Shown: in pieces, positions 1 to 46,358 of the stretch
How the letters are laid out: each line of letters opens with the position of its first letter
How positions within the stretch are numbered: the stretch's first letter is position 1
Assembly (NCBI RefSeq): GCF_002160495.1
Contig: NZ_NFKR01000022.1
Coordinates: 1 to 46,358, forward strand
Reading direction: 5' to 3'
Origin: Erysipelatoclostridium sp. An173
GTDB taxonomy: Bacteria > Bacillota_I > Bacilli_A > Erysipelotrichales > Coprobacillaceae
DNA length: 46,358 nt
Program-made: the position numbers and the translations under genes
Notes under the pieces: model-generated
Seen by the model: only the letters and a program-made list of their open reading frames with translations
Databases searched by the model: none
Told to the model about the DNA's origin: nothing

Positions 1-181
1 AACCTCGCTCCTTCTCTCGAGTGCCCTATTAATCTACCACATCCTCTCTCCTTTGTAAATACCTTTTTTTACTTTTTTTATCCCTTCCCGCTTTTTCTCC
101 CTTTTTATCGCTCTTTTTCCCTGTCATTTTTTATCTCTTTGTTTTTTTGATATAAAACAGCAGTGACTTTCTGCTTTCAGA

Positions 182-901
182 TCATTCAAGCATTTTCTTA
201 TAATCCTCCTGATTAATTGTATCTTCAGGGTATTTATTACGATAATTTTCTATACCATCACATATCTGAACCGCCAGTTTTTTATGATATCTGCTGCTTT
301 GCAGCTGGCCCCGTTCGTTAGGATTGGAAATGAACCCGCATTCTATAAGCACTCCTACTGTTTTGGTAGCTCTCAGCACTCTAAAATCTGCCCCTGAAAT
401 AACCTTGCTGCTTCCAGTAATCTCTTTCATTGACTCATGGATCTCATTAGCTAATCTTTTCCCTTTTTCACTGTTATTGTAATAAAACACCTGAGAACCC
501 CAGACACTGCTTGAAAGTGCTGAATTCAGATGAACACTGATCAGATAATCACTGTTGAATGAATCTATCTTTTTTACTCTTAGATACATATCATCCTGTT
601 TAGAGTAATGATGATTACGTCTTGTTAGATCCTGCCCATCTTCCCTGGTCAGGTTTACAGTAGCACCACGATTTTCAAGCTCCTCTTTTAACGCAAATGA
701 TATTTCCAGATTCAGCTCTGCCTCGTTTACAGATCCGGCACTTGCTCCATTATCCAACCCACCATGTCCTGGGTCTATAACAATAGAAACGTTTTTTAAA
801 GTTTGTTCACTATTTACAGGAATTTCTGTTTTTTTGATAAATAGATTACTTGCTATATATACCATTACTGTAATCATTATCATTAGATATGTTCTTTTCA
901 C
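182..901 (-). CDS. cwlD: N-acetylmuramoyl-L-alanine amidase, CwlD-like (Amidase_3)
   Basis: A zinc-dependent amidase that cleaves the MurNAc-L-Ala bond of peptidoglycan. In spore formers CwlD acts with PdaA to make the muramic-lactam cortex. The 239-residue protein has one N-terminal membrane segment (about residues 5-22) and then an Amidase_3 domain from about residue 38. Visible zinc/catalytic residues are H46 in DPGHGG, E60/E62 in the NEAELN stretch, H124 in SVHLN and E187 in IECGF. Length and order match CwlD (about 237 residues). The start is GTG with AGGTGAT three bases upstream. The gene is visibly richer in G+C (roughly 40-45%) than its neighbours, which hints at transfer. The family call is firm; the specific CwlD role is inferred from layout, and another membrane-anchored amidase is possible. 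Confidence 0.85.
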   Translation of the reverse strand: MKRTYLMIMITVMVYIASNLFIKKTEIPVNSEQTLKNVSIVIDPGHGGLDNGASAGSVNEAELNLEISFALKEELENRGATVNLTREDGQDLTRRNHHYSKQDDMYLRVKKIDSFNSDYLISVHLNSALSSSVWGSQVFYYNNSEKGKRLANEIHESMKEITGSSKVISGADFRVLRATKTVGVLIECGFISNPNERGQLQSSRYHKKLAVQICDGIENYRNKYPEDTINQEDYKKMLE

Positions 902-1236
902 AAAATCACCTATAGGATTATATGCAAATAGCTACAAATAAATGTATTTTTCTTATAATTGAGAAAAATTTAATTATACCTCTTTTAATAATCTGGCTAA
1001 CCTTGATATTTTATTATTTATATGCTGTTTTTTTATTTAGACAATTTAATTTATAAAAATACAACGAGTTGTGACTATCACGTAAATCCAGTTGATAATC
1101 GCAGCTCGTCTTTTTTTATAAACTTTACTTATTATTTTTACTAATTTATAAATATAAATTATATCTATATAATCACTATTTTTGTTTTATAATAATTACA
1201 TATTTAAAAATAATAATTTTATACTTGGAGGAATCT
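902..1236. other. Divergent intergenic region without a gene
   Basis: This lies between the amidase (minus) and the acetyltransferase (plus). I see no credible coding sequence. It is about 80% A+T and holds the strong orphan hairpin at 1064-1117 plus several TATAAT-like boxes (for example near 1168 and 1190) that could serve the acetyltransferase. None has a convincing -35 partner. Confidence 0.6.
1064..1117 (+). terminator. Strong intrinsic terminator-like hairpin with no gene upstream
   Basis: A 16-bp arm at 1064-1079 (starting ACGAGTTGTG) pairs with 1094-1109 (ending GCAGCTCGT), with one mismatch and a few G-U pairs, around a 14-nt loop. Seven T follow at 1111-1117. Read on plus, it is a textbook Rho-independent terminator 120 nt before the acetyltransferase start, but nothing is encoded upstream on that strand. 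It may end a small RNA, be an attenuator for the next gene, or be left over from a lost gene. Confidence 0.75.
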
Positions 1237-1764
1237 ATGAAATTACAATATCAAAATATCATTATTAGAAATGCAACCATTGACGATGCTACAATTTTAT
1301 ATCATTGGTGGAATGATGGTCGCGTTATGGCTCACGCTGGATTTTATGATGGATTAAAAATAAGTTTAGATGACGTAATAGAACAATTAAAAACAGAAAA
1401 TGACCCTAAAGAAAAATGTCGTCTTATTATTGAAATTGATCAACAAAAAATTGGGGAAATGATTTACTTTCATCGTAGTACAAAACTAGCTGAAATTGGT
1501 ATAAAAATATGTGAATTAACTTATCAAAATAAGGGCTATGGTAAAATCTTGCTATCGATGCTTATTAGCGAACTATTTAAATACAATTATAAACAAATTA
1601 AAATAACAACAAATATTAACAACAAACGAGCAAGGCACGTCTATGAATCATTAGGGGCTAAACTGCATCAAATTGAAAAAGATGCTTACAAGGATTCTAG
1701 AGGACAATTACAAACAGCCTATGATTATCGTCTAAATAAAGATGATTTTCAATGTTTTAATTAA
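1237..1764 (+). CDS. GNAT family N-acetyltransferase
   Basis: A 175-residue cytoplasmic acetyl-CoA-dependent N-acetyltransferase of the RimJ/RimL/SpeG type. The substrate cannot be told from sequence. The acetyl-CoA loop is visible as QNKGYGK near residues 100-106, followed by the usual amphipathic helix and a NINNKRARHVYESLG segment typical of the C-terminal half of the fold. An in-frame TTG occurs at 1225, but the ATG at 1237 is preceded by a strong TTGGAGGA ribosome site at the right distance, so I start there. A truncated ABC exporter gene follows 21 bases later with its own site, and the two may once have formed an operon. Confidence 0.85.
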   Translation: MKLQYQNIIIRNATIDDATILYHWWNDGRVMAHAGFYDGLKISLDDVIEQLKTENDPKEKCRLIIEIDQQKIGEMIYFHRSTKLAEIGIKICELTYQNKGYGKILLSMLISELFKYNYKQIKITTNINNKRARHVYESLGAKLHQIEKDAYKDSRGQLQTAYDYRLNKDDFQCFN

Positions 1765-1785
1765 AATGAAAAGGGGGAAATTTTA

Positions 1786-2151
1786 ATGATAAAAGTATTA
1801 GCAAAAAGTATTCGTGAATATAAACGAGCTTCAATTATGACACCTATTTTAGTTAGCGGTGAAGTAGTAATGGAATGTTTAATTCCCTTTATTATTGCAA
1901 CACTAGTAAACCAGGTAAAAAGCGGCGCTGATTTGGATTCAATATTAAAATATGGTTTAATTTTAATACTAATGGCTGGTTTATCTTTAATGTTTGGAGC
2001 TTTAGCAGGTTCGTCATGTGCCGTTGCTTCATGTGGTTTAGCCAAAAATTTACGCAAAGATATGTTTAATAATATTGAAAAATTTTCTTTAAAAAAAAGA
2101 ACTAAAAAAGTTCTTTTAATTAAGATTTATTTCATAATTTCTATTATATAA
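1786..2151 (+). pseudogene. ABC exporter (MdlB-like), 5' fragment only
   Basis: About the first 102 codons read as the start of an ABC transporter with fused membrane and ATPase domains. There is a first membrane helix region, then ALAGSSCAVASCGLAKNLRKD and a MFNNIEKFS segment, the stretch that in this family leads into STSSLVTRLTTD. At about 2090 the homology stops and the frame continues for 20 meaningless codons through an A-rich hairpin to a stop at 2151. The second half of the membrane domain and the whole ATPase (normally about 570 residues in all) are missing and not found elsewhere in the window. The remnant is unlikely to work. A good ribosome site (AAAAGGGGGAAA) is retained. Confidence 0.75.
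2091..2117 (-). terminator. Intrinsic terminator of the polymerase/YolD unit
   Basis: A perfect 9-bp inverted repeat, AAAAGAACT / AGTTCTTTT with a 5-nt loop (2095-2117), is followed on minus by a T8 tract. It lies 10 bp past the YolD-like stop codon. It also marks the exact point where the ABC exporter fragment loses homology. Confidence 0.85.
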
Positions 2152-2549
2152 ATATCATCAATGTTTATCTTTGTTCCATCAATCAATACTACTTTTTTAG
2201 TATATTCATCGATTTTTTTTACTTTTTCTATTTTTTCAATATACTTACCTCCTGTTTTTCTTAAATCTTTTTGGAAGTAAACTATCTTAACTGTTGGTTG
2301 TAAATGAATATTATTAACGATTAGTTGTAACTTTCGATTAATTATTTCTATTTGATTTTCATCTAAAATCTTTTTGTTAGTAGTCAAACGTTCGGTTTCT
2401 TTAATCGCATCTTTATGACCGGTTAAAGCTGCAAACGGTGCAAACTGAGCCGCCCTTTCATACATAGTCATTGGTTGATGAACTTTTGAAACATGATGAG
2501 GTTGATCGATAATATCACTATAATCATGAATATTATTTTTATTTGCCAT
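2127..2549 (-). CDS. YolD-like family protein
   Basis: A 140-residue YolD-like protein, recognised by its N-terminal signature: YSDIIDQPHHVSKVHQPMTM, then ERAAQFAPFAALTGHKDAI at about residues 10-47. The C-terminal half is a small beta-rich region. YolD proteins are almost always encoded beside a Y-family polymerase of the UvrX/ImpB type and are thought to be its accessory subunit, though the biochemistry is poorly known. Here the ATG follows the polymerase stop codon directly, and its AGGAGG ribosome site lies inside the last polymerase codons, so translation is likely coupled. A terminator follows 10 bp downstream. Confidence 0.9.
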   Translation of the reverse strand: MANKNNIHDYSDIIDQPHHVSKVHQPMTMYERAAQFAPFAALTGHKDAIKETERLTTNKKILDENQIEIINRKLQLIVNNIHLQPTVKIVYFQKDLRKTGGKYIEKIEKVKKIDEYTKKVVLIDGTKINIDDIYIIEIMK

Positions 2550-4058
2550 TTAAGCCTTATGACCTCCTATTGTCTTATTTCTTTGGCGCCCTGTCGCTCC
2601 CTCTTCTAGATTCATTCCTTTCAATACCGCATTTTTACCAAATTTCTTTTTAAGAGCTAATGTTGTTTCCTGAAGTTTTTTTTCTTTTTTAAGCTTAGCT
2701 TGCAACTGCTTTTCTTGTAGCAAGAGTTGATCATAATCAGTAAACATATCCATTTGCATAAATGATTCTTGATGTTCAATTGTACTTTCATCAATAACAT
2801 GATTAGCCGATAAATTAAAACGTCTAATTGTCAAAGATTTATTAATTTTTTGATCATACCACTCTAATACCTTTTCTCGAATAATTATTGATGAAGAAGT
2901 ATAACATTCTAAATTAATTGTACCATGTCCATGCTTAGGAATTTTTCTACCATATCGATCATCCATTAAAGCTCCACTATAATTGTTAGTTAAATTACCA
3001 CGATCATACCCTACAGTTACTACAATTTGATCTGTAACTAAATGCCGATCAACCAAATCTAACGCTAAAGAATCGAGCATTTCTTTTAATACCAAACGTC
3101 CTTTTTTAAAATCATAAGGACAACTTAAAACCTGGCCTGAACCAATACTGTTATGTTTAGGTTTATATGATTTTATATCTTTCATTGTACATGGTTCATA
3201 ACCCCAGGCATGATCGATTAATAATTCAGCATTGACACCAAACATATCATAGAGCAATTCTTCGTTATAATAATCATCTGCTTTTCCGACTGAACATTTA
3301 GCTATATCACCCATTGTATATAAACCTACTTCTTGTAATTTTTGTTTATAGCCACGTCCAACGCGCCAAAAATCAGTTATTGGCTGATGGTTCCATAAAT
3401 ATTTTCGATACATCTTTTCATTTAATGAAGCAATCCTTACCCCATCTTGATCTGGTTTTATGTGTTTAGCAACAATATCCATAGCAACTTTACATAAATA
3501 TAAATTAGTACCGATTCCGGCTGTTGCTGTAATTTTAAATGTATTATAAATATCTTGAATAATCATTTTCGCAAAATCTTTGGGATGAATATCAAGATTT
3601 TTTAGATAATGCGTTGCATCAATAAATACTTCATCAATTGAATAAACATGAATATCTTCAGGTGACACATATTTTAAATAAATTTTGTAGATTTCAGCAC
3701 TATATTCTAAATAAAAAGCCATTCTGGGCGTTGCAATGATATATGATAATTTTAAATATGGATTATTTTTAAGTTCGTCATCATTATATGATTCACCTTG
3801 AAAACAACGACCTTTAATCTGCCTTTGCCTTTTAATATTTACTTCTTTTACCTTTTGAATAACTTCAAAAAGACGCGCCCGTCCTGGCAAGCCATACTGT
3901 TTCAATGAAGGTGATAAAGCTAAGCAAATAGTCTTTTCAGTTTTACTACCATCAGCAACTACTAAATTCGTTGTTAACGGATCAAGATTACGTTCAACAC
4001 ATTCAACAGATGCATAAAATGATTTTAAATCAATTGCAATATATACCTGTTTGCTCAT
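2550..4058 (-). CDS. Y-family translesion DNA polymerase (UmuC/UvrX/DinB type)
   Basis: An error-prone polymerase that copies past damaged template bases. It is 502 residues, longer than DinB (about 350-410) and like the UvrX/ImpB-MucB group paired with YolD. Metal-binding carboxylates are visible: D10 in IAIDLKSFYASVE and D142/E143 in YSIDEVFID. The helix-hairpin-helix and little-finger regions follow, then a lysine-rich C-terminal extension. The frame can be opened at GTG 4067, but ATG 4058 sits 8 nt after AAGGAAGG and begins with the usual MSKQVYIAID, so I start there. It forms a two-gene unit with the YolD-like gene. No LexA-type palindrome was recognised upstream, so SOS control cannot be claimed. 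Confidence 0.92.
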   Translation of the reverse strand: MSKQVYIAIDLKSFYASVECVERNLDPLTTNLVVADGSKTEKTICLALSPSLKQYGLPGRARLFEVIQKVKEVNIKRQRQIKGRCFQGESYNDDELKNNPYLKLSYIIATPRMAFYLEYSAEIYKIYLKYVSPEDIHVYSIDEVFIDATHYLKNLDIHPKDFAKMIIQDIYNTFKITATAGIGTNLYLCKVAMDIVAKHIKPDQDGVRIASLNEKMYRKYLWNHQPITDFWRVGRGYKQKLQEVGLYTMGDIAKCSVGKADDYYNEELLYDMFGVNAELLIDHAWGYEPCTMKDIKSYKPKHNSIGSGQVLSCPYDFKKGRLVLKEMLDSLALDLVDRHLVTDQIVVTVGYDRGNLTNNYSGALMDDRYGRKIPKHGHGTINLECYTSSSIIIREKVLEWYDQKINKSLTIRRFNLSANHVIDESTIEHQESFMQMDMFTDYDQLLLQEKQLQAKLKKEKKLQETTLALKKKFGKNAVLKGMNLEEGATGRQRNKTIGGHKA

Positions 4059-4093
4059 CACGACCACCTTCCTTGATAATTTAAGTATATACC

Positions 4094-4123
4094 ATTTTAC
4101 TACAGCTAATCTTTTACTATCAA
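4094..4123 (-). promoter_or_regulatory. Candidate sigma-A promoter of the polymerase/YolD unit
   Basis: On minus, TTGATA (4118-4123) and TAAAAT (4094-4099) are separated by 18 bp, about 35 bp upstream of the polymerase start. Matches are 5/6 and 5/6 to the consensus. Confidence 0.4.
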
Positions 4124-4127
4124 CAAT

Positions 4128-4157
4128 AAAATAAAAAGAAGGACGATAATATCCTTC
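4128..4157 (-). terminator. Intrinsic terminator after the PH-domain membrane protein
   Basis: On minus, GAAGGA (4157-4152) pairs with TCCTTC (4143-4138) around an 8-nt loop. The run TTTTTATTTTATT follows. Confidence 0.6.
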
Positions 4158-4273
4158 AAATATCTAAACTATTTTATTTTTATAATATTAAAATAAGTTT
4201 CCAATTAGTCAATAATGCTTTATCATTTTTTATATACGATAATTTTATCAATTAATAACTATATAAATATTTT

Positions 4274-4678
4274 TTATATAATTCGCTGCTTTATTTCATT
4301 AATAAAATCATCATTATCCTTTAAAGAGATGTAAAAATCTTTATCTTTTGTCACAATATGAATTCTATCTAATGAATTTGCACTTGAAGCAATAGGATTA
4401 CGACTTCTATTAATTTCTAATATATCTTTTATAACTATTTTCTCTTTCCCAAAGCCATAATAAAAAATAAAATAATTATCAAATAATTCTACTCTATTTC
4501 TTACAAAAACAGGAATCCAGATCAAATTAAGCCCATAATAAAACACCCAAAACAAAAGCCACCAAATATTTGTAAACAAATCAGAAACTTCATATAAAAT
4601 AAATACCAGTGGCAAGATATTATATATTACAAAAATCAATATTATCCACCAGCTATTTTTCCCTTCATATTTTATCAC
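4274..4678 (-). CDS. Small membrane protein with bacterial PH-like domain (bPH_6/DUF1200)
   Basis: A 134-residue protein with two hydrophobic helices near the N-terminus (about residues 11-31 and 38-58). A cytoplasmic beta-rich domain follows, with the run RSRNPIASSANSLDRIHI at about residues 91-108. The PIASSANSLDRI pattern is what I know from the YyaB/bPH_6 family. Function is unknown; PH-like folds in bacteria are often seen in envelope-stress or membrane-associated proteins, but nothing here shows a partner. A terminator lies about 120 bp downstream. Upstream is the frameshifted MazG-like gene on the same strand. Confidence 0.7.
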   Translation of the reverse strand: MIKYEGKNSWWIILIFVIYNILPLVFILYEVSDLFTNIWWLLFWVFYYGLNLIWIPVFVRNRVELFDNYFIFYYGFGKEKIVIKDILEINRSRNPIASSANSLDRIHIVTKDKDFYISLKDNDDFINEIKQRII

Positions 4679-4707
4679 ACTTAACCATCTCCAATTTATA
4701 ATAATAT

Positions 4708-5033
4708 TTACCAGCGTTTCATATTCTTTTCAAATTTCTTTATATATGATTGTTTAAGTTCATCCACACTAATTCCATAGCATAACATTACATCATTATA
4801 ATACATAAGAACATCTGCCATCTCTTCAATAAGATTTTCTCGTAACTTAGTATCACTGCAAGCTTTTAAATCACCATTTTTTTAATAATATCAATGACTT
4901 CCCCTATTTCACCTATCATCCATAATAATTTATTTTTGCCATTTTCTGGTGTGATTGGTTCCCATATATTTTTATATTTATTTTGTAACCTTTTTTGCAT
5001 TTCCTGCATTTCATTTATACCAAAATCACTCAT
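4708..5033 (-). pseudogene. MazG-like nucleotide pyrophosphohydrolase, frameshifted
   Basis: Two frames together encode a complete MazG-like protein of about 108 residues. Frame one runs from ATG 5033 (GGAGG 8 nt upstream) through EMQKRLQNKYKNIWEPI, the NGKNKLLWMIGEIGEV region and DIIKK, and meets a stop at 4866. The continuation (NGDLKAC, IEEMADVLMYYNDVM, ending FEKNMKRW, stop 4708) lies in the next frame. Frames join in a T7 run (plus strand) at 4877-4883; one more base restores the reading. Across the join the ExxE...ExxD metal-binding motif (E42, E45, E71, D74) is complete. The family hydrolyses NTPs to NMP and PPi. A sequencing undercall, a slippage-controlled gene or a recent mutation would all look like this. 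Confidence 0.8.
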
Positions 5034-5064
5034 CAATCCATCCTCCAAGTCGCTTTTTTTAAAA

Positions 5065-5439
5065 CTAATCTTTTCCTGTCATAATAAAATCTATCAATTT
5101 TTCCACATCATCAAAATCATCATAATCACCATACACTCCCTGACGATGATACACGATACCTTTTTTCTCATTTGCTTCTAAACACTCTAACAACTTATCT
5201 TCTCCATACCTTTTTACAAATAAAGTAAATGCATATGGTTTAATTTTTCTTAATATTCCTTTTTTACAATCCTCTTTACACATATAACAATGTGTAATCC
5301 CCTTTTCAATTGAACAAATTCTATTTTCACAACTGCCACTACCTAGACATTCATCAAACTGACAACCATGACACTGATCATTTTCACTGCATAAACAACA
5401 TGCTAGTCCACATCTGGCAATTCCTAATTCTCTTTTCAT
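5065..5439 (-). CDS. DUF3795 cysteine-rich protein
   Basis: A 124-residue protein whose first 60 residues hold about a dozen cysteines in CxxxC, CC and CxxC arrangements (ARCGLACCLC, CHGCQFDEC, CYMCKEDC). This is the pattern of the DUF3795 family, suggesting bound zinc or an iron-sulfur centre. The C-terminal half is helical and acidic, without recognised catalytic motifs. ATG 5439 is chosen over ATG 5448 because GGGAG would touch the latter and is well spaced from the former. Function is unknown. It is the first of a minus-strand run ahead of the MazG-like gene, with 31 nt between. Confidence 0.75.
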   Translation of the reverse strand: MKRELGIARCGLACCLCSENDQCHGCQFDECLGSGSCENRICSIEKGITHCYMCKEDCKKGILRKIKPYAFTLFVKRYGEDKLLECLEANEKKGIVYHRQGVYGDYDDFDDVEKLIDFIMTGKD

Positions 5440-5643
5440 TATTAGCATCTCCCAATAAATAATTTATCTAAAAAAATTATCTCACTTTTGTTAATCCAAT
5501 ACAACCACACACTATTATTCAAATAATTTTAGATTGTTAAAACAGTAGTATTTCTAGCATAAAAAGCATCAACCAATTAATTTAAATTGATTCTTCCATT
5601 TTAATAAATATTAGCTAATTAACTAATACTTATATTTTAAAGT

Positions 5644-5685
5644 ATACAAAAAAGCTCCAAGATAAACTTGAATCTTTTTTTGTAT
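5644..5685 (-). terminator. Terminator-like hairpin after repeat copy A
   Basis: ATACAAAAAAG (5644-5654) pairs with CTTTTTTTGTAT (5674-5685), and inner bases CCAAG/CTTG extend the stem. The A-rich and T-rich arms make it able to act in either direction. It is placed to stop minus-strand transcription coming from the DUF1016 gene. Confidence 0.6.
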
Positions 5686-5694
5686 TTGTTTGAA

Positions 5695-5772
5695 ATTATC
5701 TTTTTGAGAATTCCGCAACCTTATAAAATAAGGGTTTTAATGCCTTTTTGTCTCTTACTTGTCGCATTGCCA
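5695..5772 (-). repeat. Dispersed repeat copy A with degenerate rpsI 3'-end core
   Basis: Positions 5701-5772 match 6951-7022 at 64 of 72 positions by eye. The left end, 5695-5710, is a 14/16 match to the last 16 bases of the rpsI stop region (core ATTAACGTTTTGAGAA). Inside is a palindrome, CCTTAT-AAA-ATAAGG, that is also intact in copy B. Read on minus, the unit could encode a 27-residue peptide (5779-5696) with AMRQVRDKKALKPLF that ends in FSKR-stop, exactly like ribosomal protein S9. There is no ribosome site, so I treat it as a repeat rather than a gene. Confidence 0.7.
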
Positions 5773-5798
5773 TAACCATTCACAAAACTTATATCCAC

Positions 5799-6822
5799 TT
5801 ATTCTGTATTATCATTAGATGATAATACAGCTTCAACCTGAGCAATTAATTGTTCCTTATCAGGCATATATGTTACATATTTTGAAGCAAAAATATTATT
5901 ACTCAAGCCTCCTAATGCATACTGTATATCAACATTGCCTTTATCAGTGCATAAAATCAATCCAATTGGTGGATTATCATTTTCGTCATTAATTTCTGCT
6001 GTATAATAATTCAAGTACATATTAAGTTGCCCAACTGCTTCAGGCATTAATTTAATAGTTTTTAATTCTATCAATACATAAGATTTTAAAATCTTATTAT
6101 AGAAAACCATATCAACATAATAATGAGTATTCCCGAACGTTACTCTTTGCTGAGTTCCTACAAACATAAATCCTTTTCCAAGTTCCAAAAGAAACTTTTC
6201 AATTTGTCTAACAAGAGCTTCTTCCAAATCAGATTCCATCATTGGTTTATTTTCTGGCAGACCTAGAAATTCAAAAACATAAGGATCTTTTACTATATCT
6301 TTTGGTTTGGCAATTTCATTTCCTTTTAACGCTAATTCAAGAACCTTCTTTTTATTAGTCTCCCCATTTGATAATAACAACCTTTCGAATAATGAAGAGC
6401 TAATTTGTCTTTTTAACTCTCTTACTGACCAATTTGCATTAATTGCTTCTTTTTCATAGAAACTACGTTTGTCATCATCAGATATATATAATAATTCGCA
6501 ATAATGAGTCCAGCTCAATTTTCCAGTCACTGACTGGAAAATTGGATATTTCGTATAGAACATTTTCATGTTATATAAATTAGATTGTGAAAAACCTTTT
6601 CCAAATTTATTAGTAAGATTTTTTGAAATAGCAAGTAATTGTTTTTTCCCATATTCACCACGATTATTTTTCAATTCATCTTCAACAATAACACGACCAA
6701 TAATTCCAATAAGCATTTAAAAGTTCATTATTTACTTGTTTTGCGACATTATTTCTAGCATTTGTGATAATACTAGCAATTTCATTTACTAATGCTTCAT
6801 TGTTTAACAAATTATTTTCCAC
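5799..6822 (-). pseudogene. DUF1016 / YhcG-type PDDEXK nuclease-domain protein, frameshifted
   Basis: A DUF1016 protein of about 340 residues split by one frameshift. The N-terminal part starts at GTG 6822 (AAAGGAG upstream) and reads MENNLLNNEALVNEI, then NNELLNAYW. Near 6700-6706 an extra base shifts the frame, and the remaining 305 residues continue in the next frame as IIGRVIVEDE to the stop at 5799. Kept features are the N-terminal helical domain (KKQLLAISKNLTNKFGKGFS) and a C-terminal PDDEXK-like core with D in THYYVDMVFYN and ELK in YVLIELKTIK. DUF1016 proteins are often found with restriction-modification loci and mobile DNA; their role is not settled. Translation of the 3' part from ATG 6716 is possible but would lack the N-terminus. 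Confidence 0.75.
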
Positions 6823-6873
6823 AATCAACTACTCCTTTCAATATTAATTATTCTTATTATACCCTTATTTTAA

Positions 6874-6920
6874 AAAGAAAAAAAGAAGCATCTAAACTTC
6901 TTACAAAGTCTAAATACTTC
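6874..6920 (-). terminator. Strong intrinsic terminator after repeat copy B
   Basis: On minus, GAAGTATTTAGAC (6920-6908) pairs over 13 bp, with G-U pairs, with GTTTAGATGCTTC (6897-6885). Then comes a T-rich run broken by a single C. It lies 25 bp past the rpsI-like 3' core of copy B, where a terminator would stand behind a real rpsI gene. Confidence 0.8.
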
Positions 6921-6944
6921 TCTAATTTTCTCACAACAATTATT

Positions 6945-7022
6945 ATTAACGTTTTGAGAACTCCGAAACCTTATGAAATAAGGGTTTTTAAGCCTTTTTG
7001 TCGCTTACTTGTTGCATTGCCA
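6945..7022 (-). repeat. Dispersed repeat copy B with exact 16-bp rpsI 3'-end core
   Basis: Bases 6945-6960 (ATTAACGTTTTGAGAA) are identical to 8503-8518, the stop-codon end of rpsI. The following 62 bp match copy A closely, and the palindrome CCTTAT-GAA-ATAAGG is retained with change only in its loop. On minus it would read AMQQVSDKKA-stop and then, in the same frame, KPLFHKVSEFSKR-stop. This looks like an attachment-site or displaced gene end. Confidence 0.7.
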
Positions 7023-7294
7023 AAACGACATATCACACCTATTTACGTTATAGCTAGTATTTTATAGTTTCATAACTACTTTTCAACTCAAAGAAATACC
7101 TGTTTTTCTTTATATTGATATAATTTCGATTTTCATACTCTACAAACTGGAATTTGCCAGTCAATTACTTATCTTTTTCCAAAGAAGTAAGAATAGCAAT
7201 CCTCATTACAACAATCGCTTTATTCATACAATTACACTTCTTTGTAAAATTCTAATTCTTTTCTTTATTTTATTTCCATTAGTCAGATTGAAAG

Positions 7295-8131
7295 TTAGAG
7301 ATTTTTCATTTTTGTTATGAACTCTTCATAACTACATTTTCCCATTGTCAAATCCATCATAGCTAAATATTTCATTTCATTCTGAGTATATGGAATATTA
7401 ATACATGACTCTAATAATTTTTCTTCGTTTTTCAAAGGTGTTATCACATTCTTTTTGTTTTTGTAGGCATAGTAATAACGAACCCCAAATTTTCTTTGAG
7501 AGACAGCATTTAAATGTATGCCATCTGGATTTGCTGACAACCCCTGGGCAGTTACAAAATATACATGATTATGATCATTGGCATATCGTAATAATTCTTT
7601 ATTCACCAAGTCATACTCTGTACAATTAAAACCAAAGCCTATCTTTCCTAAATAGTCACCAAGTCCTCCAATAATAAACGGTACATCATCTAAATTAAGT
7701 TCATTTTTTAAAGCCTCAAAAATTGTATGTAATTTTTCATAATACGTTTTGTAGTTACCATTATAGCTATCATTTTCTCCTTGATGCCACAGAATAGCAA
7801 TCAAATTACTATTTTGCATTGCAAATTTTGCCTGAATAATTGCATTTTTAAATAATATTTTCTCTATAGACCAGTCATCAATGGAACTGCCACCTTCCGC
7901 ACATGGAATCAAGCCGATTTGTTCTTCTTTGTTTTCCATGCACCACATTGCAGCAAATGAACCCGCAAGACTTACTCCTGATATAGGACGATCGTAGTTA
8001 ATTGGTTCTGTCATCATTTGCCATTTTCCATTTCTTAACATCTGGATTCTCTCATTACAAATCATCGGTACTTCGTTTATGAATCCACGTCCAGCCATGT
8101 TGGACTGTCCAATCATTAATACACTTTTCAT
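7295..8131 (-). CDS. Sialate O-acetylesterase-type SGNH hydrolase (SASA domain)
   Basis: A 278-residue cytoplasmic-looking carbohydrate esterase of the SASA/SGNH class, which removes O-acetyl groups from sugars such as sialic acid or xylan units. The family blocks are visible: nucleophile S10 in IGQSNMAGRG, GGSSIDDW around residues 80-87, WHQGEND at 115-121, and the D203xxH206 pair in PDGIHLN. No signal peptide is seen. The ATG follows GTGGAGGTG. The last 60 residues have no recognised domain. It stands alone inside the island between rpsI and the DUF1016 pseudogene, bounded by copies of the rpsI 3' core. The true substrate is not evident. Confidence 0.82.
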   Translation of the reverse strand: MKSVLMIGQSNMAGRGFINEVPMICNERIQMLRNGKWQMMTEPINYDRPISGVSLAGSFAAMWCMENKEEQIGLIPCAEGGSSIDDWSIEKILFKNAIIQAKFAMQNSNLIAILWHQGENDSYNGNYKTYYEKLHTIFEALKNELNLDDVPFIIGGLGDYLGKIGFGFNCTEYDLVNKELLRYANDHNHVYFVTAQGLSANPDGIHLNAVSQRKFGVRYYYAYKNKKNVITPLKNEEKLLESCINIPYTQNEMKYLAMMDLTMGKCSYEEFITKMKNL

Positions 8132-8166
8132 TCAACACCTCCACAAATTCTAATTTATCTAACTAA

Positions 8167-8195
8167 ATTATCTCATGTGGAGTTTTTTATTACAA
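8167..8195 (-). promoter_or_regulatory. Candidate promoter of the SASA esterase
   Basis: On minus, TTGTAA (8190-8195) and GATAAT (8167-8172) are separated by 17 bp, about 35 bp upstream of the start. Confidence 0.4.
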
Positions 8196-8201
8196 GATAA
8201 T

Positions 8202-8352
8202 TTAACTTACATGCTTATTTTTCACAATAGGATGTTTGCTGAGATAATCAGATAGAGTAATACTTTTTGTATCATGAAATACGATATCCTTATCTTCATC
8301 TACATCTCGATACACAAGATGATTTTATTCATCTATCACATCATAGAGAAAT
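8202..8352 (-). pseudogene. Degenerate coding remnant
   Basis: On minus this stretch reads as protein-like sequence for about 50 codons with one internal stop: SLFLYDVIDE, stop, then NHLVYRDVDEDKDIVFHDT, KSITLSDYLSKHPIVK, ending at a stop at 8202. The acidic, alternating composition looks like the tail of a real protein, but I do not recognise the family and there is no start. Most likely it is a scrap of a gene lost from the island. Chance coding cannot be excluded. Confidence 0.3.
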
Positions 8353-8370
8353 AGAGAAATATGGTTAGTT

Positions 8371-8396
8371 TTTTTGTATCTTACTTGTCGCTTACC
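8371..8396 (-). repeat. Partial third copy of the dispersed repeat
   Basis: About 25 bp (TTTTTGTATCTTACTTGTCGC on plus) match the right arm of copies A and B, including the encoded xRQVRxKK. The palindrome and the rpsI-like core are absent. It lies just outside the rpsI terminator. Confidence 0.45.
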
Positions 8397-8417
8397 GTTT
8401 TTAATTTATAAATATAC

Positions 8418-8474
8418 AAAAAAACTCAAATCGAGTTTTAGCCGATAAATAAAGGCTTTTGCTGATTTGAGTTT
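8418..8474 (-). terminator. Intrinsic terminator of the rplM-rpsI operon
   Basis: On minus, AAACTCAAATC (8474-8464) pairs with GATTTGAGTTT (8432-8422), an 11-bp perfect outer stem with a second small AGCC/GGCT stem inside the loop. Seven T follow. It begins 30 bp after the rpsI stop. Confidence 0.85.
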
Positions 8475-8503
8475 CTTTGAATTGTTCTGGGCATTCCCAA
8501 AAA

Positions 8504-8896
8504 TTAACGTTTTGAGAATTGTGGAGCACGTCTTGCTTTTTTAAGACCATATTTTTTACGTTCTTTAACACGTGCATCACGAGTAAGGAATCCAGCAGCT
8601 TTTAAAGTTGGTCTATAATCAGAACCAGCTTCTAATAATGCTCTTGAGATACCATGACGGATAGCTCCAGCTTGTCCTGAATATCCACCACCATAAACAT
8701 TTACTTTTACATCAAATTGATTAGTTGTATTAGTTAATTCTAATGGTTGATTAACAATCATTAATAATACATCTGATGGTAAATAATCTTTTGCTGGTTT
8801 ATCATTAATTGTAATATTTCCTGTACCAGGTGTTAAAATAACTCTAGCTACAGAAGTTTTTCTACGTCCAGTTCCACGATATTGTACATTTGCCAT
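8504..8896 (-). CDS. rpsI: 30S ribosomal protein S9
   Basis: Complete 130-residue S9. The start [19 protein letters not shown] and the C-terminal [20 protein letters not shown] followed by FSKR are characteristic. The basic tail reaches the ribosomal P-site tRNA. It is the second gene of the usual rplM-rpsI pair, 17 bp behind rplM. The last 16 bases of its stop region (8503-8518) recur exactly at 6945-6960 and in degenerate form at 5695-5710, as expected if this 3' end has served as an integration target. Confidence 0.98.
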
Positions 8897-8913
8897 TGTT
8901 CTCTCTTACCCCC

Positions 8914-9351
8914 TTACCCTTTGATTTTTAACTCTTCAGGATTTTGTGCTGCATGTGGATGTTCACTTCCAGCATAAACAAATAATTTCATACCTTGTTT
9001 TCTACCTAATGTATTATGTGGTAACATACCTTTTACTGCTGCTTCAACCCAACCAGTTGGATTTTTTTCTTTGAATTGGCGTGCAGTTTTAACTTTTAAA
9101 CCACCAAGCCAACCTGAATGATGATAATATTTAACTGAATCTAATTTTTTACCAGTCATTACTACTTTGTCAGCATTTACAATAATCACATAATCACCAG
9201 TGTCTACATGTGGTGTATAAGTAGGTTTATGTTTACCTCTTAACACTTTTGCTACTTCTGATGCTAAACGTCCTAAAGTTAATCCTTCAGCATCAACTAC
9301 GTACCATTTTCTTTCGATTGTGGCTGCATTAGCCATAGTTGTTTGTCTCAT
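8914..9351 (-). CDS. rplM: 50S ribosomal protein L13
   Basis: Complete 145-residue L13. Family signatures include [47 protein letters not shown] and [13 protein letters not shown]. It is an early-assembling protein of the large subunit. The chosen ATG follows AAAGGAG with normal spacing; [11 protein letters not shown], five codons later, is an alternative start. It is the first gene of the rplM-rpsI operon with its own consensus promoter and a short leader. Confidence 0.98.
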
Positions 9352-9400
9352 TTTTTCTTCTCCTTTATCCTTACCGGGGACTTAGGTTCATAAGAACATT
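9352..9400 (-). ncRNA. Candidate L13 autoregulatory leader
   Basis: Between the rplM promoter and its ribosome site the short leader contains GTTC-TTAT-GAAC (9397-9386) and then GTCCCCGGTAAGGA, in which TCC can pair with GGA next to the AAAGGAG site. L13 leaders that bind the protein and control rplM-rpsI are known in Firmicutes. I see the hairpin and the position; membership of that RNA family is inferred. Confidence 0.4.
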
Positions 9401-9403
9401 CTC

Positions 9404-9432
9404 ATTATAAACACTTCATAATCCAATGTCAA
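9404..9432 (-). promoter_or_regulatory. Consensus sigma-A promoter of rplM-rpsI
   Basis: On minus, TTGACA (9427-9432), a 17-bp spacer and TATAAT (9404-9409): a perfect consensus, as expected for a ribosomal protein operon. The 190 bp further upstream, to 9622, hold no visible gene. Confidence 0.9.
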
Positions 9433-9622
9433 TTATTTTTACAAATTATCTTGTTATTTTCATAGATTTTTTGTCTTTTTCTAGTTTTAAAATAAACCCT
9501 ATTTTTTATTGTAGTCAAGATAATTTTTTTATTTAATATTTTTGTTCAAATTAAATATTTTCTATATAAATTATAACCCAATATCATCCATCATAAATAT
9601 ATTTACCTTGTATAATAACCAT

Positions 9623-9654
9623 AAAAAATGCCGGCACTGAGCCGGACATTTTTT
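9623..9654 (-). terminator. Intrinsic terminator of the GH16 gene
   Basis: CCGGC/GCCGG with flanking ATG/CAT and A6/T6 arms forms a bulged hairpin. It is T-rich on both exits and lies 50 bp past the GH16 stop. Confidence 0.85.
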
Positions 9655-9703
9655 ATTTTAGATAATGATATTATCAGCAGTCTATCATATCTATATTTTT
9701 ATA

Positions 9704-12262
9704 TTAGCATCTTTTTCTTTTTTTGAATAATACTACTCCTGCAGCAGACATAGTTAATACAAATAATGCTGTACCAATTGCTGCATCATCACCTGTTTTT
9801 ACTGCAGTTGATGAATTTGATCCTGAATTTGAATCTGAAGGTGTTACACCAGGATCAGTTGTAGTATCATTTTTTACCAATCCAGCGATAGCTTCGTTTA
9901 ATCTAGCATAAGAAGATTGAATTGCTTCTTTATCTCCAGATTCTAATGCTGATTTAACATCAGCTAATGCTGCAGATAATTTATTTAATGAATCCTTTGT
10001 ATAAGCATCTGTCTTACCTACTAAAGAATTACCTTTTTCGATTAAATCATTAACATCTTTTTCATCTACATATTTTTCTAGGTTTGCAATTGCATTATTT
10101 AATGCTTGAATAGCATTTGCAACTTCTTCTTTTGTTGCATCAGCATCTTCGAACACTGCTCTAGCTGAAGCTATAGCTTTATCTAAAGCCGCTCTTGAAG
10201 CTTTAGTGTATGTGGCATCTTTTCCTACTTCTGCAACTGCATTATTTATTGTATTTTCTAATTCTGTTTTATCAACAGCAACTGCATTTACTGTTACAGT
10301 TACAATTTTTGAATATGATCCATTTACAAATTGTACTTCATATTCACCAGTTTCACTTTCAATAACTGTTTCTGGATTTACCCATGACCATCCTTCTGGT
10401 AGTGCAATACTTTCTAATTTATTTCCAATAACTCCATTTAATTCAAAGTCACTTGGGAAAGTTCTATCAACTACTGTTAAGATAGCTGTTTTACGAGTAA
10501 ATTTATAATCAGTATCACGATTTACTCCTCTAACATCATCATATTCGATACCGTTAGGAATTGCAGTATAATGAATATTATATTTACCAGCAGGTAAATT
10601 TGCTAAACTTGCTACATCATCTTTACCAGTACATAATAAATCAACAGAAGTTAATCCACCAGTATTTTTAAACATATGTTCATTTTCTACTGAGAAATCA
10701 ACAAATGTATCATTAGTTGATGTAACTCCTTCTAATAGATCTGGAGTATCTCCTTCAACCATTGTAACATCGCTTACACCATTAAGTTCAGGGGCAGAAG
10801 CATAATATTCTTCAGCAGCAGCTTTTTGTTCTGCGTTTTGTGCATAATATACATAATCAATTTGGAATTCAGTTCCTGCTAAACCAGGTACTGTATCACC
10901 AGGCCAGTTACCACCCATTGCAAGATTTAATTGAATATATTGTGGGCGATTGAAACATTTTTTAGCTGATTCTCCCCATTGAGGGTTAGTTAAATCTAAT
11001 GTGTTGTACACAACACCATCTACATACCATTCAATTTTATCTGGAGACCAGTTAATACCGAATACATGATAATCATCATTGAAATCAGTATCATTTGTAT
11101 ACATTTTACCACCTGAACCAGTAGTATCTTGATCCCATTGATCACCGATATCTGGATCATAGAAATGAGCAGTACCCCATACTTGTTTATTTCTATCTTC
11201 ACCTTCATGACCACCTAATAATTCCATGATATCGATTTCTCCACAACGTGACCATCCATATCCTTGTTGTTTATTAATTTTACCATCAAGTGTGAAATCT
11301 GCACCTAAAGTCCAGAATGCTGGGAATGCCCCACGACCTTTAGGTAATTTTGCTCTCATTTCGATTCTTCCATATAAGAATTCTTGTTTACCATGAGTAC
11401 GAACACTTCCTGAGTTATAAATAACTTTTCTTGATCCGCGAGGATTTGTATATTGATCTTCTTCAGCACGATCAGTAGCTCTTAATACTAAGTTTCCATC
11501 CCGCATAAATACATTTTCTTCGCTTTTTACATAATGTTGTTGTTCAACACCACGAATACATCCTAATTCATAGCCCCAAGTATCTGTATCTAATTCATCT
11601 TCATTAAATTCTTCAGCCCATACGATGTCATAATCTTCATCTCCAGATGAACTAGCAACTTCATGCATTGAAACATCATCTACATAAATAGGTGCTTCAT
11701 AAATAGGTCCACTTGCTGAATCAGCCCATTTCATAGCACAAAGTTGAATTTCAGAATAATTTCCTGTATTAAATTTGATTTCTACTTCTTGATAAACTCC
11801 TACTTGATCTTGTGAGTTACAAGAAACTGTTGTTCCCTCATTTACTGTTGTTGCTAGGTAGTTAGCTTTTACATTAAAGAAAACTTGCCCACCAACTTTA
11901 CCAACAGCAATTTTAGCTTTTGCAACATAATCTGTGTTAGGTTTTACCTTAAGTGTTTGATATAATACTGAATCATTTTGGTTTTCTTTTAATAATCCAT
12001 GATAATTTCCACTAGCTGCAGTTTCTTTTGAATTTAAAACGTCTGAATTTTTAAATTGCCAACCAGTTTTATTATCTTCAAAATCGCCATTAGTAATTAA
12101 ATCTGCTTCAGTAGCTTCACCTGTGTTCAAATCTACTAAATCATATTCTGTGTCAATTGAAGCTGCATCTACATTTACAATATTAGCAGTTGCAAACATG
12201 CTACTAACCATACCAAATGTAGCCACCAATGAACACACTTTAGTCATTCTCTTTTGTTTCAT
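9704..12262 (-). CDS. Secreted surface-anchored GH16 beta-glucanase (laminarinase-like)
   Basis: An 852-residue extracellular enzyme that should hydrolyse beta-1,3 or mixed beta-1,3/1,4-glucans. Order: signal peptide (1-33); carbohydrate-binding jelly-roll of the CBM4_9 type (about 52-203, with ITNGDFEDNKTGW and IYVDDVSMHEV); GH16 domain (about 210-475) with the catalytic GEIDIME, nucleophile E342 and acid/base E347, and W-rich substrate strands (AFPAFWTLGADF); two Ig-like regions (about 490-600 and 601-660); two FIVAR helical repeats (about 664-735 and 736-800); a Thr/Ser/Pro linker; then VKTGDDA (821-827), a hydrophobic helix and FKKRKRC. The tail resembles a sortase signal without LPxTG. 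The promoter carries a cre site, so carbon catabolite repression is likely. It is monocistronic, with a terminator behind. Confidence 0.93.
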   Translation of the reverse strand: MKQKRMTKVCSLVATFGMVSSMFATANIVNVDAASIDTEYDLVDLNTGEATEADLITNGDFEDNKTGWQFKNSDVLNSKETAASGNYHGLLKENQNDSVLYQTLKVKPNTDYVAKAKIAVGKVGGQVFFNVKANYLATTVNEGTTVSCNSQDQVGVYQEVEIKFNTGNYSEIQLCAMKWADSASGPIYEAPIYVDDVSMHEVASSSGDEDYDIVWAEEFNEDELDTDTWGYELGCIRGVEQQHYVKSEENVFMRDGNLVLRATDRAEEDQYTNPRGSRKVIYNSGSVRTHGKQEFLYGRIEMRAKLPKGRGAFPAFWTLGADFTLDGKINKQQGYGWSRCGEIDIMELLGGHEGEDRNKQVWGTAHFYDPDIGDQWDQDTTGSGGKMYTNDTDFNDDYHVFGINWSPDKIEWYVDGVVYNTLDLTNPQWGESAKKCFNRPQYIQLNLAMGGNWPGDTVPGLAGTEFQIDYVYYAQNAEQKAAAEEYYASAPELNGVSDVTMVEGDTPDLLEGVTSTNDTFVDFSVENEHMFKNTGGLTSVDLLCTGKDDVASLANLPAGKYNIHYTAIPNGIEYDDVRGVNRDTDYKFTRKTAILTVVDRTFPSDFELNGVIGNKLESIALPEGWSWVNPETVIESETGEYEVQFVNGSYSKIVTVTVNAVAVDKTELENTINNAVAEVGKDATYTKASRAALDKAIASARAVFEDADATKEEVANAIQALNNAIANLEKYVDEKDVNDLIEKGNSLVGKTDAYTKDSLNKLSAALADVKSALESGDKEAIQSSYARLNEAIAGLVKNDTTTDPGVTPSDSNSGSNSSTAVKTGDDAAIGTALFVLTMSAAGVVLFKKRKRC

Positions 12263-12355
12263 ATGCTTTTCCCTTTCTCTATAATAGTACCAGTTGTTTT
12301 TGATTGATTTGACATTTTATGCTGACTTAAATATCTTCAAAACACATCAACCTCA

Positions 12356-12398
12356 ACGAATACGCTTACATTATATAATGTCTGATATTGTTTGTAAA
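12356..12398 (-). promoter_or_regulatory. GH16 promoter with overlapping cre (CcpA) site
   Basis: On minus, TTTACA (12393-12398), a 17-bp spacer and TATAAT (12370-12375). ATGTAAGCGTATTCGT (12371-12356) overlaps the downstream edge of the -10 box and matches 15 of 16 positions of the cre consensus WTGNAARCGNWWWCAW. A CcpA complex here would block initiation. The leader to the start codon is about 95 nt. The DNA from 12400 to 12575 is A+T-rich with nothing recognisable. Confidence 0.75.
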
Positions 12399-12575
12399 GA
12401 TATTTTAGTAGATTTTTACTTATTTAATGTGACAAAATTAAATAAATTATGATTAAATAAGCAGTTTTTTAATTATTATTTTGTTATTATATTTAAAATT
12501 ACGTTTAAAACATATCTTAATACCGTCTTTATGATTTACTAAATTTTTAGTTAAAATATATAACTTCTTTATGAT

Positions 12576-12602
12576 AAAAAGAAAAGATCGCCTAAGCGAT
12601 CT
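12576..12602 (-). terminator. Intrinsic terminator of the tcdA-hydrolase unit
   Basis: On minus, AGATCGC-TTAG-GCGATCT (12602-12585) followed by TTTCTTTTT, 9 bp after the hydrolase stop. Confidence 0.9.
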
Positions 12603-12610
12603 AATATAGT

Positions 12611-13351
12611 CTATTTAGAGAAAAATTCCAGTGATAATCTTAACACTTCTTTAATTTGATCAATAGTATCAAAATTATGATTTCCACCTTCAATAGTTAC
12701 AAACTGCAACTGCTTTCCAAATTTAGGAATATAAATTTTAGAAATATCATATGGAACTGTTTTATCTTCACTTCCATGAATTACTAACAAATCATTTTTA
12801 TATGTATCTAAATTTTGATAAAAATCACGTGCTAAAATATCATCAACAAAATCTTGAGATATTTCAAATCCACCATGATCATAAAGCCCTTCTTGATTAG
12901 GCTCCATTTTTCCTGTTAAATAATCCAGAGCCGCTGGTAAATTAAATGCCGGAGCCCATAAAACCATTTTCTTAATTACATCAGGATATAGCTTTGCTAG
13001 TTCGCTAGCAACTGCTCCACCCATTGAATGACCCAAAAGATAAATTTCCGTGCAATTTTCCATTTTTAGTGTTTCTTCTAAAATAATTCTAGCACAAGCA
13101 AGTTCATCTTTAAAAGTCATATCCTTAAAGTTTAAATCACTTTCGCCACTTCCAAGAAAATCAAATCTAAAAGTTGCAATTCCTTTAGCTTCTAACATTC
13201 TAGCTAATTGTACATAAGAAAATTTTGTCCCTGTTTTTTGACCAGTAAAACCATGAAAAATTATACAAACCGGATGTTTATCAACATTTGGCTTATGAAA
13301 GAAACCACGCATAGTTCCTTTAAATGTTGGAATTTCACAATAATGTTGCAT
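12611..13351 (-). CDS. Alpha/beta hydrolase (esterase/acylglycerol lipase-like)
   Basis: A 246-residue cytoplasmic serine hydrolase of the alpha/beta fold. The oxyanion strand is IIFHGFTGQKTG, the nucleophile elbow GHSMGG has S109, the acid is D196 in HGSEDKTVP, and the base is H225 in EGGNHNF. The overall pattern resembles cinnamoyl/feruloyl esterases and monoacylglycerol lipases; the substrate is unknown. Its ATG overlaps the stop of the small upstream gene by one base (TAATG), so the two are translationally coupled. It is the last gene of the tcdA unit and is followed by a strong terminator. Confidence 0.85.
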   Translation of the reverse strand: MQHYCEIPTFKGTMRGFFHKPNVDKHPVCIIFHGFTGQKTGTKFSYVQLARMLEAKGIATFRFDFLGSGESDLNFKDMTFKDELACARIILEETLKMENCTEIYLLGHSMGGAVASELAKLYPDVIKKMVLWAPAFNLPAALDYLTGKMEPNQEGLYDHGGFEISQDFVDDILARDFYQNLDTYKNDLLVIHGSEDKTVPYDISKIYIPKFGKQLQFVTIEGGNHNFDTIDQIKEVLRLSLEFFSK

Positions 13352-13593
13352 TAATAAATACCGTGCGCTTTTTTAAAGCGATGAATTCCTTTATTGTCTA
13401 AATATTGTTGAGTTATAAACCGAATACTATCTTCGTTATAATCGCCTCCGATTTGTACACATGTATCCATAATTTCACTTGTTAAAGCTAACCAGATTTC
13501 ATCACTAAAATCTTCTGTTGTCACCATTTCTTTTACAATCTTTAAACATTGATCAATATAATCATCTTTATTAATTTCTACTATACCTTCCAT
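13351..13593 (-). CDS. Small conserved-looking protein of unknown function
   Basis: An 80-residue acidic, mostly helical protein: MEGIVEINKDDYIDQCLKI, a middle with DEIWLALTSEIMDTCVQIGGDY, and an end with KGIHRFKKAHGIY. I do not recognise a family. The frame stays open upstream inside tcdA, but ATG 13593 has AAAGGAG eight bases before it and is taken as the start. It lies 5 bp after the tcdA stop and is coupled by TAATG to the hydrolase, so it is probably a real gene of this operon. Confidence 0.65.
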   Translation of the reverse strand: MEGIVEINKDDYIDQCLKIVKEMVTTEDFSDEIWLALTSEIMDTCVQIGGDYNEDSIRFITQQYLDNKGIHRFKKAHGIY

Positions 13594-13598
13594 TTCAT

Positions 13599-14279
13599 CT
13601 ACTCCTTTACTAATTCTTTCATCACATAACCCGCAATCATCAATCCTGCTACCGATGGTACAAAACTCATACTTCCCGGTGTACCGCCAGCAACTTTTTG
13701 CGGTATTTCTGTTGAATATAAAACCGGACATTTTTTTATAGCGCGTTTTTTCAATTCACGACGCATTACTCGAGCGAGCGGACAAACACTAGTTTTATAT
13801 ATATCATCAATTTTAAAGCTGCCAGGATCCAATTTATTACCAGTTCCCATTGAAGAAATAATTTTTATTCCTCGTTGATTACACTCTTCAATTAAAGCTA
13901 TTTTAGCCTTAACAGTATCAATGGCATCTACAACAAAGTCACAATCACTAAAAATATCTTCATCACCATTTCCAGGCAAATAAAATTTTTGATATGTGGT
14001 AATTTTAAGCAGCGGATTAATATCTAAACAGCGTTCTTTAGCCACTTCTACTTTAGCTTTTCCAATCGTGGAATGTAAAGCATATAACTGACGATTAAGA
14101 TTAGTTATATCTACAATGTCATGATCAACTAAAACCAAAGCCCCAACACCACCGCGTGCCAAAGCTTCTACTACATAACTACCAACACCACCAAGTCCAA
14201 AAACAGCTACTTTTTTATTTTGAAGTTGTTCTACCCATGATGAACCTACCATTCTTTCTATCCTTGAAAATTGTTCCAT
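13599..14279 (-). CDS. tcdA: tRNA threonylcarbamoyladenosine dehydratase (TcdA/CsdL)
   Basis: A 226-residue E1-like ThiF/MoeB-fold enzyme that uses ATP to cyclise t6A at position 37 of ANN-decoding tRNAs to ct6A. The nucleotide-binding loop GLGGVGS is at residues 28-34, followed by the acidic VDHDIVDITNLNRQ segment that contacts ATP. The signature that separates TcdA from ThiF and MoeB, CPLARVMRRELKKR, is present at about residues 165-178, with TPGSMSFVPSVAGLMIA near the end. The length is slightly below the Gram-negative form (about 268) and usual for Firmicutes. It is first in a three-gene unit and divergent from the XRE regulator gene. Confidence 0.93.
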   Translation of the reverse strand: MEQFSRIERMVGSSWVEQLQNKKVAVFGLGGVGSYVVEALARGGVGALVLVDHDIVDITNLNRQLYALHSTIGKAKVEVAKERCLDINPLLKITTYQKFYLPGNGDEDIFSDCDFVVDAIDTVKAKIALIEECNQRGIKIISSMGTGNKLDPGSFKIDDIYKTSVCPLARVMRRELKKRAIKKCPVLYSTEIPQKVAGGTPGSMSFVPSVAGLMIAGYVMKELVKE

Positions 14280-14346
14280 AACACACCTCGCATTTATTAT
14301 AAACTAATCTCCATATTTAATAAAGAAGAGTAAATATTTTTTTATA

Positions 14347-14395
14347 GTCCAATTAGGTCTAAAAATGTATAGACCAATTCGGTCACCACTATAAT
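14347..14395 (+). promoter_or_regulatory. XRE-gene promoter with two 13-bp operator repeats
   Basis: GTCCAATTAGGTC (14347-14359) and GACCAATTCGGTC (14372-14384) are two copies of the imperfect palindrome GWCCAATTVGGTC, 25 bp apart centre to centre. The second lies directly upstream of the -10 box TATAAT (14390-14395); the -35 region is poor. Such paired sites next to a small HTH gene usually bind its own product. The divergent tcdA promoter is close enough to be affected too. Confidence 0.6.
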
Positions 14396-14414
14396 AAACT
14401 AAGGTGGTGGTTTT

Positions 14415-14651
14415 ATGCGATACAAAAGGATAAGAGATTTACGTGAAGACAAAGATCTAAAACAAAGAGAATTAGCTGAATATTTAAACGTATCACAAAA
14501 AACATATTCACGTTATGAACGCGGTGAACGAACCATCGATCCTGAAATCTTAGCTAAATTAGCTACATTTCATGAAACCACTGTTGATTACTTAATCGGT
14601 CGTACCGATGATAAAACTGATTATACCAAAAAGAAATCTAATAAACGTTAG
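14415..14651 (+). CDS. XRE-family transcriptional regulator
   Basis: A 78-residue Cro/CI-type DNA-binding protein made almost entirely of one HTH_3 domain. IRDLREDKDLKQRELAEYL and the recognition helix QKTYSRYERGERTIDPEILAKLA cover residues 6-50; YLIGRTDD follows, then a lysine-rich tail. No ligand domain is present. The ribosome site is AAGGTGGTGG. Transcription runs away from tcdA. Two palindromic repeats in its promoter suggest autoregulation. The gene ends inside its own terminator. Confidence 0.9.
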   Translation: MRYKRIRDLREDKDLKQRELAEYLNVSQKTYSRYERGERTIDPEILAKLATFHETTVDYLIGRTDDKTDYTKKKSNKR

Positions 14652-14666
14652 ATTTCTTTTCATTTT
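14628..14666 (+). terminator. Intrinsic terminator overlapping the XRE stop
   Basis: AAAAAGAAATCTAA (14628-14641) pairs with TTAGATTTCTTTT (14648-14660) around a 6-nt loop, followed by CATTTT. Confidence 0.8.
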
Positions 14667-14693
14667 AAAAAGCATTTGAAAAATCAAATGCTT
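14664..14693 (-). terminator. Intrinsic terminator of thrC-thrB
   Basis: On minus, AAGCATTTGA-TTTT-TCAAATGCTT (14693-14670) followed by TTTAAAA. It overlaps the thrB stop codon and stands tail to tail with the XRE terminator. Confidence 0.8.
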
Positions 14694-15585
14694 ATTCATA
14701 ATCTGCTGTATATCCTCGCTGATCTAATTCTAATTTAACTACTTGCCAATCATTAATTAAATCACCAAGTTCTTCTTTTATTCTAACAACACCCATCTTA
14801 TCTTCTGCTCGAATCAACGCCATAATAGTTGGTCCAGCCCCTGATAAATAGGCACCTAGTATTTGCTCATCTTCTTCTAAAACATCCATGATTTCACAAT
14901 ATCCCGCAATCAAGTCACCTCGATAAGGCTGATGTAAACGATCTTTAAAACCAAGTTTTAAGCCATCGTCAAAACCATTGATCAATGAGGCAACCATTAA
15001 AGCTAAATGCGAAACATTTTTTATAGCATCTGCTCTTGGTAAAACCTGTGGTAAAACTGAACGTGATTGTTCTGTCGATAAAGTAAATGGTGGTATCAAA
15101 GCCACAAAACGATAATCATGTTTAACCGGTATATTTAAAGTTAAAACATTTTCTTCTTCCATTACCGAAACTGTAAGTCCCCCAAAAATAGCTGGAGCCA
15201 CGTTATCAGGATGCCCCTCTATTGCTGTCGCTAATTCAAGAATTTCTTGACGATCTTCAGCTTTATCTTTAAATGCAAAAGCACCTACAATTCCAGCCAC
15301 AATACAAGTCGAACTACTTCCCAGTCCTCGAGTATATGGCACCTCACCACTGCATTCAATTTTTAATCCTTGATAATCCAAATCACATTTTTTGGCTGCT
15401 TGTTTAAAAGCCTGATATGTTAGGTTGTTTTCATTACAAAACTGTTGCGGACATCCAGTAATTTCTAAACCTTTTTCCATCAATTCAAAGGTAAAGGTAT
15501 TAAACATTGTCAAAGCTACTCCCGCAACGTCAAAACCAGGACCAAGATTAGCACTTGTTGCCGGCACTTTTACTTTTACTTTCAT
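14692..15585 (-). CDS. thrB: Homoserine kinase
   Basis: A 297-residue GHMP-family kinase that phosphorylates L-homoserine with ATP to O-phosphohomoserine, the step before threonine synthase. Visible motifs are the N-terminal PATSANLGPGFDVAG (about 7-21), the ATP-binding PYTRGLGSSSTCIVAG loop (about 84-99) and the C-terminal GAYLSGAGPTIMAL (about 244-257). Length is standard for the family. It starts 9 bp after thrC with AGGAGG and is the last gene of the unit. Expression should follow the thrC promoter and its TTGTATACAA operator. Confidence 0.97.
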   Translation of the reverse strand: MKVKVKVPATSANLGPGFDVAGVALTMFNTFTFELMEKGLEITGCPQQFCNENNLTYQAFKQAAKKCDLDYQGLKIECSGEVPYTRGLGSSSTCIVAGIVGAFAFKDKAEDRQEILELATAIEGHPDNVAPAIFGGLTVSVMEEENVLTLNIPVKHDYRFVALIPPFTLSTEQSRSVLPQVLPRADAIKNVSHLALMVASLINGFDDGLKLGFKDRLHQPYRGDLIAGYCEIMDVLEEDEQILGAYLSGAGPTIMALIRAEDKMGVVRIKEELGDLINDWQVVKLELDQRGYTADYE

Positions 15586-15594
15586 AAAAACCTC

Positions 15595-17076
15595 CTACAT
15601 CGCTTCTATTTCTGATTTGATAAAATCAACGATTTCACTTTTATCAATTGCTTGTTTATGCAATACTTCACGATCTTTAATTCCTACTAATGGTTTAGGA
15701 ATCATAACCCCTGTTTTTTCATGCAATTTATCAATTGCATCATAAACATTTAATTCCTCACCATAAATAGCTTTATATACAGATTCAGGGAATTTATATG
15801 GTGAAGCAGTAGCTAACAATACTGTTTTAGTATCATCACCACTTTCATGTTGATATCTTTTCAATACTCCATAACCAACTGCTGTATGAGTATCTAATAA
15901 ATAACCCGTTTCATTATAACAAGACTTAATAGTTTCTAATACTTCTTGTTCATTTAAGCACCCTGCTTTAAATTGATCTTTAATTTTTTCAAAAACTTCT
16001 TTATCTACTTCATAAACTCCATCCTGGTTAAGTTTATCCATATAACTACGAACTTTATCCCCATCTTTAGTCATAAACCATACTAATCTTTCTAAATTAC
16101 TAGAAACTAAAATATCCATTGCCGGAGCATTAGTTTTATAAAACTCACGATTAGCATCATATTTACCAGTAGTAAAGAAATCAGTTAAAATATTATTTTT
16201 ATTTGAAGCGCAAATAAATTTATTAACTGGCAATCCCATTTGTTTAGCAAAATATCCAGCTAAACAATTACCAAAGTTACCACTAGGTACACAGAAATTA
16301 ATTTCATCCCCTAATTTAATTTCATTATTACGCACCAATTCAAAATAACTATGGAAATAATAAACAATCTGTGGAATTAATCGCCCTACATTTATTGAAT
16401 TAGCTGATGATAAAAAGACATTATGTTTATCACTTGCTTCTTTTAATTCTTGTGATCCAAAAGCTTTTTTCACTGCAGTTTGTGCATCATCAAAATTACC
16501 ATGGATCCCAATTACTTTAACATTATTTCCAGTTTGGCTAACCATTTGCTGCTGTTGAATCATAGAAACACCATCTAATGGATAAAACACTTTAATGCAA
16601 GTTCCTGGGACATCTTTAAATCCTTCCAAAGCTGCTTTACCAGTATCTCCACTAGTTGCCGCTAAAATCATAACTTCTCGTTGTTCATTTAATTGTTTTA
16701 ATGAAAGTGTCATTAAATAAGGTAATAGCGATAATGCCATATCTTTAAAAGCTGCTGTTTGTCCATGGAACAGTTCAGCCACAAAAACATCGCCAGCTTT
16801 TTTTACTGGAACTACATTTTTAGGAAATAATCCTTTCCCATATGCATTTTTACAAGCTTCATGAATTAATTCTTTTCCATCTTCTGGAACAAAAGTACTT
16901 AAAACTTCTGTTGCTAAATCAACATAATCTAATTTCATCAATGCCTCAAGATCCATTTTTGTAAAATCAAAATCCGGCACTAATAAACCACCATCACTAC
17001 CAATACCTTGAACAATTGCCTGATAAAAATTTATTTCTTTTTGCTGGTTTCGTGTACTTATATATTTTTTTTCCAT
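15595..17076 (-). CDS. thrC: Threonine synthase
   Basis: A 493-residue PLP enzyme converting O-phosphohomoserine to L-threonine. It is the long form (as in E. coli and Clostridia), with the N-terminal STRNQ...QAIVQGIGSDGGLLVP segment, the PLP lysine K111 in HGQTAAFKDMALSLLP, ATSGDTGKAALEGF for the phosphate, and IPQIVYYFHSYFEL and VPSGNFGN downstream. ATG follows AGGGGG at 8 nt. It is first in thrC-thrB and divergent from hom, giving a complete Asp-to-Thr set together with hom, aspartokinase and asd. Confidence 0.97.
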   Translation of the reverse strand: MEKKYISTRNQQKEINFYQAIVQGIGSDGGLLVPDFDFTKMDLEALMKLDYVDLATEVLSTFVPEDGKELIHEACKNAYGKGLFPKNVVPVKKAGDVFVAELFHGQTAAFKDMALSLLPYLMTLSLKQLNEQREVMILAATSGDTGKAALEGFKDVPGTCIKVFYPLDGVSMIQQQQMVSQTGNNVKVIGIHGNFDDAQTAVKKAFGSQELKEASDKHNVFLSSANSINVGRLIPQIVYYFHSYFELVRNNEIKLGDEINFCVPSGNFGNCLAGYFAKQMGLPVNKFICASNKNNILTDFFTTGKYDANREFYKTNAPAMDILVSSNLERLVWFMTKDGDKVRSYMDKLNQDGVYEVDKEVFEKIKDQFKAGCLNEQEVLETIKSCYNETGYLLDTHTAVGYGVLKRYQHESGDDTKTVLLATASPYKFPESVYKAIYGEELNVYDAIDKLHEKTGVMIPKPLVGIKDREVLHKQAIDKSEIVDFIKSEIEAM

Positions 17077-17104
17077 CCTAGAATCCCCCTATGTGATTTA
17101 AATT

Positions 17105-17133
17105 ATTGTATACAATTTATTTATATAAGTCAA
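17105..17133 (-). promoter_or_regulatory. thrC promoter with TTGTATACAA operator
   Basis: On minus, TTGACT (17128-17133), a 17-bp spacer and TACAAT (17105-17110). The -10 box is part of the 12-bp perfect palindrome ATTGTATACAAT (17105-17116), which recurs in the opposite hom promoter. The sequence fits operators of FadR-type GntR repressors. Confidence 0.8.
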
Positions 17134-17198
17134 CATATACTTTATTATAACATAATAAGTAAAATTACTTTGATTACTTCAATTATTATCGTTAATCG

Positions 17199-17228
17199 TT
17201 GACTTATTGTATACAACCGTGGTACTAT
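17199..17228 (+). promoter_or_regulatory. hom promoter with TTGTATACAA operator
   Basis: TTGACT (17199-17204), an 18-bp spacer and TACTAT (17223-17228) preceded by TGG, an extended -10. The perfect 10-bp palindrome TTGTATACAA (17207-17216) fills the spacer. The same -35 hexamer and the same palindrome occur in the thrC promoter. Confidence 0.75.
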
Positions 17229-17258
17229 GTCATAAATCAAAGAATTGGAGGATTAATT

Positions 17259-17330
17259 ATGTTATCGATAGGCATGAATGTAATTGGTATTTTAATAATG
17301 CATACCATTATTATGCCTACTGATATATAA
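17259..17330 (+). CDS. Leader peptide of the hom attenuator
   Basis: A 23-codon frame with its own strong TTGGAGG ribosome site and ATG at 17259, ending TAA at 17330. Residues 1-12 are MLSIGMNVIGIL and 13-23 are IMHTIIMPTDI. Seven of 23 codons are Ile, four are Met and two are Thr, clustered toward the end. These are the end products of the pathway that hom feeds. The stop codon is directly followed by the antiterminator arm. It is too short for ordinary gene callers. I infer that ribosome stalling on Ile, Met or Thr codons tunes transcription into hom-aspartokinase-asd. Confidence 0.7.
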   Translation: MLSIGMNVIGILIMHTIIMPTDI

Positions 17331-17332
17331 TT

Positions 17333-17386
17333 GGTCCTAGTATTAATTTCAAAGATGTTAGGGCCTTTTATTAAAGGCCAATTTTT
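17333..17386 (+). promoter_or_regulatory. Transcription attenuator: antiterminator and terminator
   Basis: GGTCCTA (17333-17339) can pair with TAGGGCC (17359-17365). The latter shares four bases (GGCC, 17362-17365) with the 5' arm of the terminator GGCCTTT-TATT-AAAGGCC (17362-17379), which is followed by AATTTTTG. The two hairpins exclude each other. The terminator ends 20 bp before hom. No T-box GGGTGGNACC motif is present, so leader translation is the likely sensor. Confidence 0.75.
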
Positions 17387-17406
17387 GTTATATAAGGGGG
17401 AATACA

Positions 17407-18561
17407 ATGAAAATCGGAGTAATTGGACTAGGCACAGTTGGTTTTGGAGTTGTCGAAATATTGACTAATGAAAAACAACGCTTAGAACAAGAAATTAAAG
17501 AAGAGGTTGTTATCAAATATGGTTGTGGTCTTGAAGAAGTAGATTTGCCTGAAGGAATTATTTATACTAATGATTTTCACGATGTCATCAATGACAAAGA
17601 AATTGATGTTGTTGTTGAATTAATTGGTGGTATCAACGTTGCTAAAGAAATTATTCTTGGCGCTATCAACAACGGTAAACATGTCGTTACTGCCAACAAA
17701 GCTTTATTGGCTCATCATGGTAAAGAAATTTTCACTGCCGCTAGAGAAAATAATGTCCATATTTTCTATGAAGCAAGCGTTGGTGGCGGAATCCCTGTTT
17801 TAGTTGGTCAAAAAGAAAGTTTAATTGCTAATAATACCAAAGAAATTATTGGTATATTAAATGGTACTACAAACTTTATTTTAACATTAATGGAAACAGA
17901 AAATCTTGATTTTAACGAAGCATTGACAATTGCCGATGGCTTAGGATATGTTGAAGCGAACCCATCATTAGACTTAGATGGTATCGATGCAGCACATAAA
18001 ATTTGTATTTTAGCACAAAATGGATTTAAAAAATTCATAGATTTTGATAAAATTTCTGTTAGCGGTATTCGAAATGTAACTAAAGTAGACATGGATTATG
18101 CTAAAAAACTAGGTTATCGTTTTAAAATGATCGCTCAAGCAAAAGAAGTCAATAATGGAATTGGAATAGATGTTGCAGCAACCTTAGTTAATAAAAAAGA
18201 ACTAGTCGCTAATGTTATGGATGCATATAATGTAATAGAGATCGACAATGATTATGTCGAAAACGTTATTTTCTATGGAAAAGGAGCTGGACGTTATGTT
18301 ACAGCATCTGCCGTTGTTAGTGATATTATTAAAACAACTCAAAAAGAGTACTGGAACCATGATTATCAAGATTGTCAAAACATTTATCCAATCACTAAAT
18401 CAAAATATTATCTTCGTTGTGACCGACCTATCGATGTAGACTATGAATTATATTTTACCGAAAAACAAGATCATATCTATATCACTCACGAAGTTGAATT
18501 AGCAAAGTTGACAACTAGTCTTGGTAATTTAGATTATACAATTTTTAAAGTGAGGGGATAA
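17407..18561 (+). CDS. hom: Homoserine dehydrogenase
   Basis: A 384-residue NAD(P)H-dependent enzyme reducing aspartate semialdehyde to homoserine, the branch point to threonine, methionine and isoleucine. It has the Rossmann loop GLGTVGFG (6-13), VVELIGGINVA and the catalytic-region HVVTANKALLAHHG, then EASVGGGIPVL and GILNGTTNFIL. Most Firmicute Hom proteins are about 430 residues with a C-terminal ACT domain. Here only some 60 residues follow the catalytic part and no clear ACT motif is seen, so allosteric inhibition may be altered. ATG follows AAGGGGG. The aspartokinase begins one base after its stop. The gene is preceded by a leader-peptide attenuator. Confidence 0.96.
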   Translation: MKIGVIGLGTVGFGVVEILTNEKQRLEQEIKEEVVIKYGCGLEEVDLPEGIIYTNDFHDVINDKEIDVVVELIGGINVAKEIILGAINNGKHVVTANKALLAHHGKEIFTAARENNVHIFYEASVGGGIPVLVGQKESLIANNTKEIIGILNGTTNFILTLMETENLDFNEALTIADGLGYVEANPSLDLDGIDAAHKICILAQNGFKKFIDFDKISVSGIRNVTKVDMDYAKKLGYRFKMIAQAKEVNNGIGIDVAATLVNKKELVANVMDAYNVIEIDNDYVENVIFYGKGAGRYVTASAVVSDIIKTTQKEYWNHDYQDCQNIYPITKSKYYLRCDRPIDVDYELYFTEKQDHIYITHEVELAKLTTSLGNLDYTIFKVRG

Positions 18562-18562
18562 A

Positions 18563-19807
18563 ATGAACATTATTGTCCAAAAATTTGGCGGAACATCAAC
18601 ACGTTCCCGGGAAACACGTTCAGTGATGTACAACAATATTATTCGAGAAATTAATAACGGCAATAAAGTTGTTGCAGTTGTATCCGCAATGGGTCGCTAT
18701 GATGATCCTTATGCTACTGATACATTGTTATCAATTGTTAATACTAAACAGTTAACCGATGAAGAAATCGATCGTCTAACTAGTATCGGTGAAACAATTT
18801 CTACTTTAGTATGTAAAGGAGAAATGGCCAGTCTTGGTTACAAAACAGCAACTATTACTAACGATGAATTAGGAATTGTAACTGACTCGACTTTTAATAA
18901 CGCTACAATTAATCAGGTAGAAGGAAAAGATATTATTGAAAAATTAAATTACGCTGATGTCGTATTCTGTCCTGGCTTCCAAGGTCATTCAATTCATGGT
19001 AAAATTACTACCCTTGGCCGTGGTGGCAGTGACTTATCAGCTGTTGCAATCGGTGTAGCCGTAGATGCTAGCGAAGTTGAAATTTATAGTGACGTCAATG
19101 GTATTTATACAGCTGATCCTAGAATCGTACCTGATGCCATAAAATTAGATTATATTAGTTATGCTGAAATGCTAGAATTATCTAAAAATGGCGCTAAAGT
19201 GTTAAATCATCGTTGTGTACAGCTTGCCGCTAGTCACAATATTGCAATACATGCCCGTTCTTCATTCGAAGATATCAAAGGGACATATGTTATAGGAGAT
19301 GAACTTATTATGAAAGAAAATCTTAATCAATTAATTATATCAGGAATTACTGGTTCACAAAACGAAGCTAGAATCACACTTGTAAAAGTTGATGCTACAA
19401 ACAATAGCGCTGGTAATTTATTCCAGAGAATTGCTGATGCTGGTGTTAATGTTAACGTATTTAACCAGGCTTTAGTTGGTGGCGGTAAAATGGATATTTC
19501 TTTAGTTATCAATGACAAAGATGTTCCTGCTGTTATTGAAGTAATGAATGAACTTAAATCACAATTAAATGCTGAACGAACAATTGTCCGCGGTAATATT
19601 GGAAAAGTATCGGTAATTGGAGTGGGAATCAAAAATAATCGCGGTATGTTCCAAAAAGCATATAATACTTTAATGGAAAACGAAATCAATGTCGAAATGA
19701 CATCTTGTTCAGAAATTAATATTTCATGTTATATTGATCGTGATGAAGTAAAAAAAGCTCAGGTTTTATTACACGAAGCTTTTTTAGGAAAAAAAGAAAG
19801 GAAGTAA
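18563..19807 (+). CDS. lysC: Aspartate kinase (DapG-like, with ACT domains)
   Basis: A 414-residue aspartokinase, the first step of the aspartate pathway (Asp + ATP to aspartyl phosphate). The kinase domain begins VQKFGGTSTRS, with VVSAMGRYDDPYATDTLL and the TTLGRGGSDLSAVAIG segment. From about residue 265 two ACT-type halves follow (ISGITGSQNEARITLV and KVSVIGVGIKNNRGMF), the usual allosteric site for lysine or threonine. The opening resembles the DapG class, but which amino acid inhibits it cannot be read from sequence. It is the second gene of hom-aspartokinase-asd, so flux into and through the branch is co-expressed. The symbol is generic. Confidence 0.95.
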   Translation: MNIIVQKFGGTSTRSRETRSVMYNNIIREINNGNKVVAVVSAMGRYDDPYATDTLLSIVNTKQLTDEEIDRLTSIGETISTLVCKGEMASLGYKTATITNDELGIVTDSTFNNATINQVEGKDIIEKLNYADVVFCPGFQGHSIHGKITTLGRGGSDLSAVAIGVAVDASEVEIYSDVNGIYTADPRIVPDAIKLDYISYAEMLELSKNGAKVLNHRCVQLAASHNIAIHARSSFEDIKGTYVIGDELIMKENLNQLIISGITGSQNEARITLVKVDATNNSAGNLFQRIADAGVNVNVFNQALVGGGKMDISLVINDKDVPAVIEVMNELKSQLNAERTIVRGNIGKVSVIGVGIKNNRGMFQKAYNTLMENEINVEMTSCSEINISCYIDRDEVKKAQVLLHEAFLGKKERK

Positions 19808-19813
19808 TTTAAA

Positions 19814-20848
19814 ATGAAAAAATATAAAGTTGCAATTGTCGGTGCTACAGGTGCAGTTGGAAGAGAAATGCTTAGATGTATTTTTCAATTCAACTTCCCT
19901 TTTGAAAGTATCAAACTTTTAGCATCTTCACGTAGTGCTGGAAAAGAAATTGAATTTGAAGGACATAAATTTATTGTTGAAGAATTAACAGAAAATAGTT
20001 TTGAAGGTATTGAAGTAGCATTCTGGTCAGCTGGTGGCAGCATTTCTGAAAAATATATGGAATATGCTGTAAAAGCTGGATGTGTTAATATCGATAATAC
20101 TAGTCATTTTAGAATGGATCCTGATGTTCCATTAGTAGTACCTGAAGTAAATGGTGAAGCTTTAAGAAATCACAAAGGAATTATCGCTAATCCAAACTGT
20201 ACTACAATTCAAATGGTTAGTGCTTTAAATCGTTTAAATGAATATTTTGATATTGAACGAATCATCGTTTCTACTTATCAAGCAGTATCTGGTGCTGGAG
20301 TAGCAGGAATGGAAGAATTATATCGTCAATCTCAAGAAGTATTAGACGGTAAAGAACCGATTGCTAAAACGCTTCCTTGTGCTAGCGATAAAAAGCATTT
20401 CCCTATTGCATTTAACTGTATCCCTCAAGTTGATAAATTTGATTTAGATAATCACTTCACTAAAGAAGAAATGAAAATGGTTAATGAAACCAAAAAAATC
20501 TTCAATAAAGATATTAAAGTAAATGCGACTTGTGTTCGTGTTCCAGTTTTACGTGGTCATTCTGAATCAGTTTATATCGAAACAAAAAAACCAATTGATA
20601 TCGATAAAGCATTTGAACTATTAAGAAATTCTACTGGTGTTGAATTATATGATGATGTTGAAAATCAAATCTATCCAATGGCTAACCTTTTTGTTGGTGA
20701 TGAATTAGTTCATGTTGGACGTGTTCGTAAAGATTTAGATAATCCAAATGCTTTAAGCTTATGGATCGTAGCCGATCAATTAATGAAAGGTGCTGCCTAT
20801 AACTCAGTTGATATTGGTCTTAAAATGATTGAAATGGGTCTATTATAA
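19814..20848 (+). CDS. asd: Aspartate-semialdehyde dehydrogenase
   Basis: A 344-residue enzyme reducing aspartyl phosphate to aspartate semialdehyde with NADPH. It shows the nucleotide loop GATGAVGREML (10-20), the catalytic cysteine C129 in NPNCTTIQM, AVSGAGVAGMEELYRQ and the active-site histidine in RVPVLRGHSESVYIE. Length fits the Gram-positive type. ATG follows AAAGGAAG, 6 bp behind the aspartokinase. It is the last gene of the operon, closed by a strong terminator. No dapA or dapB lies nearby, so this set looks dedicated to homoserine-derived amino acids. Confidence 0.97.
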   Translation: MKKYKVAIVGATGAVGREMLRCIFQFNFPFESIKLLASSRSAGKEIEFEGHKFIVEELTENSFEGIEVAFWSAGGSISEKYMEYAVKAGCVNIDNTSHFRMDPDVPLVVPEVNGEALRNHKGIIANPNCTTIQMVSALNRLNEYFDIERIIVSTYQAVSGAGVAGMEELYRQSQEVLDGKEPIAKTLPCASDKKHFPIAFNCIPQVDKFDLDNHFTKEEMKMVNETKKIFNKDIKVNATCVRVPVLRGHSESVYIETKKPIDIDKAFELLRNSTGVELYDDVENQIYPMANLFVGDELVHVGRVRKDLDNPNALSLWIVADQLMKGAAYNSVDIGLKMIEMGLL

Positions 20849-20852
20849 AAAC

Positions 20853-20883
20853 AAAAATCCACTATTTGGTGGATTTTTTGTTT
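20853..20883 (+). terminator. Intrinsic terminator of hom-aspartokinase-asd
   Basis: AAAAATCCAC-TATTTG-GTGGATTTTT (20853-20878), 5 bp after the asd stop, followed by TGTTT. Confidence 0.9.
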
Positions 20884-20894
20884 AAATAAATATA

Positions 20895-21660
20895 TTAATT
20901 ATTTTGCAAAGTCAGCTCTCTAGTATAACGACGCATATAATATATAACAATTACTGCTACAATTGCTTCAGTTATCAACATAGCAAACCAGATACTATCA
21001 CCACCAACAATTGCTGGTAATAAATCATGATTCCACTAATAACTAATCCTCTTAATACCAAAATAAAAAATGAAATTCATGGTTTCATCAAAGATTAGAG
21101 ATAAAATAATATATTGAAAAAATATTAAATGGTAAAAAACAAACGATAAACCATACCTTCTCATAATTGTCGTATCTATACCAAAGAAATAATCTCCAAA
21201 ACATTAAATACTCCACCAGCTAATATTGTAATTGTCGCTAGTCCTGTGGATTCATAAAAAAGCTAGCTACATTTTATTAAATAAAAATAATAGCAGAATA
21301 AATTTAATTGATATTAAATATTGTTTAAATAACAGCATAAAACTTACCTCACCACCAAAAAACATCAACATTGGCTCATCAAAAAAATAATTACTAATCT
21401 TATCATTCCAATTAACAAAGCCAAAAATTTTTTTGTCCCTTCTTATTATCCTCTTTGCCTTTGACAATACTTAAAATTACAGAACCCCCAATTCCTATCA
21501 TCACTCCTAAACTATAAATAATTTTCCAGATTGGTCCTACTACAACCAAGGCCACTGCTTGATCTAGATATTGATACTGATTTACTATAGCTATATCGCC
21601 AATACTATATGAACTAATCATAGCATTACCAAAAAGGTCACAAATAACTATTTAAAATCC
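20895..21660 (-). pseudogene. MATE-family efflux pump, heavily degraded
   Basis: Scattered pieces in different minus-strand frames match one MATE (multidrug and toxin extrusion) protein. Near 21620-21430: MISSYSIGDIAIVNQ, then VVVGPIWKIIYSLGVMIGIG and SVILSIVKGKEDNKKGQK. Near 21400-21270: FFDEPMLMFFGG, then LLFKQYLISIKFI and LFLFNKM. Near 21240-21190: TITILAGGVFNV-like sequence. Near 21030-20895: LLPAIVGGDSIWFAMLI, TEAIVAVIVIYYMRRYTREL and the stop at 20895. About 750 bp remain of a gene normally near 1,350 bp, with several frameshifts, stops and at least one large internal deletion. It cannot make a working pump. The N-terminal limit is approximate. Confidence 0.75.
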
Positions 21661-21913
21661 ACTTAATTAATTGTTTTCATTAATATACATTTCTTTCAAA
21701 AAAGTCCAATAAAACAATAGTATTTTAGCCTCTTACCTTATCTGCTAAAAACAAATAACTTTTTAAGTAAACAAAATTAGTATCCTAAATGATTTTTTCT
21801 GTCAAAATTTCATTAAATATAAATTAAATCTACTATTTTCTTTATTTATTTTTTAGAAAAATCACCCGTTTTGTTTTAGATTAGTTGTCTATACTAATAT
21901 CGAGGTGAAAGAA

Positions 21914-22662
21914 ATGAGTAAAATTACCGAAAATAAAAAAAATATTTTGATTTTTTTGACTATGGTCATTGCCATGGCTCTAATTTGTTTAATTTTATAT
22001 AAACCATTTTCTAACTACTTAAATGATCCAGCTATTTTAAAAGAAAAATTAGCAGAATTTGGTAATTGGGGCAAATTAATATTAGTTTTTGCAATGACCA
22101 TTCAAGTTATTTTTGTATTTCTACCAGGTGAAATTATTGAAGTAGCTGCCGGCTTTTGTTATGGTACAATTCCTGGATTAATAATTTGTCTAACAGGTTC
22201 TATCATTGGCAGCATCTTTATCTATTGGTTTATTGAAAAATTTGGTTTGAATTTTGTTAAAAAATTTTTTGATTTAAAAAAGTTTCATGAAGTTGCTTTT
22301 TTAAAAAAAGAGAAAAATCTTGAATTAATCATTTTTATTATTTTTTTATTCCCGGCACTCCAAAAGATCTTTTAACCTACATTGCACCATTTACAAGAAT
22401 CAAGCTTAAAACATTTCTTTTACTAACCACTTTTGCTAGGATACCATCAGTAATTACTAGTACGATTGGTGGAAATGCCCTATCCAATCAAAACTATCGC
22501 TTTACAATTTTAGTCTTTGTAATTACCGGTCTTATATCTTTAATCGGTTTAATTTGTTACAATTTTTATATCAAAAAAAAAGAATCTTTAGAAAATCTTT
22601 GGAAATCATTTCTACTATTCTTAATATATTCATTCTATAATATAGAAGGTGAAAGGAAGTAG
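21914..22662 (+). pseudogene. TVP38/TMEM64-family (SNARE_assoc) membrane protein, frameshifted
   Basis: A DedA-related membrane protein of about 249 residues split across two frames. The first (ATG 21914, GAGGTG upstream) carries five or so hydrophobic segments and the family motif VFLPGEIIEVAAGFCYG...GSIIGSIFIYW. It runs to a stop near 22375. The second continues from about 22348 as IPGTPKDLLTYIAPFTRI, the other conserved motif of the family, then ARIPSVITSTIGG, to TAG at 22662. The frames meet at a T7 run (22341-22347); one extra T restores the full protein. The end lies 4 bp before the response regulator start, so it is the head of that operon. TVP38 proteins are proposed lipid or ion carriers or scramblase relatives; the role here is unknown. 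Confidence 0.8.
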
Positions 22663-22666
22663 AAAA

Positions 22667-23371
22667 ATGACTCAAGATAATATTTTAGTAGTTGAAGATG
22701 AAATTGAAATTGCCAAAGCAATTGCTATTTATCTAAAATCACAAAACTATAATGTATATATTGCTCATAATGGTAAAGAAGGAATCGAAATTATCGAAAA
22801 TAACACTATTCATTTAGCAATCGTTGATATCATGATGCCAATAATGGATGGAATTGAAATGACAATGAAAGTACGAGAAAAACATGATTTTCCAATTATT
22901 TTCTTATCAGCAAAATCTGAAGATATTGATAAAATTACTGGTTTAAATATTGGTGGTGACGATTATGTAACTAAACCATTTGTCCCAATGGAGCTATTAG
23001 CCAGAGTTTCTTCGCAATTAAGACGATATCATAAATATTTAGACATGGTAAATAAAAATACTGTTGAAAGCAATAAATATGTTGTTGGCGGACTAGAGTT
23101 AGATCTTGATACTAAAGAAGTTAGTGTTGATGGTAAACTGATAAAAGTAACACCAATCGAATTAAAGATTCTTGAACTGTTAATGAAACAGCCTGGGCGG
23201 GTTTACTCAAGTGAACAAATATATGAAAATGTTTGGCATGAAACAGCTATAAATACCGAAACAGTAATGGTGCATATTCGCAATCTTCGCGAGAAAATTG
23301 AAATCAATCCAAGTAATCCACAGTATTTAAAAGTAGTCTGGGGTGTTGGATATAAAATCGAAAAAATGTAG
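22667..23371 (+). CDS. OmpR-family response regulator
   Basis: A 234-residue DNA-binding response regulator. The receiver domain has DE at about 11-12, phosphoacceptor D54 in VDIMMPIMDG, and the conserved K in SAKSEDI. A winged helix (about 140-234) follows, with MKQPGRVYSSEQIYENVW and VMVHIRNLREKIE. An in-frame GTG lies at 22649, but ATG 22667 with AAAGGAAG before it is the normal start. It is preceded by the TVP38-like gene (4 bp) and followed by its kinase, with the stop and kinase start 11 bp apart. Target genes are not evident; the TVP38 gene in the same operon is an obvious candidate. Confidence 0.93.
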   Translation: MTQDNILVVEDEIEIAKAIAIYLKSQNYNVYIAHNGKEGIEIIENNTIHLAIVDIMMPIMDGIEMTMKVREKHDFPIIFLSAKSEDIDKITGLNIGGDDYVTKPFVPMELLARVSSQLRRYHKYLDMVNKNTVESNKYVVGGLELDLDTKEVSVDGKLIKVTPIELKILELLMKQPGRVYSSEQIYENVWHETAINTETVMVHIRNLREKIEINPSNPQYLKVVWGVGYKIEKM

Positions 23372-23382
23372 AGGTGATTAAA

Positions 23383-25455
23383 TTGAATAAAAAGAAAATA
23401 TTATTCAGTATTTTAACGATTATCATTTTACTTATTAGTAGTATCGGTGTTTATTCTTGCTATCAAATAACTAAAGATGGGAATGAAACTGTTGATTTTA
23501 ACCAAAACTATGTTCTTTATGACATACTAGATACTGTTTATCCAATCAGCTTTGAACTTGATAATGTTGGTAAAGAGGGTATTAATAAATATATTACTGC
23601 TAATGAAAAAACGACTAATTCATTTTATCAAAGTAATATTATTTATAATTTAGAAAGAATGGATAGTAAAAAGAATATTATCTATTATGCCACTGGTAAT
23701 AATAATATTTCATCAAACACTAATGATAATTTAGCTAATATTCAAAACGATAAAAATTTACAAGACAAATATCAATGGTATGTAATGCTTAACTTTGATG
23801 AAAACGGAATATTATCATATGATTCTATAGGTAATGATAAATCCGTAAAACAAAATTTTGAATTAATCTGGAATAATTACAAACAATCTAATTTTGATTA
23901 TCTCTATTATGATGGCAGCGACTGGATCTTAAATAACCCAAGCAATTTTACTATTTATTTAGCGGTCCCTCAAAATATTATTACTGATTCTGAAGATTCT
24001 ATTGCTTATGAAGCTTCTAATTTAGTAATCGAAAATATTATTCCAATTGCCTTATGTGCCATTGTCGTAGTTTGTATTTATATTCTAATTTATCCATATG
24101 AAACCGAAAAAGAAATTGGTATATTTAAATATCCTGCTAAAATCAAACTCGAACCACTAGCTATTTTAATTGCCGTAGCATTTGCCGGGATAATAGTTGT
24201 TATTTATAGTTTAATTGTTGATTTTAGTAATGGCTATTATTTATCAAGACTAAATTCTATTGGGTTAACTGATTATAGTGAAGCAATTATTGCCACTATG
24301 AATGTTGTTGCCTGGATGGGACTTTTATACTTAGCTATGTTTACAATCTTCTATTTAAAATCTTATTTTAAAGAAGGATTTGTTAATTCTTTAAAGAAAA
24401 ATACTATCTGTGCCTGGATTTTAAAAACTATAAAACATTTAATTGATAAAGCTGCTAATTTTGATTTTAATGATGATATCAATAAAATAATTCTTAAAAT
24501 AGTAGTAGTTAACTGTATTATTGTTTCTATTATTTGTTGTTTTTTTACTTTTGGTATTTTCTTTACTTTAATCTATTCAGCTATTCTATTTTATATATTG
24601 AAAAATAAATTTAAAGATTTCCAAAAAAATTATCAGGTTTTACTAACTGCAGTAAAAAGACTTTCAAATGGTGATTTTGATGTCGAAGTCCATCAGGATA
24701 TTGGTATTTTCAATTCTTTAGGACATGAATTTACTAATGTAAAAAACGGTTTTGAAAAAGCTGTTAATGAAGAAGTTAAATCACAGAAAATGAAAACAGA
24801 ATTAATTTCTAATGTATCTCATGATTTAAAAACACCATTAACATCAATTATTACTTATATTGATTTATTAAAAAATGAAGATCTTGATAAACAACAGCAA
24901 AGAGAATACATTAATACTTTAGATCGTAATGCTTTAAGACTTAAAAATTTAATCGATGATTTATTTGAGGTAGCTAAAGTAAATAGTGGCGATGTGAAGT
25001 TAAATATAGTTCCTGTTGATATTATTGCATTAATTCAACAAGCAAAATTTGAATTAGAAGATCAATTTAACGCAAAAAATTTAATTTTTAAAACTAATTA
25101 TCCTGATGAAAAAATCATTTTAAATCTTGATAGTTCTAAAACATATCGAATATTCCAAAACTTATTAACAAATATTAGTAAGTACGCTCTTGAAAATACT
25201 CGAGTTTACATTGATATTATAAAAGAAGATAATCAGGTAAGCATCTCATTTAAAAACATTTCTGCTGATGAAATTAAAGTTTCAGAAGCTAAATTAGTAG
25301 AGAGATTTGTTCAAGGTGATACTTCTAGAAATACTAGTGGCAGTGGATTAGGTTTATCGATTGCTAAAAGCTTCACCGAACTTCAACACGGTACTTTTAA
25401 TATAAACGTTGATGGTGATTTGTTTAAAACAACTGTAATTTTCAACCTAAAATAA
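23383..25455 (+). CDS. Membrane sensor histidine kinase, large multi-span type
   Basis: A 690-residue kinase partner of the preceding regulator. It has one N-terminal helix (about 6-27), an extracellular region of about 185 residues, then helices near 216-237, 257-280, 300-327 and 369-407. A short HAMP-like linker and the HisKA domain follow, with phosphoacceptor H480 in VSHDLKTPLTSII. The ATPase domain has the N-box NLLTNISKYA and a G2 box GSGLGLSIAK. The expected DxGxG (G1) box is replaced by FKNISADEI, a subfamily trait I associate with similar Clostridial kinases. The frame opens at GTG 23374, but TTG 23383 is better spaced from AGAGGTG. A bidirectional terminator overlaps its stop. Confidence 0.88.
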   Translation: MNKKKILFSILTIIILLISSIGVYSCYQITKDGNETVDFNQNYVLYDILDTVYPISFELDNVGKEGINKYITANEKTTNSFYQSNIIYNLERMDSKKNIIYYATGNNNISSNTNDNLANIQNDKNLQDKYQWYVMLNFDENGILSYDSIGNDKSVKQNFELIWNNYKQSNFDYLYYDGSDWILNNPSNFTIYLAVPQNIITDSEDSIAYEASNLVIENIIPIALCAIVVVCIYILIYPYETEKEIGIFKYPAKIKLEPLAILIAVAFAGIIVVIYSLIVDFSNGYYLSRLNSIGLTDYSEAIIATMNVVAWMGLLYLAMFTIFYLKSYFKEGFVNSLKKNTICAWILKTIKHLIDKAANFDFNDDINKIILKIVVVNCIIVSIICCFFTFGIFFTLIYSAILFYILKNKFKDFQKNYQVLLTAVKRLSNGDFDVEVHQDIGIFNSLGHEFTNVKNGFEKAVNEEVKSQKMKTELISNVSHDLKTPLTSIITYIDLLKNEDLDKQQQREYINTLDRNALRLKNLIDDLFEVAKVNSGDVKLNIVPVDIIALIQQAKFELEDQFNAKNLIFKTNYPDEKIILNLDSSKTYRIFQNLLTNISKYALENTRVYIDIIKEDNQVSISFKNISADEIKVSEAKLVERFVQGDTSRNTSGSGLGLSIAKSFTELQHGTFNINVDGDLFKTTVIFNLK

Positions 25456-25482
25456 GGGGATTTTCTCCCCTTATTTATTTTT
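25451..25482 (+). terminator. Bidirectional terminator between kinase and degV
   Basis: AATAAGGGGA-TTTTC-TCCCCTTATT (25451-25475) followed by TATTTTT on plus and TTTAGG on minus. It overlaps both stop codons of the convergent genes. Confidence 0.85.
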
Positions 25483-26370
25483 AAATTTTTTTAATAGACC
25501 AACACCAATTGGATATGGTCCTGTATGAACACCAATCGTTGCACCAATCTGACGTAGTGGAATATCACACTCATAATTAGGATCATAAGTTTTTAATTTT
25601 TCTATAAACTGTTCTTTAAATTCCTGTCCTTCATCTTTATCGTAGCCAAATCCTACTGCAAATCGATATTCATTTAGATTAAGATTCATTTCCTGTAAAT
25701 AATTAATTATTTGTTCCATTACTTTAGCTTTAGATTTTTTGCGGCCACGAGTAATACCATTATTAAAAATTTCACCTTCTTTTAATAAAATCAATGGTTT
25801 TATTCCTAATGCTCCAGCGGCAATACCCGATAATTTACCAACACGACCACCATGAATCAAATAATCCATACTGCCAATTGTAAAAAAGATTCGTCCCGTA
25901 CTTTTTATATCATTAATAAAAGCAACTGTTTCTTCAAAAGACGCTCCACTGTTTTTCTTAGCAACTGCTTCTTCAACTAGCATTCCTTGTAAAACAGTAT
26001 TAACAGTTGCATCAATAACTTCAATTTTTACATCTGGATAGTCTTCTAATAAAATTTCTTTAGCATTAATAGCTGAATTATATGAGCCAGAAAATTTTGT
26101 TGTAATACAAATACAAATAATATCAATCTTTTTAGCAGCTAATGGTTTAAATGCATCTAAATAATCTTGAATTGATGGCATTGAAGTTTTAGGAAATACT
26201 TTAGGATTATCAACCATAAATTGATAAAACTCTCTAATTCCTAATTCTGCTATTTCTTTTTGATAATTAACTCCATCTAAAGAAATATAAAATGGTACGA
26301 CATCTACATCCAGTTTCTTTGTTAAATCGGTACCTAAATCACAAGATCCATATGTTACAATTCTATACAT
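25471..26370 (-). CDS. DegV family fatty-acid-binding protein
   Basis: A 299-residue DegV protein. These bind a fatty acid and, as FakB, present it to FakA for phosphorylation. The opening YGSCDLGTDLTKKLDVDVVPF with ISLDG, the SMPSIQDYLDAF segment, CITTKFSGSYNSA, and the second-lobe MDYLIHGGRVGKLSG are the usual family blocks. The end IGVHTGPYPIGVGL closes the lipid pocket. ATG 26370 (MYRIV) is chosen because GAGGG lies six bases before it; ATG 26376 would overlap that site. It stands alone; no fakA gene is nearby, so the FakB role is inference from the family. Confidence 0.9.
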   Translation of the reverse strand: MYRIVTYGSCDLGTDLTKKLDVDVVPFYISLDGVNYQKEIAELGIREFYQFMVDNPKVFPKTSMPSIQDYLDAFKPLAAKKIDIICICITTKFSGSYNSAINAKEILLEDYPDVKIEVIDATVNTVLQGMLVEEAVAKKNSGASFEETVAFINDIKSTGRIFFTIGSMDYLIHGGRVGKLSGIAAGALGIKPLILLKEGEIFNNGITRGRKKSKAKVMEQIINYLQEMNLNLNEYRFAVGFGYDKDEGQEFKEQFIEKLKTYDPNYECDIPLRQIGATIGVHTGPYPIGVGLLKKFKNK

Positions 26371-26435
26371 TTTCATCCCTCATCTCTATATTAGTATAAT
26401 TATACTACTAACTTATTAAGAAATGATGAATTTTT

Positions 26436-26468
26436 ATAATAAAAAGCAATGAATGAACATTGCTTTTT
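26436..26468 (-). terminator. Intrinsic terminator of the pst-pho operon
   Basis: On minus, AAAAAGCAATG-TTCATT-CATTGCTTTTT (26468-26441) followed by ATTATA, 6 bp after the phoR stop. Confidence 0.85.
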
Positions 26469-26473
26469 AAATA

Positions 26474-28165
26474 TTATAGAATTTTATCAACCATTGGTAA
26501 AACAATTTTAAATGTAGTCCCCTCATTAAGCTTACTAGATAGATGAATATTACCATGATAGTATTGTACGATATGTTTAACAATAGCTAACCCTAGTCCA
26601 GTACCACCTGTTTCCTTATCGCGCCCTTGATCGCATCTAAAGAATCTTTCAAATACTCGACCTTGATCTATCTTAGAAATACCTCTACCAGTATCACTCA
26701 CTACAATAATAATATTTGTTTCAGATTGATGAGCTTCGATTGTTATACTTCCATTTTCAACATTATATTTAATTGCATTAGTTATTAAATTACTTAATAA
26801 CTGATACATATGCTGATGATTAGAAATATAAGTTATATCTTCTACATTTTTAGTCACTGTTAAATGACGCTTGTCGATTTCAACTTGCATTGTATCAACA
26901 ATTTCATCAACTAACGGCATTAAATGAACTGGATGTTTAATAACATCAATATCTTTATTTTCTAATCGAGAAATCATTAAAATGTCATTAATCAAATTAG
27001 ACATATTATCGACTTCGTCATGGATTTTATCTAATGCTTTCTTTTTAGCGCCCTCATCATTGATAACTCCAGCTTCCAGCAATTCACTATAACCACGTAT
27101 AGAAGTAATAGGTGTTTTTAATTCATGAGAAACATTAGAGAAAAATTCCTGTCTCATTTTCATAGAGTTATGTTGTTCTGTAACATTAACAAACAATAAT
27201 GTTACTCCATAATCTACTTTAGCTACATAGCAGTTATAAAATTCTTTTTCTTTTTCAATTTCCACTATTTGTCTTTCAGTAGATAAATGATCTAAAGCAT
27301 TTATTATTTTAAAATCAAAGATAAAATCCTTTATTGAACGATTTAATTTAATTGTATTACCATATAATTTTTGTGCCTTACGATTCACCATCAAAACATC
27401 AAAATTACTATCTAATAAAATAAATCCTTCTTTCATTTGATCAAGAATGCCGTTTATTTTAATTCGTTCTTCTTTTAATGTTTTCATAGTATCATGAATT
27501 GTTTTGGCCTGTTCTTCCAATTTATAAGCAATAATATTAAATTCATCATATTTATAATCGTCGAATTCTAATTCGCGATAATCTTTCATTTTCATTACTT
27601 GAGTTGTAATTTCTTGAAGTGGTGCTGTTAGCGTATTAGCAAAACGCTTTGATAATATTAAAGCAATTACTAACGATATTACAGCTCCTATTCCAAGTGG
27701 TTTGATTAAAACTGGTAAATAATCAAAAATCCCATCATAAGGTAACGACAAACGAACAATATAATCATCATTAAATACAGCCACATAAAGCATATTTTGA
27801 TGTGTTGTTTGTGAATAACGAGTTGCATAACCTACCCCATCGCTTAAAGCTTCTCTAACTTCTTCACGACCGCGATGATTTTCTTCAATTGATTCTTCAT
27901 CACTATCAGCTAAAACATCGCCATCTGTATCAATAATTGTTAGACGGGTATTATCATTATATGCCAGGTCATTTAAAGGAACAACTTGTTCCTTTAAATC
28001 CTGTTTATCATCTAATTGATACTCTATTAGTTTTACTGCATAAAGCATATCATGCTCAGTATTTTCAAGTAATTGATTGGATAAAATGACCATTGATACA
28101 CTACTTGATAATATTAATGTAATTAATAAAACGGTTAAAAAATAGCGAAATATTGTCTTATTCAC
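26474..28165 (-). CDS. phoR: Phosphate-responsive sensor histidine kinase PhoR
   Basis: A 563-residue membrane kinase. Order: TM1 (about 5-28), extracytoplasmic Cache-like domain (to about 150), TM2 (about 155-173), HAMP, PAS (about 240-325, with DQMKEGFILLDSNFDVLMVN), HisKA with H347 in VSHELKTPITSIRGY, and HATPase with NLITNAIKYN, DTGRGIS and GTGLGLAIVKH. All boxes look intact. The start is GTG 28165, nine bases after GAGGAGG, overlapping the phoP end by 8 bp; ATG 28174 is an alternative but lies too close to that site. As the last gene of pstSCAB-phoU-phoPR it is well placed to sense phosphate through the Pst-PhoU complex. The Pho assignment rests on that context. Confidence 0.88.
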   Translation of the reverse strand: MNKTIFRYFLTVLLITLILSSSVSMVILSNQLLENTEHDMLYAVKLIEYQLDDKQDLKEQVVPLNDLAYNDNTRLTIIDTDGDVLADSDEESIEENHRGREEVREALSDGVGYATRYSQTTHQNMLYVAVFNDDYIVRLSLPYDGIFDYLPVLIKPLGIGAVISLVIALILSKRFANTLTAPLQEITTQVMKMKDYRELEFDDYKYDEFNIIAYKLEEQAKTIHDTMKTLKEERIKINGILDQMKEGFILLDSNFDVLMVNRKAQKLYGNTIKLNRSIKDFIFDFKIINALDHLSTERQIVEIEKEKEFYNCYVAKVDYGVTLLFVNVTEQHNSMKMRQEFFSNVSHELKTPITSIRGYSELLEAGVINDEGAKKKALDKIHDEVDNMSNLINDILMISRLENKDIDVIKHPVHLMPLVDEIVDTMQVEIDKRHLTVTKNVEDITYISNHQHMYQLLSNLITNAIKYNVENGSITIEAHQSETNIIIVVSDTGRGISKIDQGRVFERFFRCDQGRDKETGGTGLGLAIVKHIVQYYHGNIHLSSKLNEGTTFKIVLPMVDKIL

Positions 28166-28841
28166 TATCAGCATCCTCCTCGTAGAAACGATATCCAACA
28201 CTACGAACCGTTCTGATATATTTATGACCATCATCCTTTAATTTACTTCTTAAAGCACGAATATGAACATCTAGTGCTCGTGATTCACCGATAAAATCAT
28301 ATCCCCAGATTTCATTTAATAATTCTTCTCTTTCTACAACACGGTGTTTATTATCCATTAAGTATACTAATAATAAATATTCTTTATTAGTTAGTTCTAA
28401 ATTTTGACCATCTAATTTAACAGTTCTTGTCTGTTTATCAACCATTAAATGTTTAGTTTTGATTACATCGCTAGTTTTATGCCGTCTTAGCAGCGAACGT
28501 ACTCGGGCTTGTAATTCAAGAATTCCAAATGGTTTGGTCATATAATCATCAGAACCACTATCTAAACCATTTACTTTATCAATTTCACGATCTTTAGCAC
28601 TAAGAATTAAAATTGGTAATTCATTATTAGTTTCTCTAATCTTAACAATTGCATCAAGTCCACTCATTTTTGGCAACATTAAATCAAAGATTGCCAAATC
28701 CGGTGCATTTTTATCAATTTCTGCTAATGCATCAATAGCATTATCAAATTGCACTACTTCATAGCCATTGCTTACAAGTGCTAAATTAATTATTTCGCGA
28801 ATATTTTCATCATCTTCAATTACAAATATACGTTCTGCCAT
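28158..28841 (-). CDS. phoP: Phosphate-response regulator PhoP (PhoB-like)
   Basis: A 227-residue OmpR/PhoB-type regulator. The receiver domain has acidic residues at about 9-11, phosphoacceptor D in FDLMLPKMSG near residue 54, and K in LSAKDREID. A winged-helix domain follows, with VVEREELLNEIWGYDF and ALDVHIRALRSKLKDDG. ATG follows TAGGAGG. It lies between phoU (10 bp gap) and phoR (8 bp overlap). The three 11-bp-spaced TGTWWW repeats in front of pstS are the expected binding sites, making the operon self-activating under phosphate limitation. Confidence 0.9.
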   Translation of the reverse strand: MAERIFVIEDDENIREIINLALVSNGYEVVQFDNAIDALAEIDKNAPDLAIFDLMLPKMSGLDAIVKIRETNNELPILILSAKDREIDKVNGLDSGSDDYMTKPFGILELQARVRSLLRRHKTSDVIKTKHLMVDKQTRTVKLDGQNLELTNKEYLLLVYLMDNKHRVVEREELLNEIWGYDFIGESRALDVHIRALRSKLKDDGHKYIRTVRSVGYRFYEEDADSE

Positions 28842-28851
28842 TTTATACCTC

Positions 28852-29511
28852 CTAAATCAAACGATAATTGTCTACTGACCCTGTTTGATTAAATTCAACC
28901 CATTCACAAATATTAACAGCATGATCACCAATTCTTTCGAAATATTTAGCAATCATTAAGAAATTAATTACTAAATCAATATTTTCTGCTGTTTCATTAA
29001 CTATTTGAGTTAATTCTACCTTAACCTCTTTAAATAGTCCATTCATTTTTTCTTCCATATTCTTGATTTCTTTAGCTTTTTCTAAGCTAGATTGATGGAA
29101 AGCTTCAACTGAACCTTTTACCATCTCCTTAGCTAAAGCAGCCATATTAGGTATATGTTCTACCATTTTGTATGGACATGTTACATCAGTATCTAACAAG
29201 ATTTCGGCAATATCAGCACCTTGATCGCCAATTCTTTCTAAGTCAGTTACTACTTTTAATGCTGTTGAAACATTTCTTAAATCACTAGCAACTGGCTGTT
29301 GTTTTAAAATCAGTGATAGACAACGTGCTTCAATTGTTCTTTCCATATCATTAATAACTTTGTCGCCTGAAATAATATCACGACATAGTTCACGATCACC
29401 GCTTTTAAAAGCAACAATACAATTTTCAATTGCTAAAACAACTAAATGACACATTTTATCTAAATCAACGTGTAATTTATTTAAATCATTTTCAAAATTA
29501 CTTCTTAACAT
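28852..29511 (-). CDS. phoU: Phosphate transport regulator PhoU
   Basis: A 219-residue all-helical protein with two PhoU three-helix repeats. Each carries a metal-binding ExxxD-type motif, visible as TDLERIGDQGADIAE in repeat one and AKYFERIGDHAVNICEW in repeat two. PhoU links the Pst transporter to the PhoR kinase and keeps signalling off when phosphate is plentiful. Length matches the family. ATG follows ATAGGAG. It is 9 bp behind pstB and 10 bp ahead of phoP. Confidence 0.96.
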   Translation of the reverse strand: MLRSNFENDLNKLHVDLDKMCHLVVLAIENCIVAFKSGDRELCRDIISGDKVINDMERTIEARCLSLILKQQPVASDLRNVSTALKVVTDLERIGDQGADIAEILLDTDVTCPYKMVEHIPNMAALAKEMVKGSVEAFHQSSLEKAKEIKNMEEKMNGLFKEVKVELTQIVNETAENIDLVINFLMIAKYFERIGDHAVNICEWVEFNQTGSVDNYRLI

Positions 29512-29520
29512 GTTAATCTC

Positions 29521-30276
29521 CTATCCAAATCTTCCGGTAATATAATCTTCAGTTCGCTTATCTTTTGGCATACCAAAGACATCTTTTGTCTTACCATATT
29601 CTACCATTTCTCCAACCAAGAAGAAAGCAGTATAATCAGCAATACGACTAGCTTGTTGCATATTGTGAGTTACAATTGCAATAGTATATTTATCTTTTAA
29701 TTCTAATAATAATTCTTCAATTTTCAAAGTTGAAATTGGGTCCAAAGCACTAGTAGGTTCATCTAATAAGATTACTTCTGGTTCAACAGCTAATGCTCTA
29801 GCAATACATAAACGTTGTTGTTGCCCACCGGATAAACCTAAAGCACTTGTATGCAAACGATCTTTAACTTCATCATATAAAGCTGCAGCTTCCAATGAAT
29901 CTTTAACGATTTTATCTAATGTCTTTTTATTTTTAATACCATGAATTCTTGGTCCATAAGCAATGTTATCATAAATACTCATTGGAAATGGATTTGGTTG
30001 TTGAAATACCATACCAACTTTTTTTCTTAATACAGTAGTATCAACACGACTATCATAGATATCTTCACCATCTAAAGTAACATTTCCTATAATTTTTACA
30101 TCTTTAACATAGTCATTCATACGATTTAAAGTCTTTAAAAATGTAGACTTTCCACAACCTGAAGGACCGATAAAAGCAGTAATTTTATTTGTTTTAATAT
30201 CTAGATTAACATTTTTTAACGCATGTTTTTCACCATAGTATAAATCTAGATTTCTTGCTTCGATTTTATTTTCCAT
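29521..30276 (-). CDS. pstB: Phosphate ABC transporter ATP-binding protein PstB
   Basis: A 251-residue ATPase driving the Pst phosphate importer. It shows Walker [10 protein letters not shown] (about 37-45), the PstB-typical [15 protein letters not shown] and [16 protein letters not shown]-loop, the signature LSGGQQQR, Walker [14 protein letters not shown] and the switch histidine in VTHNMQQ. These are diagnostic for PstB rather than other ABC ATPases. Its ATG starts one base after the pstA stop. Confidence 0.98.
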
Positions 30277-30277
30277 T

Positions 30278-31144
30278 CTAATCCACCTTATTTACATCAA
30301 ATTTATTTGAAATCCATTTTGCTAGGAAGTTCAATCCTAAAACAATTACAATCAATACTAACGCAATTACAAAAGCAACTTCATAACTTCCTTTAGCCAT
30401 TTCTAAGTATAGCTGAATTGTTAATGTTGCACCAGAACTAAATAAGTGTGTAATCACATTAGTTGGTAAAATACTAAGTGATCCAGCTGTATATAGAAGT
30501 GCTGCTGATTCAGCAACGATTCTACCCATACCTAGAATAATTCCAGTTAAAATACCAGGCATTGCACTAGGTAAAAGAACTGTTCTAATCATATACCATT
30601 TAGTTGCTCCGATACCTAAAGCAGCTTCACGATAACTTTTAGGAACCGCCTCTAAAGCAACTTGAGTATTTCTTGTAATGATCGGTAAAATCATTATTGC
30701 TAATGTAAAAGCACCAGATAAAATTGAAAATCCTAAACGGCATAATTCACCAAAGAATAGCATCCCAAACAAACCATAAATAATTGATGGAATACCGGCT
30801 AAAACTTCAGTAGTAAAAGAAATAACACTAACAAATTTTTTATTTTTAGCATATTCATTTAAGAAGATAGCGCCCCCAATTCCAATTGGACAAGCAACTA
30901 ATAAAGTTACAACAACTATATATAAAGTATTAATAATATTTGGTAAAATTCCTACAGTATCATTTAATATACTTGTTGTATTAACTAAATACGAAAAATC
31001 AAAAGCTGGTATACCACGATATAAGATATAGCCAATACAAACAACTAATACTAATACTGAAAGGGCACTTGCAAATTGAATCAAGAAATATAAGACTTTA
31101 TCACTAACTCGACTTTTTTTGTCGAAAATACTTACACTATTCAT
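30278..31144 (-). CDS. pstA: Phosphate ABC transporter permease PstA
   Basis: A 288-residue inner-membrane permease with about six hydrophobic segments and the BPD_transp_1 coupling motif ([20 protein letters not shown], split as [10 protein letters not shown] and [10 protein letters not shown], about 170-190). The loop [13 protein letters not shown] and [12 protein letters not shown] are typical of PstA/PstC. It pairs with PstC to form the phosphate channel. Its start overlaps the pstC end by 8 bp. Confidence 0.95.
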
Positions 31145-32069
31145 TTTCGTCTCCTTTCTTGATAATAAATGTTAAGATTAAGTTAATTGCCATAATGAAA
31201 ACAAATAGAACTAAACCGATTGTAAACAATACTTGTCGATGAGTTCCAGCTGCATACCCCATTTCTGATACAATTCCAGTTGTTAAAAAACGTACTGAAT
31301 TAAATGGTAATGGCGCATTAACTGAGTTACCAGCAACTAATAAGATTGCCATCGCTTCACCAATAGCTCTTCCTACCCCAAGGACAATTGCTGAAACAAT
31401 CCCAGATTTCGCACTAGGTAAAACAACTTTAAAAATTGTTTGGATTTGGCTTGCTCCCAAAGCCAAAGAACTTTTACGATAATCATCAGGAACAGTATTT
31501 AATGCTGTTTCTGTAATATTAATTAATGTTGGCAAAATCATAATTGCCAATACAATAATTGCCGAAATTAAGTTAGCCCCACCAGTAAATTGATGAGTAG
31601 TAGATCCTTCAAAAATCCACATTTCAATTTTATACATAAAAGGACATACAATTAAAATACCTAATAGCCCATATACAACAGATGGTATCCCTGCTAGTAA
31701 TTCAATTGCAGCTTTAACTATTTTTCTTACTTTTGGGTTAGCAATTTCAGCTAAATTTATTGCTGTAAATACACCAATTGGTACCCCAATTAAAATTGCT
31801 AAAAAAACACCTACAATTGATGTCAAAATAATCATCAAAATACCATATTGCGGGTCAGCTGCTGTTGGTGCCCACACACTGCTAAAAAGAATATCAGCAA
31901 TACCAACTTCAAATAAAGCTGGAGTACCAGAAATAATCATATAACCAGTAATAGAAACTACAGCAACGATAGATACAATAGCACAGCCACGAAAAATTAT
32001 CGCGGCTGCCTTTTCTACCATAGACTTTGTTTTTCTATTACTTATAATAGATAACATGTCTTTTTTCAT
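31137..32069 (-). CDS. pstC: Phosphate ABC transporter permease PstC
   Basis: A 310-residue permease, homologous to PstA, with about six membrane helices. Characteristic stretches are GVFTAINLAEIANPKVRK, LLAGIPSVVYGLLG, the coupling loop KSSLALGASQIQTIFKVVLP and GRAIGEAMAILLVAGN. ATG follows TAGGAG, 9 bp after pstS. It overlaps pstA by 8 bp, showing a single transcription unit. Confidence 0.95.
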   Translation of the reverse strand: MKKDMLSIISNRKTKSMVEKAAAIIFRGCAIVSIVAVVSITGYMIISGTPALFEVGIADILFSSVWAPTAADPQYGILMIILTSIVGVFLAILIGVPIGVFTAINLAEIANPKVRKIVKAAIELLAGIPSVVYGLLGILIVCPFMYKIEMWIFEGSTTHQFTGGANLISAIIVLAIMILPTLINITETALNTVPDDYRKSSLALGASQIQTIFKVVLPSAKSGIVSAIVLGVGRAIGEAMAILLVAGNSVNAPLPFNSVRFLTTGIVSEMGYAAGTHRQVLFTIGLVLFVFIMAINLILTFIIKKGDENE

Positions 32070-32078
32070 AACTTACTC

Positions 32079-32927
32079 CTAATTTGGACTAACTAATCCA
32101 CAAGATTCAACGATTTTTTGTCCTGCTTCACTATTAATGAATTCAAATAAAGCTTGTACTTGTTCGCTTTGTTCACTTACTTCACCTTTAGTTGCCATTA
32201 CGAATGGTCTTTGTAATGTATATGAACCATCTTTAATTGTATCAGTAGAGATTTCAACGTCATCTAAAGTTAAAGCTTTAACAGTATCATTGTCTTGGAT
32301 TGCTTCGAATGATACGTAACCAATAGCACCTTCAGTTTCAGCTACACGTCCCATTACTGCTCCAGTTTCATTTAACTCTTGAGCGTAATTACATTGATCT
32401 TCAATACCTAAGATTTCTTCAAAAGCTCCACGAGTACCTGAACCAGCTTCACGTCCAATAACTACGATTTGTTGATCAGGTCCACCAACTTGTGACCAGT
32501 TAGTAATTTGACCAGTATAGATTTGTTTTAATTGATCAGTAGTTAAGTTACTAATTTCATTGTCTGCATGAGTAACAATAGCGATACCATCAATTGCAAC
32601 GATATTTTCAACTAAACCTTGATTTTTTTCATCATCAGTTAATGATCTAGATGAATTACCAATATCAGAAGTTCCATCAATAGCAGCTTCAATACCAGCA
32701 CTTGAACCAGTGAATTGTGGTTCTAATGTTAAATTAGGATATTGTTCTTTAATTCCTTCTGATAATGCGTTAACGAATTCTTCCATTGAAGTAGAACCGT
32801 TTAATGTGATTTTACCACTAATGTCGCCTCCGTTTGATGAATCACCTGATCCACCACCGCATCCAACTAATCCTAAGCATAATACTAATGTTAATAATGC
32901 TCCAAATACTTTTTTCATACTTTTCAT
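32079..32927 (-). CDS. pstS: Phosphate-binding lipoprotein PstS
   Basis: A 282-residue extracellular phosphate-binding protein tethered by lipid. The signal peptide ends in the lipobox LVGC (C23) followed by a Gly/Ser linker. Phosphate-contact regions are LNGSTSMEEFV, GTSDIGNSSRSLTDDE and GREAGSGTRGAFEEIL, all typical of PstS. The frame extends upstream to 32966, but ATG 32927 begins the signal peptide; its AAGGAAGGG site is about 11-12 bases away, a little long. It is the first gene of the operon, under the PhoP box. Confidence 0.96.
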   Translation of the reverse strand: MKSMKKVFGALLTLVLCLGLVGCGGGSGDSSNGGDISGKITLNGSTSMEEFVNALSEGIKEQYPNLTLEPQFTGSSAGIEAAIDGTSDIGNSSRSLTDDEKNQGLVENIVAIDGIAIVTHADNEISNLTTDQLKQIYTGQITNWSQVGGPDQQIVVIGREAGSGTRGAFEEILGIEDQCNYAQELNETGAVMGRVAETEGAIGYVSFEAIQDNDTVKALTLDDVEISTDTIKDGSYTLQRPFVMATKGEVSEQSEQVQALFEFINSEAGQKIVESCGLVSPN

Positions 32928-32991
32928 AATTCTTAAATCCCTTCCTTTATCTTTCTTAAGACACATATATAATAATCAAATTAACACTTGC

Positions 32992-33034
32992 GTTATATCA
33001 AAAATCTGTATTAATTATGTTAAGTTTATGTAAA
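32992..33034 (-). promoter_or_regulatory. PhoP box and promoter of the pst operon
   Basis: On plus, TGTATT (33007-33012), TGTTAA (33018-33023) and TGTAAA (33029-33034) repeat at exact 11-bp steps. On minus these read AATACA, TTAACA and TTTACA, the direct-repeat form of Firmicute Pho boxes (TTHAYA-like). A -10 box TATAAC (minus, 32997-32992) follows 9 bp downstream. No -35 is needed for an activated promoter. Confidence 0.75.
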
Positions 33035-33065
33035 GAAAAGAGAGAATTGCCACTAATTCTCTCTT
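33030..33065 (-). terminator. Intrinsic terminator of the WYL unit
   Basis: On minus, AAGAGAGAATT-AGTGGC-AATTCTCTCTT (33065-33038) followed by TTCTTTA. It overlaps the WYL stop codon, and its T-run is shared with the first PhoP-box repeat of the pst promoter. Confidence 0.85.
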
Positions 33066-34048
33066 AAATACATCTCTAACATTGTTGTTAACCTGTTTTT
33101 AACATTTGTTCGTAAACTTTCAGGACTAGCTACTTCTACTTTATCTTGAAGCATCATTAACCAGCCGATTAAACCATCTGACATTGCTACATTATAAATT
33201 TTAGCTGCCAGTCGCTGTTTATCCACTTTTTTTACTTCAATATCTTTTCCAAACTGGCTAACGACCTCCCTAATTACTTGCCGATCAAAAATTATTGTTA
33301 AATCAATATGTTCATTACTAAAATACATATTAACATTATTTTCAAATTCTTTAATAATATCATAACTTTCATGGACATCTTCATAACGCCCACGATAATT
33401 CATAACTAATCGCATTCGGTCAATTCGATAAACCGATAAACTATCTTTTCGTTTATTAAAATACCCAACTAAATAATAAATTGAATTACGTACTATGATT
33501 TGATATGGCGATACAACATAAGTTTCTTCATTTAAATTTCCATTAGTATGATAAACTTCTATTAAATGATTATCCCTAATATCATAACTAACATATTTAA
33601 AAGCAATATTTCTTTGATTATTGATAGCTTTAATAATTGTTGTAAGATTTACTAACAAATCAAATGTTAAATCCTGATGCTGCCCTTTTTCAATATATAA
33701 ACGATCTTTCTGGTTATTTGAACTTAATAATAATAATTTATTAACAAGTTTATTAGCTGCTTTTTGATCTAAATTACTATTAGATATAACATTATCAACT
33801 AAAAACTGTAATTCACCATCTTCAAAATAATCACCAGCAACAATAAATCCCTTACGCCTAATAGTCTTTATCAATTGCTTACCAGTCAAACATTGATAAA
33901 AATCATTAATTCTCTCAATTAAACTATAAACAGTTTTAATATCTACTTTAATACCATATTCTTTTAATGCCGTTACAATATCCTTACCACTAATAGGTTC
34001 TTGACTTTCTTTTATCACCTTATAAACATAATACAATTTTTCTCCCAT
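33053..34048 (-). CDS. WYL-domain transcriptional regulator (YafY type)
   Basis: A 331-residue regulator: an N-terminal winged helix (about 1-75, YYVYKVIKESQEPISGKDIV), a WYL ligand-sensing domain (about 140-230) and a WCX C-terminal domain. Within the WYL part, VVSPYQIIVRNSIYYLVGYF and VYRIDRMRLV show the usual core. WYL domains bind nucleic acids or nucleotides and often control stress, defence or DNA-repair genes; the ligand here is unknown. It follows the unknown gene 34058-34678 by 9 bp, probably as one unit, and ends in a terminator abutting the pst promoter. There is no evidence that it regulates pst. Confidence 0.85.
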   Translation of the reverse strand: MGEKLYYVYKVIKESQEPISGKDIVTALKEYGIKVDIKTVYSLIERINDFYQCLTGKQLIKTIRRKGFIVAGDYFEDGELQFLVDNVISNSNLDQKAANKLVNKLLLLSSNNQKDRLYIEKGQHQDLTFDLLVNLTTIIKAINNQRNIAFKYVSYDIRDNHLIEVYHTNGNLNEETYVVSPYQIIVRNSIYYLVGYFNKRKDSLSVYRIDRMRLVMNYRGRYEDVHESYDIIKEFENNVNMYFSNEHIDLTIIFDRQVIREVVSQFGKDIEVKKVDKQRLAAKIYNVAMSDGLIGWLMMLQDKVEVASPESLRTNVKNRLTTMLEMYLREN

Positions 34049-34057
34049 ATTATTCTC

Positions 34058-34678
34058 CTACTCATTTATTAATTCTAAAGGTACATACATCATCTTAGCA
34101 TATTTACGATATAAGCGTGGACTATAATTATATAAAGATGGCAAATACCGTTCTATTCTTTCATCAATACTAATATATTTAAAATAATGGTATACCTTTT
34201 TATATTCTTTTTCTAGTAGTAAAATATAACATGTTAAATAATAATATTTTTCTTTATTAATATTAAGGCGTTTACATACCGATAAAACAAATGGTTCAAT
34301 AACTTTGGGAGAAAATTTAATTAAATGTCTTAACAAACAATATGTTTCAACTGAAAAACCGCCTAACTGCAAAATATGATTTAATAATTTATATTTATAA
34401 ATAAGTAAAGGATAAAAATGTTGTTCGATTAAAAGATTCATCATTACTAGATCATATTCCATTTCCTGTAAACTAACCGCCCGATCGATCAAACGCTTAA
34501 TTCTTGTAAAAACTAAAATCTCTAATTCTTTATTTTTAGCAATCTTCTTTTTTAAAATATAAATATCCATACTTTGATTAACCAGGTCATGTACTTCATC
34601 AATGTCTTCACACACTGTTAATAAATATCTTTTTACATCTATAATATCCCGATCAACTACTTGCCAATAACTCTGCAT
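34058..34678 (-). CDS. Unrecognised helical protein paired with the WYL regulator
   Basis: A 206-residue protein rich in Leu, Ile, Tyr and Lys. It opens MQSYWQVVDRDIIDVKRYLL and ends with a Tyr-rich segment (YNYSPRLYRKYAKMMYVPLE). I see no signal peptide, no clear membrane helix and no catalytic motif. The alternation suggests an all-helical, repeat-like scaffold. The ATG follows AAAGGAG at normal spacing, and the WYL regulator begins 9 bp after its stop, so the two are likely co-expressed and may work together. The family is unknown to me. Confidence 0.6.
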   Translation of the reverse strand: MQSYWQVVDRDIIDVKRYLLTVCEDIDEVHDLVNQSMDIYILKKKIAKNKELEILVFTRIKRLIDRAVSLQEMEYDLVMMNLLIEQHFYPLLIYKYKLLNHILQLGGFSVETYCLLRHLIKFSPKVIEPFVLSVCKRLNINKEKYYYLTCYILLLEKEYKKVYHYFKYISIDERIERYLPSLYNYSPRLYRKYAKMMYVPLELINE

Positions 34679-34750
34679 CTTTTCATCACTCCTTTATCTA
34701 TCATTATTATAGTATTTTTTTATAATTTTATACCAATATCACCTATTATT

Positions 34751-34774
34751 TTAAAACCTAAAATACGGTTTTAA
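34751..34774. repeat. Inverted repeat upstream of the WYL unit
   Basis: TTAAAACC (34751-34758) and GGTTTTAA (34767-34774) form a perfect 8-bp inverted repeat with 8 bp between. It lies 73 bp upstream of the unknown protein gene and 30 bp from the PTS terminator. It could be an operator for the WYL regulator; that is only inference from position. Confidence 0.4.
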
Positions 34775-34794
34775 ATAAAAAGTATTCCCTAAAT

Positions 34795-34822
34795 GCAAAA
34801 AAAGCGAGATAAAATCTCGCTT
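34795..34822 (-). terminator. Intrinsic terminator of the PTS IIC gene
   Basis: On minus, AAGCGAGAT-TTT-ATCTCGCTT (34822-34802) followed by TTTTTG, 50 bp after the stop. Confidence 0.9.
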
Positions 34823-34838
34823 AATCTATTCAGTTGTC

Positions 34839-34861
34839 AAATGTGTGTAAGTGTTGATCAA
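34839..34861 (+). repeat. Copy of the nagB-like leader motif
   Basis: CAAATGTGTGTAAGTGTTGATC here matches CAAATGTGTAAGTGTTTATC at 36456-36475 apart from a 2-bp insertion and one change. It lies behind the PTS gene, where no plus-strand gene follows, so it looks like a duplicated or left-behind promoter segment. Confidence 0.45.
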
Positions 34862-34871
34862 CTCAATTGAT

Positions 34872-36239
34872 TTAATTAGTTTCTCCTGCTTCTTCTTGAA
34901 GCTTTTGTTTTTCTGTTAATTTAAAGAATGGGTAATATAATAACATATCTAATAATATTAATCCGATTACCATAATTCCAGCTTTAACATCCATACAACC
35001 TAAAGCTGCTCCTAGAGGTGCCGGTGTCGTCCAAGGTGTTTCAATTACCCCCTTACCTACAACATTCAATGCCATCAATGCGTAAGCAATAATTGAATTG
35101 ACGACTGGTACAAATATAAATGGTATCATCATCAATGGATTTAACACCATTGGTAACCCAAAGATGATTGGTTCGTTAATATTAAAGATAGCTGGTCCAA
35201 TTGATAAACGTCCTAATGTCTTTAATTCTTTAGATTTAGAACGAGTTAATAAAATACATAATCCTAAGGTTGCTCCCCCACCACCTAAAGTAATTACATA
35301 TGACCAGAATGGTTGCGTAAAGAAATGAACAATAGTATTTCCTTCACTAAATGCTGTAATATTAGCAACTAGATACATTTGCATAAATGGTAATCTAATT
35401 GGTTGCGTAATACTTGCCCCATGTAATCCAAAGAACCAGAATACTTGAGCAATTATTGTAATTAAACAAATTCCTACTAATGAGTCTAGTCCAGAAACTG
35501 CTGGCGCTAAGATTGTCATTAACATACTTGGTAATAATTCACCACTTAAGTTTTGAATTATTAATGAAGCACCATAGAAAACAATTACACAAGTAAATAA
35601 TGGAATAATTGCATCAAATGATGAAGTAATTGCTGGTGGTACTCCTTCTGGTAATTTAAAGCGAATATTTTTCTTCAATAATAAACGCATTATCTCAACA
35701 CAGCCTATAGAACATAAAATACCTGTAAATATTCCCTTGGCATCTAAATATGTTGTTGGAATATAAGATCCTGCTTGAGCTAATAAATCTGAAGCTTTTG
35801 CCCCTTCACTAATAACACTGCTTGGTACTGCAGAAATTGAAGGTGCTGACATAATTAAAAAGACTGCAGTAGTAACACAAGCCGCATTTAAGCCAGGCAT
35901 TTCATATCTTTTAGCCAAATGATAAGATATTGAAAAAGTAACAAATAGTCCCATTAACGCCATTGTCATGTTATATGGAACTTGAAGTGCAGCTTTATAG
36001 GTCTGAGCCCAATTATACCACCCCATTAACATGTCACTGAAAAATCCCCAATCAGGTAATGTATCAGGTGTAAATGGTGGTGTTGAAATAATTAAGCAAA
36101 CCCCACCTAAAATAGATAATGGGATCGCTACAACCATACCATCACGAATTGCTGCTAAATGTCTTTGGTTTCCCAGTTTAGTTGCAATAGGGACCAAAGT
36201 ACGATTGGCAAGTTCGTTGAACTTATCCATGAAATTCAT
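34872..36239 (-). CDS. PTS system cellobiose/lactose-family IIC permease (CelB-like)
   Basis: A 455-residue membrane subunit of a phosphotransferase system that carries a disaccharide or glucoside into the cell while it is phosphorylated. About ten hydrophobic segments cover the PTS_EIIC domain. It opens MNFMDKFNELANRTLVPIA, with LAAIRDGMVVAIPLSILGG near the front and the conserved FNINEPIIFGLPMVLNP loop near residues 345-360. ATG 36239 follows AAAGGGGAG; the frame stays open upstream but has no site there. No IIA or IIB gene is in the window, so it must share those with another locus. It is divergent from the NagB-like gene and carries the TTTCCAA-type operator in its upstream region. Confidence 0.92.
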   Translation of the reverse strand: MNFMDKFNELANRTLVPIATKLGNQRHLAAIRDGMVVAIPLSILGGVCLIISTPPFTPDTLPDWGFFSDMLMGWYNWAQTYKAALQVPYNMTMALMGLFVTFSISYHLAKRYEMPGLNAACVTTAVFLIMSAPSISAVPSSVISEGAKASDLLAQAGSYIPTTYLDAKGIFTGILCSIGCVEIMRLLLKKNIRFKLPEGVPPAITSSFDAIIPLFTCVIVFYGASLIIQNLSGELLPSMLMTILAPAVSGLDSLVGICLITIIAQVFWFFGLHGASITQPIRLPFMQMYLVANITAFSEGNTIVHFFTQPFWSYVITLGGGGATLGLCILLTRSKSKELKTLGRLSIGPAIFNINEPIIFGLPMVLNPLMMIPFIFVPVVNSIIAYALMALNVVGKGVIETPWTTPAPLGAALGCMDVKAGIMVIGLILLDMLLYYPFFKLTEKQKLQEEAGETN

Positions 36240-36297
36240 ATATATCTCCCCTTTCTTACCTGCAAGTATAGTAATTTTATTGACAAAATTCATCAAA

Positions 36298-36314
36298 TTT
36301 CCAAATCTTTGAAT
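36298..36314 (-). promoter_or_regulatory. Candidate operator of the PTS IIC gene
   Basis: TTTCCAA-ATC-TTTGAAT on plus is a degenerate form of the perfect palindrome at 37281-37297. The 14 bases AAGATTTGGAAATT are identical in both places. It lies about 60 bp upstream of the IIC start, near a TATACT -10 box with a weak -35. Confidence 0.45.
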
Positions 36315-36424
36315 ATATTTCCATATTTTAGAAATAACTTGTTATTTAAAAATAAAATGTAGTAAAATATAAAATTAGCCTAATTTACAGCAAAAAATTA
36401 ATTTATAAATGCTATTATTTTGAG

Positions 36425-36462
36425 TTGACTTTCACATTTTTCTTACTATAATTACAAATGTG
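36425..36462 (+). promoter_or_regulatory. Promoter of the NagB-like gene with inverted repeat
   Basis: TTGACT (36425-36430), a 16-bp spacer and TATAAT (36447-36452). CACATTT (36433-36439) in the spacer and AAATGTG (36456-36462) just past the -10 form an inverted repeat that brackets the -10 box, a plausible repressor site. Confidence 0.6.
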
Positions 36463-36510
36463 TAAGTGTTTATCTCCTCAATGATAAATAATCAATGACG
36501 GAGGAGTACT

Positions 36511-37236
36511 ATGAAACTAATTATTGAAGAAACTGAAAAAGAAATGAGCGAAAGTGCAATGCACATACTACTTGGAGCTATGATGCAAGATAAACGTGTC
36601 AACATTTCATTAACTGCTGGTGAATCACCAAAAACATTATATAAAATGATGGCTCCTATTATTAAAGATAAAGAACAATTTAAAAACGTTCAATATTATC
36701 TATTTGATGAAGCTCCATATAAAGATAAACCATATGGACCAAACTGGGATGAAATGCATGAATTATTTTTCAATGATGCTAATATTCCAGATGAAAGAAT
36801 TCATACAACTACAATGGAAAATTGGGAAAAATACGATTGGGAAATTCGTCAAGCTGGAGAATTAGATGTTATGTTAATCGGTTTAGGTTGGGATGGTCAT
36901 TTTTGTAGTAACTGCCCACGCTGTACACCAATGGATAGCTATACATATATAATGGATCGTGCTACAAAAAACAAAGCAAACCCTACTTATCCACCAAAAC
37001 CTGATCTACCATTTACTTTATCAATGGGACCTAAGAGTTTAATGCGTGTTAAACATTTAGTAATGATCGTAAATGGTAAACATAAAGCTGAGATTTTGAA
37101 AAAAATGATTGAATCTCCTATCAGTGATGAATTACCATCTACTATCTTAAAACTACATCCAAATTTCACAGTTATTTGTGATAAAGATGCCGCTTCATTA
37201 TTAAATTTAGAAGATTACAAAGAATATCGCTTATAA
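36511..37236 (+). CDS. Glucosamine-6-phosphate deaminase-like sugar-phosphate enzyme
   Basis: A 241-residue protein of the NagB/RpiA/6-phosphogluconolactonase fold. The phosphate loop is LTAGESPKTLYKMM (about 34-47), the active-site acid lies in YLFDEAPY, and the family glycine-rich segment appears as MLIGLGWDGHFCSNCPR (about 126-142) instead of the NagB form with NGHIAFNEPG. The C-terminal SMGPKSLMRVKHLVMIVNGKHKAEIL matches the NagB pattern. The substituted active-site loop means the substrate may not be glucosamine-6-phosphate. It is divergent from the PTS IIC gene, so it probably processes the sugar phosphate that the PTS delivers. ATG follows ACGGAGGAG. Confidence 0.8.
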   Translation: MKLIIEETEKEMSESAMHILLGAMMQDKRVNISLTAGESPKTLYKMMAPIIKDKEQFKNVQYYLFDEAPYKDKPYGPNWDEMHELFFNDANIPDERIHTTTMENWEKYDWEIRQAGELDVMLIGLGWDGHFCSNCPRCTPMDSYTYIMDRATKNKANPTYPPKPDLPFTLSMGPKSLMRVKHLVMIVNGKHKAEILKKMIESPISDELPSTILKLHPNFTVICDKDAASLLNLEDYKEYRL

Positions 37237-37250
37237 TCTTTGTTGTTTCT

Positions 37251-37282
37251 AGCCCTGATGCAAAATCAGGGCTTTTGTCTTT
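37251..37282 (+). terminator. Intrinsic terminator of the NagB-like gene
   Basis: AGCCCTGAT-GCAAA-ATCAGGGCT (37251-37273) followed by TTTGTCTTTT. Confidence 0.9.
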
Positions 37283-37331
37283 TCCAAGATTTGGAAATTA
37301 ATTGAAAGAAAAAAAGTGCCCTTGATATAAT
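37281..37331 (+). promoter_or_regulatory. Promoter and palindromic operator of the RDD-RpiR unit
   Basis: TTTCCAA-GAT-TTGGAAA (37281-37297) is a perfect 17-bp inverted repeat. It abuts the promoter TTGAAA (37302-37307), 18-bp spacer, TATAAT (37326-37331). Half of it, AAGATTTGGAAATT, is repeated exactly upstream of the PTS IIC gene on the other strand. The nearest regulator gene is the RpiR gene downstream. Confidence 0.65.
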
Positions 37332-37359
37332 TTAACTAAGTTAAAATCAGGAGGAAATT

Positions 37360-37932
37360 ATGGCAAAGAAAAAAATCAACCGTCAACAATCAAAAAATGT
37401 AATTGTCGAAACAAGAATGCGTCGTTTTCTAGCGATGATCATTGACTGGTATCTTACCCAAATGATTTCAGTTATTCCAATAACTTTTTATCTTCGTGAT
37501 GGTGATTATTTAAAACCACATATGTTTGAATATACTAATTATCCATTCATGACAGGTTTAGGTTTAATAATTTTTGCTTTTATCGTTGGTATAATTTATT
37601 ACTGGGTCATTCCTAGTTATTTGTTTAAAGGCCAAACACTGGGTAAAAAAATATGTAAAATAAAAATAGTTACTGAAGACTATCAGCCAGTAAATGCTAA
37701 AACATTATTTATTCGTGATATGATTGCAAGTACCTGGATTGAAGGAGGTATCATTATCACTGCAACAAGTATCCATAAACTAGTTGGTTTAGTTGGATAT
37801 TCACAAATAGCAACTTATTGGCAATATCTTACTTATATAATCACTATAATCTCAATTATTTACGCTTATTTTAATAAACAATCACAATCATTTCACGATA
37901 AGATTGCTAAAACAATAGTTATAAAAGATTAA
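37360..37932 (+). CDS. RDD family membrane protein
   Basis: A 190-residue integral membrane protein with three to four hydrophobic segments. The RDD pattern is visible as RMRRFLAMIIDWYL near residues 19-32, GQTLGKKICKIKIV near 88-101 and SFHDKIAKTIVI at the end. RDD proteins are small membrane proteins of poorly known function; some relatives have been linked to ion transport. It has AGGAGG before ATG and lies 68 bp ahead of the RpiR regulator with no terminator between, so the two are likely co-transcribed. Confidence 0.85.
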   Translation: MAKKKINRQQSKNVIVETRMRRFLAMIIDWYLTQMISVIPITFYLRDGDYLKPHMFEYTNYPFMTGLGLIIFAFIVGIIYYWVIPSYLFKGQTLGKKICKIKIVTEDYQPVNAKTLFIRDMIASTWIEGGIIITATSIHKLVGLVGYSQIATYWQYLTYIITIISIIYAYFNKQSQSFHDKIAKTIVIKD

Positions 37933-38000
37933 TATTTATTGTCAAGTAAAGAAATCCCATGATATAATACAAAAAATATTATATAAAGTGGGTGATGATC

Positions 38001-38789
38001 ATGTTTAATTTAGTTATTATTTTATTATCTACAATCAATAGCGAACTAAAAGATTCAAACAACTATAAAATTGCTAAATATCTTTTAGAAAATTTACATA
38101 CTCTTGAGGATCTATCGATTAGTGATTTAGCTAATAACTGTTTTGTTTCTAATTCTAGTATTTCACGTTTTTGTAAAGAAATCGGCTTAGATAATTATAA
38201 TACATTAAAGTCACAAATTATTAAAATACCTTTGGAATACCGATATGCCCATAATAAATTTAATTTTACCCCATCTAAAAACGAAAACATTTTACAATCA
38301 TATGTTTTTTCGATCATTGATAATTTAAAAAATCTATATACCGATAAACTAGACTCTCAAATCACTGCACTAGTTAAAGACATCTATCAATATAAAGAAG
38401 TTGGGGCTTTTGGTTATATGCATTCTGAAAGTATCGCTTTAAACTTACAATACGACTTACAAACAAATGGAAAATTAATCTTTACACATATAAAATTCAC
38501 AAACCAAAAAGAATTTATTAACAATGCCGATGAAAATACATTAATTATCATTTTTTCTGAATCTGGTTCATATTTTAATCGAGTTTATCCACGGACAACT
38601 CCATTTACTAACCAGAAAAATAAGCCAAAAATTGTTTTAATCACATCTAACCTTAATGCGACATTTCCATATGTTGATGAATATATTACTTATAGTTCTA
38701 GAAATGACTATGCTAGTCATCCTTATAGTTTAATGACAATTGAATCAATGATTGCCCTAAAATATCTAGAATATATAAAATCACAGTAA
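38001..38789 (+). CDS. RpiR/MurR-family transcriptional regulator (HTH_6 + SIS)
   Basis: A 262-residue sugar-phosphate-responsive regulator. The N-terminal HTH_6 domain (about 20-75) has LSISDLANNCFVSNSSISRFCKEIGLDNYNTLK, split here as LSISDLANNC and SNSSISRFCKEIGLDNY. The C-terminal half is a SIS sugar-phosphate-binding domain with ENTLIIIFSESGSYF and KPKIVLITSN. GTG and ATG codons at 37992 and 37995 are also possible starts; ATG 38001 gives the best spacing from the weak GTGGG site. The SIS domain suggests it reads the phosphosugar brought in by the adjacent PTS and controls the TTTCCAA-type sites. That link is inferred. Confidence 0.88.
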   Translation: MFNLVIILLSTINSELKDSNNYKIAKYLLENLHTLEDLSISDLANNCFVSNSSISRFCKEIGLDNYNTLKSQIIKIPLEYRYAHNKFNFTPSKNENILQSYVFSIIDNLKNLYTDKLDSQITALVKDIYQYKEVGAFGYMHSESIALNLQYDLQTNGKLIFTHIKFTNQKEFINNADENTLIIIFSESGSYFNRVYPRTTPFTNQKNKPKIVLITSNLNATFPYVDEYITYSSRNDYASHPYSLMTIESMIALKYLEYIKSQ

Positions 38790-38819
38790 AAAAGATATCT
38801 TTAAATAGATATCTTTTTT
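38788..38819. terminator. Bidirectional terminator between RpiR and the P-type ATPase
   Basis: AAAAAAGATATCT-TTAAAT-AGATATCTTTTTT (38788-38819), symmetrical, serving both convergent genes. Confidence 0.9.
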
Positions 38820-38820
38820 A

Positions 38821-41151
38821 CTATAAATTATGTTGTTTCATATAATTAGTAATTAATCGATAAATACCTCGTTCAATTACTACACCTATAGCTGATAAAA
38901 CTAATCCCATTAAAACAATATTCAATGATACACTTGCTAAATGTAAGATATCACTAAAGAATAAAATTGCAAAGATGAAACCAAATACCATCATTAAACA
39001 AATTAAAATTCTTAATTTAGTAAACGGATAACATGAACGAATTACAGCGATCATTGAAATAATAACTAAAACATAATACATCAATGTTACCGATTCTAAA
39101 TGATCTAATCCTAAATTACTTCCAAATAACATAATGAAAATAAATAGAATTACCACAGACACTGCATTCCCTGTTGCTTTAGAAAATACTTTTGGTAAAA
39201 AGTGTCCTGTAATCTTTCGAGTATCCGATTCAAAAATTGTTAAGAATGAAGGCATTGCTTCAATTAATAAATCAATCAATGTTATCTGCAATGGGATAAA
39301 TGGAAATGGTGTATTTGTTAATACACAGAATATAGATAATAACACTGTATAAATAGTCTTAATAAAGAATACCCCAGCTACACGAGTAACGTTATTAACT
39401 ACTTTTCTACCTTCTAATAATACATCTGGTAAACAAGTAAAATCAGAGTTTAATAAAACAACTTGTGAAATCTGTTTTGAAGCATCACTACCATCTGCAA
39501 TTGCAATTGAACAATCAGCTTCTTTTAAAGCTAATAAGTCATTAACACCATCACCTGTCATCGCTACATGATGTCCATCTGCTTGTAAAGCTTCAACAAT
39601 TAATTTCTTTTGACTTGGTGTTACCCTTCCAAAAACAGTATATTTAGTAACTATATCTTTTATATCGTCATCGCTTACTTTGCTCATATCAATACAACGA
39701 TCATAGTTAATTACACCGGCCTTTTTAGCAATAGCCATAACGGTATTAACGTTGTCGCCTGAAATTATTTTAGCCTCAATTCCTTCTTTATGGAAATAAG
39801 CTAAAGTTTCTTTTGTTCTATCACGAATTGTATCTGATAAAATAACAGCCATTAATGGTTGTAATTTTGGCAGTTCCTGATTATCACTAACTGTTTCTTT
39901 AGTATATCCAATAGCAATAGCTCGCATTCCTTCAAGCATCAATTCGCTAATTTCTTCAGGTAAAGGTCCTGGAATAATTTTTTCAGCTGCTCCTACAACA
40001 ATTGTTCCTAAGTCTTTAAATTCAATAGCACTCCATTTACGAAGTGAAGAAAACGGTATTTTTTTTGTATGCTGATATGTATCATTTTCACCGAAGTACT
40101 CATCAATCGCCTGGAATGTAGCATTATTATCATCACTTGCTTTCAGATAAGAACCCATGACTTCTTTTAAATCAAAACTATCATTAGTTTCTAAGGTAAA
40201 TGTTTTTTCTACTTTCATTTTACCGTTAGTTATTGTTCCGGTTTTATCCAAACAAAGAACATCAACATGTGATAGTGTTTCTAATGAATATAAATTTTGA
40301 ACCAATACTTTTTTCTGTGCTAATCTAGCTACTCCATTAGCTAAAGAAACACTTGTAAGTAATACTAACCCTTTAGGAAGCATTCCTAATAATCCAGCTG
40401 CTGAAGAAACAACAGCTTCAAATAAAACATCTTGACGTAACCACAATGCTTCAATAAATAAAATAATTCCTAAAGGAATAATCATAAAAGTAGTTACTTT
40501 AGTAACTTTTTTCATTGATTCCATCAATTCAGAATTCTGTTTTTTTACTTGTTGAGCTTCTTTAACTAATGTAGTTGCATAGTTATCATCACCAACATTT
40601 TTTACCTTGGCATAACATTTTCCAGATACAACACTACTACCAGATAATAAATTAGCACCAACACTTTTATTTATCGGATCTGATTCTCCAGTTAATAATG
40701 ATTCATTAGCTTCAATCATCCCATGAATAACTGTAGCATCATTACAAACTTGATTACCACTTTCTAATACTAAAACATCATCTAAAACTACTTCATTTAT
40801 ATCTACAACTGTAGGTTTCCCATTACGAACTACAGTAATTGTTGGTTTAGTTAAAATTGATAATTGATCAACTAGTTTTTTTGCTTTAACTTCCTGATAA
40901 ATACCAATTAAGATATTAGCAATAATAATTAAAATAAAAACTAAATTTGACCATGCCTGGACCAAAACCAAAGCAATAAAGATTAAAAAGTTTAATAAGT
41001 TAAATAAAGTACAAACATTATCCTTAACTATTTGTCCATAACTTTTACTTGCAGGTTTACTAACCCCATTTACTTTCCCTTCAACTATTCTTTCATTAAC
41101 TTCTTTATCATTTAACCCTGTTTTATAAAATAAGGAATTATCATTTTCCAA
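38821..41151 (-). CDS. Cation-transporting P-type ATPase (CtpE-like)
   Basis: A 776-residue P-type pump. It has an A-domain with TGES (about 154-157), phosphorylation site D302 in LDKTGTITNG, hinge GDGVND (about 538-543) and about ten membrane helices. The M4 segment reads GLLGMLPKGLVLLTS, with Lys where Ca2+-ATPases have PEGL. The short N-terminus and NILIGIYQEVKAKKLVDQL match the CtpE group, linked to calcium handling in actinobacteria; the ion here is not proven. The start is TTG 41151 with GGAGGTGA eight bases upstream. It is monocistronic, convergent with the RpiR gene and sharing its terminator. Confidence 0.9.
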   Translation of the reverse strand: MENDNSLFYKTGLNDKEVNERIVEGKVNGVSKPASKSYGQIVKDNVCTLFNLLNFLIFIALVLVQAWSNLVFILIIIANILIGIYQEVKAKKLVDQLSILTKPTITVVRNGKPTVVDINEVVLDDVLVLESGNQVCNDATVIHGMIEANESLLTGESDPINKSVGANLLSGSSVVSGKCYAKVKNVGDDNYATTLVKEAQQVKKQNSELMESMKKVTKVTTFMIIPLGIILFIEALWLRQDVLFEAVVSSAAGLLGMLPKGLVLLTSVSLANGVARLAQKKVLVQNLYSLETLSHVDVLCLDKTGTITNGKMKVEKTFTLETNDSFDLKEVMGSYLKASDDNNATFQAIDEYFGENDTYQHTKKIPFSSLRKWSAIEFKDLGTIVVGAAEKIIPGPLPEEISELMLEGMRAIAIGYTKETVSDNQELPKLQPLMAVILSDTIRDRTKETLAYFHKEGIEAKIISGDNVNTVMAIAKKAGVINYDRCIDMSKVSDDDIKDIVTKYTVFGRVTPSQKKLIVEALQADGHHVAMTGDGVNDLLALKEADCSIAIADGSDASKQISQVVLLNSDFTCLPDVLLEGRKVVNNVTRVAGVFFIKTIYTVLLSIFCVLTNTPFPFIPLQITLIDLLIEAMPSFLTIFESDTRKITGHFLPKVFSKATGNAVSVVILFIFIMLFGSNLGLDHLESVTLMYYVLVIISMIAVIRSCYPFTKLRILICLMMVFGFIFAILFFSDILHLASVSLNIVLMGLVLSAIGVVIERGIYRLITNYMKQHNL

Positions 41152-41224
41152 TTAAGTCACCTCCAGATTTTCCTATTATATTATATTTTAACAACTAGTC
41201 ATACATTCTTAACAAACATTTAAC

Positions 41225-41248
41225 AAAAAAGTCAATCAAACGATTGAC
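41225..41248 (-). terminator. Intrinsic terminator of the Lrp-aminotransferase unit
   Basis: On minus, GTCAATC-GTTT-GATTGAC (41248-41231) followed by TTTTTTG, 4 bp after the aminotransferase stop. Confidence 0.85.
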
Positions 41249-41251
41249 CTT

Positions 41252-42424
41252 TTACTTGCTATTTAATTTATCCAAGAATTTTTTAATTCTTGAAGTAGCT
41301 TCTTTTATTTGTTCAATTGAATAAGCATATGATACTCGAATATATCCCTCGCCAGCTTGACCAAAAGCATTTCCAGGAACACATGCAACTAATTGATCTT
41401 TTAATAACTCTTCACAAAACTGTTCTGAAGTCATCCCAGTTGACTTAATACATGGAAAAACATAGAAAGCCCCTTGTGGAGTAAAAGTATGCAATCCCAT
41501 ATCATTAAAAGCCTTAACGATATAATTTCTTCTTAACATATAAGCTTGTCGCATTTTTTCGATTTCATTATCACAATGACGCATTGCTTCAATTGCTCCA
41601 TATTGAGCTCCAGTTGGCGCTGACATAATTACATATTGATGAATTTTATTCATTGCATTCGTTAAAACTTCATTAGCTAAAACATAACCAAGTCGCCATC
41701 CAGTCATTGCATAAGCTTTAGAATAACCACTTACTAAAATAACCTGATCTTTTATTTCTGGAAAAGCAGCAATTGAACAAAATTTTTGCTCATATGATAA
41801 CTCTGCATATATCTCATCAGTAATAACAATAATTTCGTGTTCTTTGATAATCGGAACTATTTTTTCATAATCCTCTCTTGTCATAAATCCACCAGTAGGA
41901 TTACTTGGATAGTTCAATAAAATTGCTTTAGTTTTTGGTGTAATAGCAGCTTCTAATAATTCAGGTGTTAATTTAAACTGATTATCTTCTTTCAATTCAA
42001 TATTAACAACCTTTCCACCAGCTAATTCAACCCCAGGTGTATAAGCAACATAGCTTGGCTGTAACAAAATAACTTCATCACCAGGATTAATTAAACTTCT
42101 AAATGCTAAATCAATAGCTTCTGAACCACCTACCGTTACAACACATTCTTTTTCATAATCATAATCTAAATTAAATCTTCTTTTTTGATAACGACAAATT
42201 TCTTTTCTTAACTCTGCAAGTCCTTTATTAGCCGTATAAAATGTTTTACCTTGTTCAATAGAATAAATTGCAGCTTCTCTAATTTTCCAAGGAGTATCAA
42301 AATCAGGTTCACCAACTCCTAAAGAAATAACGCCTTCCATTTCACTAGCTAAATCAAAAAACTTACGAATACCACTAGGGGGAATTTCTCTAACAGTATT
42401 ATTTAATACTTTATTAAAATCCAT
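41252..42424 (-). CDS. PLP-dependent aminotransferase, class I/II
   Basis: A 390-residue fold-type I aminotransferase of the AspC/PatA group. It has VISLGVGEPDFDTP near 32-45, PLP contacts NYPSNPTGG (171-179), TDEIYAEL near 202-209, Schiff-base lysine K236 in SGYSKAYAMTGWRLGY and the carboxylate-binding arginine in EGYIRVSYA. It may transaminate aromatic amino acids or aspartate; the substrate is not decided by sequence. Its ATG overlaps the stop of the Lrp-type regulator (TAATG), giving tight coupling; the regulator probably senses the amino acid that this enzyme handles. Confidence 0.92.
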   Translation of the reverse strand: MDFNKVLNNTVREIPPSGIRKFFDLASEMEGVISLGVGEPDFDTPWKIREAAIYSIEQGKTFYTANKGLAELRKEICRYQKRRFNLDYDYEKECVVTVGGSEAIDLAFRSLINPGDEVILLQPSYVAYTPGVELAGGKVVNIELKEDNQFKLTPELLEAAITPKTKAILLNYPSNPTGGFMTREDYEKIVPIIKEHEIIVITDEIYAELSYEQKFCSIAAFPEIKDQVILVSGYSKAYAMTGWRLGYVLANEVLTNAMNKIHQYVIMSAPTGAQYGAIEAMRHCDNEIEKMRQAYMLRRNYIVKAFNDMGLHTFTPQGAFYVFPCIKSTGMTSEQFCEELLKDQLVACVPGNAFGQAGEGYIRVSYAYSIEQIKEATSRIKKFLDKLNSK

Positions 42425-42915
42425 TATGGTGTTACCAATAGCCTTTCTGCACTATCTTTATCGTTATCATCAAAACTAATTCCATTATTTTTATATTGTT
42501 TTAAAACAAACATCGTCGCTGTACCAATAACCCCCTCTAATGGTGCTAATTTAGACCCAACAAAATGAGCAACTTCTTGCATTGTATGCCCCTTTACAAT
42601 TGCAACAAATTCAAAGCTTCCACTAAGTAAGTACATTGTATCTACTTCAGGAAAAGAATAGATTTTTTTAGCGATACGATCATAACCATATTCTCTTTCT
42701 GGTGTTGCGTTGATTTGAATCATTGCCATTACATTATCTACATTAGTACGATCCCAATTAATAATCGTATGATATCCACAGATAACTTTATTTTTCTCTA
42801 ACTGGCTGATTGTCTTTTCGACATTATCTTCAGTTTCATTTAGAGCCATTGCTAAATCAGTTACTTCCATTCGCGCATTATCATGAAGTAATGTCAATAA
42901 TAAGTTCTCATCCAT
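42424..42915 (-). CDS. Lrp/AsnC family transcriptional regulator
   Basis: A 163-residue regulator: an N-terminal winged helix (about 1-55, MEVTDLAMALNETEDNVEKTISQLEKN, here in parts MEVTDLAMAL and EDNVEKTISQL), then the RAM/AsnC ligand domain (about 65-140). The latter has VMAMIQINATPEREYGYDRI and YLLSGSFEFVAIVKG, where amino acids bind between subunits. A C-terminal tail of 20 residues is charged. ATG 42915 follows GGAGG at 8 nt; an in-frame TTG at 42930 lies within that site. It is translationally coupled to the aminotransferase. Confidence 0.92.
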   Translation of the reverse strand: MDENLLLTLLHDNARMEVTDLAMALNETEDNVEKTISQLEKNKVICGYHTIINWDRTNVDNVMAMIQINATPEREYGYDRIAKKIYSFPEVDTMYLLSGSFEFVAIVKGHTMQEVAHFVGSKLAPLEGVIGTATMFVLKQYKNNGISFDDNDKDSAERLLVTP

Positions 42916-42942
42916 AATTTCTTCCTCCAATTTATTTTAATT

Positions 42943-42971
42943 ATTATATAACATTTTATAACATTGGTAAA
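42943..42971 (-). promoter_or_regulatory. Promoter of the Lrp-aminotransferase unit
   Basis: On minus, TTTACC (42966-42971), a 17-bp spacer and TATAAT (42943-42948). The spacer and -10 carry a direct repeat, ATGTTATA, twice, possibly a binding site for the Lrp-type product. Confidence 0.6.
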
Positions 42972-43107
42972 GATACTAATATTTATTAACATAATTATTT
43001 TTTATTACATTTTTTTATAATAATATTACTAAATATTTATTAAAAAAACATAATATCATCCCTTTACTAGATAGATTATGATAAAATAATAACAAGGAGG
43101 TTTTACA

Positions 43108-44142
43108 ATGCTAACATTCTATGTATCTAGCTACGGCAAAAATGATGATAAAGGAATTTATATAGTCAATCTTGACGAAAAAACACAAAAATTTTCATTA
43201 GTGCAACATATAGTTACTCAAGATTACCCATCTTATATGATCACTAAAAATAACACTTTATTTCTCAGTTATAAAAACGCCGGCAAATTTAATGATGGTG
43301 GAGGAATTGGCAGTTTTTCCATCTACAAAGATGAATTAATCCCTAATAATAATTATAATTCAAATGGACGTTCATATACTCACTTATGTGTCAGTGATAA
43401 TTTACGCTATTTATTTGCTGCAAATTATCATGTTGGTTCAACTGCATCTTATTTATTAGAAAACAACTATATTAAACAAAAAATAAACGCTGTTCATCAC
43501 ACCGGTTTAGGTCCTGATTTACTAAAACGACAAACAGGCCCTCATTGCCACTGTGTTGGAATTACCCCTGATAAAAAATATGTTTACGCAGTTGATTTAG
43601 GTGCTGATAAAGTTATTATGTATACCTATGAAGATGGTAAGCTTGAAGAGGCTAGTAACCATAATCTAAACGTTGTTCCTGGTTCCGGACCAAGACATAT
43701 GATTTTTTCAAAAGATGGTCGCTATGCTTATTTAGTAAACGAAATTGCTAATAATTTGATGGTTTTTAAATATAGTGATGAATATTTAAATTTAATCCAG
43801 GTAATCCATACTACTCCTCGTCATTTCCATGACTTTTCAAGTGCTAGTGCAATTCGCCTAAGCGATACTGGGAATCATCTTTTTGTATCAAATCGTGGTC
43901 ATGATAGTATTGTTTTATATCGGGTAAATAAAGAAACCGGTAAAGTCAGTCTATTATATATGGTTCATACTGGTAGAAGTCCTCGTGATTTCAATATAAT
44001 TGATAATAAATATTTAATTGTTGGCGCTCAAGATGATGACGAAATAGAATTATTTACATTCGATGAAGAGGAAGAACAATTAGTTAGAACAGTTTATACT
44101 TTAAAAATTCCTGCCCCTGTTTGTATTGCTGTAAATAAATAA
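43108..44142 (+). CDS. Lactonase family protein (6-phosphogluconolactonase-like beta-propeller)
   Basis: A 344-residue seven-bladed beta-propeller of the lactonase family (YkgB/Pgl type), which hydrolyses 6-phosphogluconolactone or related sugar lactones. Typical blade repeats are visible: QTGPHCHCVGITPDKKYVYA with VDLGADKV, GSGPRHMIFSKDGRYAYLVN, and the late DTGNHLFVSNRGHDSIVLYR with HTGRSPRDFNI. These HxH and R/H residues line the central pocket. No signal peptide. ATG follows AAGGAGG. A related-strand gene begins 15 bp downstream, so the two form a unit. Confidence 0.88.
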   Translation: MLTFYVSSYGKNDDKGIYIVNLDEKTQKFSLVQHIVTQDYPSYMITKNNTLFLSYKNAGKFNDGGGIGSFSIYKDELIPNNNYNSNGRSYTHLCVSDNLRYLFAANYHVGSTASYLLENNYIKQKINAVHHTGLGPDLLKRQTGPHCHCVGITPDKKYVYAVDLGADKVIMYTYEDGKLEEASNHNLNVVPGSGPRHMIFSKDGRYAYLVNEIANNLMVFKYSDEYLNLIQVIHTTPRHFHDFSSASAIRLSDTGNHLFVSNRGHDSIVLYRVNKETGKVSLLYMVHTGRSPRDFNIIDNKYLIVGAQDDDEIELFTFDEEEEQLVRTVYTLKIPAPVCIAVNK

Positions 44143-44157
44143 AAGGAGAATATAATA

Positions 44158-44835
44158 ATGAGATATGAAATTAAAGGTGATAATCTACCTGTAGTTATTT
44201 GTCATTTACAAAAAGATGAAACGATGATTACTGATAGTGGGGCCATGAGCTGGATGGATCCTGTTATGAAAATGGAAACAACTAGTGGTGGTTTTGGAAA
44301 AGCTTTTGGTCGGATGTTTAGTGGTGAGACAATGTTTCAAAATCGCTATACTGCTATTGATGACGGGATGATTGCTTTTGCATCATCATTTCCAGGTTCA
44401 ATCAAAGCAATTAATATTGATCCTGATCATGAAATAATAATCCAAAAATCAACATTTTTAGCTTCTACTCAGAATATTGAAATGTCAGTTTTTTTCAATA
44501 AAAAAATTGGTACCGGCTTTTTTGGTGGTGAAGGCTTTATCATGAATAAAATCAGTGGTCATGGTCTAGTATTTTTAGAAATTGACGGTACTGCAATTGA
44601 ATATGATTTATTACCTGGTCAACAAATGATTGTTGATACTGGATATTTAGCAATGATGGATGCAACATGTAAAATGGAAATTCAAAGTGTTAAAGGTGTT
44701 AAAAACAAGCTATTGGGTGGTGAAGGATTTTTCAATACTATTGTAACCGGTCCTGGTAAACTTGTGTTACAATCAATGCCAATTAGCTCTGTTGCTTCAG
44801 TTATTTCACCATTTATTCCAACTGGTGGAAATTAA
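44158..44835 (+). CDS. AIM24 / TIGR00266 family protein
   Basis: A 225-residue beta-rich protein of the AIM24 family. It opens MRYEIKGDNLPVVICHLQ. Repeated glycine-rich strands follow, such as TDSGAMSWMDPVMKMETTS, KIGTGFFGGEGFIMNKISG and GLVFLEIDGTAIEYDLLPGQ, plus the paired DTGYLAMMDATCKMEIQSV. Two pseudo-symmetric halves make a double beta-helix trimer in solved relatives. The bacterial role is unknown. It lies 15 bp behind the lactonase gene with AAAGGAG and ends before a terminator. Confidence 0.9.
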   Translation: MRYEIKGDNLPVVICHLQKDETMITDSGAMSWMDPVMKMETTSGGFGKAFGRMFSGETMFQNRYTAIDDGMIAFASSFPGSIKAINIDPDHEIIIQKSTFLASTQNIEMSVFFNKKIGTGFFGGEGFIMNKISGHGLVFLEIDGTAIEYDLLPGQQMIVDTGYLAMMDATCKMEIQSVKGVKNKLLGGEGFFNTIVTGPGKLVLQSMPISSVASVISPFIPTGGN

Positions 44836-44850
44836 TAATCATGATTAATT

Positions 44851-44880
44851 GGAATATGCTTTGCATATTCCTTTAATTTT
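44851..44880 (+). terminator. Intrinsic terminator of the lactonase-AIM24 unit
   Basis: GGAATATGC-TTT-GCATATTCC (44851-44871) followed by TTTAATTTT. Confidence 0.8.
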
Positions 44881-44910
44881 GTTAAAATACTATCGAAATG
44901 AGGTATATTT

Positions 44911-45678
44911 ATGAAACCAATGATATTTTTTGACGTTGATGGAACATTACGTGATAATCACCATCATCAAGTTTGTCCTTCAACAATAGAAGCATTAAAC
45001 AAATTACATGAATATGGTTATAAAATCGGTGTTGCTACAGGTCGTTCTGTAAATTCATTAAAAAGAACTGGTATCCCTGATCTAATTAAATGGGATGGCT
45101 ATGTTTGTAATAATGGTCAAAGTATTCTTGATCAAGACTATAACTTAATTCAAGAATTAATTATTGATCCAAAAGTTGTAAGACAATGCATTGAAACAGC
45201 CAAAAAACATAATATTCCATTAGCTTTAAAAACCGAAAATCGTTTTTTAACACAAGACCCAGATGAAAATGTGCTTACTGCCATCAAATACTTCAATTCT
45301 CAAGTCCCACCAGTTGGAACATATCATGACGAAAAAGTAGCTGCGATGATTGCTTATGGACCATTAGGTTATAATTATGTCCCTTTTAAAGCAATTAGTG
45401 GCATTCATGTTTTACCAGGAGTATCTACTTATTGTGATATTACTCATGCCGATGCTACAAAAGCAACTGGTATTAAATATCTCTTAAATAAATATCAGCT
45501 TGAAGAATATGTTTGTTTTGGTGATTCATTAAATGATGTTGAAATGTTTAAACACGCAAAAATCTCTATCTGTATGGGACAAGGTGATGAATATTTAAAA
45601 AGTATTGCTACATATGTAACAGATAGTATTGATGATGATGGTTTATACAATGCTTGTAAACAATATCAATTTATTTAA
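44911..45678 (+). CDS. Cof-type HAD-IIB hydrolase (sugar phosphatase-like)
   Basis: A 255-residue haloacid-dehalogenase phosphatase of the Cof/IIB subfamily. The catalytic aspartates D8 and D10 lie in FFDVDGTLRD, motif II is GVATGRS (about 43-49), the IIB cap sits between about 85 and 180, the lysine is in DATKATGIKYLL, and motif IV is CFGDSLNDVEMF near 205-216. The family dephosphorylates sugar phosphates, nucleotides or FMN; the substrate is not readable. ATG follows AATGAGGT. It stands alone behind the AIM24 terminator and has its own terminator. Confidence 0.92.
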   Translation: MKPMIFFDVDGTLRDNHHHQVCPSTIEALNKLHEYGYKIGVATGRSVNSLKRTGIPDLIKWDGYVCNNGQSILDQDYNLIQELIIDPKVVRQCIETAKKHNIPLALKTENRFLTQDPDENVLTAIKYFNSQVPPVGTYHDEKVAAMIAYGPLGYNYVPFKAISGIHVLPGVSTYCDITHADATKATGIKYLLNKYQLEEYVCFGDSLNDVEMFKHAKISICMGQGDEYLKSIATYVTDSIDDDGLYNACKQYQFI

Positions 45679-45680
45679 AA

Positions 45681-45725
45681 AGGAACGATGATGCTAAGTT
45701 AGTATCATTGTTCCTCTCTTTTTAT
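45681..45725 (+). terminator. Intrinsic terminator of the HAD gene
   Basis: AGGAACGATGATGCTAA (45681-45697) pairs with TTAGTATCATTGTTCCT (45699-45715) with G-U pairs; CTCTTTTTATT follows. Confidence 0.85.
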
Positions 45726-46036
45726 TACCCTTGCAACTTGTTATTAAGCGATAAATACTATCTCCATTGCATATTATCAAGCTTCTAATATTTGTAAATC
45801 TTCTAACTTACTATTCGCTATTTGATTGATTACTTATTTATCTACTTTATTATAAATAATCTACAATAATCATAATACCTAATGGAATTTTAACTATTAA
45901 TAATAAAGTATAAATATGGATTATTTAATTTTAGCATTTTATTACATTCACTTTTTAAAGAAATTCTTATATTAATTATATAAGTATATAGTTATTTTTC
46001 TAACAACTTATTACCTCTTTGTTTCAATCTTTAAAC
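45726..46036. other. Intergenic stretch with nothing recognised
   Basis: About 310 bp of A+T-rich DNA between two convergent terminators. I see no coding frame with a ribosome site, no repeat and no RNA-like fold. Confidence 0.5.
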
Positions 46037-46079
46037 AAAAAAAGATCAGGTAACTGATTATTCAAATTACCTAATCTTT
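46037..46079 (-). terminator. Intrinsic terminator of the surface protein at the right edge
   Basis: On minus, AAAGATTAGGTAA (46079-46067) pairs with TTACCTGATCTTT (46053-46041) with one G-U; TTTTG follows. It starts 12 bp past the stop codon. Confidence 0.85.
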
Positions 46080-46090
46080 AGCCAATTAAA

Positions 46091-46358
46091 TTAATTATAT
46101 TTTCTTCTTACTGCAACTGTTCCTAATACAGATAAAGCTACAAGTCCACCTAATAACATTAAGTCAGCATCATCACCAGTTTTAACTGAATTAGCTGGTT
46201 TATTAGTATCAACAGGAGTATCAGGTTTTGTAGTTGTTTGAGCTGGTTGATAATTAGCAGCCCATTGCCAGATATGAGTTCCATCACTATCTTGTGGATT
46301 ATTATTTAATGTATAAATCCATGACCAGTGATTACTATATTCTACTAATGTTTCTACT
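46091..46358 (-). CDS. C-terminus of a surface-anchored protein (partial, runs off the window)
   Basis: The last 88 or so codons of a gene entering from the right edge. It reads HWSWIYTLNNNPQDSDG, THIWQWAANY, a Thr/Pro linker (QTTTKPDTPVDTNKPAN), then SVKTGDDA, a hydrophobic helix (LMLLGGLVALSVLGTVAV) and RRKYN. The tail is built like a sortase substrate and shares VKTGDDA with the GH16 enzyme at 9704. The catalytic or binding part lies outside the window, so no function can be given. Confidence 0.75.
   Translation of the reverse strand, partial: VETLVEYSNHWSWIYTLNNNPQDSDGTHIWQWAANYQPAQTTTKPDTPVDTNKPANSVKTGDDADLMLLGGLVALSVLGTVAVRRKYN

Follow-up and report, generated by a model that had tools for sequence, protein, structure and literature searches.

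The window analysed here, i.e. the whole 46,358-nucleotide stretch of DNA from Erysipelatoclostridium sp. An173, contains genes for homoserine dehydrogenase (hom, the first structural gene), aspartate kinase and aspartate-semialdehyde dehydrogenase (asd), which are listed with their upstream elements in Table 1. The thrC and thrB genes, also named by means of NCBIfam, are located adjacent to hom and are divergently oriented. Since ilvA and metA are present in the genome, production of Ile and Met from the homoserine branch is plausible. Upstream of hom, an open reading frame (ORF) that starts with an ATG at 17259 and ends with a TAA at 17328-17330 was shown to read MLSIGMNVIGILIMHTIIMPTDI*. 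The first-pass annotation of this DNA had described a 23-codon frame with a strong ribosome site and 7 Ile, 4 Met (start codon included) and 2 Thr codons, and these counts were found to be exact.

Table 1. Genes and predicted regulatory elements of the hom locus, with positions given for the window
Feature	Position	Strand	Basis
Palindrome TTGTATACAA, thrC side, candidate operator	17106..17115	.	exact match; retained ahead of hom within the genus
Candidate promoter for the leader transcript, sigma-70-like TTGACT-18-TACTAT, extended TG	17199..17228	+	consensus match only
Second TTGTATACAA palindrome, between -35 and -10	17207..17216	.	exact match; conserved in same-genus genomes
Shine-Dalgarno (SD) sequence GGAGGA of the leader ORF	17247..17252	+	sequence; invariant across nine species of the genus
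Stem 1:2, region 1 (SD plus initial codons) with region 2 (3' end of the leader plus GGTCCT), -34 kcal/mol	17249..17338	+	folding; pairing kept in nine species
Leader ORF MLSIGMNVIGILIMHTIIMPTDI, 23 codons, Ile/Met/Thr control codons	17259..17330	+	sequence, conservation, codon shuffles
Antiterminator 2:3, GGTCCTAGTATT : GATGTTAGGGCC	17333..17365	+	pairing and folding
Intrinsic terminator 3:4, GGCCTTT-TATT-AAAGGCC then AATTTTT	17362..17386	+	sequence and fold
hom, homoserine dehydrogenase, first structural gene	17407..18561	+	NCBIfam NF004976
Aspartate kinase	18563..19807	+	NCBIfam
asd, aspartate-semialdehyde dehydrogenase	19814..20848	+	NCBIfam

Three alternative helices were identified in the leader transcript. 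The terminator hairpin (3:4) spans 17362-17379 and is followed by AATTTTT up to 17386, with the hom start codon located 20 nt downstream, in agreement with the original description of a terminator ending 20 bp before hom. It represents the one terminator-like site within 17080-17420, compared with a mean of 0.1 in shuffled sequences. In the antiterminator (2:3), GGTCCTAGTATT (17333-17344) is paired with GATGTTAGGGCC (17354-17365), and GGCC is common to this helix and the terminator. The proposal that pairing of GGTCCTA (17333-17339) with TAGGGCC (17359-17365) excludes the terminator was confirmed, the antiterminator being longer (12 pairs) than had been claimed. The third helix, stem 1:2, was predicted by folding to leave the terminator free when the ribosome is absent. 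The 201-nt leader as a whole exhibited a folding z-score of -3.1.

Regions upstream of hom were subsequently compared in 40 genomes of the window's family. In total, an SD sequence, a short Ile/Met/Thr-rich ORF and a terminator just before hom were found in 24 of these genomes, bearing out the expectation that the frame and its Ile/Met/Thr codons would be conserved among relatives. A further eight genomes (g14 and parts of g7 and g17) contained a terminator without a recognisable Ile/Met/Thr leader, and eight contained neither element. Outside the family, the arrangement was absent from all 33 regions compared, 20 of which belong to the sister family and 13 to other families of the class. Same-genus hom loci, derived from Thomasclavelia records (84-92% protein identity), place the window in this genus or in one close to it, and include leaders such as MLLMGMNSMMIIITSLIMPMNK and MLSMGISLTITITSNSIITPIK, and the sole internal gap in the genus alignment of the ORF ahead of its variable 3' end measures 3 nt. 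Examples from other genera are MTIITIIDAFKK and MIIHMTV (g11), MMITINISKTIMCFLNC (g5), MIKTINSSKTIMCLIYC (g19), MKLMIMTS (g13) and MYKMMTMCISN (g3). Leader length ranges from about 6 to 28 codons, and the sequence diverges freely between genera, with Ile/Met/Thr content and position persisting.

When 30 of the genomes were arranged on a tree of hom, leader state was clustered and required about five changes, a distribution that fits an old origin of the leader with several losses; independent gains may represent an alternative history. The terminator-only loci (L014, L017, L041, L025, L023, L024, L042 and L043; g7, g14 and g17) may constitute a natural decay series, or may possess a non-ATG leader that went unrecognised. 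Oddly placed stop codons were observed in five of the 24 leaders. The leader of G008 (L002/L031) has an early in-frame stop (MLLKGIKLIVMK*), those of G003 and G013 have stops that fall inside or past region 2, and the ORFs of G007 (L047) and G036 continue through the terminator. The hom frame is also broken in the G007 assembly, and a sequencing error is therefore possible for its leader.

The codon composition of the leaders was compared with dinucleotide shuffles that keep the frame open. In the window, 12 of the 22 post-start codons specify Ile, Met or Thr, compared with 6.0 +/- 1.7 in 400 shuffles (maximum 10). Eight leaders of the genus contain 85 such codons among 177 (null 39.6 +/- 5.0), and leaders outside the genus contain 85 among 173 (null 47.3 +/- 5.1), i.e. 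a share of 48% inside and outside the genus versus about 22-27% in the null, above all 400 shuffles. Taken one at a time, Ile, Met and Thr each exceeded the null in both sets (z 3.9 to 6.9), and within the genus the strongest enrichment was that of Met (21 vs 6.3, z 6.9; outside the genus 17 vs 7.5, z 3.9). Leaders of the genus also showed an excess of Ser (z 5.0). Shuffling revealed no enrichment of Leu, Val or Phe in leaders from either set, and a hydrophobic or signal-like peptide in general was consequently rejected, while a chance ORF arising from AT-rich sequence was ruled out by the codon shuffles together with conservation. The good SD sequence, and a frame that is intact in most congeners, would also suit a gene for a small functional peptide with no part in the control of hom; this explanation appears very improbable in view of the divergence of length and sequence described above and of the terminator and hom that follow the ORF in each counted case. 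Moreover, residues are swapped between species among Ile, Met and Thr, and codon identity therefore fits better than a role for the peptide.

The helices were assessed across nine species of the genus by comparing their pairing with that obtained after one strand had been slid. The antiterminator was paired in 87.7% of cells (41-56% when slid), the terminator in 98.4% (11-73%) and stem 1:2 in 93.5% (32-49%), a control that leans in favour of the helices because the pairs were drawn from the window's own structure. Double-sided substitutions were few, amounting to one or two pairs in each helix, and the observed covariation scores were often equalled when letters were shuffled. The check for covarying stems in relatives that the first-pass annotation had suggested came out in favour of the competing stems as regards pairing, which is kept in all nine species; covariation proper is weak, as stem variation is mostly one-sided. 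Helices of different genera are wholly unlike in primary sequence and constant in layout, as illustrated by AATGGTTTGT opposite ATAGACCATT in g11 and GAGACTGTCTT opposite AAGAAAGCCTC in g5 and g19. A duplex-energy test of the 2:3 helix versus shuffled partners reached p < 0.05 for no more than about 40% of the genomes, and a ribosome-position model was therefore used instead.

In this model, only the RNA downstream of the ribosome is folded, with the ribosome set at each codon in turn (per-codon profiles omit the rows for G010 and G019). For the window, a ribosome at codons 4-19 gave a terminator probability of 0.00-0.31. The value was 0.54 at Pro20, and 1.00 both at Thr21 and all later positions through the stop codon and in the absence of a ribosome. 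Prior to synthesis of arm 4, a ribosome stalled no further than Pro20 left arm 3 nearly fully paired, and one at the stop codon left most of it free (0.16). The same drop at the stop codon was observed for the other five congeners tested and for genera g5 and g19; with shuffled leaders as the reference, each of these drops passed or came close to the 5% level. Switch amplitudes in six members of the genus were 0.62-0.98, with the null lying at about 0.1 (p 0.007-0.06 for each member). The positive control, E. coli thrL, likewise switched under this model (1.00 to 0.01), and the window leader flips at its end as thrL does.

The stop-codon step was clear only in three genera (g1, g5 and g19), and was not seen by folding in those with leaders of 7-13 codons (g3, g11, g12 and g13). 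The modelled off state of g13 and of part of g11 corresponds to the no-ribosome fold, and two modes of termination may therefore exist. For G002, G005 and G006, equilibrium folding favoured the terminator even with a stalled ribosome; antitermination in these genomes would therefore be kinetic.

Taken together, conservation, codon bias, alternative helices and the folding switch support the leader-peptide attenuator put forward in the first-pass annotation, and it is very probable, judging from sequence and modelling, that the hom-aspartokinase-asd operon is controlled by a cis-acting ribosome-mediated transcription attenuator. From these features we infer a course of leader translation, stalling, termination in vivo and amino acid sensing as follows. 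Transcription would begin shortly upstream of the leader. Low charging of tRNA-Ile, tRNA-Met or tRNA-Thr would slow the ribosome at codons 4-19, where it would hold region 1 (SD and early codons) off region 2 (GGTCCTAGTATT); the freed region 2 would pair with the emerging region 3 (GATGTTAGGGCC), no terminator would form and hom would be transcribed. With all three tRNAs charged, the ribosome would reach the stop codon, located 2 nt ahead of region 2, and mask this region, so that regions 3 and 4 would form the terminator. In the absence of a ribosome, pairing of region 1 with region 2 would lead to termination as well.

An ordinary 5' untranslated region terminator, either constitutive and partial or governed by an RNA-binding protein or an unknown ligand, with the ORF as an AT-rich by-product, would be compatible with the eight family members that carry a terminator without a clear Ile/Met/Thr leader, and the lack of an Rfam match formally leaves room for an undescribed ligand-binding element. 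We nevertheless consider this improbable, given a codon composition well past the shuffles in 24 genomes, an SD sequence invariant in the genus, a stop codon adjoining region 2 and a folding switch that follows ribosome position, while outside the helices no large conserved aptamer-like sequence was observed.

A real attenuator might also respond to only one or two of the amino acids, for example Thr and Ile as for thrL, with the Met codons being incidental. Consistent with this, some g11 leaders consist almost entirely of Thr and Ile past the start (MTIITIIDAFKK and MITIKTIIDAFKK), and the last control codons of the window leader, Thr21 and Ile23, are unable to antiterminate in the folding model. 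Conversely, the enrichment of Met within and outside the genus, and its dominance, with Thr and Ile, in the g3 and g13 leaders argue for Met as a genuine signal, and sensing of fewer amino acids is accordingly regarded as possible, though rather unlikely. For the three-amino-acid attenuator, a broader proposal, to which we assign about even chances, is that a single leader integrates the charging of tRNA-Ile, tRNA-Met and tRNA-Thr, i.e. all end products of the homoserine branch. Individual lineages would have re-tuned both the amino acids read (Thr/Ile in some g11 members, predominantly Met alongside Thr in g3 and g13, and all three in the window's genus) and the off state (stop-codon masking versus re-pairing of the SD stem). 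The family offers a natural series in which amino acid mixes vary, stops are displaced and leaders have decayed, and which would help to test the evolution of control codons and attenuator geometry and the integration of several signals in one leader. The present analysis also supplies a missing annotation for the hom operons of common gut bacteria.

Other elements were observed in the same genome and in related ones. The TTGTATACAA palindrome, a candidate operator of an amino acid regulator, also occurs in the window's genome upstream of serC-serA (L094 near 1495-1560) and in the promoter of a his leader (L088 near 322-331). The latter leader is His-rich (MKAIKNLQQLHHHHWIT, L088:349-402), precedes hisZ-hisG and is followed by the terminator-like GAGTCATTAGTAAATGACTCGTTTTTTT; it agrees with the prediction of His attenuators in Erysipelotrichales (PMC9413887). 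Most hom promoters of the sister family have a conserved ACAAGTGTTTTT-like motif just after the -10 element and no leader (L068-L087), this motif probably being a different operator. In one member of another family of the class, a SAM riboswitch is located ahead of hom (L102:340-448), representing a third mode of hom control.

The T-box is the usual device by which Firmicutes control amino acid genes. In total, 20 T-boxes were identified in the window's genome, none of which is located at hom or on contig C38; the genes that follow them, as judged by eye, include several aminoacyl-tRNA synthetase genes, leuA, argC, trpE and asnB. No T-box, SAM riboswitch or other Rfam family was found at the gathering threshold in the window, and control of the locus by such a known RNA was rejected; the reported absence of a T-box motif thus proved correct. 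The proposed hom leader would sense through translation of its control codons, in contrast to T-box leaders, which bind tRNA directly.

The first-pass annotation had regarded a multi-amino-acid leader of this kind as not commonly described in this type of Firmicute. This does not apply to ribosome-mediated attenuation as such. Listeria Rli60 was demonstrated experimentally to be a ribosome-mediated attenuator that responds to branched-chain amino acids via a short leader (PMC5864092), and a ribosome-mediated attenuator of S. aureus ilv-leu is likewise supported (PMC5794164); both resemble the hom leader in being Firmicute attenuators of this type and differ from it in governing branched-chain amino acid synthesis, with another operon and other codons. 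Leader peptides have been predicted for hisS/hisZ in Bacillus (PMC2965389) and, for his operons, in Erysipelotrichales, with Erysipelatoclostridium listed (PMC9413887). The latter His leaders are from the same order, and probably the same genus, and follow the same logic, but are predictions only and concern a single amino acid (His) and another operon. Within the open literature, the statement does hold for leaders of hom and for Ile/Met/Thr leaders, none of which was found there for Firmicutes, and the three-amino-acid version at hom in gut Firmicutes appears to be undescribed.

By its computable features, the locus falls within leader-peptide attenuators as a general class, and it resembles E. 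coli thrL, a likeness that is functional rather than one of demonstrated descent, given the different phylum. In both leaders, many codons specify end products of one and the same branch, region 2 lies at the leader stop, and an antiterminator and a terminator are present; both exhibit the same ribosome-position folding profile, and the hom leader would, like thrL, control homoserine dehydrogenase/aspartokinase. The Rfam threonine leader model did not match within 17050-17450, either at the gathering threshold or up to an E value of 10, and the hom leader, judged by this, by its Met codons and by its operon (hom-ask-asd with divergent thrC-thrB, unlike the E. coli thr operon), lies outside the enterobacterial thr leader family. 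A T-box-rich Firmicute thus probably employs thr-type translational sensing for the entry enzyme to Thr, Met and Ile, with a leader that, unlike thrL (Thr and Ile only), is also enriched for Met and would read this amino acid too.
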